Made by a program: the position numbers and the translations under genes
Source: Salinigranum marinum
Lineage (GTDB): Archaea; Halobacteriota; Halobacteria; Halobacteriales; Haloferacaceae
NCBI RefSeq assembly: GCF_024228675.1
Contig: NZ_CP100461.1
Location: 2,663,398 to 2,727,397, forward strand
DNA: 64,000 nucleotides
Reading direction: 5' to 3'
Part shown: positions 1 to 64,000 of the stretch, in pieces
How the letters are laid out: each line of letters starts with the position of its first letter
Position numbering within the stretch: the stretch's first letter is position 1
Notes under the pieces: generated by a model
Told to the model about the DNA's origin: nothing
The model's input: only the letters and a program-made list of their open reading frames with translations
Database searches by the model: none

Positions 1-899
1 GCGCCCGCGTGTTCATCAACGAGGTGGCCGCGCTGGCGATGCGGGCGATCATGCACTTCGGTTTCTCGATCGGGATCGACGACGAGTCCATCCCGGAGCC
101 GGCGAACCAGCAGGTCGACGAGGCCATCGAGTCGGCGTACGAGCAGATCCAAGAGCTCATCGAGGTGTACGAACAGGGCGAACTCGAATCCCTTCCTGGA
201 AGAACGGTGGACGAGACGCTGGAGATGAAGATCATGCAGCGGCTCGGGAAGGCCCGCGACTCCGCCGGCGAGATCGCCGAGGACCACTTCACCGAGGACA
301 ACCCCGCGGTCATCATGGCCCGGTCCGGCGCGCGCGGGTCGATGCTGAACCTCACGCAGATGGCCGGCTGTGTCGGCCAGCAAGCGGTGAGGGGCGAGCG
401 CATCAACCGCGGCTACGAGGACCGCACGCTGAGCCACTACCGGAAGGACGACCTCTCCGCGGACGCCCACGGCTTTGTCGAGAACTCCTACCGCGCGGGC
501 CTGACTCCGAGAGAGTTCTTCTTCCACGCGATGGGCGGCCGCGAGGGGCTGGTCGACACGGCAGTCCGGACCTCGAAGTCCGGCTATCTCCAGCGCCGGC
601 TCATCAACGCCCTCTCCGAACTGGAAGCACAGTACGACGGCTCCGTCCGCGACACCTCTGGTACCGTTGTCCAGTTCGAGTTCGGCGAGGACGGCACCTC
701 ACCAGTGAAGGTCTCCTCGAAGCAGGAGTACAGCATCGACATCGAGAACATCGCCGACCGCGTGATCGAGGCCGAGTTCGCCTCCGACGAGGAGAAAGAG
801 CGGTTCCTCGGCGAGGCCGAGCCGCCGACGAACCTCTCGGAGTACGCCGGGCCGGGGCTCGACAAGGCACAGGGCCTGGGGGTGGAGTCCGATGACTGA
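1..899 (+). CDS. rpoA1: DNA-directed RNA polymerase subunit A' (Rpo1N), C-terminal part
   Basis: This is the 3' end of the gene for the large A' subunit of archaeal RNA polymerase; the 5' part lies before the window and the frame is open from base 3. The visible ~299 residues contain the conserved [18 protein letters not shown] segment and the [18 protein letters not shown] segment typical of the funnel and bridge-helix region of beta'-like subunits. As in other archaea the subunit is split: the stop codon at 897-899 overlaps the start of rpoA2 by 8 bp, so the two halves are translationally coupled. Identification is by strong family resemblance and gene order. Confidence 0.97.
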
Positions 900-2199
900 A
901 CAGACGAACCCCACCGGCGCGTTCGAGTACGTGACCGCCGACATCGAAGCGGTCGTCGAGGATACCGAACTCCCGCGTCGACTGAAGACCCAGATCTACG
1001 AGGTCATCGAGTCCCGGGAGGGCGTGACGGTCGAACAGGCCGACGAGATCGCCCGCGCCTCGGAGACGCGGTATCTCGACACCCGGGTCGACCCGCTCGA
1101 CCCCGTGGGGACGGTCTCGGCGCAGTCGATCGGCGAGCCGGGGACGCAGATGACGATGAACACGTTCCACTACGCCGGCGTCGCCGAGATCGACGTGACC
1201 CAGGGCCTGCCGCGGCTCATCGAGCTGGTGGACGCCCGGAAGACGCCGGACACGCCGATGATGACCGTCTACCTCGATCCCGACCACATCGAGAGGCGGA
1301 TCGAGGAGGTCGACGACCCCGACTACACGGAACGGGACGTGGCCCACGAGGTCGTCTGGCAGATCGAATCGACGAAGATCCTCGCGCTGGGCGACGTGTC
1401 GACGAACGTCGCGGACATGCTCGTCAACATCGACCTCAACGAGGACACCCTGCGCGAGCGGTGGCCCACCGCCGACGACGTCGGGAGCGTCGCGGGGGAG
1501 ATCGCCGAGGAGATCGAGGACGCGCTCGGCGTCGAGACGACGCGGATGGGGACAGTCATCGAGTTCGGCCCGAACCAGCCGTCGTACCGCCAGCTCCTCC
1601 AGCTCGTGGAGGAGTTACGCGACATCGTCTTCAAGGGGATCGAAGAGGTCTCCCGGGTGGTGATCCGCCGCGAGACGACCGACGACGACGAGGAGTTCGT
1701 CCTCTACACCGAGGGGTCGGCGTTCGGCGACGTGCTCACGATCGAGGGCGTCGACGGCACCCGCACGACGTCGAACAACATCCACGAGGTGTACCGACAA
1801 CTCGGCGTGGAGGCCGCTCGCGAGGCGATCATCAACGAGACGATGGAGACGCTCGAAGAGCAGGGGCTCGACGACGTGAACGTGCGGCACCTGATGCTCG
1901 TCGCCGACATCATGACCAACCGCGGCACGATCGAGTCGATCGGTCGTCACGGTATCTCGGGGTCGAAGGACTCCGTGCTCGCCCGCGCGGCGTTCGAGGT
2001 CACCGTCAATCACCTGCTCGACGCGGCCATCCACGGCGAGGTCGACGATCTGGACGGCGTCATCGAGAACGTCATCGTCGGCAAGCCGGTCGCCATCGGC
2101 ACCGGCGACGTCGACCTCCGCATGGGCTCGATCGACGCGTCCGAGGCGGGCGTCAACCCAGAGGTCCTCGGGACGGAGCCCGAGGTCTCCGACGACTAG
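892..2199 (+). CDS. rpoA2: DNA-directed RNA polymerase subunit A'' (Rpo1C)
   Basis: This 435-residue protein is the C-terminal half of the split largest RNA polymerase subunit and completes the active-centre cleft with A'. The segment [21 protein letters not shown] (residues about 78-98) is the trigger-loop region, followed by [15 protein letters not shown]. The ATG lies inside the end of rpoA1 (8-bp overlap) and the stop is 6 bp before nusA, so rpoA1-rpoA2-nusA form one transcription unit. Length and motif order are normal for haloarchaeal A''. No anomaly is visible. Confidence 0.98.
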
Positions 2200-2205
2200 C
2201 CGCGG

Positions 2206-2652
2206 ATGCGCGTCACCCTCTCGGACACGGCCCGTCAGTACATCGCCCTCTTCGAGGACGTCACGGGCGCGACCGCCCGTGACTGTCTCGTCCGCGAAGA
2301 GGACGACGCGGACGGCGAGGGTGACGAGCGGGTGACGTTCCTGGTCGCGGCGGGCGAGATGGGCCAGGCGATCGGCCCAGGGGGGCGACGCGTCCAGCAG
2401 GTCGAGGAGAAACTCGGGCGGGAGGTGACGCTGGTCGAGGACGCCGACACAGCGGAGGCGTTCGTCGCGAACGCGCTCGCACCCGCGGTGGTGAACCACG
2501 TCACGATCTCCGAGCAGAACGACCGGGTGGCGTACGTCGAGGTCGACGCCGAGGACCGCGGCGTCGCGATCGGCGTCGACGGGCGGAACATCCGCGTCGC
2601 GCGCGAACTCGCCCGACGGCACTGGGATCTCGACGACGTTCAGCTGACGTAA
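2206..2652 (+). CDS. nusA: NusA-like transcription termination/antitermination factor
   Basis: A 148-residue archaeal NusA-like protein made only of the two KH RNA-binding domains; the bacterial polymerase-binding and S1 domains are absent, as is normal in archaea. KH1 carries the GxxG loop in GQAIGPGGRRVQQVEEKLG and KH2 in AIGVDGRNIRVARELARRH. It begins 6 bp after rpoA2, the standard archaeal position. In many haloarchaea rps12 follows directly, but here about 1.4 kb containing a dispersed repeat and an MscS gene intervenes. The precise role in archaeal transcription is inferred from the family. Confidence 0.95.
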   Translation: MRVTLSDTARQYIALFEDVTGATARDCLVREEDDADGEGDERVTFLVAAGEMGQAIGPGGRRVQQVEEKLGREVTLVEDADTAEAFVANALAPAVVNHVTISEQNDRVAYVEVDAEDRGVAIGVDGRNIRVARELARRHWDLDDVQLT

Positions 2653-2802
2653 TCCGCGTTAGTTCGGTCGTCAGTGGTGTTTTGACCTCTCATTTCGTGT
2701 TCGAGATTTATGCGGGACTCGTCCGATCGGCGGGGAGTCGGTCGCAGGAACGGGACAACGGACAGAACCGGACACGGTGCGCCAGGGCGGAAACGACCAC
2801 GA

Positions 2803-2870
2803 GCCTCCCCAGCCGATTCCGTCACTCGTTCCCTCCGGTCGCTCGTTCGGTCATCCCTCGCGCGGCGAGA
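2803..2870. repeat. Dispersed GC-rich intergenic repeat, copy 1
   Basis: An element with the core CCTCCCCAGCCGATTCCGTC followed by a tail rich in CTCGTT/CGGTC words. A clearly related element lies in opposite orientation at 7361-7430 (core CCTCCCCAGCCGACTCCGTC). Both are non-coding and sit between genes. The rest of the 2653-2946 spacer shows no convincing gene. From memory, similar GC-rich words occur between genes in haloarchaeal genomes; their function is unknown. Confidence 0.6.
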
Positions 2871-2946
2871 CGACCGGAGTCGTCTCGGCCGCGCCACCAC
2901 CGGCCGTACGACTACTCACCCCCAACGCCGACCACGGAGCTCTGAC

Positions 2947-2956
2947 ACTTTATGTA
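2947..2956 (+). promoter_or_regulatory. TATA-type promoter of the MscS gene
   Basis: The sequence ACTTTATGTA is centred about 30 bp before the ATG at 2982. This places transcription start at or next to that ATG (leaderless mRNA). The upstream ATG at 2952 lies inside the TATA element and is therefore unlikely to be a start. Confidence 0.6.
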
Positions 2957-2981
2957 CCTCCCGGTCAACACCTCGGATCGA

Positions 2982-3869
2982 ATGGCCCACACCGTCGTCG
3001 CACAGACGCTCCCGAGTGGAGTCCCGACGGGTCTCGCGGGGCTCGAGGAGGTCGCACTCCGCACGCTCGGGTTCTTCGTCGGGGCGATCCTCATCTACAC
3101 CGTCGGCCGCCTGCTCGTCGTCCCGACGGTCGCGGGCCTCGTCCGATCGCGGAACCGGAACAACCCGACCATCGAGACGGCGACCGAGACGTACGTCCAC
3201 GTCCTCGTCGTCGTCGCCGCGGCCGTCGCCGGCGTGATCGGTGCCGGCTACGGCGGCGCGCTGACCGACGCCTCGATCGTCATCGCCGCGATCTCGCTCG
3301 TCGTCGGCGCGGCGAGTCAGAACGTCATCGGCTCGCTCGTCTCGGGGCTGTTCCTGATCGCGGATCCCGACTTCAACGTGGGCGACTGGATCGCGTGGTC
3401 CGGCGGCGAGGGGACCGTGGAGTCCGTCGACTTCCGCGTCACGCGGGTCCGGACGATCAACAACGAGACGGTCACCGTCCCGAACACGGAGCTGACGACC
3501 AACGCGCTCACCCGGCCTTACGGGAGGGAGCGCTACCGGATCACGGAGCAACTCGACGTCGCCTACGCGGACGACGCCGAACTCGCGCTGATGACGCTCG
3601 TCGAGACGGCCCGCGAGGACGACAGGGTGCTCGACGACCCACCGCCGAACGCCCGGATCGTCGCCTTCGGGGGGACGGCGCTCACGATCCAGGCGGAGTA
3701 CTGGGTGTCGGATCCGATGGACGTCAACCTCGTCGAGGTGCGATCTGACTTCCGACGGCGGGTGAAACGACGGTTCGACGAGGAGGGGCTCACGCTCGGG
3801 CCCGCGTCGACCCACGAGCTCTCGGGCGACCTCTCGGTCGACGTGGCCGAGCGGGTCGACGCGGAGTGA
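2982..3869 (+). CDS. Small-conductance mechanosensitive channel, MscS family
   Basis: A 295-residue membrane protein with about three hydrophobic helices (residues ~20-45, 65-85 and the pore-lining TM3 near 90-125) followed by the MscS beta domain (FNVGDWIAWSGGEGTVESVDFRVTRVRT and VTVPNTELT) and a C-terminal alpha/beta domain. TM3 carries the usual small-residue run ISLVVGAASQNVIGSLVSG. It should release osmolytes at hypo-osmotic shock. The start at 2982 is chosen because a TATA box lies 30 bp upstream. It is placed unusually between nusA and rps12, with a dispersed repeat before it, suggesting insertion into the str operon. Confidence 0.92.
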   Translation: MAHTVVAQTLPSGVPTGLAGLEEVALRTLGFFVGAILIYTVGRLLVVPTVAGLVRSRNRNNPTIETATETYVHVLVVVAAAVAGVIGAGYGGALTDASIVIAAISLVVGAASQNVIGSLVSGLFLIADPDFNVGDWIAWSGGEGTVESVDFRVTRVRTINNETVTVPNTELTTNALTRPYGRERYRITEQLDVAYADDAELALMTLVETAREDDRVLDDPPPNARIVAFGGTALTIQAEYWVSDPMDVNLVEVRSDFRRRVKRRFDEEGLTLGPASTHELSGDLSVDVAERVDAE

Positions 3870-4016
3870 ACGGCCCGGTCGAGACGAACTCTCGGGACCG
3901 CTCGTCGCCTGCGCGTCGAACAGAGGGCGTAACTCCGATCGACGAAACCGCCTCAGATCGCGTTTCAGGGGGTCATACGCGACGCTGCGGGCGTCTCGCT
4001 GAGGACAAAAGAGGAG

Positions 4017-4026
4017 GCTTAAGTAG
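4017..4026 (+). promoter_or_regulatory. Promoter of rps12-rps7
   Basis: GCTTAAGTAG is centred about 29 bp before the rps12 ATG, with purine-rich AAAAGAGGAG just upstream resembling a BRE. This gives the two ribosomal protein genes their own promoter, consistent with their separation from nusA. Confidence 0.6.
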
Positions 4027-4050
4027 CTCCGTCGGGAATCTCGTGTTACT

Positions 4051-4479
4051 ATGGCGAACGGCAAGTATGCCGCGCGCAAACTCAAGCAGGACCGCCAGAA
4101 ACACCGGTGGTCCGACTCGAAGTACGCGCGGCGGGAACGCGGTCTTGGAAAGAAGTCCGACCCACTCGAGGGTGCCCCACAGGCGCGGGGCATCGTTCTG
4201 GAGAAGGTCGGAATCGAGGCGAAACAGCCGAACTCGGCCATCCGGAAGTGTGTCCGGGTCCAGCTCATCAAGAACGGCAAGCAGGTCACCGCGTTCTGTC
4301 CCGGTGACGGTGCCATCTCGTTCATCGACGAGCACGACGAGGTCACCATCGCGGGCATCGGTGGCGCGAAGGGCCGCGCGATGGGCGACCTCTCGGGCGT
4401 GAACTACAAGGTCGAAAAGGTCAACGGCGTGTCGATGATCGAGCTCGTGCGCGGGAACGCGGAGAAGCCGGTCCGATGA
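4051..4479 (+). CDS. rps12: Small ribosomal subunit protein uS12
   Basis: A 142-residue uS12 protein that lines the decoding centre of the 30S subunit. Conserved segments include [40 protein letters not shown] and the acidic-basic loop around [19 protein letters not shown]. Length is typical for archaea. The stop codon overlaps the rps7 ATG (ATGA), giving tight translational coupling. A promoter element lies about 29 bp upstream, so translation probably uses a nearly leaderless mRNA. Confidence 0.98.
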
Positions 4480-5090
4480 GCGACGCCGAATCCCCCGAGC
4501 CGGAGGCCCCCGCCGACAGCGACGAGGCGCGTTCGAACGCGCTCCTGTTCGGCGTATGGGACGTCTCCGAGATCGAGTACACCGACCCGAGCACGAAGCG
4601 GTACATGGCGGTGACGCCGATCGCCCACACGATGGGACGGCACGCCTCCAAGCAGTTCCAGAAGTCCGAGATCAGCATCGTCGAGCGGCTGATCAACCGC
4701 CTGATGCAGACCGAGGAGAACACGGGTCACAAGCAGAAGACCACCCGGATCGTCCGCGACGCGTTCGAGATCGTCCACGAACGCACCGAGGAGAACCCGG
4801 TGCAGGTGCTCGTCGACGCGGTTCAGAACGCTGCCCCCCGCGAGGAGACCGTCCGCCTGAAGTACGGCGGGATCTCGGTCCCGCAGGCCGTCGACGTCGC
4901 CCCCCAGCGGCGCGTCGACCAGGCGCTGAAGTTCATCGCCGAGGGCACCCAGCGCGGCGCGTACAAGACGAAATCGAGCGCCGCCGAGGCACTCGCGCGC
5001 GTCCTCGTCGGCGCGGCCGACTACGACATGCAGTCGTACGCCATCAGCCAGAAGGAAGAGCGCGAACGCGTCGCCGCCGCCGCCCGCTAA
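4476..5090 (+). CDS. rps7: Small ribosomal subunit protein uS7
   Basis: A 204-residue uS7 protein that nucleates assembly of the 30S head. It has the haloarchaeal acidic N-terminal extension (residues 1-25), then typical uS7 segments such as [39 protein letters not shown] and the C-terminal [20 protein letters not shown]. It starts inside the rps12 stop (4-bp overlap). In many archaeal str operons fusA (EF-2) follows; here the next gene is on the other strand, so fusA is absent from this position. Confidence 0.98.
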
Positions 5091-5117
5091 CGCCGTTCGA
5101 TCGAGCGGTCCACTCCC

Positions 5118-5128
5118 CGTTTTTCTCT
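5118..5128 (+). terminator. T-rich terminator after rps7
   Basis: A run CCCCGTTTTTCTCTC lies about 28 bp after the rps7 stop codon. A short oligo-T tract after a C-rich stretch is the usual archaeal intrinsic terminator. It is followed by the converging DHH gene. Confidence 0.45.
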
Positions 5129-5271
5129 CACCTTCGAGACGGCGCGCCACCCGCACGAGTGCGAGCGCAGGGTCGGTACCGTCGCTCTTCCCCAGGTCAG
5201 AGTCCCCGTCGCTCCCACCGCCGTCTCCGTCCCCGGAGTCGCCCCGTGGTCACGGGCCGTGAGACGAGTCG

Positions 5272-6537
5272 CTACCGCTCGGTGTCGATGCCTTCGTCCG
5301 TCTCGTCGGCGTCGGCCGTCGACTCCGCATCGACCGCGTCGGCCACCCGCTCGAACGCCGCGAGGATGACGCGCTTGGTCGTCGCGCCCTCGGTGGTCCA
5401 GTGGTGGGCGTAGTCGAGCATATCGTCGTAGATCTCCGGCTTGCAGCCGGCGGCCTTCGGGTGGCCGCCGCCGTTGACCAGCGCGGCCACCTCGTGGCAC
5501 CGCTCGAACGTCTCCGAGCCGCGGAGCGAGGCGCTCCCCGCCGGTTTGACGACGACCGAGGCGTCGGCACCCCGCTCGCGGAGCGCGTCGGCCACCTCGT
5601 TCTGCGAGCACCGCCCGTACGTGACGCCGACGGTCCACTCGCCGACCTGTTTGATGTCGGCGCGATCGACCGCCCGCTCGATCAGTTTCTCCTTCTCGAC
5701 GCGGCGGTAGGCGATGTACTCCGTCACCGCGTCGGGCAGATCCGCGCCGTACGCCCCGACGACGGTCACGTACTCCTCCGGCGATGTCCAGTAGGCGTAG
5801 TCCGCGAGGTCCTTGCTCCGGTCGTCCTCGTTCAGCCAGAGGTCGTGGTCGCGCGTCACCGCCGCCAGCTCCGAAAAGCGCGCGGGGAAGTCGTAGTCGA
5901 GCGACCGGAGCGCCACGTCGGTCGTACACTCCTCGTCGGAGTCGCCGACGACGAGGTCGACGCCCGCGGCGCGCACGGCGGCGGCGACGTCGTCGTCCCA
6001 CTGGTGGTGGTCGAACCAGCGGACCCCGCCGGCGCGGTCGACCAGGGTCGAAAGCGACGCCTCGACGGCGTCGACGCCGTCGGGACAGAGGTCACAGACG
6101 TAGACGTCCGCGCCGGGGTCGAGGTGTTCCGCTACCCGTTCGAGCGCCTCGCCGAGCGAGTGCGGCGAGGCGGCGACCAGCGCGACCGGCGACTCGTCCT
6201 CGCTCCGGTCGTCCGTCTCCTCGACGACCTCGTCCGTGGGGTCCTCGCTCCGGTCGGTCGTGTCGGTCGGGCCGGACTGGACGCGCGCGACGAGCTCCGT
6301 CTCGAACGGGGCGACGTCGAGCGTGGCGTCGCGCGCCTCCCGAACGAGCGCGACACAGCCGAGGCCGTCGGCGTCCGCGTCGGCGACGACGACCGCCTCC
6401 GCCCCCTCGACCGCGTCGCGAGTCCGTTCGTCGGCGTACTCCTCGTCCAGCGAATCCGGATAGAAGAAACCCTTGCCGGGGAGCCGCGATTTGCGAGACA
6501 GCGAGAGCCCGTCGTCGTCGATGAGACCGTCGTCCAT
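5272..6537 (-). CDS. DHH-family phosphoesterase (RecJ/NrnA-like)
   Basis: A 421-residue cytoplasmic protein of the DHH/DHHA1 phosphoesterase superfamily. The metal-binding motifs are visible: DADADG at residues 53-58, a further acidic motif near CDLCPDG, the DHH triad at 176-178 (WFDHHQW), and the DHHA1 motif GGGHPKAAG at 356-364. An acidic, Ser/Asp-rich stretch at about 88-118 is a haloarchaeal insertion. Family members are single-strand exonucleases, nanoRNases or cyclic dinucleotide phosphodiesterases; the substrate cannot be settled from sequence. It converges on rps7. The start ATG is at 6537, with the usp gene following 54 bp upstream on the same strand. Confidence 0.88.
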   Translation of the reverse strand: MDDGLIDDDGLSLSRKSRLPGKGFFYPDSLDEEYADERTRDAVEGAEAVVVADADADGLGCVALVREARDATLDVAPFETELVARVQSGPTDTTDRSEDPTDEVVEETDDRSEDESPVALVAASPHSLGEALERVAEHLDPGADVYVCDLCPDGVDAVEASLSTLVDRAGGVRWFDHHQWDDDVAAAVRAAGVDLVVGDSDEECTTDVALRSLDYDFPARFSELAAVTRDHDLWLNEDDRSKDLADYAYWTSPEEYVTVVGAYGADLPDAVTEYIAYRRVEKEKLIERAVDRADIKQVGEWTVGVTYGRCSQNEVADALRERGADASVVVKPAGSASLRGSETFERCHEVAALVNGGGHPKAAGCKPEIYDDMLDYAHHWTTEGATTKRVILAAFERVADAVDAESTADADETDEGIDTER

Positions 6538-6591
6538 ACCGCTCTCTCGGGTCGGCTCCGGAAAAGCGTGGCTTTGTGTCCCGCCCGCGTC

Positions 6592-7029
6592 TCAGGGCAT
6601 CTCGTCCGCGGCGAGCTGTCTGACGGTCAACACCGGCATCGGACACGTCCGGACGATCCGCTCGGCGACGCTCCCGAGGAGAAAGCGGTTCTCGCCGTGT
6701 CGCCCGCGGGTTCCCATCGCGACAAGGTCCGCGTCGTGGCGTTCGGCGTACTCGCGGATCTCCGCCGCGGGCCGTCCGACGAGGACGGCGGTGGTCACGT
6801 CGAGATCGGTCGACGCCCGCACGTCCGAAAGCGCCTCCTCGGCCTGTTCTTTCAGCGCCGTCTCCAGTTCCTCCTGGAGGCGCTCTGGCGACGACTCCAC
6901 CTCGTCGGTGTCGACGATGGAGACCGCGTGGACGGCGGCGTCGAACCGTCGCGAGAGGTCGAGCGCCACGTCGACGGCCCGCTGAACGCTCTCGGAGCCG
7001 TCGGTGGCGATGACGATGGTCTCGAACAT
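6592..7029 (-). CDS. Universal stress protein, UspA family (ATP-binding type)
   Basis: A 145-residue single-domain Usp. The Rossmann-like start FETIVIATDGSESVQRAV and the ATP-binding motif G-x2-G-x9-G-S (GTRGRHGENRFLLGS, near residues 110-125) are intact, so nucleotide binding is expected. The start at 7029 is preferred over upstream in-frame ATGs because a TATA box (complement of 7054-7061) lies about 28 bp before it, indicating a leaderless transcript. It may be linked to the downstream DHH gene (54 bp away). The specific stress is unknown. Confidence 0.9.
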   Translation of the reverse strand: MFETIVIATDGSESVQRAVDVALDLSRRFDAAVHAVSIVDTDEVESSPERLQEELETALKEQAEEALSDVRASTDLDVTTAVLVGRPAAEIREYAERHDADLVAMGTRGRHGENRFLLGSVAERIVRTCPMPVLTVRQLAADEMP

Positions 7030-7053
7030 GTCTCGGGGTTCCGACGGCGACGA

Positions 7054-7061
7054 CATAAATC
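7054..7061 (-). promoter_or_regulatory. TATA box of the usp gene at 6592-7029
   Basis: On the minus strand the sequence reads GATTTATG, centred about 28 bp before the ATG at 7029. It decides the start codon among three in-frame candidates. Confidence 0.6.
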
Positions 7062-7360
7062 CCGCGTGGAACTGTCTGTGGCGGGTCTGTGCTGGATCGA
7101 GGATAACGGAAGATCGCACCGGGTACCCGTTGGTTGCTCACGGTGAGCACGAGGCGGCGACCGAGCAGTCCCCAGGGCGGCGAGACGCCACGTGACCGAC
7201 GCACCTGCGGCGCTTCGAGCCGTTCGGTCGCTCACCTCGCACGCTCCCGAGGACCTCGCGCGTTCTTCGCGCGGACAAGAGCCTGCGGCGGCACGCGTCA
7301 CCGCATCGCAGTAGTCGGGGTGGTCGGCGCGCGGGAGTGAGCGCGCAACGCGAGCGAACG

Positions 7361-7430
7361 ACGCGCGAGGGGCGACCGAGCGAACGAGCAGCGCGAGTGA
7401 GGGACGGAGTCGGCTGGGGAGGGTGAGGCC
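7361..7430. repeat. Dispersed GC-rich intergenic repeat, copy 2
   Basis: On the minus strand this reads CCTCCCCAGCCGACTCCGTC followed by a CTCG/CGGTC-rich tail ending CCCTCGCGCG, matching the element at 2803-2870 in inverse orientation. It sits in the 7120-7644 spacer between two usp genes. The rest of that spacer is GC-rich with words such as GCGAGCGAACGACGCGCGAG; I see no open gene with a haloarchaeal protein character and no tRNA. Confidence 0.55.
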
Positions 7431-7644
7431 TTTCGTCGCGCCCGTGTGTCGGGCGGTCCGTCGTGTTCGCGTCGACGATTACGCGCCGCCGACCATTACG
7501 TGTGCCCATCCACGACACGACCCCGACCGACGCCTCGGCAGCAGCCTGACACTCTCTCGGGGACGACCCCACAGGGCCCCCGCACGTCGACGGGATACCG
7601 CCGGAGGCGACGGGTTTTTGCCACCGGCCGTCACACCCTCACGC

Positions 7645-8109
7645 ATGGAACACGCGCACACGGGTCCGCTCGACGTCGAGCTCGTGCTCGTCCCCGTCGA
7701 CGGGAGCGAGGAGTCGGCGCTCGCCGTCGAGTACGCCGTCTCCATCGCCGGACAGTACGGCGCGTCGGTCCACGCCGTCTACCTCCTCGGCGAGGAGGTC
7801 GTGCGCGCGATCGAGGACGGCACGATCGACGAGGCGAGCGTCGTCGGCGACCACGAGGCGTTCATCGACAGCGTCGCCGACTACGCCACGGAGAAGGGGG
7901 TCCACATCTCACACTCGACGGCCTTCGGCTTCTCGACCCGCGTGAAGACCCGCCACCCCGGGAGCGCCATCCTCGACACCGCCGAGGAACTCGAATCCGA
8001 CTTCATCGTCGTCCCCCGCGAACCCGTCTCCGGCGACCCCGGCGAGGTGCTCGAGAAGGCCGCCGAGTACGTCCTCTTGTACGCCTCCCAGCCGGTGCTG
8101 TCCGTCTGA
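7645..8109 (+). CDS. Universal stress protein family, variant without ATP motif
   Basis: A 154-residue Usp-fold protein (VELVLVPVDGSEESALAVEYAVSIAGQYG). The second half ends FIVVPREPVSGDPGEVLEKAAEYVLLYASQPVLSV: where ATP-binding members have G-x2-G-x9-G-S/T, this protein has VPREPVSGDPGEVLE, so nucleotide binding is doubtful. The start at 7645 is taken because the homologous domain begins just after it and TTTTTGCC lies about 30 bp upstream. Transcribed divergently from the other usp gene, with the dispersed repeat between them. Confidence 0.85.
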   Translation: MEHAHTGPLDVELVLVPVDGSEESALAVEYAVSIAGQYGASVHAVYLLGEEVVRAIEDGTIDEASVVGDHEAFIDSVADYATEKGVHISHSTAFGFSTRVKTRHPGSAILDTAEELESDFIVVPREPVSGDPGEVLEKAAEYVLLYASQPVLSV

Positions 8110-8206
8110 TCCGCCCCGTTCGAGCCGTCGCCCCGTCGCGTGCCGCGCGGGACGGCCGGGAGCCCGGATAGCAGTAGTTTTAGGCCGCCGAGACGGACAA
8201 GGGCGT

Positions 8207-11122
8207 ATGAATTACGACCCGCAGGAACTCGAAGAGCGCTGGCGGGAGCGCTGGGCCGAGACGGGCCGGTACGAGGCCGACCCGGGCGATCCCAACGACC
8301 CCGACGACGTGACGTTTCTGACGGTCCCGTACCCCTACCCCAGCGGGGGGATGCACATCGGACACGCCCGGACGTACACCGTCCCGGACGTGTACGCGAG
8401 ATACCGGCGGCAGCAGGGCGACACCGTGCTCTTCCCGATCGCGTGGCACGTCACCGGCACGCCGATCATCGGCGCGGTCGAACGGCTGAAGAAGGGCGAG
8501 GAGAAGCAGCTGTCGGTCCTCCGGGACACGTACAACGTCCCCGAAGAGACGCTACAGGACCTCGAGACGCCGATGGGGTTCGCCCACTACTTCATCGAGA
8601 ACCACTACAAGCGGGGGATGAAACAGCTGGGGCTGTCGGTCGACTGGCGGCGGGAGTTCACGACGAACGACGAGCGGTACTCGCAGTTCATCACCTGGCA
8701 GTACGAGACCCTCCGCGACAGGGGGCTCTTGGAGAAGGGTCTCCACCCGGTGAAGTACTGCACGAACGAGAAACAGCCCGTCACCACCCACGACATCCTC
8801 GAAGGCGAGGAGGCGGAGTTCCAGGAGTACACGCTCGTCCGGTTCGGCTGGGACGCGGGGGCGGACGGTGGGGAGGTCGTCGTGCCGATGGCGACGCTCC
8901 GACCCGAAACGGTGCGCGGGGTGACGAACGCGTATATCGATCCCGACGCGACGTACGTCCGGGCCGCCGTCGACGGCGAGCCGTGGCTCGTCTCCACGCA
9001 CGCCGTCGACAAGCTCCGCCTGCAGGACCACACGGTCGAGGTCGAAGCGGAGTTCACGGGCGAGCGACTCGTCGGCGAGCGGGTCGAGAACCCTATCACC
9101 GGCGACGCCGTCCTGGTCCTCCCCGCGGAGTTCGTCGACCCCGACAACGCCACGGGCGTCGTCATGTCCGTCCCCGCCCACTCGCCTGACGACTACGTCG
9201 CCTTACAGGAGGCGAAAGCCGACCGCGAGCGGTTGGCGGCGTACGGCATCGACGCCGCCGAGGTCGGGGCGATCGAGCCCGTCCCGATCCTCGAGATCGA
9301 GGGTTACGGCGAGATCCCGGCGAAGGACGCCGTCGAGGAACGCGGCATCGAGTCCTCGACGGATCCCGCCCTCGAAGAGGCCACGAAGGAGCTGTACAAC
9401 CGCGAGTTCCACGCCGGGCGGCTCCTCGACGACTACGACGAATTCGCCGGCGAGGTCGTCGAGGACGTTCGGGGACGGTTCCGCGATCACTACCGCGACG
9501 CGGGCGCGTTCGGGACGATGCAGGAGTTCTCCGAGGACGTGGTCTGTCGGTGTGGCGGCGACGTCGTCGTCGCCGAGCAGGACACCTGGTTCCTTCGGTA
9601 CAACGACGAGGCGTGGAAGCGGAAGGCCAAGGAGGTCGTCGCGGGGATGGAGTGTATCCCCGAGAACACCCGCGGGGAGTACACCCACACCATCGACTGG
9701 CTGAACGAGTGGCCCTGCATCCGAAACTACGGGCTGGGGACGCGCCTGCCGTGGGACCGCGACTTCGTGATCGAGCCGCTGTCGGACTCGACGATCTACA
9801 TGGCGTATTACACGTTGGCCGACCGCATCCAGGAGATCCCAGTCGAGGATCTCGACCGCGCGTTCTTCGACGCCCTCTTTTACGGCCCCGACGCGGTCGA
9901 CGAACCCGACGAGCGCGCGCTGGAACTGCGCGAGGAGTTCGAGTACTGGTACCCCGTCGACTACCGCTTCTCGGCGAACGACCTCATCTCGAACCACCTC
10001 ACGTTCTACCTGTTCCACCACGCGGAACTCTTCGACCAAGCAAACTGGCCGCAGGGCATCGTCATCATGGGGATGGGACTCTTGGAGGGCCAGAAGATGT
10101 CCTCCTCGAAGGGCCACGTCGTCCTCCCGGGCGCGGCCATCGACGAGTACGGCGCGGACACGGTCCGCTTTTTCCTGTTGAACTCGGCGGAGCCGTGGCA
10201 GGACTACGACTGGCGCGCCGACCAAGTCGGGAGCGTCCGCCAACAGTTAGAGCGATTCTGGAACCGCGCGTCCGAGGTGATCGACGCCGCCGACGAGCGC
10301 GCCCCGACGATCGCCGCCGACGGCCACGGGCCCGCGGCGCTCCCCGAGGAACTCACGAGCGTCGACCGCTGGCTGCTCTCGAAGCTCCAGACCACGATCG
10401 GGGATGTGACCGACGCGATGGACAACGCCGAGACCCGCTCGGCGTCGCAGGCGGCCTTCTACAACTTCGAGGAACAGCTACGGTGGTACCGTCGCCGCAC
10501 CGACCTCGACCGGCCGGGCGCGGCGTGGACGCTCCGGCACGTCCTCGAGACCCGGCTCAGACTGCTGGCTCCGTTCGTCCCGTTCCTCGCGAACGAGCTC
10601 CACGAGGAGTTGACCGGGACGGCCGCCGAGGACGCCCCGTGGCCGGTCGCTACCGCCAAGCTCGAAGACGAAGCCGTCGAACTCCGCGAGCGACAGGTCG
10701 AACGCCTCGCCGACGACATCAACGACATCGTCGACGTCACCGGCACCGATCCCTCCGTCATCAGAGTGTACGTCGCCGCCGACTGGAAACACGACGTGTT
10801 CGAGACCGTGAGCGAGATCGGCGACGACGTCGGCGCGGTGATGGGGCAGGTGATGCAGGACGAACGGCTCCGCGAGCGCGGGAACGAGGTGAACCAGTTG
10901 GTCAGAGAGCTCACAGAACAGGTCCGTAGCATCGACGACGAGACCCTCGCCGCGATGGGGGCCGTCGACGAGCAGGCGGTGTACGGCGACGCCGTCGCGT
11001 TCCTCGAGCGGGAGTTCGACGCGGACGTCGAACTGTACGGGGAAGCGGACGACGATCTCGTCGACCCCGCCGACCGCGCCGGCGGCGCGGTCCCGTTCCG
11101 GCCGGCGATCCACATCGAGTGA
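8207..11122 (+). CDS. leuS: Leucine--tRNA ligase
   Basis: A 971-residue class I aminoacyl-tRNA synthetase that charges tRNA-Leu. The HIGH signature appears as MHIGH at residues 49-53 within PYPYPSGGMHIGHARTY; the KMSKS loop is KMSSSKGH starting near residue 630. Between them is the CP1 editing domain (TLRPETVRGVTNAYI and the LPAEFVDPDNATGVVMSVPAHSPDD segment). The C-terminal third is the anticodon-binding domain and archaeal-type tail. Length fits archaeal LeuRS. TTTTAG centred 27 bp upstream is a likely promoter. The gene stands alone. Confidence 0.98.
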   Translation: MNYDPQELEERWRERWAETGRYEADPGDPNDPDDVTFLTVPYPYPSGGMHIGHARTYTVPDVYARYRRQQGDTVLFPIAWHVTGTPIIGAVERLKKGEEKQLSVLRDTYNVPEETLQDLETPMGFAHYFIENHYKRGMKQLGLSVDWRREFTTNDERYSQFITWQYETLRDRGLLEKGLHPVKYCTNEKQPVTTHDILEGEEAEFQEYTLVRFGWDAGADGGEVVVPMATLRPETVRGVTNAYIDPDATYVRAAVDGEPWLVSTHAVDKLRLQDHTVEVEAEFTGERLVGERVENPITGDAVLVLPAEFVDPDNATGVVMSVPAHSPDDYVALQEAKADRERLAAYGIDAAEVGAIEPVPILEIEGYGEIPAKDAVEERGIESSTDPALEEATKELYNREFHAGRLLDDYDEFAGEVVEDVRGRFRDHYRDAGAFGTMQEFSEDVVCRCGGDVVVAEQDTWFLRYNDEAWKRKAKEVVAGMECIPENTRGEYTHTIDWLNEWPCIRNYGLGTRLPWDRDFVIEPLSDSTIYMAYYTLADRIQEIPVEDLDRAFFDALFYGPDAVDEPDERALELREEFEYWYPVDYRFSANDLISNHLTFYLFHHAELFDQANWPQGIVIMGMGLLEGQKMSSSKGHVVLPGAAIDEYGADTVRFFLLNSAEPWQDYDWRADQVGSVRQQLERFWNRASEVIDAADERAPTIAADGHGPAALPEELTSVDRWLLSKLQTTIGDVTDAMDNAETRSASQAAFYNFEEQLRWYRRRTDLDRPGAAWTLRHVLETRLRLLAPFVPFLANELHEELTGTAAEDAPWPVATAKLEDEAVELRERQVERLADDINDIVDVTGTDPSVIRVYVAADWKHDVFETVSEIGDDVGAVMGQVMQDERLRERGNEVNQLVRELTEQVRSIDDETLAAMGAVDEQAVYGDAVAFLEREFDADVELYGEADDDLVDPADRAGGAVPFRPAIHIE

Positions 11123-11188
11123 CCGGGCAGGCGGCGGGCCCACGGCTCCGCGGGAACCGTTATTCCCTCCGAGCACGTAGTTGACCGC

Positions 11189-11434
11189 ATGAGTACGGGT
11201 TCAAACACGAACGCTGGAGCGGAGGCGAACGACGACGCGGGCGTGCTCAGGTCGGCGTACCGGAGCGTCTCGCCCCGATACGAGTCACACGGCGACGTCG
11301 CGATGGACTCGATCGGCTGGGCGGTGTTCCTCGGGATGTTGGTCCTGCTCGTGCCGCTGCTCCCACTGTTGCTCGTCGTGTGGGCGCTCGAGAAGCTCGT
11401 CAGCGCGGTCGCCGGCCGGAACGCGGGCGGGTGA
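11189..11434 (+). CDS. Small haloarchaeal membrane protein, function unknown
   Basis: An 81-residue protein with an acidic N-terminal half and one clear hydrophobic segment (WAVFLGMLVLLVPLLPLLLV, residues ~45-65) followed by a short Lys/Arg tail, suggesting a single-pass inner membrane protein with its N-terminus outside or a hairpin. The segment RSAYRSVSPRYESHGDVAMDSIGW looks like a conserved haloarchaeal motif, but I do not recognise a function. GTTATTCC about 30 bp upstream is a plausible promoter. It lies 66 bp after leuS and may be independent. Confidence 0.75.
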   Translation: MSTGSNTNAGAEANDDAGVLRSAYRSVSPRYESHGDVAMDSIGWAVFLGMLVLLVPLLPLLLVVWALEKLVSAVAGRNAGG

Positions 11435-11629
11435 GTGGTCACCGGCGGAGCGGCGGTAAGAGGACCGTTCGGGAGTAATCGACGGCTACCCCACGGCCGA
11501 GCGTCGTCAACGCGCCCGGTCGGGCCGACCGTGGCGTCGTCACGACGAACACGGCGATTATCAGGAATCGATCCCGAGCACGGAGGGTACCGCGTCACTA
11601 CTTATGCGACCTGAACGCGTCTTCCGTCC

Positions 11630-13189
11630 ATGCGACGACGTGAGTTCATTCGGGCAGCGAGTGCGCTCGCGGGAGGGGCGGTCGTGGGGGCCGCGGCGGC
11701 GACCGAGGCGTTCGCCAGACGGGGGACGACCGTCCAGCAGGTGTCGGCGGGCGGGGTTCCACAGCCGCGGTCGGTGCTGACCGTCCGGACGACGGAGGTG
11801 GTCGACGTGGTCGATCCGGATCGGATCCACGTGACCGTCCCGATCGTCGACCCCGCGGCCGGCGAGACGACCGCACGGAGGGTCGACGTCGTCGACGCCT
11901 CGGCGACCAACGCGGCGCTCCGTCTCGTCGTCGACGGACCCGTGAGTCGGGGATCGGTGGTCTCGTTCGGCGAACGAGCGTTGCTGATCGACGGACGGGG
12001 GACGGACCCGTTCAGCCACACGCTCGACGGCTCGCTCGCCGTACCCGAGCGGGCGACACTGTGGTTCAAGGCGTACGAACCGGCGAACGTCGATTGGTTC
12101 GGACGCGGGGTGTACCGCGGGGAGAAGCCGCCGCGGCGGGGCCGTCCCGACGACGACCCGGCGGCGGTTCGAGCGCGCCTCGCAGCACACCTCGACCGGT
12201 TCGTCGACCGTGGTCGGCTCACGGCCGCAGAGCGCGACGCGAGCCTCGCACGGTTCGACAGCCCCGCGACCAGGGCGCGGTTCGTCGACAGCGGTGGTGG
12301 GTTCGACGCCGTGGCGCTGGCCGGGGTGCTCGCGAACGCCGGGACCGTCGCCCGCGGCATCGACGCGGTCATCCTCGACGGCGCGAACCGCTTCGACCGG
12401 CCGTACGCGGTGCGGCGACGCCCGACACGGTCCGGTGGACTGATGGAGGTACGGGTCGACGGCGGCGAGCCCGTGATCTTCGTCGATCCCGCCCTCGCGG
12501 GCGAGCCGTTCGCCGTCCTCGCGCCGCTGTTCGCCCACGAGGGGCTCCACCAGGACCTCGCGGTGGGGCTTTCCGAGGAGATCATCGCCACGTACCTCGA
12601 GACGCTCGTCTGGGCCGAGCACGTCCTCTCGGACCCGACGCTGGCGCGGCTCGGAACGCCGAAGGTCCGGCGGGCGAACACGCTGCTGTTGATCGCGCTG
12701 AACTCCGGCGGGCGGTCGTTCCCCGAGATGGGGCTCCACGCCGCGCCACACCGCCAGCGAGGACACGACGCCACCCCCGACGCGACGGAGTCGGTTCCGG
12801 ACTTCGTCACGGCCGTGGCGTCGAGATACCGCCGGACCGCCCCCGGCGCGACGCCGGGCGTCCCGTACGCCCGGCAGGTCGTCGAGCGCGTCACCGGGGC
12901 GGCCCCGTCCGATCTCGACTTCGACGACGAGACGCTCGACCTGCTCGACGGTCGGACGCGGCTGTTCGACACCGAAGAGGCCCTCCGGTTGCTCGCGGCA
13001 CTCGAACTCCGACCGGCCACCGCGGGCGAGGTGCCGTCGAACGCCGACCCCGTGGCCGTCTCCGACGCGACGTGGAACGGGTCGGTCGGCACGCCTGACC
13101 CTGTAGAGACGAGTCCCCCCGACGACACGGAGAGTGTCTACGGCTGTGGGACCTGTCTGCGGGCGGCAACCGGGTCGGGAACGGCGTGA
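11630..13189 (+). CDS. Tat-exported putative zinc metallopeptidase (HExxH)
   Basis: A 519-residue protein starting MRRREFIRAASALAGGAVVG, a twin-arginine signal with cleavage probably near AFA (residue ~29), so it should be secreted folded. The middle region carries HEGLH (residues 303-307), a zincin-type HExxH, followed by acidic residues in SEEIIATYLETLVWAE (316-330) that could supply the third zinc ligand. An earlier region (50-130) is beta-rich with no family I recognise. The C-terminus contains a CGTC pair. The function is inferred from the motif only; no protease family assignment is claimed. The TATA-like CTACTTATGC is about 30 bp upstream. It converges on the cyclodeaminase gene. Confidence 0.7.
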   Translation: MRRREFIRAASALAGGAVVGAAAATEAFARRGTTVQQVSAGGVPQPRSVLTVRTTEVVDVVDPDRIHVTVPIVDPAAGETTARRVDVVDASATNAALRLVVDGPVSRGSVVSFGERALLIDGRGTDPFSHTLDGSLAVPERATLWFKAYEPANVDWFGRGVYRGEKPPRRGRPDDDPAAVRARLAAHLDRFVDRGRLTAAERDASLARFDSPATRARFVDSGGGFDAVALAGVLANAGTVARGIDAVILDGANRFDRPYAVRRRPTRSGGLMEVRVDGGEPVIFVDPALAGEPFAVLAPLFAHEGLHQDLAVGLSEEIIATYLETLVWAEHVLSDPTLARLGTPKVRRANTLLLIALNSGGRSFPEMGLHAAPHRQRGHDATPDATESVPDFVTAVASRYRRTAPGATPGVPYARQVVERVTGAAPSDLDFDDETLDLLDGRTRLFDTEEALRLLAALELRPATAGEVPSNADPVAVSDATWNGSVGTPDPVETSPPDDTESVYGCGTCLRAATGSGTA

Positions 13190-13241
13190 GGCCGCGACCG
13201 TCGGAGCCGACCCGGTGTTCGAGCGGGGCGGGCGGCGGCGT

Positions 13242-14243
13242 TCAGAGGCAGAAGAAGTCGAACGGGGTGCCGTTGTCGTTCTCGAGCGCGTGTTCGTAGA
13301 CGACGTGTGCGGCGGCGACGTCCTGGATGGCCAGCCCCGTGGAGTCGAAGACGGTGACGCCGTCGGCGTCGGTGCGACCGTCCTTCGCGCCAACGACGAT
13401 CTCGCCGATCTCGCCGTAGACGTCGTCGTCGCCGAGGACGCCCTCGCTGTAGGGGACGTTGATCTCGCCGGAGTGGGTGCACTGCTCGTGGTCGTCGATG
13501 ACCAGTGTGGCGTCGAGGAGGAGGTCGTCGGCGAGTTCGTGTTTGCCGGCGGCGTCCGCCCCCATGGCGTTGACGTGGGTGTGGTCGCCGACCGCCGAGA
13601 CGATGGGCGACTCCACGGGCGTGACCGTCGAAAGGACGTCACACTGGGCCGCCTCGTCGACGCTCCCCCCACGAACGTCGAAGCGACCCTCGAAAGTGTC
13701 GACGAAGCGCTGGACGCGCTCGTCGTCGAGGTCGGAGATCACCACGCGGTCGATGTCGCGGATGGTCGCGATCGCCTCCAGTTGGGTGTACGCCTGGACG
13801 CCCGCGCCGACGATCCCGAGCGAGGAGGCATCGGGGAGAGCGAGGTGATCCGTGGCGACCGCTGCGGCCGCGCCCGTCCGCTTCATCGTGAGCTCGCGGC
13901 CGTCCATGATCGCGAGCGGGTAGGCGTTGCGCGGGTCGGAGTAGATCATCGTCCCGAGCACCGTGGGGAGGTCGTACGCGGCGTTGTTGTCGGTGTGGAC
14001 GTTCACCCACTTGATGCCTGCGGCGTCCCATCCCGACTCGTCGAGCGCCGACTCCTCAACGCGGAGATACGCCGGCATCGACCGGAAATCGCCGTTGTAC
14101 TGCGGGAGATCGATGTACGACTTCGCGGGCATCTGGGCGTCGCCGCGCTCGTAGGCGGCGAACGCGTCCTCCACGGCCGCGATGAGCTCCGGATACGAGG
14201 TGTTCTCGTCGACGTCGTCGCTGTCGAGAAGCAGCGTGTGCAT
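13242..14243 (-). CDS. Ornithine cyclodeaminase / alanine dehydrogenase family protein
   Basis: A 333-residue mu-crystallin/OCD-fold NAD(P)-dependent enzyme. Visible features: KWVNVHTDNNAA (substrate-binding region after the conserved K), MDGRELTMKRTGAAAAVATD (typical of the family) and the Rossmann dinucleotide motif GIVGAGVQAYTQLEA. Members act as ornithine cyclodeaminase or archaeal L-alanine dehydrogenase; sequence reading alone cannot distinguish these. The AT-rich 14244-14340 region upstream carries TTTAGTATG as a likely promoter. Confidence 0.85.
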   Translation of the reverse strand: MHTLLLDSDDVDENTSYPELIAAVEDAFAAYERGDAQMPAKSYIDLPQYNGDFRSMPAYLRVEESALDESGWDAAGIKWVNVHTDNNAAYDLPTVLGTMIYSDPRNAYPLAIMDGRELTMKRTGAAAAVATDHLALPDASSLGIVGAGVQAYTQLEAIATIRDIDRVVISDLDDERVQRFVDTFEGRFDVRGGSVDEAAQCDVLSTVTPVESPIVSAVGDHTHVNAMGADAAGKHELADDLLLDATLVIDDHEQCTHSGEINVPYSEGVLGDDDVYGEIGEIVVGAKDGRTDADGVTVFDSTGLAIQDVAAAHVVYEHALENDNGTPFDFFCL

Positions 14244-14389
14244 ACTCCCCGTTCACGCGAGGGTCACTTAGTTCATACTAAATTGGAATCAAACTCTAAT
14301 TTCTGGATTATAATTCGAACTACTTTCGGAACTGGTCGATTATCAGAGACAAATTTTGAACTAGCGCAGCAACGGGGTCGCGAGTGTGA

Positions 14390-15082
14390 TCACTCGACGT
14401 CGGTACTCCACGGCTTCCACTCCGAGACGTCGTCGACGACGCCGGTGCCGCGGATCTCACGGGTGCCCCCGGCGTTCCGGAATCTGAACGCGCCATCGGT
14501 GAGCGACTGGAAGACACGGACGTGTTCTGGCTCGTGTCGGGTCGGGTCGACGACGAACAGCCCGAGGTGATCGGCAGAGTCGATACGGCTCATCAGCACG
14601 TGACAGAACGCGAACGCCCGTTCGGAGCCGATCAGGTCGACGATGGGCGACAGCGAGACCAGCCCGAGTCGGACCCGGTTGAACGGAATCGACCGCAGGT
14701 GGTTCGTGACGCCCACGCCGATGCCGGTGACGTCGGCCGGCGAGGACGCAGCCTCGACGTGGGCGGGTGAGAGCGGCCCGATGTCCCGCTCGGGACCGGA
14801 GTGAAACGCGTCGACGACGTGCAGGTGTTCGAGGTCGTCCGGCGACTCCAGTGCCGACTGGTACCGTTCGGTGAGCGTCGCCGGGGCTGAGTCGGTCGTC
14901 GCGAGGATCACGCACTCGGCGGCCCGTGGGGCCGCTGCGAGCACGCGGAAGGTGAAGTCGGTCGCACCGGTGTCCGGGGCACCGACGAGAAGGAGGCTCG
15001 TCCCCGCGGGGACTGAACCGAGCGCGATGTCGGGGGCGACGTCGCCGAGGGCGTACTCTCCCTGTCCCGGCTGAATGGTCAT
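14390..15082 (-). CDS. Degenerate RecA/KaiC-like haloarchaeal protein
   Basis: A 230-residue protein with a RecA-like core: GTSLLLVGAPDTGATDFTFRVL occupies the Walker A position but lacks the P-loop lysine, and RVRLGLVSLSPIVDLIG occupies a Walker B-like strand. This pattern is that of a haloarchaeal family often annotated as RecA/KaiC-like or HTR-like. Without the lysine, ATP hydrolysis is unlikely, suggesting a sensor or scaffold role. A second, more divergent relative may be encoded at 33166-33810. The start is the ATG at 15082. No operon partner is present. Confidence 0.65.
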   Translation of the reverse strand: MTIQPGQGEYALGDVAPDIALGSVPAGTSLLLVGAPDTGATDFTFRVLAAAPRAAECVILATTDSAPATLTERYQSALESPDDLEHLHVVDAFHSGPERDIGPLSPAHVEAASSPADVTGIGVGVTNHLRSIPFNRVRLGLVSLSPIVDLIGSERAFAFCHVLMSRIDSADHLGLFVVDPTRHEPEHVRVFQSLTDGAFRFRNAGGTREIRGTGVVDDVSEWKPWSTDVE

Positions 15083-15479
15083 CGGGAGTCACCCCGGTGA
15101 CGACCGCCGACAGACGGTCCGAGATCACGCGGTGTCGCGCGCCGAGAGACGCCGACGTGTGTGGCGACGATCGAACCGCATCGAGACGCACCATCGCCCC
15201 GGCTGCCTCCGACCAGCGAGACGGGTCGCATGGCCGGTACTCCCGGGGAGAGAGTATAAATACACGGGCGGCACTATCAAATTTTATCGCCTCGCCCGCG
15301 CGCGAGGTGACGGGTGGTCGCTCGTCGGCGGTGAAAGAACGAATCGATCGAAAGACGGTACGGCCGGCGGTCGCGCGTGGGCGTGGCGGTCGTCGGTCAG
15401 CCTCGGTGACAGGGTACGCTCCCCGCTCGGTATCGAGGCGGTGTGCCGCTCGCCGGTGGCTCGCGTTTTGCCGCCTCGC
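15083..15479. other. Intergenic region between a RecA-like gene and the thermosome
   Basis: About 400 bp without a supported gene. It contains AGAGTATAAATACAC at 15251-15265, a TATA-like element readable in either direction; in minus orientation it could drive the downstream RecA-like gene with a ~150-nt leader. AATTTTATCGCC at 15280-15291 is AT-rich and may act in termination of the thermosome transcript. No tRNA or structured RNA was recognised. Confidence 0.4.
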
Positions 15480-17147
<1,668 letters not shown>

Positions 17148-17173
17148 AGTACATGGCCGGATTGTTTGTGATT

Positions 17174-17190
17174 CTATATAAAGCTTTCGA
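17174..17190 (-). promoter_or_regulatory. Thermosome promoter (BRE plus TATA)
   Basis: On the minus strand TCGAAAG is followed by CTTTATATAG, a near-consensus archaeal BRE/TATA pair. Its centre lies about 31 bp before the ATG at 17147, leaving at most a few leader bases. Haloarchaeal cct promoters with CGAAA boxes are known heat-shock promoters; the regulation here is inferred. Confidence 0.8.
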
Positions 17191-17334
17191 GCGAGCGTCG
17201 AGTCCGGGTGGTCGCCCGCGGGAGAAACGAGCGCGGCGAACACCGCGGCTGCACCCGCTTTCGACCCTGATTCGTGTGAGAGACTGACAGGCGAACGGGC
17301 CCACTGACGACGGCCGTTTACCGGTGTTTATATA

Positions 17335-17727
17335 TCACCGATCGACCGGTTCCTTCCAGTGGATCGTGACGGTGCCGACGGCGAAAGCGTCCCGCGAGTC
17401 GGGATCGCGACGGATCCGAACGGTGTTCGTCCCCGCCTGCAGGTCGATCCCAGTCAAGGTGTCGACCCAGTACTGCCAACCCTCGTTCGGCGGGATGTCG
17501 AAGCCGGTCAAGGGCGTCCCGTTCACTTCGATTTCGTGGCCGTAGTCGCCGACGTCGAACGCCTGCAGACCCACGTACGCGTCCCGTGCGTCGTCGGTCG
17601 GCACCTCGAACTCGTACGGCTCCGTGATGTCGCCGACGTTGGTCGCCCAGTCGAGGGCGAGCGACCGCCCCTCGGGAGCGAGCTGGACGCCCATGTACAG
17701 CGTCGCGTAGTTCGCACGGTGTGACAC
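17335..17727 (-). CDS. Haloarchaeal beta-rich protein, function unknown
   Basis: A 130-residue protein starting at a GTG (17727), chosen because TTTATAC (complement of 17751-17757) lies 27 bp upstream. Residues include WATNVGDITEPYEFEVPTD, QAFDVGDYGHEIEVNG, WQYWVDTL and GTNTVRIRRDPDSRDAFAVG, a pattern of alternating strands like a jelly-roll or galactose-binding-like domain that ends with a conserved T-I-H-W. There is no signal peptide, so it is probably cytoplasmic. I do not recognise a specific function. It follows the thermosome promoter region on the same strand. Confidence 0.7.
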   Translation of the reverse strand: MSHRANYATLYMGVQLAPEGRSLALDWATNVGDITEPYEFEVPTDDARDAYVGLQAFDVGDYGHEIEVNGTPLTGFDIPPNEGWQYWVDTLTGIDLQAGTNTVRIRRDPDSRDAFAVGTVTIHWKEPVDR

Positions 17728-17800
17728 GACGCAGGCTACTCGTGGGCAAGGTATAAACACGGCGACACCGGCGGAACGGTGAGAGAGCGACGGCGAGGGC

Positions 17801-17971
17801 TCAGTCGTCGTCCGGGAGCTCGTCGGCGACGAAGTCCCCGTGGATGCCCTCCCACCGCGACGGTTCGTCGTCGCGGTCGAGTGTCCGGAGTTCGCGTTCG
17901 GCCAGGCGCTGGTCCAGCTGGTTCAGCTTGTTGAGGCCCTTCTTCTCACGGCCACTCTTCGTGTCAGGCAT
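17801..17971 (-). CDS. Small haloarchaeal hypothetical protein
   Basis: A 56-residue acidic and basic-patch protein (MPDTKSGREKKGLNKLNQLD at the N-terminus, ending FVADELPDDD). Residues 10-30 are predicted helical and charged. The short start at 17971 is preferred because upstream codons have no protein-like character. The basic N-terminal patch could bind nucleic acid, but this is only a guess. It ends 73 bp downstream of the start of the neighbouring beta-rich gene's upstream region and is read on the same strand. Confidence 0.6.
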   Translation of the reverse strand: MPDTKSGREKKGLNKLNQLDQRLAERELRTLDRDDEPSRWEGIHGDFVADELPDDD

Positions 17972-18091
17972 TGTCACCCACACCAACGGCGGCAGCCAGT
18001 ATGAACGTTTCGTCAGGCCAGGTGAACGACGGAGTGCCGAACGGCCGGCGACGGTCACGCGGTGACGAGTCGGGTGACACCGACGGACGCG

Positions 18092-18295
18092 TCACCAGCC
18101 CCGCGTCGCGTCGGCGACGTCACCCTCGCCCACGCGCTCGAACTCGTCGGCGAGCTGTTGTCGGACGGCGTCGGTGTCGCGGTCGGGATCGGTCACGATG
18201 TCGAGGGCAGCCAACAGGGCCGCGCGCGTCTCCTCCAGTTCCTCCACCCGTTCGACCAGTTCCTCGCGCGCCCAGTCGTCGTACTTCGTGGACAT
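18092..18295 (-). CDS. Small coiled-coil hypothetical protein
   Basis: A 67-residue protein, MSTKYDDWAREELVERVEEL onward, with heptad spacing of Leu/Val/Ala through residues 10-35, indicating a short coiled coil. TTTATGT about 27 bp before the ATG indicates a leaderless transcript. It is divergent from the sugar dehydrogenase gene, sharing the 151-bp spacer. I do not recognise a function. Confidence 0.65.
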   Translation of the reverse strand: MSTKYDDWAREELVERVEELEETRAALLAALDIVTDPDRDTDAVRQQLADEFERVGEGDVADATRGW

Positions 18296-18446
18296 ACAGC
18301 CACAGCCAGGGCGGGCTGATACATAAACTGTGCCGGGGATCGACGCGGGGCGACCGGATCGAGACCGCCGGAGCGTGGGCGCGTGTGGTCACAGGCAAGA
18401 CGGACGCGGGCGCACACGTTTTACCTCCAGCGCCGTCTGTGCGGGT

Positions 18447-19832
18447 ATGGACCTCGCACCGAGTCGCCGCCGGTTCCTCCGGGCCGTGTGCGTCGGCACC
18501 GTCGGCAGCCTCGCCGGCTGTTCGCAGTCGACGGACCCGCCCGTACAGGGGGCCACGAACGACTCCGAGACCACTGCGCCGGGGACTGCGAGCGCCACCG
18601 GAACCGGAGCGACGACCGGGACGGGCGGGACGAACGAGCAGGGAGTCGGAAGCCCGCCCGCGTCGGTCGCGCTCGAAACGCTCGCGACCGGCCTGGGCGC
18701 ACCGCTCGACGTCGTCTTCGTTCCCGACGCCGACCGCCGGTACGTCGCCGATCAGGACGGGCGGGTGCTCGTCCACGACGCGGACGGCCTTCGCGACAGC
18801 CCCGCGCTTGAGCTCCGCGGCGAGATCGAGACCGGCGGCGAGAAGGGACTGCTGGGGATCGAACTCCACCCGGCGTTCGCGGAGAACCGGCGGCTGTTCG
18901 TCCGGTACAGCGCGCAGTCGCGCCCGGGCACGCCGTCGGGGTTCAGCCACACGTTCGTCCTCAGCGAGTTCCGCGCGAGCGAGGACGGCACCCGTATCGA
19001 CCCCGACTCCGAACGGACGATCCTGGAGATCCCCGAGCCGCAGGGGAACCACAACGCCGGCGATCTCGCGTTCGGCCCCGACGACTACCTCTACGTCGCA
19101 GTCGGCGACGGCGGGGCCGGCGGCGACCAGGGCACCGGTCACGTCGACGACTGGTACGACGGGGTCGGCGGTGGCAACGGCCAGGACGTCACGGAGAACC
19201 TGCTCGGGTCAATCCTCCGACTCGACGTCGACGCGGGGGACGAACCGTACGCCGTACCGGACGACAACCCGCTCGTCGGCCGCGCGGGCCGCGACGAGCA
19301 GTACGCCTGGGGATTTCGCAACCCCTGGCGCATGTCGTTCGACGGGACGGACCTCTTCGTCGCCGACGTCGGACAGAACGAGTACGAGGAGGTGAACCTC
19401 GTCGAGAAGGGCGCTAACTACGGCTGGAACGTGCGGGAGGCCACCCACTGTTTCCAGTCGAACGACTGCCCGACCGCCGTCGAGGGCCGCGACGGCGAGC
19501 GCCTCGTCGACCCCGTCATCGAGTATCCTCACGGGGGGGCTCCAGTGAGCGGGATCTCCGTCATCGGCGGCGCGGTGTACCGCGGATCGGCGTTCCCGAG
19601 CGCACAGGGGGTGTACCTCTTCGGCGACTTCCGGGTGCAGGGCCGCCTCTTCGCCGCGACCCGCCCCGACGGCGGCAGGCCGTGGCCGACGACGACCGTC
19701 GAACTGGCCGGCGAGACCGCGAACGGGCTCCAGAGCCTCCGGTCGTTCGGCCGGGACGCCGACGGCGAACTGTACGTCGTCGGGACGGGGTCGGAGGGCG
19801 GGGCGTTGCACCGGATCGTCCCCGCCGAGTGA
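18447..19832 (+). CDS. PQQ-dependent sugar dehydrogenase, Tat lipoprotein
   Basis: A 461-residue glucose/sorbosone dehydrogenase-type beta-propeller. The N-terminus SRRRFLRAVCVGTVGSLAGC combines a twin-arginine motif with a lipobox (LAGC), so the protein should be exported folded and lipid-anchored outside. A Thr/Gly-rich linker (residues ~28-72) precedes the propeller. Family motifs: GLLGIELHPAF, NHNAGDLAFGPDDYLYVAVG with GDGGAGGDQG (PQQ/calcium-site region), YAWGFRNPWRMSFD and VGQNEYEEVN. The substrate is uncertain. The start at 18447 is fixed by the signal peptide and by GTTTTACC ~28 bp upstream. Confidence 0.88.
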   Translation: MDLAPSRRRFLRAVCVGTVGSLAGCSQSTDPPVQGATNDSETTAPGTASATGTGATTGTGGTNEQGVGSPPASVALETLATGLGAPLDVVFVPDADRRYVADQDGRVLVHDADGLRDSPALELRGEIETGGEKGLLGIELHPAFAENRRLFVRYSAQSRPGTPSGFSHTFVLSEFRASEDGTRIDPDSERTILEIPEPQGNHNAGDLAFGPDDYLYVAVGDGGAGGDQGTGHVDDWYDGVGGGNGQDVTENLLGSILRLDVDAGDEPYAVPDDNPLVGRAGRDEQYAWGFRNPWRMSFDGTDLFVADVGQNEYEEVNLVEKGANYGWNVREATHCFQSNDCPTAVEGRDGERLVDPVIEYPHGGAPVSGISVIGGAVYRGSAFPSAQGVYLFGDFRVQGRLFAATRPDGGRPWPTTTVELAGETANGLQSLRSFGRDADGELYVVGTGSEGGALHRIVPAE

Positions 19833-19931
19833 GCGCCCGGCGCGACCACGCTGTCGACGGGGTCCCTCGATCCCCCGCCCCCAGAGGTATTTCACTCCCG
19901 TCTCAGCATGCGGTGGGTGCGACGTTTCACG

Positions 19932-20430
19932 ATGACCGAGCCGAACGGATCCGAGTACCACGCCGTCGAGATCGGTGTCGACAGAAACCTCGGTGCGGAA
20001 CTCGAGCTGCGCCCCGACGAGGGGGAGACCGACGTCGCCGTGATCGAACACATCCTGGGGCCAAAAAGCTCGCTGCACCGCTCCACCGACACAGCAGCGA
20101 AGACGAGATCTCGTACGTCCTCGAAGGAACGATGGGCGTTCAAGAGGGCGAAGAGGTATCGACCGTCGACGCTGGCGAGTGCGTGATGAAAGGGCGGGGC
20201 GTCTGGCACACGTTCTGGAATCCCGGGTCGGAGCCGCTGCGCTTTCTCGAGATCGTCAGTCCGGGCACGTTCGCGTGGTACTTCGCCGAACCGACGAGAT
20301 CCTGCCCGACGAGGCCGACCCCGACCGGGCGGCCGTGGAACGACTCGGCGCGCTCCACGAACGGTACGGCTTCGAGATCGATCCTGGCAGCGTCCCCCCG
20401 CTGATCGAGCGTCACGGGCTGGAGCCGTAG
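19932..20430 (+). pseudogene. Cupin-domain protein, broken by two frameshifts
   Basis: Three reading frames together form one cupin: MTEPNGSEYHAVEIGVDRNL... in the first, KKLAAPLHRHSSEDEISYVL through GVWHTFWNPGSEPLRFLEIV in the second, and TDEILPDEADPDRAAVERLG to the stop at 20430 in the third. The cupin metal motif (HRHxxEDE) and the second motif (GxxHTFWNPG) are intact. Each junction (near 20056 in GGGGCC and near 20290 at CGAACCG) is consistent with loss of one base. Either the gene is dead or the assembly has two errors; the otherwise undamaged motifs mean a recent event or sequencing error. Confidence 0.75.
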
Positions 20431-20682
20431 CGACGACGACGCGGACAGCGCCCAGACCGCGTCACGGTGGGGTGAAGATCTCCCTGCTAAACGGGGACTC
20501 AATTTAACGTCCACGCACGTGGATCCGACGGAGGCTATTTTGAGCTTCGTTCCGATCCGGGCCGAAAACCGAGGCCGGCAGGAGTCTCGTCACTGGCGGT
20601 GTGAGCGCCCGTCAAAAATGGAACCGCAAACCGCGAACCGCGAACCGCAGTGACCGGTATCGCCGGTCAGTCGTGGTTCAGA

Positions 20683-23535
20683 TTAGTCGCGGCGGATCGC
20701 CAGCAGTGCCGCGGCGATGAGCGCGACGAGTGCGACGATCGCACCGAAGCCGGGCGTCGACGTCGACGTCGTCGTCTCCGTCTCAGGTGCCGGCGTCTCC
20801 GTCTCCGTGTCCGGAGCCGGCGTCTCCGTCTCCGTGTCCGGAGCCGGCGTCTCCGTCTCCGTGTCCGGAGCCGGCGTCTCCGTCGGCGTGCTCAGTTCGC
20901 TCACCAGCTCGAACTCGAGTTCGGCCGATGCTTCGTCGTCGTCAGCGCGCAGCGTGTAGGTCCCCGTCTCGACGTCCGACATGTCGAGCGTGGCTTCCCA
21001 CTCGCTGTTCGAGCCGTTGACTTCGGCTTCCTGGGATGCAACGACGTTGTCGTTCTGACCCAGGACCTCGATGAAGACGGTCGTCTCGTCTTCGCGGTTC
21101 GAGGTGCCAGAGACCGTGACCTCACCCTGGGCGACCTGCCCGTCGGTGGTGAAGTCGTCGATCGTCAGCTGCGGGTTCTGCGCCTGGAGCGTCAGCTCGA
21201 CGAGCTGGTCGTCCGAGCCCGCGCCAGTGTACTCGTCGTTGATCAGCTCGACCGCCTGCTGCGGCGTCGTGCTGAGTCCGCTCAGGTCAGTCGGGTCGAG
21301 ACGCTCGTTCCCGTCGTTGAACTGGCCGTCGCGGCCCTGGCCGACGACGATGAACGTGTACGTCCCACGCCGGTCGAACAGCGCGTAGTCCTCTTCGAAT
21401 TCCTCTTCGTCCACGTCGATCGTGGCGACGCCGTCCGTGGCGTTCAGCGCGAGGAAGTTACCGCGCGGCCCGACGATGTAGACGAGTATTTCGTCGCCCT
21501 GGCCGAGCGCCGTGCCCGACAGGGTGACCTCGTCACCGACGTCTGCCGCGATGGTCGACGACGACAGCTGGGCCGTCAGGTCGCCTTCGACCGTCCGGAC
21601 CGTCGTGGTGGTCGTCGTCTCGAACTCGGAGTAGTCGTCCGAGTCGACCGCGTTGCCCGTGCCCGTAGCGCCGAGCGTCGCCGTGGCGACGTCGTCAGTC
21701 GGGTCGGCGACGAGCGCGATGCGGTACGAGTCGGGCAGGTTGATGTACTGACCCGAGTCGATGTCGACCGAGAAGCTGCCGTCGGAGTCGACGTTGTCCG
21801 TCGAGGCGTCACCGTTGTCGTCCTCGAGCGGGACGTAGTCGTTGTCGATGCGGGCGTACGCCTTCACGTCGTCGGACTCGGGAGCCTGCCCTTCGAGGGT
21901 GAACTCCTCGCCGATGCGGACGACGCTCGGGGCGGACGTGATGTTGATCTCTTTGTCCTCGACGGTCAGTTCGGCGTCAGCGTCCGAGTCGTTGGTGAAC
22001 GCGTTGTCGACCTCACCGATCGTGAGGGGCGTGTTCGCGTTCGAGATGCCGGTCTCGACGAATTCGACGTCGATCGTCGCAGTGTCGAGGTAGTTCGAGT
22101 CGACGCGGACCGAAGCTTCGCCGCCGTCGTCGAGGTCGACGAAGGCGCCGACGTACTCGTCACCCGAGTAGCCCGCGACGTCCTGGGTGCCGTTGATGCC
22201 GACGACGTCGCCGGTGTTAGCGAAGACGTTCGACGCGTTGGTGTTGTCCGCGGTGCCGTTCGCGTCGTCGAGGTCGTCCTGGGCGATGCGGACGAGGCCG
22301 ATCTGCCCGGGCGTACCGGTCACCGTGGCGACGACGTTGTCGCCCTTGGTGAGCGTCGACTCGGCGAGGTTGATGGTCTGGTCTTCGTCACGGATCGAGA
22401 ACGTGGCCGAGCGCGAGGCGCTGTCGAGGTCGTCCTCGCCCTCAAGCGTGACCGTGTACTCGCCCGTGTCGAGGTCGGTCAGACCAGTGAACGTGACGTC
22501 GCCACCGGAGGTGGTGATCTGGTCACCGGGCGAGGCAGTCAGCGTGGTCTGGACTTCGAGGCCGTCCTCGTCCTCGATGGTAATGTCGAGAGCTTCGGCG
22601 TTCTCGAAGTTGAACTCACCCTCGACGGTGATCGTGTCGTCGGAGGTGAGGATGGAGCCGTCGGTGACGTCAGCGCCGGAGTCGTCGCTGCCCCGGTAGA
22701 TCGTAGCGTCGGTGACTCTGGGTTCGATGACCGAGAGTTCGACGGTGTCGTCACCGCTGGCGGTGCTGTACCCGCCGGTGGTGAAGTCGTTGTCTTCGGA
22801 GATGTCCGCGTTCGTGAGGTCGGAGACCGAGGCGGTCGAGCCGTCGGCCTCACCGGCGACACCGTAGAGGGTCACCGAGTCGCCCGCCGCGCCCGAGATA
22901 CCCGAGACGCCACGGAGGTCGACGCCCGACTCACCGAGGTACGCCGTGTTCGTGATGTCACCGCCGGGGCGGGTGCTGGTGCTGGTGATCGTGATATCCT
23001 GGAAGTTTGTCAGACCCGCGTCGTCTGCGTCGCCGAGATTGCCGTTCGAGTTGAAGTCAACGCCGTACTGGGCCTGGACCGTCGTTTCGGACGGGACCGA
23101 GGGCAGACCGACGTTCGTGATGTCGAACTGGACTTCGATGTTCCCACTCGCGGTACTGTTGGCCGGATCAACGTCGGAGAGCGTCACGTTGATCTGATCA
23201 GCACCGTCGTCGACGCTGTCGGTGCTGAAGCTCACGTTCCCCGTGTTGACGTTGGTGTTCGTCACCGAGGTGGAGCTCAGATCGACGCCGGACGGCATCT
23301 GGAGGACGAGTGTCTGATCCGTCGAATCAGACATGTCGATGTCCGTCGCCGAGAGTGTTACCGTGTGAGTGTTTGACGACTGTTCCGGGGCCGAATTGGG
23401 AGTGATGCTGCTGTTGGCAGCATCGGTGGCTGCCGCAGCCGCGGTACCCGTGAACGCGATGGTCCCCGCAAAAACGGAGAGAACCATCAGCGCTGCGAGT
23501 ACGACGGCGCGGATCTTGTTGTTTGTATTTGTCAT
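20683..23535 (-). CDS. csg: S-layer (major cell surface) glycoprotein
   Basis: A 950-residue secreted protein that should form the cell-wall lattice. It starts MTNTNNKIRAVVLAALMVLS, a Sec signal cleaved near TAAAAA (~30). The mature part is very acidic, with at least ten N-x-S/T sequons and repeated Ig-like beta domains. Near the C-terminus come Thr/Pro-rich repeats (O-glycosylation type) and the PGF-CTERM tail, PGFGAIVALVALIAAALLAI plus RRD, the archaeosortase A target that is replaced by a lipid anchor. The start at 23535 is set by the signal peptide. The nearest good TATA box is ~173 bp upstream, so the mRNA has a long leader, as reported for csg mRNAs. Confidence 0.95.
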   Translation of the reverse strand: MTNTNNKIRAVVLAALMVLSVFAGTIAFTGTAAAAATDAANSSITPNSAPEQSSNTHTVTLSATDIDMSDSTDQTLVLQMPSGVDLSSTSVTNTNVNTGNVSFSTDSVDDGADQINVTLSDVDPANSTASGNIEVQFDITNVGLPSVPSETTVQAQYGVDFNSNGNLGDADDAGLTNFQDITITSTSTRPGGDITNTAYLGESGVDLRGVSGISGAAGDSVTLYGVAGEADGSTASVSDLTNADISEDNDFTTGGYSTASGDDTVELSVIEPRVTDATIYRGSDDSGADVTDGSILTSDDTITVEGEFNFENAEALDITIEDEDGLEVQTTLTASPGDQITTSGGDVTFTGLTDLDTGEYTVTLEGEDDLDSASRSATFSIRDEDQTINLAESTLTKGDNVVATVTGTPGQIGLVRIAQDDLDDANGTADNTNASNVFANTGDVVGINGTQDVAGYSGDEYVGAFVDLDDGGEASVRVDSNYLDTATIDVEFVETGISNANTPLTIGEVDNAFTNDSDADAELTVEDKEINITSAPSVVRIGEEFTLEGQAPESDDVKAYARIDNDYVPLEDDNGDASTDNVDSDGSFSVDIDSGQYINLPDSYRIALVADPTDDVATATLGATGTGNAVDSDDYSEFETTTTTTVRTVEGDLTAQLSSSTIAADVGDEVTLSGTALGQGDEILVYIVGPRGNFLALNATDGVATIDVDEEEFEEDYALFDRRGTYTFIVVGQGRDGQFNDGNERLDPTDLSGLSTTPQQAVELINDEYTGAGSDDQLVELTLQAQNPQLTIDDFTTDGQVAQGEVTVSGTSNREDETTVFIEVLGQNDNVVASQEAEVNGSNSEWEATLDMSDVETGTYTLRADDDEASAELEFELVSELSTPTETPAPDTETETPAPDTETETPAPDTETETPAPETETTTSTSTPGFGAIVALVALIAAALLAIRRD
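20786..20885 (-). repeat. 27-bp tandem repeat coding a Thr/Pro spacer in the S-layer gene
   Basis: Three near-identical 27-bp units and a diverged fourth encode the nonapeptide TETPAPDTE. This forms the glycosylated stalk just before the PGF-CTERM membrane segment. The near-identity of the units indicates recent slippage or recombination, so stalk length may vary among strains. Confidence 0.9.
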
Positions 23536-23703
23536 AGGTTTGGAGTGCAAATCGACAACGCAACTTTCATCCAGACCACCGGATCGGTGATCAGGAGTTA
23601 CTCGATTGACGTCGCCGTGGGCAGGGGTACGGGAAATGGATCCGTCGTGTTTTGGAATAAGTCTTGTGTTATCGGGTAGTAGACAAAACGAGAACGACAC
23701 AAA

Positions 23704-23713
23704 GCATATATGC
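23704..23713 (-). promoter_or_regulatory. Likely S-layer promoter with long leader
   Basis: GCATATATGC (a self-palindromic TATA element) is the only strong TATA sequence upstream of the S-layer gene on its strand; it predicts a leader of about 145 nt. The spacer 23536-23862 (327 bp) holds no other gene. GATATATCC at about 23770 could serve the divergent gene at 23863, about 90 bp downstream. Confidence 0.5.
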
Positions 23714-23862
23714 CCTCTTTCTGGCTGAAACTGCATCTGTAGCCTGTTCAGATTCATAAATGAAAACAGATATATCCCTGAGAAATGTAGTTCCAGTGGG
23801 AGCTGGTGAGTGGACAGCGGACGTGTCGCAGGCGAGTGACAGCGTAACCACTACTCACGACT

Positions 23863-24327
23863 ATGCCCGAACTGAATACGGAAGATTGGTCCTGCCGCGT
23901 TGTTGAACCGTACCTCGACAAACATGGCCCGTCACCCCAGTCTGCCCTCCCTGTCAGTAACCTGTCGGAGGCCCGCGAACGTGGAGTCGAACTGTTCTCC
24001 CCGCACAGGGGACCGTCCGGTACCGAACCGATCGTCGGGGTCGCGTATCTCCCAACCCATCGGCCGGAAACGGTTGTCCAGGCGTGGATCGAGACCAACC
24101 GTGAGGCGCTCGACGACCTCTCACGGAGTTCGGTCACGCGACGGATTGGACAACAGTATGACGAGCACTGGGTCAGCATGTGGCAGACATGTGCGAAGCA
24201 AGCCGACCTCGAAGCACACCAGACGGCACCGGAGAATCCTGCGAAGGACCCCGAAAGACGATGTCCAACGTGTGGAGAATCCGTCGCAGCGCGACGGTTC
24301 GTAAATCACGTCCAGGAGTGTAACTGA
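23863..24327 (+). CDS. Unrecognised protein with C-terminal zinc knuckle
   Basis: A 154-residue protein I do not recognise. The C-terminus has CPTC (134/137), H149 and C153, a C2HC zinc-finger spacing (RCPTCGESVAARRFVNHVQE). The preceding part (WIETNREALDDLSRSSVTRR, residues 75-94) looks helical. Its codon use is visibly less GC-biased than neighbours (codons such as GAA, AAT, ACA, CGA are frequent), hinting at transfer. It lies between the S-layer gene and a tRNA-Ser with duplicated 3' fragments, so it may belong to a decayed integrated element. Confidence 0.65.
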   Translation: MPELNTEDWSCRVVEPYLDKHGPSPQSALPVSNLSEARERGVELFSPHRGPSGTEPIVGVAYLPTHRPETVVQAWIETNREALDDLSRSSVTRRIGQQYDEHWVSMWQTCAKQADLEAHQTAPENPAKDPERRCPTCGESVAARRFVNHVQECN

Positions 24328-24446
24328 GGCCCATCGTGCGAGAGCGGTGACACCGCACGGTTCGCAGCCGACTTGTACTGAGACAGACACCAGTCGCGTT
24401 CGCCCGGCGACGGGACACCTCGCTCGGAGGTCGGGGTAGACAGAAA

Positions 24447-24469
24447 CGCCGGGACAGGGATTTGAACCC
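24447..24469 (-). repeat. Partial tRNA-Ser 3'-end duplication (putative att site)
   Basis: These 23 bases exactly duplicate 24584-24606, the acceptor stem and T-arm of tRNA-Ser. Integrases of many archaeal elements target tRNA 3' ends and leave such a direct repeat at the far end of the element. The enclosed segment is only 114 bp, so the element has been lost or largely deleted. A further imperfect, inverted T-arm copy occurs at 24500-24515. Confidence 0.6.
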
Positions 24470-24583
24470 GACTGCGAGACTCCCTGCGCTCGTCTCGCGT
24501 GGTTCAAACCCTGTCGACATCGACACGTACGCTCACGAATAGCGAGCACACGAGGTGCTCGCCGTATCGGTCGTGTTAGAAGG

Positions 24584-24664
24584 CGCCGGGACAGGGATTT
24601 GAACCCTGGATCCCAGAGGGAACACGCTTTCCAGGCGTGCGCCTTACCACTCGGCCATCCCGGC
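24584..24664 (-). tRNA. tRNA-Ser (anticodon GGA)
   Basis: On the minus strand the acceptor 5' strand GCCGGGA (24658-24664) pairs with TCCCGGC (24585-24591), with discriminator G at 24584. The anticodon stem encloses the loop CUGGAAA, giving anticodon GGA for UCC/UCU. A long variable arm (around TTCCCTCTGGGA) is diagnostic of a type II tRNA such as Ser. The T-arm is GGGTTCAAATCCC. No intron is seen and CCA is not encoded (CCT follows). Confidence 0.95.
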
Positions 24665-24691
24665 TCGTTCCCACCTATCCCGGTGCGAGGT

Positions 24692-24895
24692 TTAAGTCCT
24701 TCCTTTCGCCCCGAATCGGGGCGCGAGGCGGTGTATGAGCCCTGCAGCGGCGATCCCGACGAGCGCGGCGACCCCGAAGCGGACGGCGAACCCCACGTCG
24801 AGGCCGACGAGGAGGTCGTAGCCCTGGACGAGGACGAGGAAGGCGAGCGCGCCGACGGCCCCCCACAGGAGGCTCGATTTCGTCCGAGGGGTCAC
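24692..24895 (-). CDS. Small two-helix membrane protein
   Basis: A 67-residue protein beginning at a GTG that overlaps the stop of the upstream RidA-like gene (GTGA), so translation is coupled. Two hydrophobic segments are visible: SLLWGAVGALAFLVLVQGYD (~8-27) and FAVRFGVAALVGIAAAGLIH (~36-55), with a positively charged C-terminus. It resembles small haloarchaeal membrane proteins of unknown role. It ends 27 bp before the tRNA-Ser gene. Confidence 0.65.
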   Translation of the reverse strand: MTPRTKSSLLWGAVGALAFLVLVQGYDLLVGLDVGFAVRFGVAALVGIAAAGLIHRLAPRFGAKGRT

Positions 24896-25158
24896 GCTTC
24901 GACCGGTTCCGGGATCGGGACGCGGGCGACGGCTTCGGTCTCGACCGCAGCGTCCATCGGGAGCGCGCCGGACGCGATGGCGCTCCGCGCCGGCGGCTCC
25001 CCGTCGAAGGACGTGGTGTCGGCCTCGTTCGTCTCGGCGAAGTCGTCAGGCGTGAGCGCGATCTGTCCCCCGGTGAAAACGAGGTCGCCGGCCGTCGTGC
25101 CCTGGCTGTGCGCGCCCCCGGCGGTGGAGGCGGGGTCGGTCGGAGTGACGCGTCTCAT
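24892..25158 (-). pseudogene. RidA/YjgF-family gene with internal in-frame deletion
   Basis: The product would be 88 residues against about 125 for RidA enamine deaminases. The N-terminal part (residues 1-37: AHSQGTTAGDLVFTGGQIAL) and C-terminal part (DDFAETNE, then PPARSAIASGALPMDAAVET) are both recognisable, but roughly 38 central residues containing the middle strands and helix are missing. The catalytic-site Arg (PPARSA) remains, while the usual GPYSQ is GAHSQ and the usual RSAVEV is RSAIAS. The reading frame is open, so the protein could be made, but a normal trimer is unlikely. The start follows the homology (MRRVTPTDPA). The short membrane gene is coupled downstream. Confidence 0.65.
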
Positions 25159-25362
25159 GCGCGCTTCTCGACGGCGTGAGGTAAAAACGTCGTGGAGTAA
25201 AAGCCCGGTGTACTCGTGAGAGCAGCGCGTTGCGCGCGAGGTCCAGCACCACACACTGGGCACTGTGGCGCCAGTTCACCAGTCCCAGTTAGCCGGAGTT
25301 GCCCTCCCACGTGAGATCCGTCCCGCCGCGACGCCGTCTACGACGTCACCGACGGGGACGAC

Positions 25363-26574
25363 TCACACCAGCACTTCGACGGCGTAGCCGTGTTCACGGA
25401 GGTCGTCGAGGAGATCCGCGACGTGGGCCTCCCCCCGGGTTTCGAGGTCGAGTTCCACCTCGGCGGCGTTCATCGCCACGTCCTTCGAGGCGCGGTCGTG
25501 GTGGATAGCGTGGATGTTCGTGCGGTGGTCGACGAGGATCTCGGCGAGGTGTAACAGCGCGCCGGGGCGGTCTTTCAGGATCGTCCTGATCCGCAGGTAG
25601 CGGCCGGTCTCGGCGAGGCCGCGCATCATCACGGTCGAGAGGACGTTGAGGTCGATGTTGCCGCCACAGAGCGCGGGGACGATCACTTCGTCGTCCGCGT
25701 AGTCGAACGCCTCCGCGAGGACCGCGGCGAGCGGCACCGCCCCGGCACCCTCGACGAGCGTCTTCGACCGTTCCAGTAGATGCGTGACGGCCATCGCGAT
25801 CTCCTCGTCGGAGACCGTGACGACCTCGTCGACCCGCTCTCTGATGACCTCGAAGGTTCGGTCGCCGACCCTGCGGGTGGCGATCCCGTCGGCGATGGTG
25901 TCGACCGAATCGAGTTCGACGATCGCCCCTTTCTGCAGGGAGTCGGCCAGGCTCGATGCCCCCTCGGCCTGCACGCCGACCACTCGGGTGTCCGGCAATC
26001 GTGCTTTGACCGCGGTAGCGATCCCGGAGATGAGGCCGCCGCCGCCGATCCCCACGACGACGGTCTCGACGTCGGGACACTGTTCCGTGATCTCCAAGCC
26101 GAGCGTCCCCTGGCCGGCCATCACGGCCGGGTCGTCGAACGCGTGGACGTAGGTGCGACCCTCTTCGGCTTCGATCTCGTGGGCCTTCGCCTGGGCCTCG
26201 CTGTAGTCGACGCCGTGGAGGACGACCTGGCCGCCGTACCGACGGGTGGCGTTGACCTTCGAGATGGGCGCGAACTCCGGCATGACGATCGTCGCGTTGA
26301 CCCCCGCGCGGGTGGCCGCCAGCGCGACGCCCTGTGCGTGGTTGCCCGCGCTCGCGGTGACGACGCCCGCCGCGCGCTCCTCGTCGGTGAGCGCCGCGAT
26401 CCGGTTCGTCGCGCCGCGGATCTTGAACGACCCCGTCCGCTGGAAGTTCTCCAGTTTCAGGTGGATCTCCGCGCCGGTCATCCGCGAGAAGGTGTGGGAG
26501 TGATCGAGTGGGGTCCGGCGTGCGACCGCCGCGACGCGGGGTTCGGCGTCGAGCACGTCGTCCAGGGAGAGCAT
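25363..26574 (-). CDS. ilvA: Threonine ammonia-lyase (biosynthetic-type dehydratase with ACT domain)
   Basis: A 403-residue fold-type II PLP enzyme converting threonine to 2-oxobutanoate for isoleucine synthesis. The PLP lysine is K51 in TGSFKIRGATNRI; the phosphate-binding loop is VVGIGGGGLISGI. An ACT-type regulatory domain forms residues ~325-403 (RIRTILKDRPGALLHLAEIL), suggesting allosteric control. The start at 26574 matches the family N-terminus MLSLDDVLDAEPRV. Upstream, GTTATCG lies at about -28, and a stronger TATA element lies ~183 bp upstream, so a leader may exist. Could also act on serine. Confidence 0.92.
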   Translation of the reverse strand: MLSLDDVLDAEPRVAAVARRTPLDHSHTFSRMTGAEIHLKLENFQRTGSFKIRGATNRIAALTDEERAAGVVTASAGNHAQGVALAATRAGVNATIVMPEFAPISKVNATRRYGGQVVLHGVDYSEAQAKAHEIEAEEGRTYVHAFDDPAVMAGQGTLGLEITEQCPDVETVVVGIGGGGLISGIATAVKARLPDTRVVGVQAEGASSLADSLQKGAIVELDSVDTIADGIATRRVGDRTFEVIRERVDEVVTVSDEEIAMAVTHLLERSKTLVEGAGAVPLAAVLAEAFDYADDEVIVPALCGGNIDLNVLSTVMMRGLAETGRYLRIRTILKDRPGALLHLAEILVDHRTNIHAIHHDRASKDVAMNAAEVELDLETRGEAHVADLLDDLREHGYAVEVLV

Positions 26575-26750
26575 GCGCCGAGTTGCCGACGCGGGGCGAT
26601 AACGGTTGGGGGACGCCGCCGGGCCGTCGTCTCGGTCGGCGCCGTGGACGGGAGGCGACGCCGCGTCGCCGCGCGGAACGGACCGGTGTCTCACCGATGG
26701 AAGAGGGGAAATGCACGCGTGTGACGTGCAATAGAGACTATCGGTGCAAC

Positions 26751-26763
26751 TGATATAAATCCA
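26751..26763 (-). promoter_or_regulatory. Strong TATA element upstream of ilvA
   Basis: On the minus strand TGGATTTATATCA lies ~183 bp before the ilvA start and 88 bp after the preceding same-strand gene ends. If used, it gives a leader of about 155 nt. No gene on the other strand lies nearby to claim it. Confidence 0.45.
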
Positions 26764-26850
26764 ATCCGAGCGGGGTGAAAGTGAAACTGACCGACGGAGG
26801 CGACACGGCCCCGCGGGCGTCCGACGCACGTCGTCCGTCGCCCGTCGTCC

Positions 26851-27240
26851 TCAGCGGTCGACGAGCGGTTCGACCGACACGTCGGCGTCGGCGAGGTACC
26901 CGCGGACGCGGTCGGCGAACGGGCCGCGGCCGGGCCAGTCGGCGTCGGCGTCGAGCCGGTCGGGGTCGCCGACGTAGACGGCGACCTCGCCGCCGTCGAT
27001 CAGGGGGAGCGAGACGCGGACGTACAGCCCGCTGTCGACGCCCCCGTGGGCGTCGAGCCGCTCGAGATCGTCGGTCCGGAGCAGGCGACCGGCCGCCCGA
27101 CCGCCGGGGGCGAGCGTGGGGTAGCGCCCCTCGACGATGTGGAGCCCGTGGAGGCGAGCGGGGCCGACGAAGGCGTACGAGTCGACCACCCGTGCGACCT
27201 GGTCGGGAGCGGTGAGCGTTCCGTAAACGAAGACGTCCAT
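26851..27240 (-). CDS. Gamma-glutamylcyclotransferase (AIG2)-like protein
   Basis: A 129-residue AIG2/GGACT-fold protein. It opens MDVFVYGTLTAPDQV with the conserved YGTL substrate-binding turn, followed by LHGLHIVEGRYPTLAPGG and GRLLRTDDLERLD, the typical family spacing. Members act as gamma-glutamylcyclotransferases or gamma-glutamylamine cyclotransferases, but many are uncharacterised; the substrate is not inferred here. The start at 27240 is where the fold begins. A short zinc-ribbon gene lies 47 bp upstream on the same strand. Confidence 0.8.
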   Translation of the reverse strand: MDVFVYGTLTAPDQVARVVDSYAFVGPARLHGLHIVEGRYPTLAPGGRAAGRLLRTDDLERLDAHGGVDSGLYVRVSLPLIDGGEVAVYVGDPDRLDADADWPGRGPFADRVRGYLADADVSVEPLVDR

Positions 27241-27287
27241 GCCGAAGTGAGGCGACGGGCGGACAAAAAGCCACAGCGGAGCGCCCG

Positions 27288-27464
27288 TCAGGTTTCGCTC
27301 ACGACGCTCCGGACGTCGGTCGCGCCGCACCCGGGACAGGAGACCTTCGCCATGTGTGACTCCTCACTCACGAACTGCTCGTTACACGACATACACAGAT
27401 ACGTGTACGACCGAGCGGTCGACTGTTCACCCAGGACCGATTTGAGCCGTCGGATAAGTGGCAT
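27288..27464 (-). CDS. Small zinc-ribbon protein
   Basis: A 58-residue protein with two CxxC knuckles: C24/C27 (YLCMSCNEQF) and C43/C46 (VSCPGCGATD), forming one zinc ribbon after a basic N-terminal helix (MPLIRRLKSVLGE). The ATG at 27464 is preferred to one 42 bp upstream because upstream residues are not ribbon-like. Haloarchaea encode many such miniproteins, some in regulation. No function can be assigned. It lies between the citrate synthase gene and the AIG2-like gene on the same strand. Confidence 0.7.
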   Translation of the reverse strand: MPLIRRLKSVLGEQSTARSYTYLCMSCNEQFVSEESHMAKVSCPGCGATDVRSVVSET

Positions 27465-27572
27465 GTAGTACCACACCCCGAAGCTCGGTTCGGTGTGCGC
27501 CAGCATAAACGACGGCGGGACTGAGGAGTGCCTGGTAGCCAGCTGAGCCGTATCGGGGGACGAGCGTGCCCG

Positions 27573-28718
27573 TTACCGCTCGTCGATCGGGACGAACGTC
27601 TGGTCCCGGGGTCCGACGTACCGGGCGCGCGGCCGGATGAGGCGGTTGTCCTCGTACTGTTCGAGCACGTGTGCGGCCCAGCCGGCGACGCGCGACATCG
27701 CGAAGATGGGCGTGTAGATGTCGATCGGGATGCCCATCTGGTAGTACGTCGAGGCAGAGTAGAAGTCGACGTTCGGCGCGATCCCCTTCTCCGTCTGCAT
27801 GAACTCCTCGACGGCGACCGAGTAGTCGTACCACTTCATGTCGCCGGCGGCCTCCGCGAGCGCCTCGCTCTGCTCGCCGAGGATCTTCGCGCGGGGGTCC
27901 TTGACGTTGTAGACGCGGTGGCCGAAGCCGGCGATGCGCCGGCCGTCGTCGAGCGCCGCTTCGACCCACTCGGTGGGGTCCATCCCGCTCTCGTCGACTT
28001 CGAGGAGCATCCGCATCACGTTCTGGTTGGCCCCGCCGTGGAGCGATCCCGCGAGCGTGCCCACCGCGGCGGTGAGCGCGGAGTACAGATCCGACAGCGT
28101 CGAGGCGGTGACCATCGCCGAGAACGTCGAGGCGTTGAGTCCGTGGTCGGCGTGGAGGACGAGCGCCTGGTCGAGCACGTCGGCGAGCACCTCGTCGGGG
28201 ACCTCGTCGTTGAGCATGTAGAGGAAGTTCGCCGCGTGCGAGAGGTCCTCGCGGGGTTCGATGGGGTCGTTGCCGTTTCGGAGGCGCTTGAACGCCGCCA
28301 GCGCGGTGGGGATCTTCGCCGTGGCCCGCCGGGCCTTGCGGATGTTGCGGTCGCGGTCGGTCACCGCGTCGGCGTCGAAGCCGGCCTCGTCGTCGCTCGC
28401 CGACAGCTGTGAGACGACAGTCCGGAGTGCGGCCATCGGGTTCTCGTCGGCGTCGGCGAGCGCCGCGATGGTGCGGTGGAGGTCGGCGTCGATCGACCGC
28501 TCGGCCGCCATCGCCGACGAGAACTCGTCGAGTTCGGCCGCCGTGGGAAGCGCCCCGTGCCAGAGGAGATAGACGACCTCCTCGTAGGAGGCGCTCTCGG
28601 CGAGATCCTCGATCGTGTAGCCACGGTAGACGAGTCTGCCCTCGTCACCGTCGATAAAGCTGAGTTCCGACTCCGCGACCAGGACGCCCTCCAGCCCCCG
28701 GTTCAGGTCGTCTGCCAT
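27573..28718 (-). CDS. citZ: Citrate synthase
   Basis: A 381-residue citrate synthase catalysing oxaloacetate plus acetyl-CoA to citrate, first step of the TCA cycle. Recognisable are the N-terminal SELSFIDGDEGRLVYRGYTI, the active-site histidine regions HADHGLNASTFSAM and GSLHGGANQNVM, GFGHRVYNVKDPRA and the C-terminal catalytic region VDFYSASTYYQMGIP. The length matches the short archaeal type I enzyme. It stands alone in an operon sense, with a 285-bp spacer to the divergent PhoU/RCK_C gene. Confidence 0.96.
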   Translation of the reverse strand: MADDLNRGLEGVLVAESELSFIDGDEGRLVYRGYTIEDLAESASYEEVVYLLWHGALPTAAELDEFSSAMAAERSIDADLHRTIAALADADENPMAALRTVVSQLSASDDEAGFDADAVTDRDRNIRKARRATAKIPTALAAFKRLRNGNDPIEPREDLSHAANFLYMLNDEVPDEVLADVLDQALVLHADHGLNASTFSAMVTASTLSDLYSALTAAVGTLAGSLHGGANQNVMRMLLEVDESGMDPTEWVEAALDDGRRIAGFGHRVYNVKDPRAKILGEQSEALAEAAGDMKWYDYSVAVEEFMQTEKGIAPNVDFYSASTYYQMGIPIDIYTPIFAMSRVAGWAAHVLEQYEDNRLIRPRARYVGPRDQTFVPIDER

Positions 28719-29004
28719 AGGGGCTGATTTCAGACCCGCTCAAAAAAGCGTTACCGTTCGGCCCGCTCCCCCCTCGGAGCCGATGTGGACGAACGTCCGA
28801 TTGTCGGACGAGCGGTGGACAGATCCATCGCGGTGAGCGGACAGAGCGATCGATCGTTGAGGACGCTCCTGGCCCCCCACGGGGGCGACGCGGACTGGCT
28901 GGGACGACAGCGACCGGGAGATCGGTGGGAGCGACGCCGAACGCGGCGGAGTTCGGCGCATTCGGCGGGTAACCCTTTTGCGTGCGGGGAGGATACGCGG
29001 TGGC

Positions 29005-30231
29005 ATGTACCCCGAGGACGTGGAGTACGAGCCGGTCAGCGTGAAGGCGGTGCTCGCGGAGATGAAAGACACCGCCGAACTGCTCATCGACCTCTCGTAC
29101 TCGGCGGTACTCCTCGGAAACGACGAGATCGCCCAGGAGGTGTTGGCGCTCGAAGAGCGGATGGACATCCTCCAACTGCAGGCGCGGATGAGCCTGTTGA
29201 TGGCCGCACGGAGCCCCGAAGACGCCGAGGAACTCGCGCCCGTCCTCGGGGTGGTCGGCGCGGCCGAGAAAATCTCGAACGCGGCGGGCGACATCGCCAA
29301 GATCGTCATCGAGGACATCGGTCTCCCGGAGGCGATCCGCTCGGCGCTCCCGGAGGCGACCGAGATCATCGTGCGGGTTCCCGTGGGCGTGGACTCGCCG
29401 TACGACGACCGGTCGCTCGGCGCGATCAACATGGAGACCGAGACGGGCGTCCGGGTCATCGCCATCCGGCGCGAGCAGGCGACGGGCAAGCGGCGGTGGA
29501 TCACGAACCCCGACCGCGAGAGCGTGCTCCAGTCCGGCGACATCCTCCTGCTCCGGGGGCCCGAAACCGGCCTCAGCGAGGTGTACGAACGCGCCAGCGG
29601 GACGCCGTACCAGGCGCTCGAAGCGCCCGAAGCACCCATCGACGACCTCGAACGCGCCGTCGACTCCATCGTGTTGATGAAAAACATGAGCGAACTCGCC
29701 GTCGATCTCGCGTACGGGGCCGTGCTCTTCGACAGCGAGGGCGTCGCCGAGGAGGTTGCCGAACTCGAAGCGGAGGTCGACGCACTCAAATCCCGGTTCG
29801 AGGCGTGGACGCTCCGGGCGGCCGCCCGGGTCGACGATCCGATCGCCCTCCGGGGGTTGATGCATCTCGCAGTCTCGACGGAGGTCATCTCCGACGCGGC
29901 GCTGGAGATCAGCGAAGGGGTGCTCCACGGACTGGCCGCTCATCCGGTCGTCGCCGCCGCCGTCAAGGAGTCCGACGAGGTCATCGTCCGGCTGACGCTC
30001 GTCCCCGGCGGCGACCTCGCGGGAACGACTATCGGCGACCAGATGGTCCAGACCGAGACGGGCATGCGTATCATCGCGGTCCGGCGGAGCGGGGCGACCG
30101 GCGACTGGGTCGTCCAGCCCGGCCCCGAAACCGAACTCAGGGGCGGGGACGTCATCATCGCCAAGGGGACCCGTGCGGGGGCGGTCAGGCTCGGCGAACG
30201 CGCCGGCGATCGGCCGGACGTCGGCGAGTGA
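29005..30231 (+). CDS. Tandem PhoU-RCK_C (TrkA-C) protein, potassium-transport type
   Basis: A 408-residue soluble protein built as a duplicated unit: a PhoU-like helical domain (~8-95; TAELLIDLSYSAVLLGNDEI), an RCK_C/TrkA-C domain (~110-190; LGAINMETETGVRVIAIRRE), then a second PhoU-like domain (~210-300; MSELAVDLAYGAVLFDSEGV) and a second RCK_C domain (~310-395; IGDQMVQTETGMRIIAVRRS). TrkA-C domains bind ligands that gate K+ channels or transporters. No membrane segment is present, so a separate channel partner is needed. The start at 29005 follows CCCTTTTGCG ~28 bp upstream. Confidence 0.85.
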   Translation: MYPEDVEYEPVSVKAVLAEMKDTAELLIDLSYSAVLLGNDEIAQEVLALEERMDILQLQARMSLLMAARSPEDAEELAPVLGVVGAAEKISNAAGDIAKIVIEDIGLPEAIRSALPEATEIIVRVPVGVDSPYDDRSLGAINMETETGVRVIAIRREQATGKRRWITNPDRESVLQSGDILLLRGPETGLSEVYERASGTPYQALEAPEAPIDDLERAVDSIVLMKNMSELAVDLAYGAVLFDSEGVAEEVAELEAEVDALKSRFEAWTLRAAARVDDPIALRGLMHLAVSTEVISDAALEISEGVLHGLAAHPVVAAAVKESDEVIVRLTLVPGGDLAGTTIGDQMVQTETGMRIIAVRRSGATGDWVVQPGPETELRGGDVIIAKGTRAGAVRLGERAGDRPDVGE

Positions 30232-30302
30232 GGCCGGGCCGATATGTCACTCGACCCGCCGTGACCTTCTGATAATTTTCAGATAGATGGACCGGTAAAC
30301 AA

Positions 30303-30310
30303 GTTTATTC
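30303..30310 (+). promoter_or_regulatory. Promoter of the HTH-10 regulator
   Basis: GTTTATTC is centred 27 bp before the ATG at 30333. Upstream, 30269-30282 is a near-perfect palindrome (CTGATAATTTTCAG), and ACTCC (30315-30319) can pair with GGAGT (30326-30330) right before the start, possibly masking the ribosome-binding site. These suggest operator control. Confidence 0.5.
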
Positions 30311-30332
30311 AGTTACTCCGCGTGAGGAGTAC

Positions 30333-30986
30333 ATGAGCATCGTCGCGGAGTTCACCATCGACGCCGAGCAGTTCCTGTTGGGGCGGGTGCTCCGCGCCGG
30401 AGGCGGAATGAACGTCGAGATCGAGCGGGTCGTCCCCGCCTCGAAGCGCGTCATGCCGTACGTCTGGGTCAGCGGCGGGGATCGAACGACGTTCGAAAAC
30501 GCCGTCAGGGGGAGCAACGGGGTGCGCGAACTGCTCCACCTCGACACCATCGGGGAGCGATCGCTGTACCGGATCGACTGGGACGAGACGGTCGAGAGCC
30601 TCATCTACGGGATGGTCGAGACGAACGCCACCATCCTCGAAGCGCACGGCCGCGACAACTGGCTCTTTCGCATTCGGTTCAACGACCACGAGTCGCTGTC
30701 GACGTTCAGCGACTACTGCCAGCGCCACGAGATCCGTCTCAACGTCCGCCGCGTACACAACCTCACCGCGGAGGAGTTGAACGACCGGCCGCTCGACCTC
30801 ACGGACGAACAGCGCGAGGCGATCGAACTCGCCCTCGAACGGGGCTACTTCGAGGTGCCCCGGCGCGCGACGCTCTCGGACCTCGCGGCTGAACTCGGCG
30901 TCTCCCAGCAGGCCATCTCCGAACGGCTCCGCCGGGGGACGAACAAGGTGATGCGGGCGCTCGTCGAGGGAACGTTCGGCTCCTGA
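30333..30986 (+). CDS. HTH-10 (bacterio-opsin activator type) transcription regulator
   Basis: A 217-residue regulator. The C-terminal quarter (LTDEQREAIELALERGYFEV, then LSDLAAELGVSQQAISERLR) is the HTH_10 DNA-binding domain of the Bat family. The N-terminal ~150 residues (sensor part: EFTIDAEQFLLGRVLRAGGG ... WLFRIRFNDHESLSTFSDYC) match the small single-sensor class in haloarchaea. Targets are unknown. A palindrome and a strong TATA box precede it, and it may be autoregulated. A small winged-helix-like gene follows 52 bp downstream. Confidence 0.88.
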   Translation: MSIVAEFTIDAEQFLLGRVLRAGGGMNVEIERVVPASKRVMPYVWVSGGDRTTFENAVRGSNGVRELLHLDTIGERSLYRIDWDETVESLIYGMVETNATILEAHGRDNWLFRIRFNDHESLSTFSDYCQRHEIRLNVRRVHNLTAEELNDRPLDLTDEQREAIELALERGYFEVPRRATLSDLAAELGVSQQAISERLRRGTNKVMRALVEGTFGS

Positions 30987-31038
30987 GAGCGTCCCGGACG
31001 GAATATAAGATCGGCATGAACTAACAAGCCGGAAGACT

Positions 31039-31392
31039 ATGCCGGTGAACGGAGTGCATCCCGGTATGGCGCGAACCAGCGGATCGAACGAGAGTGAAGA
31101 CTGTTTCGTCAGCGAGTTGGTCGGCTCCTCACAGCGACAGGAGGTGGTGTGGCATCTCGCCGACAACGGCGGGGCCACCGGGTTCGACGACCTCGTCGAC
31201 GCACTCAGCGACGGGCCGGAACGGACCATGACGGCCGTCCGACTCCACCACGTCCACCTCCCGAAGTTAGCGGCGACGGGAGCCGTCGACTGGGACCCCG
31301 GCGCGGACCACGTCCGACTGACCTCGCGGGCCCACCGAACGCTCGACGGCGTCGGCGAGAGTGAACTGTTCGACCGGGCCGCGAGCGACTGA
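31039..31392 (+). CDS. Winged-helix-like haloarchaeal regulator
   Basis: A 117-residue protein. Residues ~25-105 (LVGSSQRQEVVWHLADNGGA, then LHHVHLPKLAATGAVDWDPG and VRLTSRAHRTLDG) have the layout of an ArsR-like winged helix found in many haloarchaeal small regulators: a strand-helix-helix-wing with a recognition helix near TAVRLHHVHLPKL. The start at 31039 is taken because GAATATAAGA lies 34 bp upstream; an ATG at 31066 is the alternative. It follows the HTH-10 gene on the same strand. Confidence 0.65.
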   Translation: MPVNGVHPGMARTSGSNESEDCFVSELVGSSQRQEVVWHLADNGGATGFDDLVDALSDGPERTMTAVRLHHVHLPKLAATGAVDWDPGADHVRLTSRAHRTLDGVGESELFDRAASD

Positions 31393-31443
31393 AGGCGAGC
31401 CTGCGAGGGAGGCACGGAGTCGCGACAGCGAGAGCGACCGTGG

Positions 31444-31734
31444 TTACAGTTCCCGCGAGAGGCGGTACGCCGACGCGACGGTGAGCGCCGCGGTCACGAA
31501 CAGCGCCGTCGCCGACGCGAGGACGAACGCGAGGAGGAGGAACCACCCTTCGGGGCCGACCAGTGGGTACTGTCGCGTGCCGGCGAACGGGCCGAGGAGT
31601 TCGAACACGCGAAAGAGGTAGACCGCGACGGCGAATCCGACTCCGGTCAGCACGCCCAGCTTCGCGTTCCGCGGGACGTTTAGCGCCTGGACGAGACCGC
31701 CCGATGGGGGGCGGCTGGGTACCTCGTCGGTCAC
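31444..31734 (-). CDS. Haloarchaeal membrane protein, two helices
   Basis: A 96-residue protein starting at GTG (31734) chosen because TTTATCG lies 26 bp upstream, indicating a leaderless mRNA. Two transmembrane stretches: LGVLTGVGFAVAVYLFRVFE (~26-45) and WFLLLAFVLASATALFVTAA (~64-83). Segment GPFAGTRQYPLVGPEG lies between them, presumably outside. No function recognised. It is adjacent to, and read in the same direction as, the MFS transporter gene upstream. Confidence 0.65.
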   Translation of the reverse strand: MTDEVPSRPPSGGLVQALNVPRNAKLGVLTGVGFAVAVYLFRVFELLGPFAGTRQYPLVGPEGWFLLLAFVLASATALFVTAALTVASAYRLSREL

Positions 31735-31784
31735 GTGTCGACGGGAGGACGCGACCGATAAAGCGGCGTCGGTTTTCGCGGTGG

Positions 31785-33077
31785 CTACGTGTACGCCTCG
31801 AACTCCTCGCCCGCGAGGAGGAAGTAGCCGGTTCCGGCGAGTCCGACGGCCGTCGCGACGCCGAAGGCGACCGCCGGCGACCCCGCGTAGAGCCAGCCGC
31901 CGACCGCGGCGCTGGGGATCGTGACGGCGTTGCGGACGAGGTAGTACGAGCCGACGACTCTTCCACCAGTGTCGGCCTCGGCGGGGCCGACGATGAGCGC
32001 CTTGTGCGCCGGGAGTCCCGCGAAGCGGAGCCCCGAGAGCGCGAAGAGGACCGCGACGACGAGCGGGTCGGCAGGCGCGGAGATCAACAGGACGGGGAAG
32101 ACGGCGTACACCGAGAAGCCGAGCGCGACCACGGGTTTCAGGCCGACACGCTCGGCGAGTTTCGCGACCGGCACCATCGTCAGGAGGGCGATCGCCATCT
32201 CGATCGCGAGGAGGACGCCGAAGAAGGCGTCGGGCGAGAGTTGACCGACGACGGGGAGGGTGACCGAGACCGCGAGGAACTCCGTGACGACGATGACGAA
32301 GAAGACGTACACCATCCCGTTGGCGAACCGCACCAGGGTGTCGCCGACGAGCAACGGTCGGAGCGGCGCGGGGAGCGAGCGGAGGTCCGCGACGACCGTG
32401 TCCACCCCCTCGAAGGACTTGCCGAACGAGTCCGCAGAGGCGTCGTAGAGGAGGTGCTGGGCGACCGTCCCGACGACCCCGGCCGCCGCGGCGACCAGCA
32501 GGACGAGGCGGAAGCCGGCCTCGAACGCGAACCGTGTGAGGATCGCCGCGGCGGCGAGCGGGCCGAGGAGGAACGCCAGCCTCCGAACCGTTTCGGTCGA
32601 GGCGAAGCCGGTGGCCAACCTGCCGGGCGGGACGCTCTGTTTGACGACGGCGAACGTCGCGCCGAGGCCGAACGACTTCCACGCCTGCGAGAGAACGAGG
32701 CCGAGAAAGACGACGACGACGCCGACCGAGGTGGGACCGAGTTCGACGTCGGCGAGCGGACCGGCGGCGTACCAGACGACGAACCCGAGCGTGGAGGCGA
32801 GCCCGAACGCGGTGAGCGCCGCCCGGGAGCCGATTCGGTCGGAGACGGCACCGCCGGGGTAGGGGTAGACGGCGCTGATGAGGTTCCCGAAGCTCCCGTA
32901 CAGGCCGATCGCGAGGCTCCCGGCACCGACGACGCTCAGATACCGCGGCATGTACCGACCGGTCATCTGGAAGCCGAGGCTGAACGCGAACATGGCCACC
33001 GAGAGCACCAGGACGTCGCCGTCGAGCGCGAGGAACCGTCGGACCGTCCCCCGCACACTGGCGTCCGCGTCGGACAT
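31785..33077 (-). CDS. MFS transporter
   Basis: A 430-residue major facilitator family protein with about 12 hydrophobic segments. Motif A appears after TM2 as GGAVSDRIGSRAAL (residues ~75-88), the loop signature of the family, and a second partial copy after TM8 (VAKLAERVGLKPVV). The substrate is not predictable. CGTATTTCA ~28 bp upstream of the ATG at 33077 is a likely promoter. It converges with no gene and precedes a small two-TM protein 50 bp downstream on the same strand. Confidence 0.88.
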   Translation of the reverse strand: MSDADASVRGTVRRFLALDGDVLVLSVAMFAFSLGFQMTGRYMPRYLSVVGAGSLAIGLYGSFGNLISAVYPYPGGAVSDRIGSRAALTAFGLASTLGFVVWYAAGPLADVELGPTSVGVVVVFLGLVLSQAWKSFGLGATFAVVKQSVPPGRLATGFASTETVRRLAFLLGPLAAAAILTRFAFEAGFRLVLLVAAAAGVVGTVAQHLLYDASADSFGKSFEGVDTVVADLRSLPAPLRPLLVGDTLVRFANGMVYVFFVIVVTEFLAVSVTLPVVGQLSPDAFFGVLLAIEMAIALLTMVPVAKLAERVGLKPVVALGFSVYAVFPVLLISAPADPLVVAVLFALSGLRFAGLPAHKALIVGPAEADTGGRVVGSYYLVRNAVTIPSAAVGGWLYAGSPAVAFGVATAVGLAGTGYFLLAGEEFEAYT

Positions 33078-33165
33078 ACGCGACGGTACCGGTGGTGGTG
33101 TGAAATACGTCTCGGTGGCGGATACGGCCGGTTACGTTCGTCACGGGAGGGCTCGGGAGGCCCTG

Positions 33166-33810
33166 TTAGAGGTCGACCCACTCCGTCGGCGGCGTCGTCG
33201 GCAGGGACAGGCGCTGTTGCGGACGGGCGTGCTCGCGGAGGTCGACAAAGCCGTCGAACAGTCGGTCGAGCGGGAGGGTGGCGACGTCGACTCGCGGCCC
33301 GGGGTAGCGGTAGTGGCCCATCCCTCGGGCCCCGACGACCGCGTCGGTGGTCCGCCGGAGGAACCGTTCGACGGACGCGATGTCGTGGGTGGCGACGAGC
33401 GAGCCGAGTGACGGAATCGAGAGGCGGAGTTCCCCCCCGACGAGCGGCGTCGAGCGCGAGGCGAAGTCGTCGACGGCGCTGGAGACGGCACTGGCGAGCC
33501 CGCCGAGCGAGCCGAAGGAGTCGCACGCCACGCCGGTCGGTCGGTAGTCGAAGACGCGGACGGACGAGTCGTCGGCCGTGACGCCGGTCGGGAGCAACTC
33601 GGCGACCGGCGGGGCGTCGACCGTCCGGACGAGGATCCGCTTGCGTTCGACGTCGGGTGCGCCGAGCAGCCGCCGTGTGGCCCGGTTCGCCGTCGCGTCG
33701 GAGACGGTGCCCGTGACGAGCAGGTTACAGCCGCGTCGTTTGAGTCGCGGGAGCGTGTCTATCACCGCCGGCTCGCGCACCCCCCTCGCGGCTCGGCAGT
33801 CGTCGGACAT
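33166..33810 (-). CDS. Haloarchaeal RecA-like-fold relative, degenerate
   Basis: A 214-residue acidic/basic-balanced protein. The N-terminus RGCNLLVTGTVSDATANRAT occupies a P-loop position but lacks the GxxxxGK[ST] signature; later segments include SLGSLVATHDIASVERFLRR and a C-terminal LDRLFDGFVDLREHARPQQR. I infer the same broad haloarchaeal RecA/KaiC-like family as the gene at 14390-15082, with a different subfamily. The start ATG follows TTTATC at ~-26 in an AT-rich region shared with the divergent gene at 33957. No function can be assigned. Confidence 0.55.
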   Translation of the reverse strand: MSDDCRAARGVREPAVIDTLPRLKRRGCNLLVTGTVSDATANRATRRLLGAPDVERKRILVRTVDAPPVAELLPTGVTADDSSVRVFDYRPTGVACDSFGSLGGLASAVSSAVDDFASRSTPLVGGELRLSIPSLGSLVATHDIASVERFLRRTTDAVVGARGMGHYRYPGPRVDVATLPLDRLFDGFVDLREHARPQQRLSLPTTPPTEWVDL

Positions 33811-33956
33811 ATATTACAATACGATACGCAATGAGATAAATTTTGTTACACGGTTTATACTATGTGACCCGACGAGAAACGAATCCGGCGGCCGGGCGAC
33901 ATCGCTCGCCCGCCGGGACCGAACGCATAAAGAGGGGGCCGGACCAGTGTCCCATA

Positions 33957-34913
33957 ATGACGACACTGGGAAGCGCGAACGCGGCCCCCGGGGAGGTGGC
34001 GACGGGACGGCTCGAAGTCGGTGAGACGCGCGACGGGAGTCCGATCGGGCTTCCGGTCGCCGTCGTCAACGGAGCCGAGCCGGGAGATACGCTCTACGTG
34101 CAGGCGGTCAGTGACGGCGACGAACTCAACGGCGTCGGCGTCATCAGCCGCGTCGTGCCACGGCTCGATCCGACGGAACTCTCCGGAACGGTGCTCTTCG
34201 TCGGCATCGTCAACTACCACGCGTTCCAGGTCGCCCAGCACCGCAACCCCATCGACGACCGGAAAATGAACCGGACCTACCCCGGAGACCAGAACGGGAC
34301 CTCCTCGGAACGCATCACCCACGCGACGTTCCAGGCGGCCCGGCGCGCGGACCTCATTCTCGACCTCCACCAGGGATCGACGAGCCGGATGATCGACGAG
34401 ACGCGCGTCCGGTGTGGCTCGCGTCACCGCCTCTACCGCGAGTGTCTGCGGCTGGCGAAGACGTTCGACTGCGGCTACATCCTCGATCAGAAGGGGCCCG
34501 ACGGCCAGATCGCCCGCGCCGGCCCCGACGAGGGGATCCCGACGATCGACCCCGAACTCGGCGGGAGCGTCGGCTGGGACGAGACGAGCATCCAGCGGGG
34601 CGTCGACGGCGTGTTCAACGTCCTCCGCGGCTACGGCTTCCTCGACGGCACGGTCGACCCCGGCCCGCAGACCCGCGCGAAGGGGTTCGACCAGTACGGC
34701 TCGCCCAGCGGCGGACTCGTCCACTTCGAGAAGGAACTCACCGAGGAGGTCGAGATCGGCGACACCCTCTTTCGAGTGACCGATCCGTTCGGGACGCTGA
34801 AAGCGCGCGTCACGGCAGACAGTTCGGGTATCTTCTGGCGCACGCGGCGGCTCCCGCAGGTCGCCACCGGCGAGTACGTCTGCTCCGTCGGGACGAACAT
34901 CGATACCTACTGA
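33957..34913 (+). CDS. Succinylglutamate desuccinylase/aspartoacylase-family protein
   Basis: A 318-residue zinc hydrolase relative. The M14-like zinc motif is visible in HRNPIDDRKMNRTYPGDQNG and LILDLHQGSTSRM (H in LDLHQG is the usual second histidine position). The C-terminal segment (VEIGDTLFRVTDPFGTLKAR) is the beta-rich domain common to this family. Members deacylate amino-acid derivatives; the substrate is undetermined. The start at 33957 follows CATAAAGAG ~30 bp upstream. A hairpin with T-tract follows its stop. Confidence 0.85.
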   Translation: MTTLGSANAAPGEVATGRLEVGETRDGSPIGLPVAVVNGAEPGDTLYVQAVSDGDELNGVGVISRVVPRLDPTELSGTVLFVGIVNYHAFQVAQHRNPIDDRKMNRTYPGDQNGTSSERITHATFQAARRADLILDLHQGSTSRMIDETRVRCGSRHRLYRECLRLAKTFDCGYILDQKGPDGQIARAGPDEGIPTIDPELGGSVGWDETSIQRGVDGVFNVLRGYGFLDGTVDPGPQTRAKGFDQYGSPSGGLVHFEKELTEEVEIGDTLFRVTDPFGTLKARVTADSSGIFWRTRRLPQVATGEYVCSVGTNIDTY

Positions 34914-34918
34914 ACGAC

Positions 34919-34951
34919 TTTTTTTCCGGCGCACCACGGCCCTTCGGGCCG
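34919..34951 (+). terminator. Hairpin/T-tract terminator after the desuccinylase-like gene
   Basis: A run of seven T bases (34919-34925) just after the stop codon is followed by the perfect stem CGGCCC-TTC-GGGCCG (34937-34951) and an A-run at 34959-34966, so the block may end transcription from both sides. The spacer to the next gene (34967-35175) contains no other clear feature. Confidence 0.55.
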
Positions 34952-35175
34952 GTCGCGGCAAAAAAAGCTCGAGCAAAAACGTTCGTCCCCTGGTCGGCCG
35001 GTCGTGCCGCGAACAGCGACGCAGGAGCCTCGCAGCTCCCTGTCGGTCGTCGGAGAGTCGCTCCCATCGGCGCGTGGGAAGGGGCCGGCGACGGCAGCGA
35101 CCACGACGACCCCCCGTCGACGACGACCGAACCGTCCCGGAACACATTGGGCGCGGCGGCTCGAAGGGTCGGGTG

Positions 35176-36255
35176 ATGACCACGGCTCTCCGCTGTCGCG
35201 ACTGCAGCGCTATCTACGAGGACCGCTGGCGCTGTTCCTGCGGCGCGCCGCTCGACTTCGCCGAGCGACCGCTCCCCGACTCCCCGGCACCGCCTCGGCA
35301 CGAACTCGACCGCGATCGTGGGCTCTGGGCGTTCGAGGCGTTCCTGCCCGTCGCCCGGGCAGTGACGCTCGGGGAGGGGTGGACGCCGCTCGTGTCTGCC
35401 CAGGCATGGGACGCGACGTTCAAACTGGAGTACGTCTTCCCGACCGGGAGTTTCAAGGACCGCGGCGCGGCGACGACCCTCTCCAGAGCGGTCGAACTCG
35501 GCGTCGACACGGTCGTCGAGGACTCGTCGGGCAACGCGGGCGCGGCCGTCGCAACCTACGCCGCCCGCGCCGGCGTCGAGGCGGAGATCTACGTCCCGGC
35601 CGGGGTGAAGGAGTCGAAACTGCGGGCGATCGAGCGCGCCGGCGCGACGCCGGTCCGCGTCGAGGGCACCAGGGAGGACGTCACCGCCGCCTGCGTCGCG
35701 GCCGTCGAGCGCGGCGACGGGTGGTACGCGAGCCACGCGTGGAACCCCGCCTTCTTCGCCGGAACGGCCACGATGGCGCTCGAGATCGCCGCCCAGCGCG
35801 GGTGGGACGTTCCCGACGCCGTGGTGACGCCGCTCGGCCACGGGACGCTCTTTCTGGGGGCGTACCGCGGCTTCCGCGCGCTCGTCGAGGCGGGGTGGAC
35901 CGACCGGATCCCCCGACTGCTGGGCGCACAGGCCGCGGGCTACGCGCCCGTCGCCGAGGCGGTACACGGCTCGTCGCCCGACGGGACGAACGAGGTCGCC
36001 GACGGGATCCAGATCCGCGATCCGGTCCAGCGCGCGGCGATCCTGGAGGCGATCGACGACACGGACGGGGACGTCGTCGCGCTCTCCGAGACGACCGTCG
36101 AGCGGGAACTCGACGCGCTCCACGGACACGGTTTTTACACCGAGCCGACGTGTGCGGTCGCGCCCGCGGCGCTTCGCACGTTCAGAGAACGCGGCGTCCT
36201 CGACCGGGGCGACGACGTCGTCGTCGCACTCACCGGCAGCGGCCTGAAGGGATAA
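35176..36255 (+). CDS. thrC: Threonine synthase-like PLP enzyme
   Basis: A 359-residue fold-type II PLP protein. It begins with a zinc-ribbon (CRDCSAIYEDRWRCSCG, residues ~7-23) and has the PLP-binding segment PTGSFKDRGAATTLSRA (K of SFKDRGA), the SSGNAG loop (DSSGNAGAAVATYAA) and GHGTLFLG. These match haloarchaeal threonine synthases (phosphohomoserine to threonine), but the family includes other PLP lyases, so the activity is probable rather than certain. The start follows the family pattern at the zinc ribbon. The next gene starts 3 bp after its stop. Confidence 0.8.
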   Translation: MTTALRCRDCSAIYEDRWRCSCGAPLDFAERPLPDSPAPPRHELDRDRGLWAFEAFLPVARAVTLGEGWTPLVSAQAWDATFKLEYVFPTGSFKDRGAATTLSRAVELGVDTVVEDSSGNAGAAVATYAARAGVEAEIYVPAGVKESKLRAIERAGATPVRVEGTREDVTAACVAAVERGDGWYASHAWNPAFFAGTATMALEIAAQRGWDVPDAVVTPLGHGTLFLGAYRGFRALVEAGWTDRIPRLLGAQAAGYAPVAEAVHGSSPDGTNEVADGIQIRDPVQRAAILEAIDDTDGDVVALSETTVERELDALHGHGFYTEPTCAVAPAALRTFRERGVLDRGDDVVVALTGSGLKG

Positions 36256-36258
36256 GAA

Positions 36259-36780
36259 ATGGTCACGCACGTCCCCTCGTACTGTCCGCACTGTGGGCAC
36301 CAGCTGACGACGGTCGAACGGGAGGGCCGTCCGCGACACTGCTGTCCGTCGTGCGACCGGGTCGTCTACCGCAACCCCGTCCCCGGCGCGGCCGTCGTCG
36401 TGGTCGACGGCGACTCGGTCCTCCTCGTGCAGCGTCGGATCGACCCCGGTGCCGGGCGGTGGTGTGACCCCGGCGGTCACCTCGAAGTCGACGAACGACC
36501 CGCGGTGGCGGCCGCCCGCGAACTCGAAGAGGAGACGGGGCTCGGCGTCGATCCCGGGGGATTGACGCTCGTCGACGCCCTCCAGATGGTGCCGTGGGGT
36601 GAGAAGTACGTCGTCACGATCGGCTACACGGTCAAGCGCCGCGAGACCACCGGCGCGCTCTCGCCGGGGACCGACGCCCGCGCGGCGCGGTTCGTCCACC
36701 GAGAGGACCTTTCGACGGTGGAGTTCGCCTTCGACTACGTTCCCGGGCGGCTCGACCGTGCGCTCGCGCTGTTCGACTAG
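36259..36780 (+). CDS. NUDIX hydrolase with zinc-ribbon N-terminus
   Basis: A 173-residue protein: a zinc ribbon (CPHCGHQL ... CCPSCDRVVYRN, residues ~9-40) followed by a NUDIX domain. The Nudix box GHLEVDERPAVAAARELEEE-TGL (Gx5Ex7REUxEExGU) is complete, so pyrophosphohydrolase activity on a nucleoside diphosphate derivative is expected. The N-terminal ribbon resembles NudC-type NADH pyrophosphatases. It is 3 bp after the threonine synthase-like gene, suggesting one operon; it converges with tiaS. Confidence 0.9.
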   Translation: MVTHVPSYCPHCGHQLTTVEREGRPRHCCPSCDRVVYRNPVPGAAVVVVDGDSVLLVQRRIDPGAGRWCDPGGHLEVDERPAVAAARELEEETGLGVDPGGLTLVDALQMVPWGEKYVVTIGYTVKRRETTGALSPGTDARAARFVHREDLSTVEFAFDYVPGRLDRALALFD

Positions 36781-36791
36781 TGGCCGACGGG

Positions 36792-38084
36792 CTACCGCTC
36801 GGGATGCGTCGGCGCGTCGAATCCCCCACGAACGAGGGGTTTGGCGACGTGTCGACGCGCGCAGGGCGGTACCTCGTACCAGCCGCGTTCGAGGTCGCGA
36901 TCGATCCGTCGTGATTCCTTCTCCCCCGTCGTCCCGCAGTCGCGACAGCGGTAGCCCTGCCCGCGGCCGGCGCTTTTCATCGTCCGTCCGCAGTCGGGGC
37001 AGACCGGCGTCGCGGGCGCGTCCCTGCGGAGCGACCGGACGGCGAACTTCTCCAGTTTCAGCGTCCCGCGCGACACCTCGCCGCAGACGGTGAGTCGGTC
37101 GCCGACTCGGAGCGCCCGCACCCGGTCGCGGAACCGTTTAGTCGGCTCGAAGGCGACGCAGTCGAGGGAGTGGCCGCCGGCGGTCGCCGTCTCGGCGTCG
37201 TTGCGGCGGAGGCCGACGAAGACGTGGCCGCCCCGGCGGGTCTCGGGCGGGTCGACGACGACGCCCGAGACGCGGTACGCGCGGCCGTCGCGGAGGTCGG
37301 TGTCGGCCGCCCCGTCGAGGAGGTGCGCGTCGGTCCCCTGATTGGTGACGAAGGTCGCGCTCCGGTCGATCGGTTCACTATCGACGGCGGCGGCGACCGC
37401 CCGGCAGGCGCCGGGGTCGTCCCCGCGGATTCCGTGGAGGATCGGGCCGGGCGCGTTCGGCACGCAGACCGGTTCGCCCTCCCCCCGGTCGACGGTATCC
37501 CAGACGGTCGGGTAGCCTCGGTCGGCGGCCGCGAAGACGGAGTCGGCGTCGACGCCGCGCGGCGTGCCGCACCGCTCGAAGACGCGGTAGGAGATGTGCT
37601 CGTACGTCCACTCGTCGAAGGCGGCCCACGCGCCAACGGCGGCGAGCGCGCCGATCCGACCGCGACCGCCGTCCCATCCCCGATGCAGATAGCCGTGCTC
37701 GGCGACGAGCGCGAGCGCGTCGTCGAGCGAGTGGTGATCGACGAGGGCCTCGCGGGCGAACGTCGCCACCGACGACGGGACGGCGGCGGGCTCGTTCGGG
37801 GCGACGACGACGCCGGGGCTGGTCCGGTCGTCCGCGAACTCGCTCCAGCGCTCGACCGCCCCGCAGGCGTGAGCGAGCGCCTCGTCCGGTGGGCACGACG
37901 TGTGGAGCGCCAGCGCCGCGTTCCCGCGGGTCTTGTGCTCGACGGCGGGGTTGAGTCGGACGAGCAGTCGTCGGTCGACCGTCGCGCCGTCGGCTTCGAG
38001 GCGCTCGGCCAGCCGGGTCGCGAGATACGTCGTACACATACCGCGCTCGCGCGAGTCGGTGTCGTCGAGCGCGATGACGGTCAT
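36792..38084 (-). CDS. tiaS: tRNA(Ile2) 2-agmatinylcytidine synthetase
   Basis: A 430-residue TiaS, which attaches agmatine to C34 of tRNA-Ile2 so that it reads AUA. The N-terminal kinase-like part begins MTVIALDDTDSRERGMCTTY (ALDDTDS phosphate/metal-binding motif); the middle has ALAAVGAWAAFDEWTYEHIS; the C-terminal part is an OB-type nucleic-acid domain and a zinc ribbon (CPDCGRTMKS ... CRDCGTTG). Length and motifs fit archaeal TiaS well. The start ATG is preceded by GGGTTAGT at ~-26. It converges with the NUDIX gene by 11 bp. Confidence 0.93.
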   Translation of the reverse strand: MTVIALDDTDSRERGMCTTYLATRLAERLEADGATVDRRLLVRLNPAVEHKTRGNAALALHTSCPPDEALAHACGAVERWSEFADDRTSPGVVVAPNEPAAVPSSVATFAREALVDHHSLDDALALVAEHGYLHRGWDGGRGRIGALAAVGAWAAFDEWTYEHISYRVFERCGTPRGVDADSVFAAADRGYPTVWDTVDRGEGEPVCVPNAPGPILHGIRGDDPGACRAVAAAVDSEPIDRSATFVTNQGTDAHLLDGAADTDLRDGRAYRVSGVVVDPPETRRGGHVFVGLRRNDAETATAGGHSLDCVAFEPTKRFRDRVRALRVGDRLTVCGEVSRGTLKLEKFAVRSLRRDAPATPVCPDCGRTMKSAGRGQGYRCRDCGTTGEKESRRIDRDLERGWYEVPPCARRHVAKPLVRGGFDAPTHPER

Positions 38085-38276
38085 GCCGCGGCGTTCGCCG
38101 CCGGGGGACTAACCCGTTTCGCACGGAGCGGCGGTCCGAAACAGCGCTCGAGGGACAGTCGAGAGACGGCCGACGGGGAGCACGTCCCTAGTCGGGGCCG
38201 CGGAGGGGGTCACGAACCCTCGGTGAACACGTATATAAACACATCGGCCAGATGACGGGAGAATCGCCGGACGTGG

Positions 38277-38306
38277 CTCACAACCGTGTGAGAAACACAT
38301 ATATCC
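38277..38306 (+). promoter_or_regulatory. Palindromic operator next to the promoter of a HTH regulator
   Basis: CTCACA-ACCG-TGTGAG (38277-38292) is an exact 6-bp inverted repeat immediately followed by the TATA element CACATATATCC (38297-38306), centred ~28 bp before the ATG at 38329. A second TATA-like box, GTATATAAAC, lies at 38231-38240. The arrangement suggests autoregulation by the HTH protein. Confidence 0.5.
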
Positions 38307-38328
38307 GAGGAGTCGCCTAGTGATACCC

Positions 38329-39303
38329 ATGTCGCGGTCCGCGCTGATCGGCAACGTCACCGCGATGTTGCGAGACGCAGGGTTCGTCGTGAGCGACCGC
38401 TGTGCCATCCGGCCCAAGAGTTTCGACCTGGCGGCCCGTCGCGGCGACGATCTCGTCCTGTTGAAAGTCCTCGGGAACATCGACGCGTTCGACGGCGCGA
38501 CGGGTGCGGAGATGCGCCGACTCGGGACGTATCTGGACGCGACGCCGATCGTCGTCGGGATGCGCACCCGCAACGAGGACCTCAAACCGGGGGTCGTCTA
38601 CTTCAGACACGGCGTGCCGGTGTTCAACCCCGACACGGCGATGGATCTGTTCATCGAGGACGTGCCGCCGCTCATCTACGCGGCTCCCGGCGGACTGTAC
38701 GTCAACATCGACGGCGACCTGCTCGCCGACGAGCGGCAGGAGAAGGGATGGAGTCTCGGCCAGTTGGCGAGCGAACTCGGCGTCTCCCGGCGCACCGTCT
38801 CGAAGTACGAGGACGGTATGAACGCCTCGATCGAGGTCGCGATCCAACTGGAGGAGCTGTTCGATCAACCGTTCTCGAACCCCGTCGAGGTGATGGACGG
38901 TGCCGACGAGGTGCACGAGGCCGAGCCCACGCCCGACGACCCCGAGGCCGACCCCGACGACGAACACGTCGTCGCCGTCCTCACGCGGGCGGGCTACGAC
39001 GTTCACCCGACGATGCGCGCCCCGTTCAAGGCCGTCTCCGAGGACAGCGACCGCCGGGGACGGATGCACGTGCTCACCGGGCACTCGGCGTTCAACCGGA
39101 GCGCCGAGAAGCGCGCCCGTATCATGTCGTCGCTCGGCGAGGTCACGCGGACGCGCTCGGTGTACTTCACCGAGGAACGGACGAAACGCGACTCCGTCGA
39201 CCGGACGGCCATCGTCTCCTGCGAGGAGTTGGCCGCGATGGACGACCCCGACGATATCCGCGATCTTATCCGCGATCGGACGAGCGAACCCGCCGAGTCG
39301 TAA
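38329..39303 (+). CDS. Archaeal HTH-type transcriptional regulator (XRE-like HTH, COG1395 type)
   Basis: A 324-residue protein with three parts: an N-terminal Mrr-like/sensor domain (~1-120), a central XRE-type helix-turn-helix ([20 protein letters not shown], then [20 protein letters not shown], residues ~130-175), and an acidic linker plus C-terminal domain ([37 protein letters not shown]). This matches the conserved archaeal family of putative HTH regulators. Its own target is unknown; a palindrome at its promoter suggests autoregulation. An alternative GTG start lies 9 bp upstream. Confidence 0.85.
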
Positions 39304-39427
39304 CTCGATCGGGCGCGGACACGTTCGCGAACGCGTTCGGTCGGACCGATCCGTCGCCGAACCGGACAGTCCCGGCGTGGCGTCGTTCACACGATCTCGC
39401 CCATTGTAACAGTTAAGCGAGTGGCAG

Positions 39428-39445
39428 CCCTACGCGAACGTAGGG
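39428..39445. other. Perfect hairpin in the 39304-39561 spacer
   Basis: CCCTACG-CGAA-CGTAGGG is a perfect 7-bp stem with a CGAA tetraloop, in a 258-bp spacer with further short inverted words (GGAGGG versus CCCTCC at about 39446 and 39482). Upstream GTAACAGTTAAG could serve as a promoter. It might be a small structured RNA or the 3' end signal of the HTH gene; nothing decides between these. Confidence 0.35.
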
Positions 39446-39561
39446 AGGGGGAGAAATGTCACACGCTCCACCTGTTCCGGGACCCTCCCTATCGGTGAAG
39501 CGTGCGACGTGAACGACAGTGAGTAATACAGTGAGTAATCGCCCGGAGCGGCGGCTCCGGG

Positions 39562-39819
39562 TTAGCTCGCGCCCGCCCCGTACGTCTCTTCGAGGTAGGC
39601 GACGATGTCGCCGGACTCCGGCATGCCGTCGACGTCGTGCGCTTCGTCGACGAGGACCGGGACCCCGGTCTGTCCGCTGATCTCTTCGACCTCCGTCCGC
39701 TCACCGTGCGAACGCGGCACCTCGCGGGACTCGTACTCCAGACCGAGTTCGGAGAGCTTGTTCTTCACCTTCGCACAGAAGGGACAGCCGGGCAGTTCGT
39801 AGAGGACGAGCTCTGACAT
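39562..39819 (-). CDS. Glutaredoxin-like/thioredoxin-fold protein
   Basis: An 85-residue thioredoxin-fold protein starting MSELVLYELPGCPFCAKVKN with the redox motif CPFC (residues 12-15) and the cis-Pro region TGVPVLVDEA, followed by MPESGDIVAYLEETYG as in glutaredoxin/GST-N proteins. A dithiol disulfide reductase role is expected; the haloarchaeal thiol is gamma-glutamylcysteine, not glutathione, so the partner differs from bacterial glutaredoxin. The start at 39819 is supported by TTATC about 25 bp upstream. Confidence 0.85.
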   Translation of the reverse strand: MSELVLYELPGCPFCAKVKNKLSELGLEYESREVPRSHGERTEVEEISGQTGVPVLVDEAHDVDGMPESGDIVAYLEETYGAGAS

Positions 39820-39958
39820 CGCCTCCGCGTAGGGGCTTCTGTGATAAGAGGTCGGCGGTGCTGTGCCGGGGGGCGTCACAACCGTCGTGTGCGTCACGAC
39901 GAGTGCGAACGCCCGACCCGACGGCGATCCGACGGCGGGCGGCGTCGGAGGACGCGGA

Positions 39959-41359
39959 TCACCCCTGGCTGGAACCGCGTCCGACGGCGCTCCGGAGCGC
40001 CGCGACGATCCGCTTCCGGGCGACGACGGCTTCGACGACCCCCCAGCCGAGGAGGACGAACCCCGCGCCGAGGGCGGACGCGAAGTCCCAGCTGGACATC
40101 CAGACGGGGCGGAACCACGGGGCGAGATGTGCCCAGCGGGTGGCGACGGCGGTCATGGGGCCTTCGATGGGCGTCTCGGCGAACGTCGCGCGCATCCGCG
40201 CGGGGAAGGAGACGCGGTCGTCGCCGCCGGGGGCGAGTTCGGCGCTCCCGGTGATGTCGTACGTGCCGCTCGCGTTCATATCGCGGATCGTCGGCCCCGA
40301 CGACTCGTCGCCGTGGGCGACGCGTTCGGCGTCGTACGGCCCCCAGGTGGCGTAGTACTCCCAGACGACCTCGCCACGAGGCGTCACCTCCATCACACGG
40401 TGGTTGAGCGTGTCGGTGATGAGGGTGTTCCCGTTGGGGAGGCGGTCGGCGTCACGGGGCCAGTTGAGCGTGTTCGACCCGACGCTCCACGTCCGGACCC
40501 ACGTGCCGTTCTCGCGTGCGTACTCGACGACCCGGTTGTTCCCGCTGTCGGCGACGAGCATCGTCGGGGTGCCGTCCTCGGAGACGAGGTAGTCCGGGTT
40601 GTGCTGTTCGCGGAGGATCTCGTACTCGTCATCCGAACCGAGTCGCTGGACGATTTCGCCGGAGTCCATGTCGACGACGATCGCCTGATCGAAGTTCCGC
40701 GGCGACAGCAGGATCCGGTCGTCGCCGATGTAGTCGACGTCGTTGACGTGGCTCCAGTCGTCGTTGTAGCCGCCGTCGGTACTCGCGGGGAAGTGGTCGC
40801 GGAAGTACCACTCCCACGTGATCTCCTCGGTCGTGCGGTTGTACACGACGATTCGGTCGCCGCTCGTCTCCGAGGTGGCGTTCCACTCGCGCATGTTGGC
40901 GATGAGCAGTTCGTCGTCGCTCAGGCGATCGACGTCGTGGGTGTCAGTCATGTCGAAGCCCTGTTGCCACACGCGACGTTGGCTGTCGGGGTCGAACTCG
41001 TAGACGACGGTGTCGCCGGCCCGCGGCGACGAGACGAGGAGGTTGCCGTTCGGCAGCGGATCGACGTCGAAGAACCACGCGCCGTTGTCGACCGAGTCGT
41101 CGTGGACCCACTTGGTCTCGCCCCGCTCACCGATCCCGATGATGCGGGCGGGCTTTTTCGGGTTGGTGTTGCCGTCGAAGACGTACCCCTGCACGCTGAC
41201 GACGGTCGTCCCGTTGGCGGGGCTGGTGATGCGGCCGGACTGGAGATCCGAGCGGGGGTCGGGCTGGTAGGTGAGCGCGGAGGCCGCGACGGGAGTCAGG
41301 AGTCCAAAGACGACCAGGAGGGCGACGACGCGGACGGCCCACCGCTGACGAGAGGGCAT
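39959..41359 (-). CDS. Arylsulfotransferase (ASST)-like membrane-anchored beta-propeller
   Basis: A 466-residue protein with an N-terminal membrane segment or signal (AVRVVALLVVFGLLTPVAAS, ~8-27), a beta-propeller repeat body (GNLLVSS, ADRLPNGNTLITDTLNHRVM, VVWEYYATWGPYD) of ASST type and a C-terminal membrane helix (~425-450, FASALGAGFVLLGWGVVEAV). Repeats contain DxDxxxxGN-like turns. ASST proteins transfer sulfate between phenols in bacteria; whether this archaeal member does so is unknown, and it could be an extracellular lyase or binding protein. AACATATAGG is a likely promoter at ~-29. Confidence 0.75.
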   Translation of the reverse strand: MPSRQRWAVRVVALLVVFGLLTPVAASALTYQPDPRSDLQSGRITSPANGTTVVSVQGYVFDGNTNPKKPARIIGIGERGETKWVHDDSVDNGAWFFDVDPLPNGNLLVSSPRAGDTVVYEFDPDSQRRVWQQGFDMTDTHDVDRLSDDELLIANMREWNATSETSGDRIVVYNRTTEEITWEWYFRDHFPASTDGGYNDDWSHVNDVDYIGDDRILLSPRNFDQAIVVDMDSGEIVQRLGSDDEYEILREQHNPDYLVSEDGTPTMLVADSGNNRVVEYARENGTWVRTWSVGSNTLNWPRDADRLPNGNTLITDTLNHRVMEVTPRGEVVWEYYATWGPYDAERVAHGDESSGPTIRDMNASGTYDITGSAELAPGGDDRVSFPARMRATFAETPIEGPMTAVATRWAHLAPWFRPVWMSSWDFASALGAGFVLLGWGVVEAVVARKRIVAALRSAVGRGSSQG

Positions 41360-41493
41360 CTGTCACGTATAGTGTACGCAGACGGACCTATATGTTGTGA
41401 AAACAGCCAGAACGGTGTTCAGTTTACTGTGAGACTTAGCCGCGACAGAGAGTGTTTCGAATGTGATATTTCGTGGGACGGTGACGTACCGGG

Positions 41494-42900
41494 CTACACC
41501 TGCGCAGCGAGCACGCCGCTGGTGCGGACGACGAAGTAGACGACGAACGCGGCGGCGAGCACCCAGTGGCCGGCGCGGACGTCGTCGAGTTCGCCGGCGG
41601 CGACCTTCACGATCGGGTAGGAGATGATGCCCGCGGCGATGCCGTAGGCGATAGAGAACGTGAAGGGCATGATGAGGATCGTCATGCCGGCGGGCACGGT
41701 GTAGGTGATGTCGTCCCAGGCGATGTCGACGACGTTGCGGAGCATCACGACGCCGATGACGACGAGCGCGATGTGGGAGGCGTACAGCGGGATCGCCGCG
41801 GCGAGCGGGACGACGGCGAGGGAGGCGACGAACAGCAGGCCGACGGTGAGCGCCGTCAGCCCCGTCCGACCGCCCTCTTCGACGCCAGAGGCGCTTTCGA
41901 TGTACGTCGTCACCGTCGAGGTGCCGAGCATGCCTCCAACGGTCGTCCCGACGGCGTCGGCCATCAGCGGCCGGTCGATGTCGGGCAGGTTGCCATCGTC
42001 GTCGAGGAAGCCAGCGACCTGCGACACTCCCGTGAGGGTGCCCGCGGTGTCGAAGAAGTCGACGAAGAAGAACGTGAAGACGATGAGCGCGAACGAGAAG
42101 GCCTCGACGTTCCCGAGGCCGGCGACGAACGCCCCGGCGAGCGGCGTGATGTCGTACTGCGCGGCCGTCGGCGCGGCGACGAGGCCGGCGTCGGGGGCGA
42201 CGAGGCCGGCCTGGGTGACGATCCACCCCAGCACCGTCGTGAGGACGATGCCGACGATGATCGACCCGCGGATCCCGCGGGCGTACAGCGCGAACGTGAG
42301 GAAGAGGCCGACGACCGAGAGGATGGCGATGGGGTCGGCGGCGACCGGGCCGAGCGTGACGTACGTCGCCGGATCCGCGGCGACGATGTTCATCTCTTCG
42401 AGGCCGATGAGCGCGAGGAAGAGTCCGATCCCGGTGCCGACGGCGAACTTCACCGGTTCGGGGAACACCTTGATGACGTACTCACGGGCGCCGATGGCGG
42501 TGAGAACGATGAAGATGAGCCCCTCGACGACGACGGCAGCGAGGGCGGTCTGCCACGGGATGCCGAGCGCGCCGACGACGGTGAACGCGAAGAAGGCGTT
42601 GAGGCCGAGACCGGGTGCCTGCCCGAACGGACGGTTCGCGTACAGCGCCATCGTCAGCGTGGCGACGGCCGCCGCGAGGATGGTGACGACGGCGAGCATC
42701 GAGCGGACCGCGGCGGGATCGAACCCCGGAATGATGATGCCGGGCTTCACATCGGGGATCCCCGCGAGGATCGCGGGGTTGACGATCACGATGTAGCTCA
42801 TCGTCAGGAACGTCGTCACCCCGGCGAGGATCTCGGTCCGGACGGTGGTGTCGTACTGGTCGATGTCGAAGTAGTCGACGAGGGTCTGTTCCAGCCCCAT
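41494..42900 (-). CDS. NCS2-family (AzgA/PbuG-like) purine permease
   Basis: A 468-residue membrane protein with 12-14 hydrophobic segments and the NCS2 start pattern RTEILAGVTTFLTMSYIVIV NPAIL, characteristic of the AzgA/PbuG-type guanine/hypoxanthine/adenine permeases. Gly-rich GLGLNAFFAFT and GTGIGLFLALIGLEEMNIVA are typical of the substrate site. It probably imports purine bases by proton or sodium symport. The HTH-phosphoribosyltransferase gene lies just upstream on the same strand, consistent with a purine-uptake and control pair. Confidence 0.9.
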   Translation of the reverse strand: MGLEQTLVDYFDIDQYDTTVRTEILAGVTTFLTMSYIVIVNPAILAGIPDVKPGIIIPGFDPAAVRSMLAVVTILAAAVATLTMALYANRPFGQAPGLGLNAFFAFTVVGALGIPWQTALAAVVVEGLIFIVLTAIGAREYVIKVFPEPVKFAVGTGIGLFLALIGLEEMNIVAADPATYVTLGPVAADPIAILSVVGLFLTFALYARGIRGSIIVGIVLTTVLGWIVTQAGLVAPDAGLVAAPTAAQYDITPLAGAFVAGLGNVEAFSFALIVFTFFFVDFFDTAGTLTGVSQVAGFLDDDGNLPDIDRPLMADAVGTTVGGMLGTSTVTTYIESASGVEEGGRTGLTALTVGLLFVASLAVVPLAAAIPLYASHIALVVIGVVMLRNVVDIAWDDITYTVPAGMTILIMPFTFSIAYGIAAGIISYPIVKVAAGELDDVRAGHWVLAAAFVVYFVVRTSGVLAAQV

Positions 42901-43080
42901 GTTACACGTCTCTGCATAGCCCGAACCGCCTACTTAACCGTTCCCATCTCAGCCACCCGAAAATGCACACTCGTGTATAGATACGAGACCGAAAACGGAA
43001 CTCATCCGATAAAGAGACACGGACGTGCATACGGACGCCGCGAGGGGGACGTACGAGTCGGACGGTACGAATAGGCCGGA

Positions 43081-43794
43081 TCAGTCGAACGACGCGAGCG
43101 ACGCGACGGGTGCATCGGTGCGGTCGCGGGCCCGCGAGACGCCCTCGTCACTGACGGCGATGAGCGCGAAGACGCCGACGAGGTCCGCGTCGGCCTGCGC
43201 GGCGATGTCCAAGAGGAGTTCCTGGGTCTCGCCCGAGCGGATGAGGTCGTCGACGACGAGCACCGACTGCCCGGGAGAAAGCGCCGCCGCCGGGAGGTAG
43301 TAGGTGAGTTCGATGCCCGAGTCGAGCCGCTGTCGGGATTCGATGAACTCCTCGACGGCCGTCTCCTTCGACTTCTTCGCGTACGCGAGGCGGGCGTCGA
43401 AGTACGACGCCATCGCCGCGCCGAGGGTGATCCCGTCGGTGGCGGCGGTCAGCACGACGTCGGGGCGCTCGAAGCCGAAGGCGTTGGCCGCGACGGGCGC
43501 GACGAGGTCGAGGAAGGACTGATCGAAGACGACGCCGGAGTTGTCGACGTACCCCTCGTCGTCGAACGTCACCCGCGCTTCGAGTTCCGTCGCCAGCGCC
43601 TCGCGCCCCACGCCGTCGACGACCTGGCGGGCGCGGTCGACACCCGGGAGGACGTGTCCGTTGACGTATCGGTTGAGGTCTCCCGCCGGTAACTCCGTCA
43701 GGGCGGCGAGTTCGTCGTACGTCCGTGTCTCCTTCAACATCCGAAGGACCGCGACCGCCTGCAACTGGAGGGCCGCCTTCTCCGCTCTGTTCAT
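43081..43794 (-). CDS. HTH plus phosphoribosyltransferase protein, PurR/GfcR-like
   Basis: A 237-residue two-domain protein. The N-terminal ~60 residues (LKETRTYDELAALTELPAGD LNRYVNGHVL) look like a winged HTH; the rest is a type I PRTase fold with the PRPP-binding motif VLVVDDLIRSGETQ. Similar fusions are PRPP-responsive regulators (Bacillus PurR, haloarchaeal GfcR), though GfcR has a different start. The PRPP loop is RSGE where enzymes usually have TGxT, so sensing rather than catalysis is likely. The start at 43794 is chosen after a TATA-like ATTCATAC. It sits upstream of a purine permease on the same strand. Confidence 0.75.
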   Translation of the reverse strand: MNRAEKAALQLQAVAVLRMLKETRTYDELAALTELPAGDLNRYVNGHVLPGVDRARQVVDGVGREALATELEARVTFDDEGYVDNSGVVFDQSFLDLVAPVAANAFGFERPDVVLTAATDGITLGAAMASYFDARLAYAKKSKETAVEEFIESRQRLDSGIELTYYLPAAALSPGQSVLVVDDLIRSGETQELLLDIAAQADADLVGVFALIAVSDEGVSRARDRTDAPVASLASFD

Positions 43795-43890
43795 ACCCCA
43801 GACGACACGCCTACGCAAGTATGAATACGTCGATGTACGGCACGCCAGAGAGTATCCACGAATGTGGGAGCACCAGCGCGCTCGGTCGGG

Positions 43891-44427
43891 TCAAGACGCG
43901 TCGACGTCGTGATCGGCGAGCAGTTCCGACGCCGACACGAGCGACTCCAGTTCGACGCCGTGGTCGGCGAGTCGTTCCCGTGCGCCCTCCTCGCGGTCGA
44001 CGACGACCAGTACCCGTTCGACGACCGCGCCGGCGTCCCGAAGCGCCGCGACGGCGTCGAGGGCGCTCTGCCCCGTCGTGGCGATGTCCTCGAGGACGAC
44101 GACCTCTTCGCCCGCCTCGAACCGGCCCTCGATCCGCTTCGCCGTGCCGTACTCCTTCGTCTTCTTCCGGACGATCACGTACGGATTTCCCGTCTCGACG
44201 CTCGTGACCGCCACGAGCGGGACGGCCCCGAGGGCGACGCCCGCGAGCCTCGCGTCGCCGACGCGATCGGCGAACGCCCGGGAGATGAGTTCCAGACAGT
44301 GCGCGTCGGTCTCGAAGAGGTACTTGTCGACGTAGTAGTCCGAGGTGCCCCCATGAGCGAGTTCGAACTCGCCGAACCGAACTGCGTCAGCGGCCGTGAG
44401 CGCCGCGATGAGTTCCTGGTTCGTCAT
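43891..44427 (-). CDS. pyrE: Orotate phosphoribosyltransferase
   Basis: A 178-residue OPRT converting orotate and PRPP to OMP in pyrimidine synthesis. Motifs: [20 protein letters not shown] (substrate/PRPP region), [15 protein letters not shown] (catalytic loop) and the PRPP-binding [19 protein letters not shown]. The start ATG at 44427 is preferred to any upstream because TTTATAC (complement of 44453-44459) is 27 bp before it. The reading frame continues upstream without a stop only through low-complexity shadow sequence. carS lies upstream on the same strand. Confidence 0.95.
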
Positions 44428-44452
44428 CGACCTGTGTCGGTCGCCGCGACAG

Positions 44453-44459
44453 TATAAAC
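44453..44459 (-). promoter_or_regulatory. TATA box of pyrE
   Basis: GTTTATA reads toward pyrE, centred about 28 bp before its ATG, and fixes the start codon there. The transcript would be essentially leaderless. Confidence 0.65.
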
Positions 44460-44525
44460 GAGGTGGTCTGTCGGCGCGGTCGCTGCGTCGGCTCAAACCG
44501 GGAGCCGCGTCGGGGGATGGCCGCC

Positions 44526-45068
44526 CTACCACGGCTCGGCTTTCAGTCCGAGCAGGTAGGCGATGGCGTTCGTCACGACGTGGAGGACGGGCGTCGCGAC
44601 GAGGACGACGACGAGCACCGGGAGGGGGAACGTCGCGGCGAACCAGGCGGGGGCGGCGAGCGCGGTGAGTCCGAGCGCGCCGACGACGAAGTCCAGTTGG
44701 TCGACGCCGGGAAACGCCGCGCCACGTTCGCGGCCCGTCCGTCGCTTGACGAACGACGCGGTCATGTCGCCGAGCATCGCGCCGAACGCGAGCGTGAACG
44801 CGACCCGGAGCGGGAACGCCGGGAGCGCGAACCCGAGGAGCCGCTCGACGACCGGGGCGACCTGGTTCAACAGGAGCGCGACGAGGCTGCCGGCGACCGT
44901 GCCGGCGGCGGTCCCGCGCCAGGTCTTGCCGTCGCCGAGGAGGCGGCGGCCGCCCCAGGTCCGCCCGCCGTCGATGGGAGGGCCGCCGCCGGCGAGCACG
45001 GCCGCGTTGTTGGGGACATACGCGGGGAGCATCGCCCACAGTGCGCCGACGACGAGGGGGACGAGCAT
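44526..45068 (-). CDS. carS: CDP-archaeol synthase (CarS)
   Basis: A 180-residue polytopic membrane protein that activates unsaturated archaetidic acid with CTP in archaeal ether-lipid synthesis. The family motifs are visible: [20 protein letters not shown] (cytoplasmic loop, ~32-51), [20 protein letters not shown] and [15 protein letters not shown]. Five or so hydrophobic segments are present. The start is the ATG at 45068. It precedes pyrE by 98 bp and appears independently transcribed. Confidence 0.93.
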
Positions 45069-45290
45069 GTCCTCGACTGGGACAACGGGGCGTAAAACAC
45101 CACGGGTTCCGGTCGAACCGACGGCCGGGACGCTCCCGAGGAAGGTGACGCCCGCGGGCGCTGCGGACCGAGCGCACCGACGATGGGCGGCGACGCCAAC
45201 GACCGGACGGAGAGGAAACGGACCGGCGGGGCGAGACGAGCGTGACGGCGGAAAGAAGGTCTGATAAGGCCGGCCGCCAATCGTCTGGTG

Positions 45291-45923
45291 ATGTCCTCGT
45301 GGAGACGCGATTTCGCCTCGGGCCTGGTCGTTTTAGTCCCGATACTCGTGATCCTGTTCGTCGTCAACTGGCTCTACTCGCAGCTCGCGTCCCTGCCCGT
45401 CATCCGCGACCTCGAACAGCCGTTCGGCGTCCTCGTCGCCATCGTCGTCTTCACGATGCTCGTTCTCTCGGTGGGCTACCTGATGCGCACGACGGCCGGC
45501 CGCCTCTTCGAGGCCGGCCTCGACAACGTGATGAATCGCGTTCCCCTGGTGCGGGTGCTGTACAACGCCTCGAAGCTGGCCGTCGAAACCGCGCTCACGG
45601 GGACCGAAGACCTCCAGAAGCCCGTCCGTCTGGAGGTGTGGCCCGGCGTCCGCATGACGGCGTTCAAGACGGGCAAACGAACGAAGGACGGCCGGGAGGT
45701 GCTGTTCATGCCGACCGCGCCGAACATCACCACCGGCTTCGTGATGGAGGTCGAATCGGAGGACATCACGGAGACGGACGAGCGCGTCGAGGAGGCGCTC
45801 ACCCGCATCCTCTCGGCTGGGTTCGCCGAGGAGGACCACGGCGTCGAGATCGACGTCTTCGAGGAACCCGACTCGGACGGCGAGTCGTCGGGATCGGTCG
45901 ACATCACGACCGAGTCGTCCTGA
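45291..45923 (+). CDS. DUF502-family membrane protein
   Basis: A 210-residue protein with two N-terminal transmembrane helices ([20 protein letters not shown] and [20 protein letters not shown]) followed by a soluble DUF502 domain ([50 protein letters not shown]). The function of this widespread family is unknown. A long acidic tail ends the protein. The start at 45291 is preferred over the GTG three bases earlier because GATAAGG lies ~28 bp upstream. Confidence 0.85.
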
Positions 45924-46123
45924 CGCTCCCGATCGGCGGTCACCGACGGCCCCGCGGCCCGGAAGGGGGTTGCTCGACACGCCGCAGGCGACACCCCGTG
46001 CTGTCCGCCAGGCGTGTGCTCTTCCGGCGTACCGGTGCCCTTCTCGTCGTCCCGGCGGGATGGCTCGGCAGCGACTCCTCGGCCGACCCGTCCGAAGCAG
46101 CAACGACGGCGAGCGAGTGACGC

Positions 46124-47056
46124 CTACTCGACGTAGGTGAACCACTCCTCGTGGGCGTCGGTGCGACGCTCCACGAGATCGAAGAAGGCCTGCTGGAGTT
46201 CCTCGGTGACGGGGCCGCGTGAGCCGTCGCCGATGACGACGTTGTCGACTTTTCTGATCGGCGTGACCTCCGCGGCGGTCCCCGTAAAGAACAGTTCGTC
46301 GGCGGTGTTGAGTTCGCCGCGCGAGATGGTGGCGTCGTCGTGGACGGTGTAGCCGTGTTCGCGAGCGAGGGTGATCGCGGTCTGTCGGGTGATTCCATCC
46401 AAAATACTCTGGGAGAGTCCCGGGGTGTAGATCTCGCCGTCGCGGACGAGGAAGATGTTCTCGCCCGGTCCCTCGGCGACCTGGCCCTCCTTGTTGAGGA
46501 CGATCGCTTCGACGTAGCCGTTTCTCCGCGCTTCCTCACCGGCGAGGAGGGAGTTGACGTACAGCCCCGTCGTCTTCGCGTTCGTGGGGATCTGACTCGA
46601 CGCGTGCTTGCGCCACGACGAGACCATCACGTCGACGCCCTGTTCGAGCGCCTCTTCGCCGAGGTACGCACCCCACGGCCACGCGGCGATCGCGACGTCG
46701 ACAGGGCAGTCCCGGGGGCTCACGCCGAGCGAGTCGTACCCATAGAAGGCGATGGGACGGATGTAACACGACTCTAAGTCCTGGCGGCGGATGAGTTCCA
46801 GCGTCGCCTCGGTCAGTTCCTCCCGCGAGAAAGGGATCTCCATGTTGTACGGCTTGCCCGACTGGTAGAACCGTTCGAGGTGTTCCTCCCAGCGGAAGAT
46901 CGCCGGGCCCTCCTCCGTGTCGTAACACCGGACACCCTCGAAGACGCCGGTGCCGTAGTGGAGACCGTGCGTCAGGACGTGGATCTGCGCGTCGTCCCAG
47001 TCGACGAACTCGCCGTCCTGCCAGATCGTATCGACGTCCATCTCGTCGAAGCTCAT
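46124..47056 (-). CDS. ilvE: Branched-chain amino acid aminotransferase
   Basis: A 310-residue class IV PLP aminotransferase. It shows DDAQIHVLTHGLHYGTGVFE (N-terminal substrate loop), the PLP-lysine region TNAKTTGLYVNSLLAGEEAR and EGPGENIFLVRDGEIYTPGL with ILDGITRQTAI. This is the standard BCAT pattern, the last step of Ile, Leu and Val synthesis and first of their breakdown. TTTTATAACGG (~-27, complement of 47079-47089) is a good promoter. Threonine ammonia-lyase, the pathway start for Ile, is encoded elsewhere in the window (25363-26574). Confidence 0.95.
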   Translation of the reverse strand: MSFDEMDVDTIWQDGEFVDWDDAQIHVLTHGLHYGTGVFEGVRCYDTEEGPAIFRWEEHLERFYQSGKPYNMEIPFSREELTEATLELIRRQDLESCYIRPIAFYGYDSLGVSPRDCPVDVAIAAWPWGAYLGEEALEQGVDVMVSSWRKHASSQIPTNAKTTGLYVNSLLAGEEARRNGYVEAIVLNKEGQVAEGPGENIFLVRDGEIYTPGLSQSILDGITRQTAITLAREHGYTVHDDATISRGELNTADELFFTGTAAEVTPIRKVDNVVIGDGSRGPVTEELQQAFFDLVERRTDAHEEWFTYVE

Positions 47057-47159
47057 ACTCGCTCGTAGCCGGCCACCGTTATAAAATCATCAGCAAGCGG
47101 CCTGATCACAAGCCACACGAACGGGACACCCTTTTGCGCCGCTCGCACGCAGTTGGGCC

Positions 47160-48035
47160 ATGTCCATCGACACCGTCCTCGTGACGGGCGCGACCGGCCG
47201 TGTCGGCCCGGCCGTCGTCGCTCGCCTCCAGGAAGCGTACCGCGTCGTCGGCAACTCCCGTTCCGGTGGCGACGTCGGCGACGACCACCTCCGCGGTGAC
47301 ATGACCGACCCCGGCGACGCGTACGGCGTCATCGCGAGAAGCGACGCCGACGCGGTCGTCCACCTCGGGATGCTGTCGGATCCCGACCAAGCGCCGGGCC
47401 ACACGACGTTCAGGAGCACCGTCCAGAGCACGTACCAGGTCCTCGAAGCCAGCGAGGCGTTCGGGGTCGAAAGCGTCGTTCTGGCGTCGAGCATGAGCGC
47501 GCTCGGGGCGGGCTTCGACCCCGACCCCGTCCGTCTGTCGTATCTCCCGGTCGACGAGGACCACCCGCTCACCCCGCGGGACCCGTACGGACTCGCAAAA
47601 CAGGTGATGGAAGTCACCGCCGAGGGGGTCGGTCGACGGACCGACGCCCCGACGATCACCTCGGTGCGCGTGCCGTGGATGCCGCGCGAGTCGGAGGTCC
47701 AGGCGGCGTTCGTCGAGGCAAACCGCTCGCTCGCGGCCGTGCGCGAACACGAGTCGTACCACTCGATCCACAACACGCTCTTCGCGTACCTGCACGCGGC
47801 TGACGCCGCCGACCTGGTCGCCCATGCCGTCGAAGCGGACCACGCGGGCCACGAGGTCGTCTGGGCGGCCGCGGCGGACACGACCGTCGACTGCCCCACC
47901 GCGGAACTCGTCGCCAGGGAGTATCCCGGCGTAGAGCTACACGAGGAGTTCGAGGGGCACGAGAGCCTGGTCTCGACGGCGAAGGCGCGGGACCTGCTCG
48001 GGTGGGAGCCCCGGCGGGGCTGGCGGGCGCTATAG
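47160..48035 (+). CDS. NAD-dependent epimerase/dehydratase family protein
   Basis: A 291-residue extended-SDR protein. The Rossmann motif is VTGATGRVGPAVVARL (residues ~8-23), with an acidic residue after the second strand, and the catalytic YxxxK in DPYGLAKQVME. The substrate site suggests a nucleotide-sugar epimerase or related reductase, but the short length and lack of further motifs leave it open. The 3' end overlaps the convergent ribB gene by 6 bp. CCTTTTGCG is a weak promoter match ~30 bp upstream. Confidence 0.82.
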   Translation: MSIDTVLVTGATGRVGPAVVARLQEAYRVVGNSRSGGDVGDDHLRGDMTDPGDAYGVIARSDADAVVHLGMLSDPDQAPGHTTFRSTVQSTYQVLEASEAFGVESVVLASSMSALGAGFDPDPVRLSYLPVDEDHPLTPRDPYGLAKQVMEVTAEGVGRRTDAPTITSVRVPWMPRESEVQAAFVEANRSLAAVREHESYHSIHNTLFAYLHAADAADLVAHAVEADHAGHEVVWAAAADTTVDCPTAELVAREYPGVELHEEFEGHESLVSTAKARDLLGWEPRRGWRAL

Positions 48036-48722
48036 CTCGGCGACGATGTCGCGGCCCTCGACGTAGACGAGGCCGTGACGGCGGGCGTACGCCCGCGCGT
48101 CGGCCGTCGACCGCGCGCCGCCCGTCCCGTCGTCGAGCATCTCGCAGACGACGACCGCGGGCGGGAGCTCGGCGGCACGGGCGAGCGCGATGCCCAGTTC
48201 GGTGTGACCGCGGCGCTCGTCGAGGAGCCCCGACGCCGCACGGAGCAGGTGGACGTGTCCGGGCGAGCGGAACTCGTCGGCGAAGTCGGCGAGGTCGTAG
48301 CCGTCGTCTGCGTCGATCCACGCGGCGACATCGGCGAGCTTGGTAATAGTCAGCGACCGGTCGGCGTCCGTGATCCCGGTGAACGTGTCGCGGTGGTTCA
48401 CCGTCAGCGAGAACGACGACCGCGTGTCGTACGCGAGGTCGTGGTCGGCCGCGGTCGGATGCTCCAGCGCCGCGTCGAGGAACGGGAGGTCGAGCGTGCC
48501 GGCCACGCCGTCGCCGAGAGCGACGCAGACGAGCCCCCCCGCGTCGTTCCGCAGGCGAGCGACCGCGTCGGGGGTGACCGCACCGGCGGGGTAGACGATG
48601 TCCGTCTCCCCCTCGCGGTCGGCGGCGTCGTGGATCAATACCGGGCCGCCGTCGCGGAACGCCCGGACGGCGCGGGTGACGGGTTCGGGCGCGTCGAGGT
48701 CGGTGTTCGAGGTCGGCGACAT
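48030..48722 (-). CDS. ribB: 3,4-dihydroxy-2-butanone-4-phosphate synthase
   Basis: A 230-residue RibB that makes the four-carbon unit of riboflavin from ribulose 5-phosphate. The catalytic loop is HDAADREGETDIVYPAG and the metal/phosphate residues lie in RRGHTELGIALARAA. The start at 48722 is preferred to one 39 bp upstream because it immediately follows (1 bp) the stop of rbkR, giving an rbkR-ribB operon. The gene for the riboflavin regulator/kinase precedes it, so both are probably flavin-controlled. Confidence 0.93.
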   Translation of the reverse strand: MSPTSNTDLDAPEPVTRAVRAFRDGGPVLIHDAADREGETDIVYPAGAVTPDAVARLRNDAGGLVCVALGDGVAGTLDLPFLDAALEHPTAADHDLAYDTRSSFSLTVNHRDTFTGITDADRSLTITKLADVAAWIDADDGYDLADFADEFRSPGHVHLLRAASGLLDERRGHTELGIALARAAELPPAVVVCEMLDDGTGGARSTADARAYARRHGLVYVEGRDIVAEL

Positions 48723-48723
48723 C

Positions 48724-49428
48724 TCAGATCGCCTCGACCTGCACGGTGATCTCGTCGCCATCCGCCAGCCCCAGCACGTCGCGGAGCCGGTCGGGAGCGA
48801 TCACCTCCAGCTGGGTCTCGTCGTGGTGGGTCCGGTCGGGGACGATGATGTGGGCACCCTCGTACGCCTCGCCGTCCGAACTGAGCGTTGCGGCGTAACA
48901 CGTCGCGGGACCGAACGTCCGCTCGTCGTCCTCCCAGCCGTCGATGGGGACGGCGTCGAGCGAGCGGATCCCGGGTCGTGACCGGACGCTGTCGGGCACG
49001 AGATCGACGTTGAGCGTGCCGGGGAACGGCTCGTACCCGAGCCGGTCGCGGAACTGGGTCATGTAGCCCGGCAACGAGATGTAGTGTCTGCCCTCACCCA
49101 TCCCGCCGGTGACCGACCCCTCCAGCGTGACGGCGTCGGGCTCTTCGAACAGCTGGCGGTACTCGGTGTACTCCGCGCGGAGCGCGGCCTCCCCCGCTTC
49201 GGTCACCGACACCCACTGGCCGTCGCTCACGACGTCGCGGTCGAGGTAACCGGCCTCGTCGAGCCGCTGGAGCCGCCGGGAGGCGGTCTGACTCGACGTC
49301 CCCAGTCCCGAGGCGAGCCCCGAACAGGAGATCTTGACGGGGCCCATCAGGCCACCGTCGAGCGCGACCCGCTTCAGCGCGGCGAGCTCGTCGTGGCCGA
49401 CGACGGAGGTCCCTGCCGATTCTGACAT
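48724..49428 (-). CDS. rbkR: CTP-dependent riboflavin kinase/transcription regulator RbkR
   Basis: A 234-residue fusion: an N-terminal winged helix ([20 protein letters not shown], then [20 protein letters not shown], ~18-65) and an archaeal CTP-dependent riboflavin kinase ([40 protein letters not shown]). This matches the archaeal RbkR, known to combine FMN synthesis with repression of riboflavin genes. It is followed by ribB 1 bp later, fitting that regulon. TATCCTTATCCC lies ~28 bp upstream of the ATG at 49428; a flavin-dependent operator is expected nearby but I could not define it. Confidence 0.9.
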
Positions 49429-49633
49429 ACCAGTTGGTTGGGAACCGTCCGGGATAAGGATATCGGATGTGAGATGCGTAACAGAATCGTTACAGTCCTC
49501 GCGGCAGTGAAGTCGGTGGGGAGTACGGCTACGGGCGACCGTGGGCTAAACGTGTCGGTCGAGGCAGGCGCGCCGCCGCGGGTCGCGAGCGAAACTCGGT
49601 ACCCTAATACCGGACGCGAGGGTAGCCACGGCC

Positions 49634-51379
49634 ATGTTCAGAGAGTTCCGAGCGGAGGTCGAGGAGGCCCTCTCCGCGGCACTCGACTCCCTCGATCTGC
49701 CGACCGACGATCTCGGCGTCGAAGAACCACCCGAGGACGTCTCGGCCACCCTGGCTTCGAGCGTCGCGTTCCGGCTCGCAAGTGAGGTCGGGGCCCCGCC
49801 ACCACGGATCGCCGCCGACATCGTCGACGCCATCTCGACCGACGCGTCCGCGTACATCGGCACGGTCGACACCCAGGGGCCGTACGTGAACTTCCACGTC
49901 ACCGAGGCGTACGACGAGGCGACACTCGACGCCGCCCAGGACGACGGGTACGGCCGGCTCCAGTCGAAAGAAACGAGCGTCGTGGTCGAGCACACCTCCG
50001 CGAACCCGACGGGCCCGGTCCACGTCGGCCGCGCCCGCAATCCCATTTTGGGGGATGCCATCGCCCGCTGTCTCGACTACGCCGGCTACGACGTCGAACG
50101 GCACTACTACGTGAACGACGCGGGCCGACAGGTCGCCGTCTTCACCTGGGCGTACGAGACGTTCGACGAGGACGACCTGCCCGACCCCGAGCGCGACCGG
50201 CCGGACTACGAGCTCGTGCGGTACTACAGAAAGGGGAACCAGTGGCTCGACGAGGCCGACGAGGCCGAGACAGAGGCCGCCGAGACCGAGATCGAAGCCA
50301 TCATGCAAGGGCTCGAAGCGGGGGACGACGAGACGTTCGAGCGCGTCGGCCGCGTCGTCGACCAGGTGTTGTCGGGGATGCGCCAGTCGCTCGAACGGCT
50401 CCCCGCCGAGTTCGACGCGTTCGTCAAGGAGACGGAGTTCATCCGCGACGGCTCCGCCGACGCGGTCGTCTCCCGACTCAAGGAGACCGACAACGCCGTC
50501 TACGAGGACGACGCGTGGCAGTTGGACCTCTCCGACCACGGGATCGATAAACGGCTCGTGTTCCTCCGGTCGGACGGGACGACGCTGTACACGACGCGCG
50601 ACCTCGCCCACCACGAGTGGAAGTTCGAACATTTCGACCGCGCCGTGACCGTCCTCGGCGAGGATCACAAACTCCAGGCCGAGCAGTTGAAAGCGGCGCT
50701 CGACGTCCTCGGTAACGATACCTCGCGGCTGGAGTCGACGTTTTACTCGTGGGTGAACCTCCCCGAGGGCGGGATGTCCACGCGCGAGGGCACCGGCGTC
50801 GACCTCGACGACCTGCTCGACGAGGCCGTCGCCCGCGCCCGCGACGAGGTCGAATCCCGGCTCGACGACCGCGTCCGCGACGACGACCTCACGGACGAAG
50901 ACATCGACCGCATCGCCCACCAGGTCGGCATCGGTGCGGTCCGCTACGACATCGTCTCGAAACAGCCGACGAAGTCGATCACCTTCGAGTGGGAGCGCGC
51001 GCTCGACTTCGAGGCGCAGTCCGCGCCGTACGTCCAGTACGTCCACGCGCGCTGCTGTGGGATCTTGGCCGAGGCCGACGTGGACGGGACGGTCGACGCG
51101 TCGGCGTTGACCGAACCCGAAGAACAGGCACTGCTCCGGGTCATCGCACGCTTCCCCGCGCGGATCGAAGCCGCCGCGGCGGACCTCGAACCGCACGCGA
51201 TCGCCACCTACGCCCGGGAGATCAGCGAGACGTTCAACGCGTTCTACCGGGAGTGCCCGGTGCTGTCCGCCGAGGACCCCGAGGTGCGAGCGGCCCGCAT
51301 CGCGCTCGTCCGCGCTGCTCGGCACACGGTCGCGAACGCCCTCGACACCCTCGGCGTCGAGGCCCCGACGTCGATGTAG
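49634..51379 (+). CDS. argS: Arginine--tRNA ligase
   Basis: A 581-residue class I synthetase charging tRNA-Arg. The HIGH box appears as HVGR (residues 130-133) in [20 protein letters not shown], preceded by EHTSANPTG; the KMSKS loop is replaced by [10 protein letters not shown], as is usual for archaeal ArgRS which lack a canonical KMSK. The C-terminal anticodon-binding helices include [20 protein letters not shown] and [12 protein letters not shown]. Length matches haloarchaeal ArgRS. The start ATG follows CCCTAATACC ~30 bp upstream. Confidence 0.97.
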
Positions 51380-51412
51380 CGGCCGGACGATCCCGAGCGG
51401 CCCCGGTCTCGT

Positions 51413-51553
51413 TCAGCCGGCGACCGGGACGGGAGTGACGAGGCCGGCGATGAGCGATCCGCCGACGCCGAGGACCGTTGCCGCACCCAGTCCGAGGGCG
51501 AGCAGCAAGAACAGCACGAGCCACCAGAACGGAACCGCGTCTGAATCAGCCAT
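51413..51553 (-). CDS. 46-residue small membrane protein
   Basis: An open frame on the minus strand encodes MADSDAVPFWWLVLFLLLAL and then GLGAATVLGVGGSLIAGLVT PVPVAG: one strongly hydrophobic segment (residues ~9-45) with a short charged N-terminus. TTTTACG lies ~26 bp before the ATG, indicating a leaderless gene. It is too short for standard gene calls. No function is known. It lies between argS (convergent) and the MinD4-like gene on the same strand. Confidence 0.55.
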   Translation of the reverse strand: MADSDAVPFWWLVLFLLLALGLGAATVLGVGGSLIAGLVTPVPVAG

Positions 51554-51631
51554 ACGAACCGTCGTCGGAGCCGCGTAAAAGAACTTCTCGTTCGCGCTCT
51601 TCGTTCCGTCGAACGAACCAGGGACCGGGAG

Positions 51632-53149
51632 CTACCCGAAGAACCGCCCGAACAGCCCCTTCCGCTTCTTCTCCTCGGTCTCGCCGGCGTCGGCGTCCGT
51701 TGAGCCCGCGTCGTCGCCCTCGTGTTCGTCCGCGTCGGTCGCCGCGGCCGCCGCCCCGGACGGCGTGTCGTCGGGATCGGTCGCAGAGTCCGACTCGGCG
51801 TCGGACTCCGCGTCGGGAATATCGGGTGCGTCGTCCGGCTGGATCGTCACGTCCATGCCGGCGGCGTCGTCCGGGGCCGTGTCGAACGTCACCTCCCCGT
51901 CCGCGTCGGGCTCCGCCTCGGCGACCGCGTCGGCGACGGAGACCGGCTCGTCGTCGTCGGGGGGGTCGTCCGCCAGGTCGCCGTGTTCCGGTGGCTCGTC
52001 GGCCACGTCGTCGCCCGAGTCGGCGTCGGAGCCGGCACTGGACTCGACGTCCGCGAGCGTCGCGGCGAGTCCACCGGCCGAGTCCGCGTCCTCGACGCTG
52101 CCCTCGTCTTCGTCTTCGGTCTCGTCCGCGTCGGCGTGGTCGTCGTCGATCACCTCCGCGCTGGCGTGGTCCGCGTCAGCTTCGTCCGCGTCGGGTCCGG
52201 CCGGCGACGGGGCGTCGTCCGCGTCACCCGCGTTGTCGTCGAGGTCGAACACTGCGTCGAGGTCGTCGGCGGTGTCCGCGTCGGTGGCCGTGTCGAGCGC
52301 CGACGAGAGATCGAGTTCGTCGATCCCTCCGGGGGGAGCTGTCGTCTCGGTCGCGGTCTCGGCTCCGCTCTCCGGCGTCTCGTCCGCATCGACCGCGTCG
52401 GCGTCGGTCGCGGCATCGGTCGCGGCGTCGGTCGCGGCGCCGTCCGTGGCCGCCGCGGCGAGCGCGCCCGCGATCGACCGGTACGCCGCGGCGGCTGGTG
52501 AGTCGGCGTCGGACACGACGACCGGGTCGCCCGCGGCCGTGGCCGCCTCGACGGACGGGTCCTCCGGAACGACGTTGAGGAGGTCGACCCCGAACTCGGA
52601 GACGAGCGCGTCGACGTCCGCGGCCCCGGCGTCGACGCGGGTCAGGAGGAGCCCCGCGACCGGGACGCCGACGCGGTCGACGAGCTGACGGGTTCGGTCC
52701 GTGTCGCCGAGGGCGTCGGGCGACGGCGTCGACACCAGGATGACGGCGTCGGCGAGGCCGAGCGGGAGGACGGTGTCGTGGCTCAGGCCGGCACCGGTGT
52801 CGACGAGGACGACGTCGTACTCGTCGGCGAGCGCCGCGACGAGCGACCGGAGCGTGCGAGGGTCGGCCATCGCGTAGGCGTCGAGCGTCGCCGTTCCGGG
52901 CACGACGGCGAGCCCCCGCGGCCCCTCGTACACCGCCTCCAGGGGAGCGGCCTCACCGGCGAGGACGTCGTGGAGCGTCGGGCCGTCGGGCGACAGTCCG
53001 AGCATCCGACCGAGGTTGGGCATGCCGACGTCCGCGTCGACGGCCGCGACCCGGTGGCCGGCGGCGGCGAGCGCGACCCCCAGGTTCGCCGTGGTGGTGG
53101 TCTTGCCGACCCCGCCTTTCGCGCTCGCGACCGCGTAGACCCGTCCCAT
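51632..53149 (-). CDS. minD4: MinD4-like ParA/MinD ATPase with long acidic tail and membrane anchor
   Basis: A 505-residue ParA/MinD protein. The deviant Walker A motif KGGVGKTTTT (residues 11-20) has the signature lysine K11, with the Asp-rich switch DADVGMPNLG and VLVDTGAG. The ATPase domain ends near residue 235; the rest is a disordered, extremely acidic tail ending EEKKRKGLFGRFFG, a basic amphipathic helix like the MinD membrane-targeting sequence. Haloferax MinD4, which oscillates between the poles and positions archaella and chemosensory arrays, also has a long C-terminal extension, so this is the best guess. A strong TATA box (complement of 53174-53184) lies 30 bp upstream. Confidence 0.85.
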   Translation of the reverse strand: MGRVYAVASAKGGVGKTTTTANLGVALAAAGHRVAAVDADVGMPNLGRMLGLSPDGPTLHDVLAGEAAPLEAVYEGPRGLAVVPGTATLDAYAMADPRTLRSLVAALADEYDVVLVDTGAGLSHDTVLPLGLADAVILVSTPSPDALGDTDRTRQLVDRVGVPVAGLLLTRVDAGAADVDALVSEFGVDLLNVVPEDPSVEAATAAGDPVVVSDADSPAAAAYRSIAGALAAAATDGAATDAATDAATDADAVDADETPESGAETATETTAPPGGIDELDLSSALDTATDADTADDLDAVFDLDDNAGDADDAPSPAGPDADEADADHASAEVIDDDHADADETEDEDEGSVEDADSAGGLAATLADVESSAGSDADSGDDVADEPPEHGDLADDPPDDDEPVSVADAVAEAEPDADGEVTFDTAPDDAAGMDVTIQPDDAPDIPDAESDAESDSATDPDDTPSGAAAAATDADEHEGDDAGSTDADAGETEEKKRKGLFGRFFG

Positions 53150-53173
53150 GCTGTCCGAAACGAACCGTGGGGG

Positions 53174-53184
53174 ATATATAAAAT
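53174..53184 (-). promoter_or_regulatory. TATA box of the MinD4-like gene
   Basis: ATTTTATATATC on the minus strand is centred about 30 bp before the ATG at 53149, a strong match. It shares the 208-bp spacer with the divergent flavoprotein gene, whose own promoter is unclear. Confidence 0.65.
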
Positions 53185-53357
53185 TTCACCGGCCGAAGCC
53201 GATCGGAACTCTCGACGCTGGCGATCTTGGGGGGACTCGACCACCCCGCCCCGTGCGGTCACGAGCGGAACCCGGCGGCCGCCGTCAGACCGGCGTGTCA
53301 GAGATCACATCTGAACAACCCATAGACGTGAGCGGTCACACGGCCGAACCGTATCAC

Positions 53358-54776
53358 ATGGCGTCTGACATGCATCCACTCGGGGTGGTCGGTGCGCTCG
53401 GCGAGGAGGCGATCGGCGGACTCGCTCGGGACGTGCAGGGGAAACTCTTGCTCCCCGACGACGGCGCGTACGACGGCGCTCGGGACGTCTGGAACGGGCT
53501 GATCAACCGGTATCCTGCCGTGATCGTTCGTGTCGCCGACGGCACGGACGTCGCTCGGGCGGTCGCGTTCGCCCGCGAACACGATCTCGACCTGTCGGTC
53601 CGCGGCGGGGCGCACGACCAGGCGGGCAGTGCCATCGCGGAGAACGGGGTCGTCGTCGACCTCCAGAACCTCGACCACGTCGACGTCGATCCGGACGCGA
53701 ACGTCGTCACGGTCGGGTCGGGGGCCCAGACTGCGGACGTGTTGAGCGAGACCCAGGAGTACGGGCTGGCCCCACCGACGGGAAGTGCCGGCTGTCCCGG
53801 CATGGCCGGAACGACACTCGGTGGCGGGATCGGGTGGATCCGACGGAAACACGGCCTCTCGATCGACGCGCTCCGTCGGGTCGAGGTAGTCACCGCCGAT
53901 GGGACGGTCCGTACCGCGACCCCGGACCGGAATGCGGACCTGTTCTGGGCGGTCCGCGGCGGTGGCGGCAACTTCGGGATTGTCACCGAGTTCGAGTTTG
54001 ACTGCGGCGAGGTCGGCCCGATCGTCGCCGGGCTGAGCGTGTTCTATCCGCGCGACGCCGCGACCGAGGTGTTCGAGGCGTTCCGGGAGTTCGCCACCGA
54101 CGCGCCACCCGAGGCGACCGTCATCTGCAACTACGCGGACGTCCCCGCCATCCCGGGGATGCCGCCCGAGCACCACGGCGAGGAGGCAGTCGCGCTCATC
54201 GGCTGTTACGCCGGCGACCCTGAGGCGGGGATGGAGGCGTTCGCGCCGCTCCGGGCCGTGACGGACCCCCTGGTCGACAACAGCGAGCCTGTGCCGTACG
54301 AGATGCTGCACGAACTCGGCACGATGCTCCACCCGTGGGGACGGAAGTACGTCCACCGGTCCGTGTTCGTCGACGACCTGACCGACGAGATACACCGGTG
54401 CGCCCTCGAACGGACCGACGCGGCACCCGGCCGGATGGACGGCGTCGGCATCTGGCCGATGGGGGATGCGGTCGGGAGCGGGCCGGAGTCGGCGTTCGCG
54501 TGGGCCGACAAGTCACACCTGGTCGTCGTCGAGGTCGCCTGGGAGTCCCACGACAGTCCGGCACACCTGGCGTGGGCACGGGAGACCGAGCGTCGACTCC
54601 GTGACCTCGGCGGCGAGGGGGCGTACGTCGGGTACGTCGGGGTCGACGAGCAGGAGTGGGAGGACTGGCCGCGGCAGGCGTACGGGGACAGCTACGACCG
54701 GCTGTGCGCGGTGAAAGCCGAGTACGATCCCGAGAACGTCTTCCAGTCGAACGTCTCCGTCACGCCGGAGGAGTGA
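53358..54776 (+). CDS. FAD-linked oxidoreductase, berberine-bridge (BBE) type
   Basis: A 472-residue protein with an FAD-binding PCMH domain (~35-205) and a C-terminal BBE domain whose end is recognisable in YDRLCAVKAEYDPENVFQSN. The FAD loop SVRGGAHDQAG keeps the histidine used for covalent FAD, and GSAGCPGMAGTTLGGGIGW has a cysteine at the site of the second bond in bicovalent BBE enzymes. The natural substrate is unknown. The ATG at 53358 is chosen because upstream in-frame codons (from 53148) do not look protein-like. The gene is divergent to minD4. Confidence 0.85.
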   Translation: MASDMHPLGVVGALGEEAIGGLARDVQGKLLLPDDGAYDGARDVWNGLINRYPAVIVRVADGTDVARAVAFAREHDLDLSVRGGAHDQAGSAIAENGVVVDLQNLDHVDVDPDANVVTVGSGAQTADVLSETQEYGLAPPTGSAGCPGMAGTTLGGGIGWIRRKHGLSIDALRRVEVVTADGTVRTATPDRNADLFWAVRGGGGNFGIVTEFEFDCGEVGPIVAGLSVFYPRDAATEVFEAFREFATDAPPEATVICNYADVPAIPGMPPEHHGEEAVALIGCYAGDPEAGMEAFAPLRAVTDPLVDNSEPVPYEMLHELGTMLHPWGRKYVHRSVFVDDLTDEIHRCALERTDAAPGRMDGVGIWPMGDAVGSGPESAFAWADKSHLVVVEVAWESHDSPAHLAWARETERRLRDLGGEGAYVGYVGVDEQEWEDWPRQAYGDSYDRLCAVKAEYDPENVFQSNVSVTPEE

Positions 54777-54913
54777 CTCGGTCGCGGGGTGAGAGCGGCG
54801 TCGACCGACGGGTCGCCGGCCGGAGCGTCGTCACGAGCGCCGAGGCGCGTGAGAACCACGCGCGGACCAACCAGTCAAAGCTTACTTAGCCACCGGCGGG
54901 GCTAGTACGGGTA

Positions 54914-56155
54914 ATGAGTACCGACGCCGAAGAGGTCAGCGACGACCGCCGGAAGTACGAGTTCCGGAAGGTCATCGAGGACCTCAAAGAGTACGAGGGG
55001 TCGGGGACACAGCTCGTCTCGATCTACGTTCCCCCCGACAAGCAGATCTCGGACATCGTCGCTCACGTGACCCAGGAGCACTCCGAGGCGAGCAACATCA
55101 AATCCAAGCAGACCCGGACGGCGGTCCAGGACGCACTGACGAGCATCAAGGACCGCCTGCGCTACTACAAGAACCCGCCGGACAACGGGATGGTGCTGTT
55201 CTCGGGCGCGATCGACTCGGGCGGTGGCCAGACCGACATGGTCACCAAAGTCCTGGAGAACCCGCCGGAGCCGATCCAGTCGTTCCGCTACCACTGTGAC
55301 TCGGCCTTTCTCACCGAGCCGTTAGAGGAGATGCTGATGGACAAGGGCCTGTTCGGGCTGGTCGTACTCGACCGCCGGGAGGCCAACGTCGGCTGGCTCA
55401 AGGGCAAGCGGGTCGAACCCGTCAAGTCCGCCTCGTCGCTCGTCCCCGGCAAGCAGCGGAAAGGTGGCCAGTCCGCACAACGGTTCGCCCGTCTCAGGTT
55501 GGAGGCCATCGACAACTTCTACCAGGAGGTCGCGGAGATGGCCAACGACCTGTTCGTCCCGAAGCGCCACGACCTCGACGGCGTCCTCGTCGGCGGCCCC
55601 TCGCCGACGAAAGACGAGTTCCTCGACGGTGACTACCTCCACCACGAACTGCAAGAGAAGGTCTTGGGCAAGTTCGACGTCGCGTACACCGACGAGTCGG
55701 GGCTGTACGACCTCGTCGACGCCGGCCAGGAGGTCCTCGCCGACCAGGAGGTCGTCAAGGACAAGAAACAGATGGAGGAGTTCTTCGAGAAGCTCCACCG
55801 GGGCGACGAGGCGACCTACGGCTTCGAGCCCACGCGACAGAACCTCGTGATGGGCTCCGTGGATCGGCTCCTCCTCTCGGAGGACCTCCGATCGGACATC
55901 GTCGTCTACGACTGCGACGGCACCGAGGAGTTCGAACTCGTCGACCGCCGCCACGCCACGCCCGATCACACCTGCGACGACGGGAGCGGGGCCGAGGTGA
56001 CCGAGCGGACCGACGCCATCGAGTACCTGATGGAACTCGCCGAACAGCGCGGGACCGAGACCAAATTCATCTCGACGGACTTCGAGAAGGGAGAGCAGCT
56101 GTACGACGCCTTCGGTGGCATTGCCGGCATTCTGCGCTACTCGACCGGTGTGTAA
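54914..56155 (+). CDS. prf1: Peptide chain release factor aRF1
   Basis: A 413-residue class 1 release factor that reads all three stop codons in archaea. The stop-recognition motif is NIKS at residues 61-64, and the universal GGQ (184-186) lies in KQRKGGQSAQRF, where it triggers peptidyl-tRNA hydrolysis. The C-terminal domain binds ABCE1/Pelota-type partners. CTTACTTAGC (54881-54890) is a promoter match ~29 bp upstream. The gene stands alone. Confidence 0.97.
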   Translation: MSTDAEEVSDDRRKYEFRKVIEDLKEYEGSGTQLVSIYVPPDKQISDIVAHVTQEHSEASNIKSKQTRTAVQDALTSIKDRLRYYKNPPDNGMVLFSGAIDSGGGQTDMVTKVLENPPEPIQSFRYHCDSAFLTEPLEEMLMDKGLFGLVVLDRREANVGWLKGKRVEPVKSASSLVPGKQRKGGQSAQRFARLRLEAIDNFYQEVAEMANDLFVPKRHDLDGVLVGGPSPTKDEFLDGDYLHHELQEKVLGKFDVAYTDESGLYDLVDAGQEVLADQEVVKDKKQMEEFFEKLHRGDEATYGFEPTRQNLVMGSVDRLLLSEDLRSDIVVYDCDGTEEFELVDRRHATPDHTCDDGSGAEVTERTDAIEYLMELAEQRGTETKFISTDFEKGEQLYDAFGGIAGILRYSTGV

Positions 56156-56260
56156 ACACCCTCGGCCGCCGACTCCCGTCACGACCTGTCGTATCGGTCG
56201 AGAGTGCACAGACCTGGACAGTTCCCACAATATATACGTTCCACTCTCGTGTGAAGGAGT

Positions 56261-57097
56261 ATGACAAGGGGTGGCGACGACACGGCCGACATCCGCCGCC
56301 TGGTCGGACGCCGCGCCGAGACGCTGGCCGTCCTCGTCGGCGGGCGCTACGACAAGTCCGAGCTCACGGCCGAACTCGACGTCTCGCGGTCGACGATCGA
56401 CCGGACGATCCGCCGGCTCGAAGCGAGCGGGTTCGTCCGACGGGACGGGGGCGGGGTCACGGCGACGCTCGCTGGACGGCTGGCGCACGAGTCGTACCGT
56501 CGCTACTGCGACGAGACGGCCGACATCGCGCGCTTCGGCGACCTGCTCCGAGAGCTCTCACCGGCCGCGGATGTCGGCCACGAACTGCTCGACGGCGCGA
56601 CGGCCCACCGGAGCGAGCCGCCGGCGACGGGTCGGCCGGCGAACGAGGTGACCGCGCTCATCGGCGACGGGACAAGGCTCCGCGCCTGCGCCAGCGTCAT
56701 CAACGACGCCGCCGCGACGACGAAACTCCACGGGATGGTCACGGAGGAAGGCGGACGCGGATCGGTCGTCTACACGGAGGGCCTCGCGGACCACGTTCGA
56801 CGGCAGTACTTCCGAATGCACCACGAGATGATCGCGACCGACCGGTATCGCGCGTACGAGATCGCCGACCTGCCGTACGAACTCTTCCTCGTCGACACCG
56901 ACGACGGAACGCACGTCGTCGTGATGGTCTACGACGAAACCGGGACGCTCCGGGGGACGATCGTCAACGACACTGACGCGGCCGTCGCCTGGGGCGAGGC
57001 GGCGTTCGAACGCTACCGGGCGGCGGCGACCGAGTTCACCGACGACTTCCGGATCGGCGGGGACGGCGGCGACGGGGAGGACGATGAGAGCGAGTGA
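56261..57097 (+). CDS. FilR1-like transcriptional regulator, copy 1 of a tandem pair
   Basis: A 278-residue regulator: a winged HTH (LVGGRYDKSELTAELDVSRS, TIDRTIRRLEASGFVRRDGG, ~25-65) followed by a ~200-residue ligand-type domain (DIARFGDLLRELSPAADVGH, LVDTDDGTHVVVMVYDETG, GTIVNDTDAAVAWGEAAFER) characteristic of haloarchaeal FilR1-like regulators. It is strongly similar over its whole length to the gene at 57201-58037. AATATATACG lies ~27 bp upstream of the ATG, so this copy has its own strong promoter. Ligand and target are unknown. Confidence 0.8.
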   Translation: MTRGGDDTADIRRLVGRRAETLAVLVGGRYDKSELTAELDVSRSTIDRTIRRLEASGFVRRDGGGVTATLAGRLAHESYRRYCDETADIARFGDLLRELSPAADVGHELLDGATAHRSEPPATGRPANEVTALIGDGTRLRACASVINDAAATTKLHGMVTEEGGRGSVVYTEGLADHVRRQYFRMHHEMIATDRYRAYEIADLPYELFLVDTDDGTHVVVMVYDETGTLRGTIVNDTDAAVAWGEAAFERYRAAATEFTDDFRIGGDGGDGEDDESE

Positions 57098-57200
57098 CCG
57101 TCGTCGGTGGCCGAGCCGAGCGAGGACACGACCGAACGCCACCCAGTCGGGCGGCGGTGACGGCGACAGCGACGGTGTCCTGAGGGAGCCGGACTGAGCG

Positions 57201-58037
57201 ATGACGCCGGAAGACGACGCTGCGGCCGAACTCCGTCGCCTCGCCGATCAGCGAACCAACATGTTAGCGATGCTCGTCGAGGGCGGCTCCGACAAGTCCG
57301 GGCTCACCGCCGAACTCGGCGTCTCGCGGTCGACGGTCGACCGGGCCGTCCGTCGGCTCGAAGGGGCGGGGCTCGTCCGACGAGACCGGGGCGGGGTCAC
57401 GGCGACGCGCGCCGGACGGCTGGCGCACGAGTCGTACCGTCGCTACTGCGAGCGGACGGCCGACGTCGCACGCTTCGGCGATCTGCTCCGTGAACTCCCG
57501 GCGACGGCCGACGTCGGCCCCGAACTGCTCGACGGCGCGACGGCCCACCGGAGCGAACCGCCGGCGATGGGCCGGCCGGCGAACGAGGTGATCGAGCGCT
57601 TCGAACGGGCGACGAAGATGTGGATCTGCGCCAGCGCGATCAACGACGCCGAGGCGTCCGCACGGCTCCACGAGATGGTGACAGAGCGCGGCGGCTACGC
57701 GGACGTCGTCTACACGAGCAATCTCGCGTCCCACCTCCGCGAGTGGTACCTCGACAAGCGTCACGAGATGGCCGTCACCGGCCGGTACCGCGCCTACGAG
57801 ATCGACGACCTGTCGTACGACCTGTTCGTGATCGAATCACTGGACGGGACAGGAGTCGCCGTCGTCGTCTACGGCGACGGTGGCCGACTCGACGGCGTCA
57901 TCGTCAACGACACCGACGCGGCCGTCGCCTGGGGCAAAGAGGCGTTCGAGCGCCGCCGGTCGGCAGCGACGGAGTTCACCGACGACTTCCTCGCCGGCGG
58001 GAGCGACGCCGGTGCGGACGGCGACCGCGGCGGCTGA
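57201..58037 (+). CDS. FilR1-like transcriptional regulator, copy 2 of a tandem pair
   Basis: A 278-residue paralogue of the preceding gene, collinear from the HTH (LVEGGSDKSGLTAELGVSRS, TVDRAVRRLEGAGLVRRDRG) to the C-terminal VNDTDAAVAWGKEAFERRRS. It is the product of tandem duplication; identical stretches such as ELLDGATAHRSEPPA and LAHESYRRYC are retained, with divergence in the ligand region (residues ~130-180), suggesting different effectors. No strong TATA box is seen before its ATG, so it may be cotranscribed with copy 1 (103-bp gap). Confidence 0.8.
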   Translation: MTPEDDAAAELRRLADQRTNMLAMLVEGGSDKSGLTAELGVSRSTVDRAVRRLEGAGLVRRDRGGVTATRAGRLAHESYRRYCERTADVARFGDLLRELPATADVGPELLDGATAHRSEPPAMGRPANEVIERFERATKMWICASAINDAEASARLHEMVTERGGYADVVYTSNLASHLREWYLDKRHEMAVTGRYRAYEIDDLSYDLFVIESLDGTGVAVVVYGDGGRLDGVIVNDTDAAVAWGKEAFERRRSAATEFTDDFLAGGSDAGADGDRGG

Positions 58038-58057
58038 GCGTCGAGGCCTCCGTCTCC

Positions 58058-58471
58058 TCAGCCGAGCAGCGACTGGAGCTGGGCCGTCCGCCGGTCGAGA
58101 GCCACCTCGGGGTCGATCTCGCCACTCGACGCCAGCCCAGAGAGACGGTCGAGCGCGAGGAGCGGGTCGCCGCCGGCGGCCTCCGCGTGGTCGACGAGGG
58201 CCGTCACGTCGGCCCGCCGGAGCGCGAGCGAGTCCAGGAGTCCGAGAAGGAGGGCCGTCGCCACGCCCGCCTCGCCCGACGGGAGCGGCCCCCAGTCGAC
58301 CGCAGCCGCGTCGGCGGTCCCGGAGGACCCGGCCGAGGCGTCGTCGACCGCCGTGACCCGCAGGCAGGTGGTACAGAGCGCGGCGTGGGGCGATTCGTCG
58401 GGCGCGTACGGACGGAGCGACGCGGGGACGGCGAACGTCACGCGGCCGCCGCCGCAGGCAGAACAGGCCAT
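58058..58471 (-). CDS. Haloarchaeal zinc-binding protein, function unknown
   Basis: A 137-residue protein with two CxxC pairs (C3/C6 in MACSACGGG and C33/C36 in ALCTTCLRVT), likely one zinc ribbon, then a helical C-terminal half (AGVATALLLGLLDSLALRRA; DPLLALDRLSGLASSGEIDP). The start at 58471 gives the protein the N-terminal ribbon. I do not assign a function. Its 3' end lies 20 bp from the convergent regulator gene. It is separated from atpD by a 234-bp spacer in which I see no further gene. Confidence 0.7.
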   Translation of the reverse strand: MACSACGGGRVTFAVPASLRPYAPDESPHAALCTTCLRVTAVDDASAGSSGTADAAAVDWGPLPSGEAGVATALLLGLLDSLALRRADVTALVDHAEAAGGDPLLALDRLSGLASSGEIDPEVALDRRTAQLQSLLG

Positions 58472-58705
58472 ACCGTGGTGGAGGTTCGGCGGGGACAAAA
58501 ACGTCGACGCCGGTGAGAGGCTCCCGGGAGACAGGCCACGGAGAAGGTGACGTCGGACGGGTTTCGATCCCGTCTAGCGATCGCACGTCCGGTCGGACGG
58601 CACGGTCGGCGGGGACGTATGCGACGAGCGAAGACGACCGTCGGGAGCCGAGGGTGGCGTGGACCGGGCGGGCGGCGAGAAGGGAGAGAGAAGACGGTGG
58701 CCGGA

Positions 58706-59407
58706 TCAGTCGTCCGCGGAGACGCGCTCGACCTCGTCGGGTTCGGCCGCGGCGGCTTCGGCCTCGCGGGCTTCCTTCTCCTCTTCTTCCTTCTTCGCCT
58801 TGATCTTCTTCAGCCGGAAGATCTCCTCGCGCTCTTGTTCTTCGAGCTTCTGCTCGATGTACTCCTTGTTCTCGTACAGGTCGGGGAGGAGCTTGAACTC
58901 CAGCGCGTTGACGCGGCGCTTCGTCGTCTCGATCTCCTCGAGCATCTTCTTCATCGCCGTCTCCACCTCGGCGGCGAGGATGATCGTCTCCAGCAGTTCC
59001 TCGTAAGCGTCGGCGGCCTCGTCGATCCGGGCGCTCGAACCCAGGAGACCGTAGCCACGCTGGTCGAGGCTCTTTTTGACCCGGGAGGACTCGATCTGCG
59101 GAACGACGACGCCCATGATGTTCTTCGACTGCGTCGTGATCTCGGGGTGCTCTTTGAGCGCCGCGGCGGCCCCACGGACCGCGACGTCGCCCTCCATGGC
59201 CCGCGCCATGTTGATCTTGTGTTGTGCGTTCTGGTAGTCGTCGGAGAGTTCGGAGCGGACGTCCTGCGCCTGGTCGAGGATGTCCATGAACTCCATGATG
59301 AGGCCGTCACGCTTCTGTTCGAGCGTGTCGTGACCGCGCTCGGAGAGCTCGATGCGGTCCTCGATGGCCATCAGATTCTTTCGCGTCGGTTTGACGTCTT
59401 CGGCCAT
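58706..59407 (-). CDS. atpD: A-type ATP synthase subunit D
   Basis: A 233-residue central-stalk subunit of the A1Ao ATP synthase. The N-terminus is typical: [40 protein letters not shown], a long coiled coil; the C-terminal half ([20 protein letters not shown]) is the second helix of the coil, followed by a haloarchaeal acidic tail. In other haloarchaea atpD follows atpB closely; here the lycopene cyclase, bacteriorhodopsin and bat genes lie between. A short spacer (36 bp) to the cyclase gene means readthrough transcription is likely. Confidence 0.96.
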
Positions 59408-59443
59408 TCTTGTCCGATGTTGTTCGCCCGGGGTGTTAACCTT

Positions 59444-60355
59444 TTACTGTCGTTCCCGGTCCTCCCGGCCGCGCCGCCCACTGCGAGTCGACCAACCGCG
59501 CCAGGGCCGCCCGGATCTCGGCGGCGACCCATCGGTGCGGAGGGCAGGTTCACGTCCCGGTGTCGCCGCCGAGACTGCGGCGTCGGCGGTGCGAGCGGGA
59601 GCCGAAGTGGAGGCGGGGGTCGTCCATCCCCACCGTTCGAGCACCCACAGGAACAAGAACAGTCCCTGCACCACGAACAGGTTCGTCACGACGAAGAACG
59701 CCGCCTCCTCGACCGGCAGGCCCAACAGCGCCACGCCGGTGGTGTACGTCTCGGAGATGACCCAGACGCCGAGTTCGATAGCGACCCGGTCGGCCACCCA
59801 GAGGTATAGGGTAGGGACGCCGACGCCGAGAGCGAGCGCTCGCCGAGTCGCCCACAGGACGGGCCAGCCGAACCCCCACTGGAGGGCGAGGACGGGACCT
59901 GCCCACGCGAGGATAGCGCCCAGGTAGTACGTCGGCGCGTCGCGGAGGAGCACGACCCCGACGAGGAGGACGACGCCGCCGGCGACGACGCCCACGAGTC
60001 GCTGGCGGCGCGTGACCGATACCGCCCCCGGGTTCGGCGGCGCGAGGAGCGAGACCCACAGCACGGCCAGGACCGGCTGGAGTAGCATGAACAGGTACTC
60101 CTCGACCGGTGCGAGCCAGACCGTGGCGACGACGGCACCGTCGCCGTACCACCAGACGCCGCGCTCGATGAGGTAGTTGTCCCACGGCGTCGTGTAGACG
60201 AGCGCGACGAGGGTGAGGAGCACCAGCCCGAGGCCACGGGCCCGCCACGCCGAGCGATCCAGTCGCGCCCGGCGACGCCAAGCGGCGACGGCGAGGACGA
60301 CCAGCGGGGGGACGACGAACACGGCGTGGAACGCGAGGTAGGTGAGGCGGGTCAC
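59444..60355 (-). CDS. crtY: Lycopene beta-cyclase (CrtYcd type) with unusual C-terminal extension
   Basis: A 303-residue membrane protein with about seven hydrophobic segments. Fused CrtYc/CrtYd motifs are visible: TTPWDNYLIERGVWWYGDG (57-61 PWDNY), APVEEYLFM (82-90) and LPVEEAAFFVV (213-223). It converts lycopene to beta-carotene, the precursor of retinal. The start is a GTG at 60355. Residues beyond ~245 form a hydrophilic, Pro/Ser/Arg-rich tail unlike the cyclase family, perhaps from loss of the original stop. It lies 88 bp after bop and 36 bp before atpD. Confidence 0.9.
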   Translation of the reverse strand: MTRLTYLAFHAVFVVPPLVVLAVAAWRRRARLDRSAWRARGLGLVLLTLVALVYTTPWDNYLIERGVWWYGDGAVVATVWLAPVEEYLFMLLQPVLAVLWVSLLAPPNPGAVSVTRRQRLVGVVAGGVVLLVGVVLLRDAPTYYLGAILAWAGPVLALQWGFGWPVLWATRRALALGVGVPTLYLWVADRVAIELGVWVISETYTTGVALLGLPVEEAAFFVVTNLFVVQGLFLFLWVLERWGWTTPASTSAPARTADAAVSAATPGREPALRTDGSPPRSGRPWRGWSTRSGRRGREDRERQ

Positions 60356-60443
60356 GGTCGGCTCCGGTCAACGGTTGAGTGGTGTACGAGCATGTGTCGA
60401 GGCGAGTGGACGTTCGAAAAACGGGCGACCGCGGATGCCGGCG

Positions 60444-61178
60444 TCAGTCGGCCGTCGGTGCCGCACCGGTCGGCTGGGTGGCCGCCTCCAAGACGGAGTG
60501 GCTCCGCAGGAGGATGAACCCGAAGCCGACCTTCGCGGTCAGGTCGAGCACCATGAACGCCGCCGTCTCCCAGTACAGGGGGATGATACCGATGGTGCCC
60601 TCGGTGCCGAGGATCCACACGATGGGGTACGCCAGCCAGAGCACGATGAGCAGGTTCCGAAGCGTGCTGGTCAGCTTCCGGACCTCCGGCGTCTGCCTCG
60701 TCGCAGCCTCGTTGAGCGCGCGGATGAGGAAGTAGAGGAGGAACAGCAGGAACACCGTGCTGATCGCCCACCAGACGATCCGGACGGTGGCCGACGAAGC
60801 GGCGAGGGCGCCGATGACGCCCGTCCCGATCATCAACACGTCGAGGCCGACGAGCGTGTAGATCGTGTTCTTACTCGCACGCGCTAACAGCGCGAGGTCC
60901 AACAGGAGGAGCGGCGTCGTGAACAGCCAGTCGGCGTACCGGCCCCAGTAGATGTCGAGCACCTGCCCGTTGACCGTTACCTGGGTGAGTCCGAAGCCCG
61001 TCGCCATCGCGAAGTACGCCGCGGAGGCGATGGCGGTGATGAAGATGGTGATGATGTAAAACCGCTGCTGTTCGGGGTCGTCGACGCCCCACCCGCGGGC
61101 GACGAAGTAGAGCGTCCCGAGTGTCATCCCGGCGGTACCGAGCCACAGCCAGATGGATTCACTGCCTGGAGTTGCCAT
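60444..61178 (-). CDS. bop: Bacteriorhodopsin
   Basis: A 244-residue seven-helix light-driven proton pump. All functional residues are present at or near bacteriorhodopsin numbering: R80 (R82), D83 and D94 in GRYADWLFTTPLLLLDLALL (D85 proton acceptor and D96 donor), D113 (D115), E193 and E204 (release group), D212 and the retinal Schiff-base K216 in FMVLDLTAKVGFGFILLRS. The D85/D96 pair marks a pump, not a halorhodopsin or sensory rhodopsin. The start at 61178 follows CGTTATGC ~29 bp upstream. It is flanked by bat (upstream) and crtY (downstream). Confidence 0.97.
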   Translation of the reverse strand: MATPGSESIWLWLGTAGMTLGTLYFVARGWGVDDPEQQRFYIITIFITAIASAAYFAMATGFGLTQVTVNGQVLDIYWGRYADWLFTTPLLLLDLALLARASKNTIYTLVGLDVLMIGTGVIGALAASSATVRIVWWAISTVFLLFLLYFLIRALNEAATRQTPEVRKLTSTLRNLLIVLWLAYPIVWILGTEGTIGIIPLYWETAAFMVLDLTAKVGFGFILLRSHSVLEAATQPTGAAPTAD

Positions 61179-61203
61179 TGCAAACGAAAGGAGGGCGCGC
61201 GAG

Positions 61204-61211
61204 GGCATAAC
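61204..61211 (-). promoter_or_regulatory. bop: Core promoter of bop
   Basis: CGTTATGC on the minus strand is centred ~29 bp before the bop ATG, a weak TATA box that fits an activator-dependent promoter as in Halobacterium bop, where expression requires Bat and a UAS. The palindrome at 61238-61261 lies just upstream. Confidence 0.55.
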
Positions 61212-61237
61212 GCGAATACCGAACTAGTTGGGATGTC

Positions 61238-61261
61238 CTAAGTGACCTATAACGTCCTTAG
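61238..61261 (-). promoter_or_regulatory. Palindrome upstream of bop, candidate activator (UAS) site
   Basis: On the minus strand the block begins CTAAGGAC and ends GTCACTTAG around a GTTATAG centre, so both ends read CTAAG inward with a GAC/GTC inner pair (one unpaired base). It lies 60-83 bp before the bop ATG, upstream of the TATA box, where the Bat-dependent UAS of bop lies in Halobacterium. It overlaps the bat stop codon (TAA). Confidence 0.5.
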
Positions 61262-63246
61262 ATTGACGAGGGGTCTCCTCGGTGGAAGCGCGAGACGAGT
61301 TTCTTCTCGGCGGCGCGGAGGTGCTGGTGGAACGTCGACCGCGAGACGCCCATCGCGTCGGCGAGTTCGTCCCCGGAGATGCCGTGTGGCCACTCGAAGA
61401 AGCCGCCGACGTGGGCGAGTTGGAGCGCGGTACGCTGTTTCTCCGTCAGGTCGTCCTCGACGCGGGCGACGAACCCACGGTGGGTCGCCGGCGGGGCGTC
61501 GCGTTCGCGGATGCGTGCGACCCGGACGCTGGACGAGACGCCCTCGAGGTCGTCGAGCAGCGCCCGTCCCGTCGACCGGTCGGCGACCGTGACGGTGAGC
61601 GTGAGCGACCGCTCCTGTGAGTCAACCGAGAGGTCGGTCAGCCGGCCGCCCGCCTCGGCGACCAGCGCGAGGAGCGACTGTGGCGGGAGCGCCACCTCGA
61701 ACAGCCCGGCGTCGACGTCGTCACCGACCCGCCGGACGTCGTCGATCCCAGTGTCCGCGACGGCGGCGAGGTCGGCCGTCGGCGGAGTCGCCGAGACGAA
61801 AAGCAGGATGGTGCCGTCGTCGCGGACGACGACGCCCTCGGAGGTGAGCGAGCAGTCCGTCGCGGCCGCCAGACGGACCAGCGGCACGTCCGGATCGTCG
61901 ACGACGACCCGGAGTTCGACGACGCTCTCGGTCAGGAGCGTCCGTCGGCTCTCGAACGCGTCGATCGCCGCGCCGATCGCCCGCCCGAGCGTCCCGAGCA
62001 CGACGAGTTCGTGGTCCTCGACGGTCTCGTCAGTGTAGACCACCAACACGCCGTAGAGCGTGTCGCGGTGGAGCAGCGGGACGGCGACGAGTCCTTCGAA
62101 CGGGAGCGTCACGCCGGCGTGAAAGCCACCGTCGGCGTCGGTCGCCTCCTCGGGCGTCCGCGTCGAGACCGCCCGCGCGACCGGGTCGGCCGCGTCGTCG
62201 CGGTCGATCACGAGACCGTCGACCACGTCCGCGTCGTCGCCGGCCCACACCTTCGGAACGACCGTGTCGGGCGAGAGATCGCAGTCGCCGACCCACGCAC
62301 AGGCGTACGACGGCGCGGCCGCGACGCGCTCGCAGACGCCCTGTTCGAGCGCCGACCGGCTCTCCGCCCGGACGAGGACGCCGGTGACGTCTTCGAGGAC
62401 CCCCTCGATGTTGTCGAGGAGCCGCTGGAGCCGCCCGCGCTCGCGGTCGGCCTCGGCGGCGTACCGTTCGGCCGCCTCCTCGGCGCGGACCCGCGCCGTG
62501 ATGTCCGTCTGGAACCCGACGTAGTGGGTCACCTCTCCGGCAGCGTTCTCGATCGGGGCGATGTCGACCCGATTCCAGAACTCCGTCCCGTCGCGGCGGT
62601 AGTTCAGGAGTTCGACCGACGTCGACTCGCCGGCGTCGACGGCGCGACGGAGTTCGGCGACCGACTCGGGATCCGTGTCGGGACCCTGCAGGTAGCGGCA
62701 GTTGCGGCCGAGCGCCTCCGAGACGCTGTAGCCGGTCGTCTCGCAGAACGCCCGGTTGACGTAAACGAGCGGCCGGTCGGGCAGCGAGAAGTCGGCGATT
62801 GTGATGCCGACGGGGGCCTCGTCCATGGCGCGCTCTTTCAGCTCCTCGGTGATCCGGCTGACCGCCGCCGGTCGACGCTGTTGCCAGGTTACCACGCTGG
62901 CGACCCGTTCGCCGAGCCGGGCGAACCGGTTCGACCCGTCGACGGGGACGACGTCGGCCACGCCGGCCTCGAACACCTCGTCGGTCGCGTAGCCGCTCTC
63001 GGGTGGCAACAGCACGACGACCGGCGGGGCCGTCGCCTGCGCGAGGCGAGCGAGCGCGCCGTCGAAGAGGTCGATGGATACGATCAGACAGTCGACGCCC
63101 TCCGCCGCGACGGCGTCGTCGACCGTGTCGACGGTGACGACGCCGTCCCCGCCGAACGCGTCCGCGAGGAGCGCGCCCGCACGCGACCGGAGCGCGTCGT
63201 CGCCGGTGGCGAGGAGCACACGGCTCCCACGAGGGACCTCGGTCAT
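61258..63246 (-). CDS. bat: Bacterio-opsin activator Bat with LOV-like PAS domain
   Basis: A 662-residue regulator: a receiver-like N-terminal domain (~8-125, no confident phosphoacceptor), a PAS domain (~140-255), a GAF-like domain (~275-430), and a C-terminal HTH_10 (LTEKQRTALQLAHVGGFFEW, ISGDELADAMGVSRSTFHQH, ~600-655). The PAS core contains GRNCRYLQGPDTDP (residues 180-193), which matches the LOV photoreceptor signature GxNCRFLQ with the photoactive Cys (C183), and NYRRDGTEFWN and a final VGFQTD carry further LOV residues. So blue-light or FMN/redox sensing is inferred. It is upstream of bop on the same strand and follows atpB by 125 bp. Confidence 0.93.
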   Translation of the reverse strand: MTEVPRGSRVLLATGDDALRSRAGALLADAFGGDGVVTVDTVDDAVAAEGVDCLIVSIDLFDGALARLAQATAPPVVVLLPPESGYATDEVFEAGVADVVPVDGSNRFARLGERVASVVTWQQRRPAAVSRITEELKERAMDEAPVGITIADFSLPDRPLVYVNRAFCETTGYSVSEALGRNCRYLQGPDTDPESVAELRRAVDAGESTSVELLNYRRDGTEFWNRVDIAPIENAAGEVTHYVGFQTDITARVRAEEAAERYAAEADRERGRLQRLLDNIEGVLEDVTGVLVRAESRSALEQGVCERVAAAPSYACAWVGDCDLSPDTVVPKVWAGDDADVVDGLVIDRDDAADPVARAVSTRTPEEATDADGGFHAGVTLPFEGLVAVPLLHRDTLYGVLVVYTDETVEDHELVVLGTLGRAIGAAIDAFESRRTLLTESVVELRVVVDDPDVPLVRLAAATDCSLTSEGVVVRDDGTILLFVSATPPTADLAAVADTGIDDVRRVGDDVDAGLFEVALPPQSLLALVAEAGGRLTDLSVDSQERSLTLTVTVADRSTGRALLDDLEGVSSSVRVARIRERDAPPATHRGFVARVEDDLTEKQRTALQLAHVGGFFEWPHGISGDELADAMGVSRSTFHQHLRAAEKKLVSRFHRGDPSSI

Positions 63247-63371
63247 ACCGGCTTATCGCGACGGGGACGCGAATAGCTTCCGCCGATCCGGGGCGGGACG
63301 GCGCGTGGACGCGCCGCTCGATGGTCGGTGCTCGGTGGTCGGTCGCGAAAACGGGGTGGTCAGTCGCGGGG

Positions 63372-64000
63372 TTACGCCTCGGCCTCGACCGCTTCGCTCG
63401 TCTCGTCGTCGCGGTAGTGCTGCTCGATGAGTTCCTCGTCGATCCGGTTGAGTTCCTCCTTCGGCAGCATCGACAGCAGGTCCCAGCCGATGTCGAGCGT
63501 CTCGTCGATGGAGCGCTCCGTGGTAAAGCCCTGGTCGACGAACTCGTCCTCGAAGCGCTCGGCGAAGTCGAGGTACTTGTTGTCTCGCTCGGAGAGGGCC
63601 TCGCGACCGACGATGTTCACCAGGTCGCGGAGGTCCTCGCCCTCGGCGTACGCGGCGTACATCTGGTCGGAGACGTCGGCGTGGTCGGCGCGGGTGAGCC
63701 CCTCGCCGATCCCGTCGTCCATGAGCCGCGACAGCGACGGCAGTACGTTGACCGGGGGCTGGACGCCCTGGCTGTTGAGGTCGCGGTCGACGTAGATCTG
63801 CCCCTCGGTAATGTACCCCGTCAGGTCGGGGATCGGGTGGGTGTCGTCGTCGCCCGGCATCGTGAGGATCGGGATCTGGGTCACCGACCCCTCGCGGCCC
63901 TCGATCCGGCCGGCGCGCTCGTACAGCTGGGCCAGGTCGGTGTACATGTACCCGGGGTAGCCCCGGCGACCCGGGACCTCCTCGCGGGCGGCACCGATCT
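63372..64000 (-). CDS. atpB: A-type ATP synthase subunit B, C-terminal part
   Basis: The 5' part of this gene lies beyond the end of the window; the frame remains open to base 64000 ([20 protein letters not shown] is read at the edge). The visible ~209 residues include [36 protein letters not shown] and [16 protein letters not shown], the conserved region of the regulatory B subunit of the A1 head. It is followed 125 bp later by bat rather than by atpD, which lies 4 kb further on. Confidence 0.96.

Follow-up and report, generated by a model that had tools for sequence, protein, structure and literature searches.

Escherichia coli MinD, which acts in cell division together with MinC and MinE, carries its membrane-targeting motif directly after the ATPase domain and has no acidic tail. 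The archaeal MinD proteins of Pyrococcus and Archaeoglobus (PDB 1g3q, 1ion and 1hyq) have chains of 237–263 residues, with no tail comparable to the one described here. Nussbaum et al. reportedly found in 2020 that oscillation requires a membrane-targeting sequence with homology to its bacterial counterpart. In contrast to the divisional role of the E. coli protein, minD deletions in Haloferax volcanii leave division unaffected (accessible part of PMC11588486). The accessible part of a second report (PMC11621097) describes H. volcanii MinD4 as having an extended C-terminal tail whose truncation impairs motility, as do Walker mutations; oscillation is described as independent of the Walker motifs, and no clear MinE-equivalent partner as having been identified.

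In haloarchaea, the ATPase MinD4 contributes to placing the motility machinery. Here we examine a MinD gene in a 64,000-nucleotide stretch of the Salinigranum marinum genome (contig NZ_CP100461.1; the whole stretch is called the window). The protein itself is of a known kind, and its tail and end motif are not new as such, the extended tail of H. volcanii MinD4 being already published (in the accessible part of PMC11621097); what is added here is a comparative anatomy of the tail and a small neighbouring gene. Within the titles and abstract openings of the literature on MinD4 and haloarchaeal MinD (most subscription papers lie beyond this coverage), we found no mention of tail islands, of motif loss in the family labelled f7, or of the microprotein described below.

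The gene starts with an ATG, and its features are collected in Table 1. An earlier note, made from the sequence alone, had described an ATPase followed by an acidic tail of about 260 residues and a terminal motif, an architecture that is borne out by the 505-residue product. Residues 4–234 match the TIGR01969 (minD_arch) profile at 202.9 bits, narrowly over the curated cut-off of 201.75, and the deviant Walker A KGGxGKT and the Walker B aspartate are present, with K11, K16 and D117 invariant among 38 aligned sequences. The closest solved structures are the Pyrococcus and Archaeoglobus proteins, with 1hyq, 1g3q and 1ion as the best PDB relatives by sequence and 1g3q as the best fold relative (TMt 0.90); the fold and Walker A are also shared with E. 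coli MinD, and AlphaFold models the domain mostly at pLDDT >90. The 259-residue tail body contains 68 Asp, 60 Ala and 24 Glu (Asp/Glu 35.5%) and no Lys or Arg, and from residue 241 onward is modelled with low pLDDT (10-residue means of 39–62); together with the end motif EEKKRKGLFGRFFG the tail comprises 273 residues. A chance origin of this architecture is made unlikely by homology, by synteny and by the reappearance of the end motif in other genera.

Table 1. Features of the minD4 gene and the adjacent microprotein gene, in window coordinates.
Feature	Position	Strand	Basis
minD4 orthologue, 505 aa	51632..53149	-	ORF; TIGR01969; synteny; tree
MinD ATPase domain, residues 1-232	52454..53149	-	profile, PDB relatives, AlphaFold, fold match
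Deviant Walker A KGGVGKTT, residues 11-18	53096..53119	-	K11, G12, G13, G15, K16, T17 invariant in 38-sequence alignment
Walker B region DVVLVDTGAG, with D117	52787..52816	-	D117 invariant in 38-sequence alignment
Acidic tail body, residues 233-491, no K/R	51677..52453	-	composition; low pLDDT; length hypervariable among orthologues
Tail island GGIDELDLSSALD, moderately conserved	52292..52330	-	alignment of 4 Salinigranum
Tail island GGLAATLADVES, conserved	52040..52075	-	alignment of 4 Salinigranum
Tail island AVAEAEPD, motif [ILV]x[DES]AE[SPA]	51905..51928	-	motif counts, Salinigranum alignment
Tail island IPDAESD, motif class [ILV]x[DES]AE[SPA]	51800..51820	-	motif counts, Salinigranum alignment
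Putative C-terminal membrane-targeting motif EEKKRKGLFGRFFG	51635..51676	-	likeness to E. coli MinD end EEEKKGFLKRLFGG; hydrophobic end in 109/168 orthologues
Predicted single-TM microprotein gene, 46 aa	51413..51553	-	ORF; hydropathy; recurrence behind minD4; pN/pS
TATA-like element TTCTTTTA	51576..51583	-	about 25 nt upstream of microprotein start

The final 14 residues combine five Lys/Arg with four large hydrophobic residues, and this hydrophobic-basic C-terminus resembles the one in E. coli MinD (EEEKKGFLKRLFGG in the K-12 record). The same note had called this segment a membrane-targeting helix, a label of which the first half is favoured by the resemblance, whereas the second gains no support from the hydrophobic moment: over the last 11–14 residues the moment is not above that of shuffles of the same residues, and for the last 12 its value of 0.27 is reached by 70% of 5000 shuffles. 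The moment was accordingly dropped as proof of an amphipathic helix, and the word ‘helix’ draws its support from homology with the established MinD motif. AlphaFold places a short helix at residues 500–504, with low confidence.

The gene is flanked by argS (49634–51379) and prf1 (54914–56155), one on either side. Of 168 orthologues, 142 have one or both of these genes in the fetched flank and 26 have neither there. Genus g7 was identified as Haloferax through its member G126, whose CetZ1 differs very little from PDB 4b46, which we take to be H. volcanii CetZ1. Among TIGR01969 matches at 1e-15 in four Haloferax genomes, the orthologue is the sole long-tailed MinD, and two of the genomes carry three MinD genes on a single contig, where the orthologue's distances are 223 and 262 kb to one paralogue and 67 and 72 kb to the other. 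The H. volcanii locus tags, given in the accessible part of PMC11588486, are HVO_0595 for MinD2, HVO_0322 for MinD4 and HVO_0225 for MinD1. The paralogue spacing matches the order HVO_0595, HVO_0322, HVO_0225, and the window gene is therefore most likely the Salinigranum orthologue of haloarchaeal MinD4 (HVO_0322), as judged from gene order and from the paralogue spacing and tail in Haloferax; the note's ‘MinD4-like’ was thus well chosen. In a tree of the ATPase domain, family f1 groups with Haloferax (90/78); deeper branching is weakly supported and the orthologue label requires five changes, so the argument for orthology is carried by synteny.

Shared with H. volcanii MinD4, the inferred orthologue, are the argS/prf1 neighbourhood (as seen in Haloferax genomes), the deviant Walker A and a long tail, and the Haloferax relatives end in KKKGFFSRFLG, similar to the end of the window protein. 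The tails themselves differ: including the end motif, that of the window has 273 residues vs 359–489 in seven Haloferax genomes, lacks the [IV]PF and VYTTSL islands, carries islands of its own (GGLAATLADVES and IPDAESD), and has a spacer that aligns poorly with theirs. The window's own genome contains two matches to the archaellum profile PF04659, as well as further MinD-like ATPases. One of these, L002 (C1:1954163-1955080), is a second long-tailed Salinigranum MinD, whose domain is 45% identical to that of the window protein; its 253-residue tail ends in SKQSTAKRFIDRAIEIVDRRGD, it falls in a different tree clade, and neither argS nor prf1 lies in its fetched flank. Two adjacent copies of the L002 type are found in each of two other genomes, G294 (L043) and G295 (L044).

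For comparison across species we used 168 orthologues from 168 genomes, leaving out 21 of 189 MinD rows: same-genome paralogues, duplicates (L007, L077, L078), a bacterial locus (L079), and two long-branched loci lacking argS and prf1 in the flank, L162 and L189 (L162 has a hydrophobic end). At 1e-40, 245 of 293 genomes gave a match; because only part of these was fetched, weaker-scoring orthologues are under-sampled. Genome-level counts, for archaella and for the microprotein, cover 165 genomes, as three other Salinigranum genomes lie outside those sets. Tail length was taken as the number of residues after position 232, with the end motif counted in, and an end was scored as hydrophobic if the last 12 residues included at least three of F, I, L, M, V or W.

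The cross-species comparison of tail length proposed in the earlier note gave a range of 15 to 489 residues. Tails are long in families f1 (67–489, n = 53), f6 (166–237, n = 9) and f17 (238–372, n = 15), and shorter in f4 (35–134, n = 17, median 39), f7 (24–100, n = 57) and f10 (15–19, n = 2); six more families were sampled thinly. A hydrophobic end is present in 109 of the 168, comprising every orthologue outside f7 and f10, and in f1 it is retained across the whole range of tail lengths. The succession of tail and motif, presented in the note as a special feature, is therefore real but common to long-tailed orthologues of families f1, f6, f8, f16 and f17, and the extended tail of H. volcanii MinD4 is already published (in the accessible part of PMC11621097).

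The hydrophobic end is missing from all 57 f7 and both f10 orthologues. These 59 proteins refute the universality of the terminal helix, whose absence from orthologues the note had named as evidence against its proposal, and do not refute a function in the window's clade. Most f7 C-termini (51 of 57) instead carry a segment like VSSAITEAE or DDVSSAITEAESD, the latter exactly in 28. The tree places f7 and f10 together with f6 and f8 (96/86), and since these neighbours keep longer tails and a hydrophobic end, the simplest reading of the phylogeny is that the end motif was lost in f7 and f10. We detected by eye no relic of the motif past the stop codon of four f7 genes (three-frame translation, 99 codons downstream), and no other MinD bearing it in f7 or f10 among the C-termini read, which came from TIGR01969 matches at 1e-15 in five genomes (L223 and L229 are not among them). 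Family f7 may correspond to the Natrialbaceae, and genus g2 to Halorubrum, guesses of ours that carry no weight.

Within the long tails, short islands are conserved in a drifting spacer. All seven Haloferax tails contain PLVAEAE and EEGVYTT[ST]LVEE, and five DEPLVAEAEP, ahead of KKKGFF-type ends, and the four Salinigranum tails share GGxAxxLADxE, VAxxVxEAEPDA and IPDAE ahead of GLFxRFFG; in both genera the intervening spacer aligns poorly. Outside f7, 26 genera have tails of at least 120 residues; among them, the pattern [DEAQSH][IV]PF occurs in 15 (300 shuffles: mean 0.2, maximum 3) and [ILV]x[DES]AE[SPA] in 13 (mean 1.8, maximum 6), counts that overstate independence because the patterns were picked post hoc, after inspection of the tails, and the genera share descent. 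The second pattern is also present in 18 of 21 f7 genera, vs a shuffle maximum of 3. Among the 16 genera outside f7 whose tails are short, the first pattern is absent and the second occurs in a single genus. When the pattern elements were reordered, the real [DEAQSH][IV]PF alone among 24 orderings reached 15 genera, and for [ILV]x[DES]AE[SPA] three of 720 orderings reached 13, namely the real pattern plus two orders closely resembling it. The window tail carries [ILV]x[DES]AE[SPA] twice and lacks [IV]PF. Judged by these alignments and counts, long tails are built of conserved short islands and spacer, which makes of the MinD4 tail, otherwise a curiosity, a set of short islands open to mutation. 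Docking of the f7 terminal island onto its own domain was considered and dropped, as AlphaFold gave no confident placement (pLDDT about 42), and in the AlphaFold model the window tail, likewise of low confidence, shows nothing to suggest that it docks onto the domain.

The tail could be a mere solubility or spacer extension of the sort typical of halophilic acidic proteins, drifting neutrally in length and sequence while the end motif alone counts. Such a reading accommodates the generic composition of the tail, the wide variation in its length inside families and genera, and the 16 of 17 f4 orthologues that combine a hydrophobic end with tails of only 35–67 residues; we nevertheless regard it as unlikely, given that the islands exceed composition shuffles and that the 51 f7 orthologues retain a terminal island-like segment despite having lost the hydrophobic motif. 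The low-confidence modelling and drifting length of the tail agree with the flexible tether suggested in the note, whereas a plain tether would not need conserved islands. A role in sensing charge at the membrane, as the note suggested, or salt could be read from 259 residues without Lys or Arg adjoining a Lys/Arg-rich end, but is very improbable: haloarchaeal proteins commonly have acidic disordered stretches, and f7 tails, devoid of the end motif, are similarly acidic (mean net charge per tail-body residue of −0.32 vs −0.35 in f1).

We favour, with a probability of roughly 0.7, an explanation in which MinD4 is an ATP-switched protein tethered through its acidic tail to a membrane motif, with the islands docking partners. 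The ATP-bound deviant Walker A ATPase would dimerise, placing two C-terminal motifs side by side and thereby allowing membrane binding, and hydrolysis would release the dimer from the membrane. Each motif would sit at the end of a disordered acidic strand of about 260 residues without a basic residue, so that the ATPase could extend well off the membrane, and the conserved islands would dock partners from the polar motility or chemosensory machinery. Membrane binding, ATP switching and polar patches we infer by analogy with MinD of E. coli and with MinD4 of H. volcanii; the docking of partners by the islands we only infer. A simple ATP-switch cycle fits poorly, because H. volcanii MinD4 has been described as oscillating without intact Walker motifs (accessible part of PMC11621097).

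Archaellum presence was scored as a PF04659 match in each genome. Such matches occur in 91 of 106 motif-bearing genomes vs 39 of 59 motif-less ones (Fisher p 0.005, with kinship ignored), and tails are longer in archaellate genomes (median 148.5 vs 62; p 0.013, kinship likewise ignored). Archaella as a strict driver of motif retention were rejected on exceptions in both directions: because 39 of the 59 motif-less genomes are archaellate and 15 of the 106 motif-bearing ones are not (five of these 15 being <90% complete), neither needs the other, and the association is best described as loose. Family f7, which is large and lacks the membrane motif, provides a natural experiment in this respect, with 37 of its 57 sampled genomes matching the archaellum profile.

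Directly behind minD4, 78 nt past its stop codon and on the same strand, lies a small ORF encoding MADSDAVPFWWLVLFLLLALGLGAATVLGVGGSLIAGLVTPVPVAG, a predicted microprotein of 46 residues that contains a single, strongly hydrophobic stretch. A profile built from 19 genus seeds (which match by construction) detects it in 65 of the 168 fetched orthologue loci, in all 65 on the minD4 strand, at a median distance of about 45 nt past the minD4 stop and in 64 cases within 172 nt; the single outlier, in another Salinigranum, lies 1538 nt behind the stop. In genome G242 the match lies about 40 nt behind minD4, just past the fetched end, and overall, relatives follow minD4 in 66 of 168 genomes. None matched at the MinD paralogue loci examined. 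Genome-wide, 101 of 293 genomes and 33 of 88 genera contain a match, the weakest of which, near E 0.001, are doubtful; among the orthologue genomes the figure is 61 of 165, of which 60 have a match in the fetched minD4 locus too.

In 11 genera, pairwise pN/pS values computed over 27 codons range from 0.00 to 0.42, which strongly supports the ORF as a real gene, one under purifying selection. For three of the sequences, the best Pfam and NCBIfam matches fell far under the cut-offs, giving no named family. Upstream of its start the AT fraction rises to 0.90 at positions −27 and −26 (49 loci), a peak of the kind expected of leaderless archaeal promoters.

The conserved position and low pN/pS raise the alternative that MinD4 membrane binding is aided or replaced by this single-TM microprotein, bound by the tail islands. 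It gains from the fact that only three of 57 f7 genomes retain the microprotein, in a family that has likewise lost the end motif, together with much of its tail. At E 0.001 genome-wide, however, no microprotein match was obtained in 48 of the 106 genomes that bear the motif, among them 21 of 50 in f1 (all 21 retaining tail and end motif) and 17 of 17 in genus g2, and with a promoter-like element of its own it need not act with minD4; on balance this alternative is unlikely. As it went undetected in 54 of 57 f7 and 21 of 50 f1 genomes, the microprotein is a candidate MinD4 partner that would be accessory at most. A stronger version, in which it is a dedicated partner (anchor, landmark or functional stand-in for MinE) engaging the tail islands, such that patterning in many haloarchaea would be a two-component process whose small half has been overlooked, is quite unlikely. 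The layout does resemble that of E. coli, where minE lies directly behind minD, a likeness of arrangement and not of sequence. A conserved small predicted membrane protein beside minD4 is of interest as a partner candidate, given that no clear MinE equivalent is described in the accessible part of PMC11621097.

In family f9 (L066, L167), a different small ORF follows minD (MVEISTVIIGLLTVLL... and MVEVTSIIIGLLTILL..., 74–76 residues, with one hydrophobic N-terminal stretch). On the other side of the window's minD4, between it and prf1, is an ORF for a FAD-binding, berberine-bridge-like oxidoreductase (53148–54776, + strand), whose true start probably lies further downstream because the longest ORF begins at 53148, overlapping the start codon of minD4. 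Two adjacent, similar regulators of the FilR1/HVO_A0261 type (PF08350, PF25213; 278 residues each) are encoded at 56261–57097 and 57201–58037 on the + strand, and possibly represent a tandem duplication.

Follow-up and report, generated by a model that had tools for sequence, protein, structure and literature searches.

We have found that the bacterio-opsin activator Bat encoded in the analysed window, a stretch of 64,000 nucleotides of the Salinigranum marinum genome, carries, as judged from its sequence, a complete LOV domain including the cysteine of the flavin adduct. As this domain sits in a DNA-binding protein, blue light could therefore switch on the proton pump gene bop directly. We consider it probable, at roughly two chances in three, that Bat works as a one-component receptor of blue light which activates transcription of the neighbouring bop as its dedicated target.

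The bat gene lies on the reverse strand, and a gene on the forward strand of the same interval is ruled out by stop codons. The architecture expected of a Bat protein in Pfam, PAS-GAF-BAT-HTH_10, is present. The gene and its parts are as follows, where the full-length model (pTM 0.37) served for secondary structure and domain limits only.

61258-63246, reverse strand: bat, 662 aa with no internal stop, encoding a degenerate receiver, LOV, helix, GAF, BAT and HTH_10
62893-63225, reverse strand: receiver-like N-terminal domain, residues 8-118, with alternating strands and helices in the model
62497-62844, reverse strand: LOV domain, residues 135-250, from the Pfam PAS match (137-252), PDB matches and the model
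62368-62499, reverse strand: long signalling helix behind the LOV domain, about residues 250-293, from DSSP of the models
61957-62358, reverse strand: GAF domain, about residues 297-430 (Pfam PF01590, match 324-428)
61471-61929, reverse strand: BAT domain PF15915, residues 440-592 (Pfam E 2.7e-27)
61294-61449, reverse strand: HTH_10 DNA-binding domain PF04967, residues 600-651 (Pfam E 2.2e-20)

For the N-terminus, the Pfam search gave no Response_reg match, and the position of the usual phosphoacceptor Asp appears, read by eye, to be a Ser.

A preliminary description of this DNA had claimed a full LOV photoreceptor signature in Bat, and the translation bears it out exactly. The motif GRNCRYLQ occupies residues 180-187 (62686-62709, reverse strand), with the codon of C183 at 62698-62700. 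The Asn-rich strand NYRRDGTEFWN and the terminal Gln in VGFQTD, also named there, are found at residues 215-225 and 243-248, and C183, N215, N225 and Q246 are all in register with LOV domains. Among the ten LOV-conserved residues listed by Yee et al. (PMC4682037, YtvA numbering), nine are identical in Bat; in place of the tenth, the Phe of RFLQ, there is Tyr185. The canonical archaeal LOV domain ALovD-1 shows this Phe-to-Tyr change too, and a photocycle has been demonstrated for it in 3 M salt (PMC12202551).

In the phmmer search against the PDB, the LOV part of Bat matches LOV domains of solved structure with E values from 1.3e-36 to about 1e-25, and every one of the best 60 matches is LOV or LOV-derived. 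The NCBIfam models of YtvA, the blue-light histidine kinase and NifL (a redox PAS) give 147, 133 and 65 bits, respectively, as partial matches under the whole-protein cut-offs of these models. We have also predicted the structure of the domain from 38 archaeal LOV sequences, with a pLDDT of 93–97 in the core. The top Foldseek match of this model is the LOV domain of Meiothermus ruber (TM 0.95 by target length, rmsd 0.9, E 2e-16), and the top 50 are LOV domains without exception. Since the entire domain matches LOV profiles and structures, a chance occurrence of GRNCRYLQ is ruled out.

The preliminary description had left the alignment of the FMN contacts to be done, and we have made it against AsLOV2, with a reference sequence 100% identical to PDB 2v1a. 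All the six polar FMN contacts of AsLOV2 (R451, Q454, R467, N482, N492 and Q513) are present, as Bat R184, Q187, R200, N215, N225 and Q246. The pocket differs from that of AsLOV2 at N414 (G147 in Bat), T418 (A151), N425 (R158), F452 (Y185), F494 (V227), L496 (I229), F509 (Y242) and V512 (F245). A Tyr close to the flavin is able to quench it. The marks of the Cys-less redox type, i.e., no Cys at the adduct site and a Trp near the flavin, are both lacking: Bat has C183, and its residue 167 is a Phe, at the place of the quenching Trp of the Cys-less BAT-LOV* (W172, PMC4682037). The hedged reading in the preliminary description, that Bat may sense blue light or the redox state of a flavin, thus survives the alignment.

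The LOV and HTH domains are the best-conserved parts of Bat and the N-terminal domain is the least conserved one: identity to the nearest genera outside Salinigranum, Haloferax included, is 76–79% for LOV, 75–91% for HTH, and 36–45% for the N-terminal domain. This conservation bears on the idea that the LOV domain is a relic which has lost flavin binding or signalling, with Bat responding through GAF. A GAF domain is indeed present and several pocket positions are unusual, but a relic should hardly rank among the best-conserved parts of the protein with all its polar FMN contacts persisting, and flavin binding is retained even in the relative lacking the Cys (PMC4682037). We regard a relic as very improbable.

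The neighbourhood of bat ties it to the pump gene. The order is atpB, bat, bop, crtY, atpD, all on the reverse strand, with 125 bp between atpB and bat.

63372-63998, reverse strand: atpB, 3' part, A-type ATP synthase subunit B; the window end cuts the gene
61219-61232, no strand assigned: palindrome CCCAACTAGTTCGG, predicted Bat operator (UAS) of bop, from spacing and conservation in relatives
60444-61178, reverse strand: bop, bacteriorhodopsin-type proton pump; probable start 61178, longest ORF from 61208
59444-60355, reverse strand: crtY, lycopene cyclase for the retinal precursor (Pfam PF18916)
58706-59407, reverse strand: atpD, A-type ATP synthase subunit D (Pfam PF01813)

The best PDB match of the bop product is deltarhodopsin 4fbz (2.8e-99), and it has the RYADWLFTTPLLLLDL helix, which carries both Asp residues of the proton relay. 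From the end of bat to the bop ATG there are 79 bp, and this adjacency on the same strand is kept in Salinigranum and many other genera. Verma et al. 2020 (PMC7755889) have already reported bop and bat inserted between atpB and atpD, as well as bat there without bop, and Sharma et al. 2007 (PMC1885257) a bop beside ATPase genes. In their passages on this locus, both papers leave LOV and the Cys unmentioned and the role of bat open.

Two further observations concern the surroundings. A second bacteriorhodopsin-like gene exists in the genome (L145, G000:C1:3189836-3190576), which is 70% identical to the window bop and adjoins brp/blh- and crtY-like genes; neither a Bat nor the palindrome was found around it. 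In the window, 56261-57097 and 57201-58037 encode a tandem pair of clearly related 278-aa winged-helix-like regulators.

The probable bop ATG follows 41 bp downstream of the palindrome CCCAACTAGTTCGG; in relatives, the palindrome is found mostly 38–46 bp before the Met corresponding to the bop start. As this operator-to-Met spacing is constant across relatives, the real start of bop is probably at 61178, i.e., Met11 of the longest ORF, while the ORF start at 61208, 10 codons upstream, would fall within the promoter. With at most one mismatch, the palindrome is found at 36 of the 59 bop genes adjoining a Cys-type Bat, and with at most two mismatches at 53 of the 59, counts which are not independent because the surveyed loci are related; shuffled versions of the same upstream stretches give 0/3520 and 18/3520, respectively. 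The perfect palindrome occurs three times in the 4.9-Mb genome by pattern search, and its reversed control does not occur. In each of the six bat-bop relatives examined, one or two perfect copies are present. The preliminary description had also linked Bat to production of the pump, and bop as its target is supported by the gene order and by this conserved operator directly upstream. The palindrome pattern agrees with the bop UAS of H. salinarum, ACCcnactagTTnG; this agreement serves as a lead only.

From the domain make-up, the LOV fold and pocket, the conservation, the gene order and the conserved operator, all shown above, the following route can be proposed. By established LOV chemistry, the LOV domain should bind FMN, and blue light would form the adduct between C183 and the flavin, leading to N5 protonation and a flip of Q246. 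The signal would then pass through the helix behind the LOV domain (about residues 250-293), in the way known for LOV proteins, to the GAF/BAT part and on to HTH_10, which is predicted to contact the palindrome at 61219-61232. As a result, bop, and perhaps crtY too, would be turned on from a weak promoter within the atp operon. That Bat activates bop is suggested by the genetics of H. salinarum Bat (PMC3184054, PMC2253796), and we likewise infer the direction of the light effect and a control by light in vivo. When oxygen is low, this flavin could also signal its own reduction, so both light and redox may be inputs, and low oxygen may act via the LOV flavin or the GAF domain.

To see how the Cys is distributed, we have searched the genomes of the family (171) and of the class (292) for Bat and bop, and examined 160 stretches, almost all of them with a bop gene at the centre. 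After identical sequences were removed, 126 Bat-like proteins were scored; the labels Halorubrum, Halobacterium, Haloferax and Salinigranum in this survey are inferred from sequence matches to named records. The adduct Cys is present in all the 61 non-redundant Bats of the atp operon (45 with bop and 16 without). Beside bop genes outside the atp operon, 19 Bats have Cys, 9 have His, and 17 have Pro, and those at Halobacterium- or Halorubrum-type bop clusters are mostly of the His or Pro type. The Pro type is found at the Halorubrum-type bop clusters (genus code g22) together with Trp at position 167, a pair present in every Pro-type bop-linked Bat surveyed; it reproduces BAT-LOV* of Yee et al. 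(P188 and W172; PMC4682037). The His type includes a Halobacterium-like genome (L301) with a bop almost identical to H. salinarum bacteriorhodopsin, a Bat motif that reads GANHRFLQ, and a brp-bat pair divergent from bop. This is consistent with the published absence of the Cys in H. salinarum Bat (PMC4844311). At the Cys-less loci the palindrome is diverged and lies further upstream, as CCTGACTGGGTTGG near -78 for the Pro type and CCGTACTGTTTGGG near -88 for the His type. In five genomes (G017, G048, G071, G072 and G077), a Cys-Bat and a His-Bat exist together, each near its own bop.

This distribution also weighs on the view that Bat is mainly a redox or oxygen sensor working through its flavin, like the role proposed for the Cys-less BAT-LOV*, where the Cys is merely inherited and light has little weight in the cell. 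The classical induction of bop is by low oxygen, the Halorubrum BAT-LOV* changes conformation upon flavin reduction (PMC4682037), and Q246 and the flavin pocket would suit either role. However, a redox sensor needs no Cys, while the Cys is kept in 61 of 61 atp-linked Bats and the Cys-less forms are limited to other clades and loci. Overall, a mainly redox-sensing Bat seems unlikely for this locus. Adduct chemistry is, all the same, not required for bop control in general, because the best-studied Bats are Cys-less and serve the same pump.

Based on the survey, we tentatively suggest, at somewhat less than even odds, that haloarchaea own two kinds of pump activator: a Cys Bat of the light-adduct type at bop genes mostly in the ATP-synthase operon, and a redox Bat with His or Pro at the bop clusters of the brp type, with a separate operator variant for each kind. 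Both would operate side by side in some species, placing the same pump separately under light and redox command, and the Cys-less form may stem from loss of the Cys.

The question of loss or gain was approached by a tree of the Bat part C-terminal to the LOV domain, rooted via paralogues; four histidine-kinase-like rows of the first tree (L078, L084, L088 and L089) are false Bats and were left out of the second. The His Bats form one clade (support 99–100), nested in a fully supported clade that otherwise consists of Cys Bats; a separate clade (100), on a long branch, holds the Pro Bats. A single joint origin of the His and Pro Bats is not rejected by the AU test (p 0.25). In the simplest reading, the Cys would have been lost, once or twice; since the root depends on paralogues, a gain is also conceivable. 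Loss is the opposite of the possibility raised in Yee 2015, in which the redox LOV came first.

Haloferax presents a special case. There, bat is located between atpB and atpD and keeps the GRNCRYLQ motif, and bop is not linked to it (L106-L120, L022 and L023). In 14 of the 15 Haloferax genomes no bop-like match was found, the exception being G033 with a bop elsewhere, and the 14 Haloferax genomes searched for the perfect palindrome have none. The Haloferax Bat is 76–78% identical to the window Bat in LOV and 48–51% in the BAT domain. With a Cys-Bat and neither a linked bop nor the palindrome, Bat should therefore have another job at least there, and the photoreceptor appears to have been kept for another target.

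This raises the alternative that the LOV photoreceptor works, and that its main output is the ATP synthase operon or other genes, with the link to bop being secondary. Besides the Haloferax gene, which stays between atpB and atpD, a second perfect palindrome of the S. marinum genome would fit such an output: CCCAACTAGTTGGG (L306/L308, G000:C1:3016735-3016748; counterparts L315, L316 and L317) is kept in four of the four Salinigranum genomes examined, and precedes genes for a zinc-finger protein of 50 aa (CxxC...CPNC; DUF7563) and an Lrp-like metal regulator. This site could mark a second target of Bat; Brz of H. salinarum is likewise a small zinc-finger protein. But where bop exists, the operator is directly upstream of it at a fixed spacing, and within the window the search upstream of bat, crtY and atpD gave no operator-like site. 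We regard a main output other than bop as quite improbable. The third perfect palindrome (L307/L309, G000:C1:3936027-3936040) lies some 100 bp in front of a gene of the HIT family and is absent from the other Salinigranum genomes examined.

Previous studies have described several related systems. BAT-LOV* of Halorubrum hochstenium (Yee et al. 2015, PMC4682037) shares the receiver, LOV, GAF and HTH parts, a flavin-binding LOV fold and the control of bacteriorhodopsin, but has Pro188 and the flavin-quenching Trp172 where the Salinigranum Bat has Cys183 and Phe167, and its locus differs. The Bat was proposed there as a light/redox sensor, and a direct light response was suggested but not established. 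The H. salinarum Bat is alike as a bop activator with PAS, GAF and HTH_10 and an operator upstream of bop, but lacks the LOV Cys (PMC4844311). Losi and Gaertner 2014 (PMC4844311) list archaeal LOV-HTH proteins like Bat, of the same class with (RR/GAF/PAS)+LOV+nPAS+kGAF+HTH, as putative light-regulated DNA-binding proteins; as far as their catalogue goes, it comes without a link to the bop locus, an operator or a tested member. Unlike that of Salinigranum, the Bats in these two accounts are without Cys, and they probably respond to redox instead. The bacterial EL222 is also a one-component LOV and HTH protein with light-dependent DNA binding, but it is short, with the HTH right behind the LOV (general knowledge and PMC4844311), whereas the Salinigranum Bat has GAF and BAT in between.

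Archaeal LOV-HTH proteins, a redox/light-sensing role of the Cys-less BAT-LOV*, and the location of bop/bat within the atp operon have been published already. What is added here is the division of Bats with and without the Cys by bop locus, the genomes with both, the fixed operator of the Cys type, and the orphan Bat of Haloferax; we found no published report of the split by locus or of the paired operator. The earlier biochemistry we found is on Cys-less Bat, while in the Salinigranum locus and many relatives a Bat with an intact LOV site comes with a defined operator and a pump gene of its own, by which direct light sensing by Bat becomes simple to test. In addition, where a genome has both Bat kinds, control by light can be set against control by redox within a single cell, and a natural salt-tolerant LOV activator is a candidate optogenetic tool for archaea.

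Apart from Bat, the genome has at least four further Cys-bearing LOV domains, in other sensor proteins (L002, L003, L005 and L008), and a broken LOV-like gene (L013, G000:C1:1921136-1921516) with two stops and Pro for Cys (GENPRLLQ).
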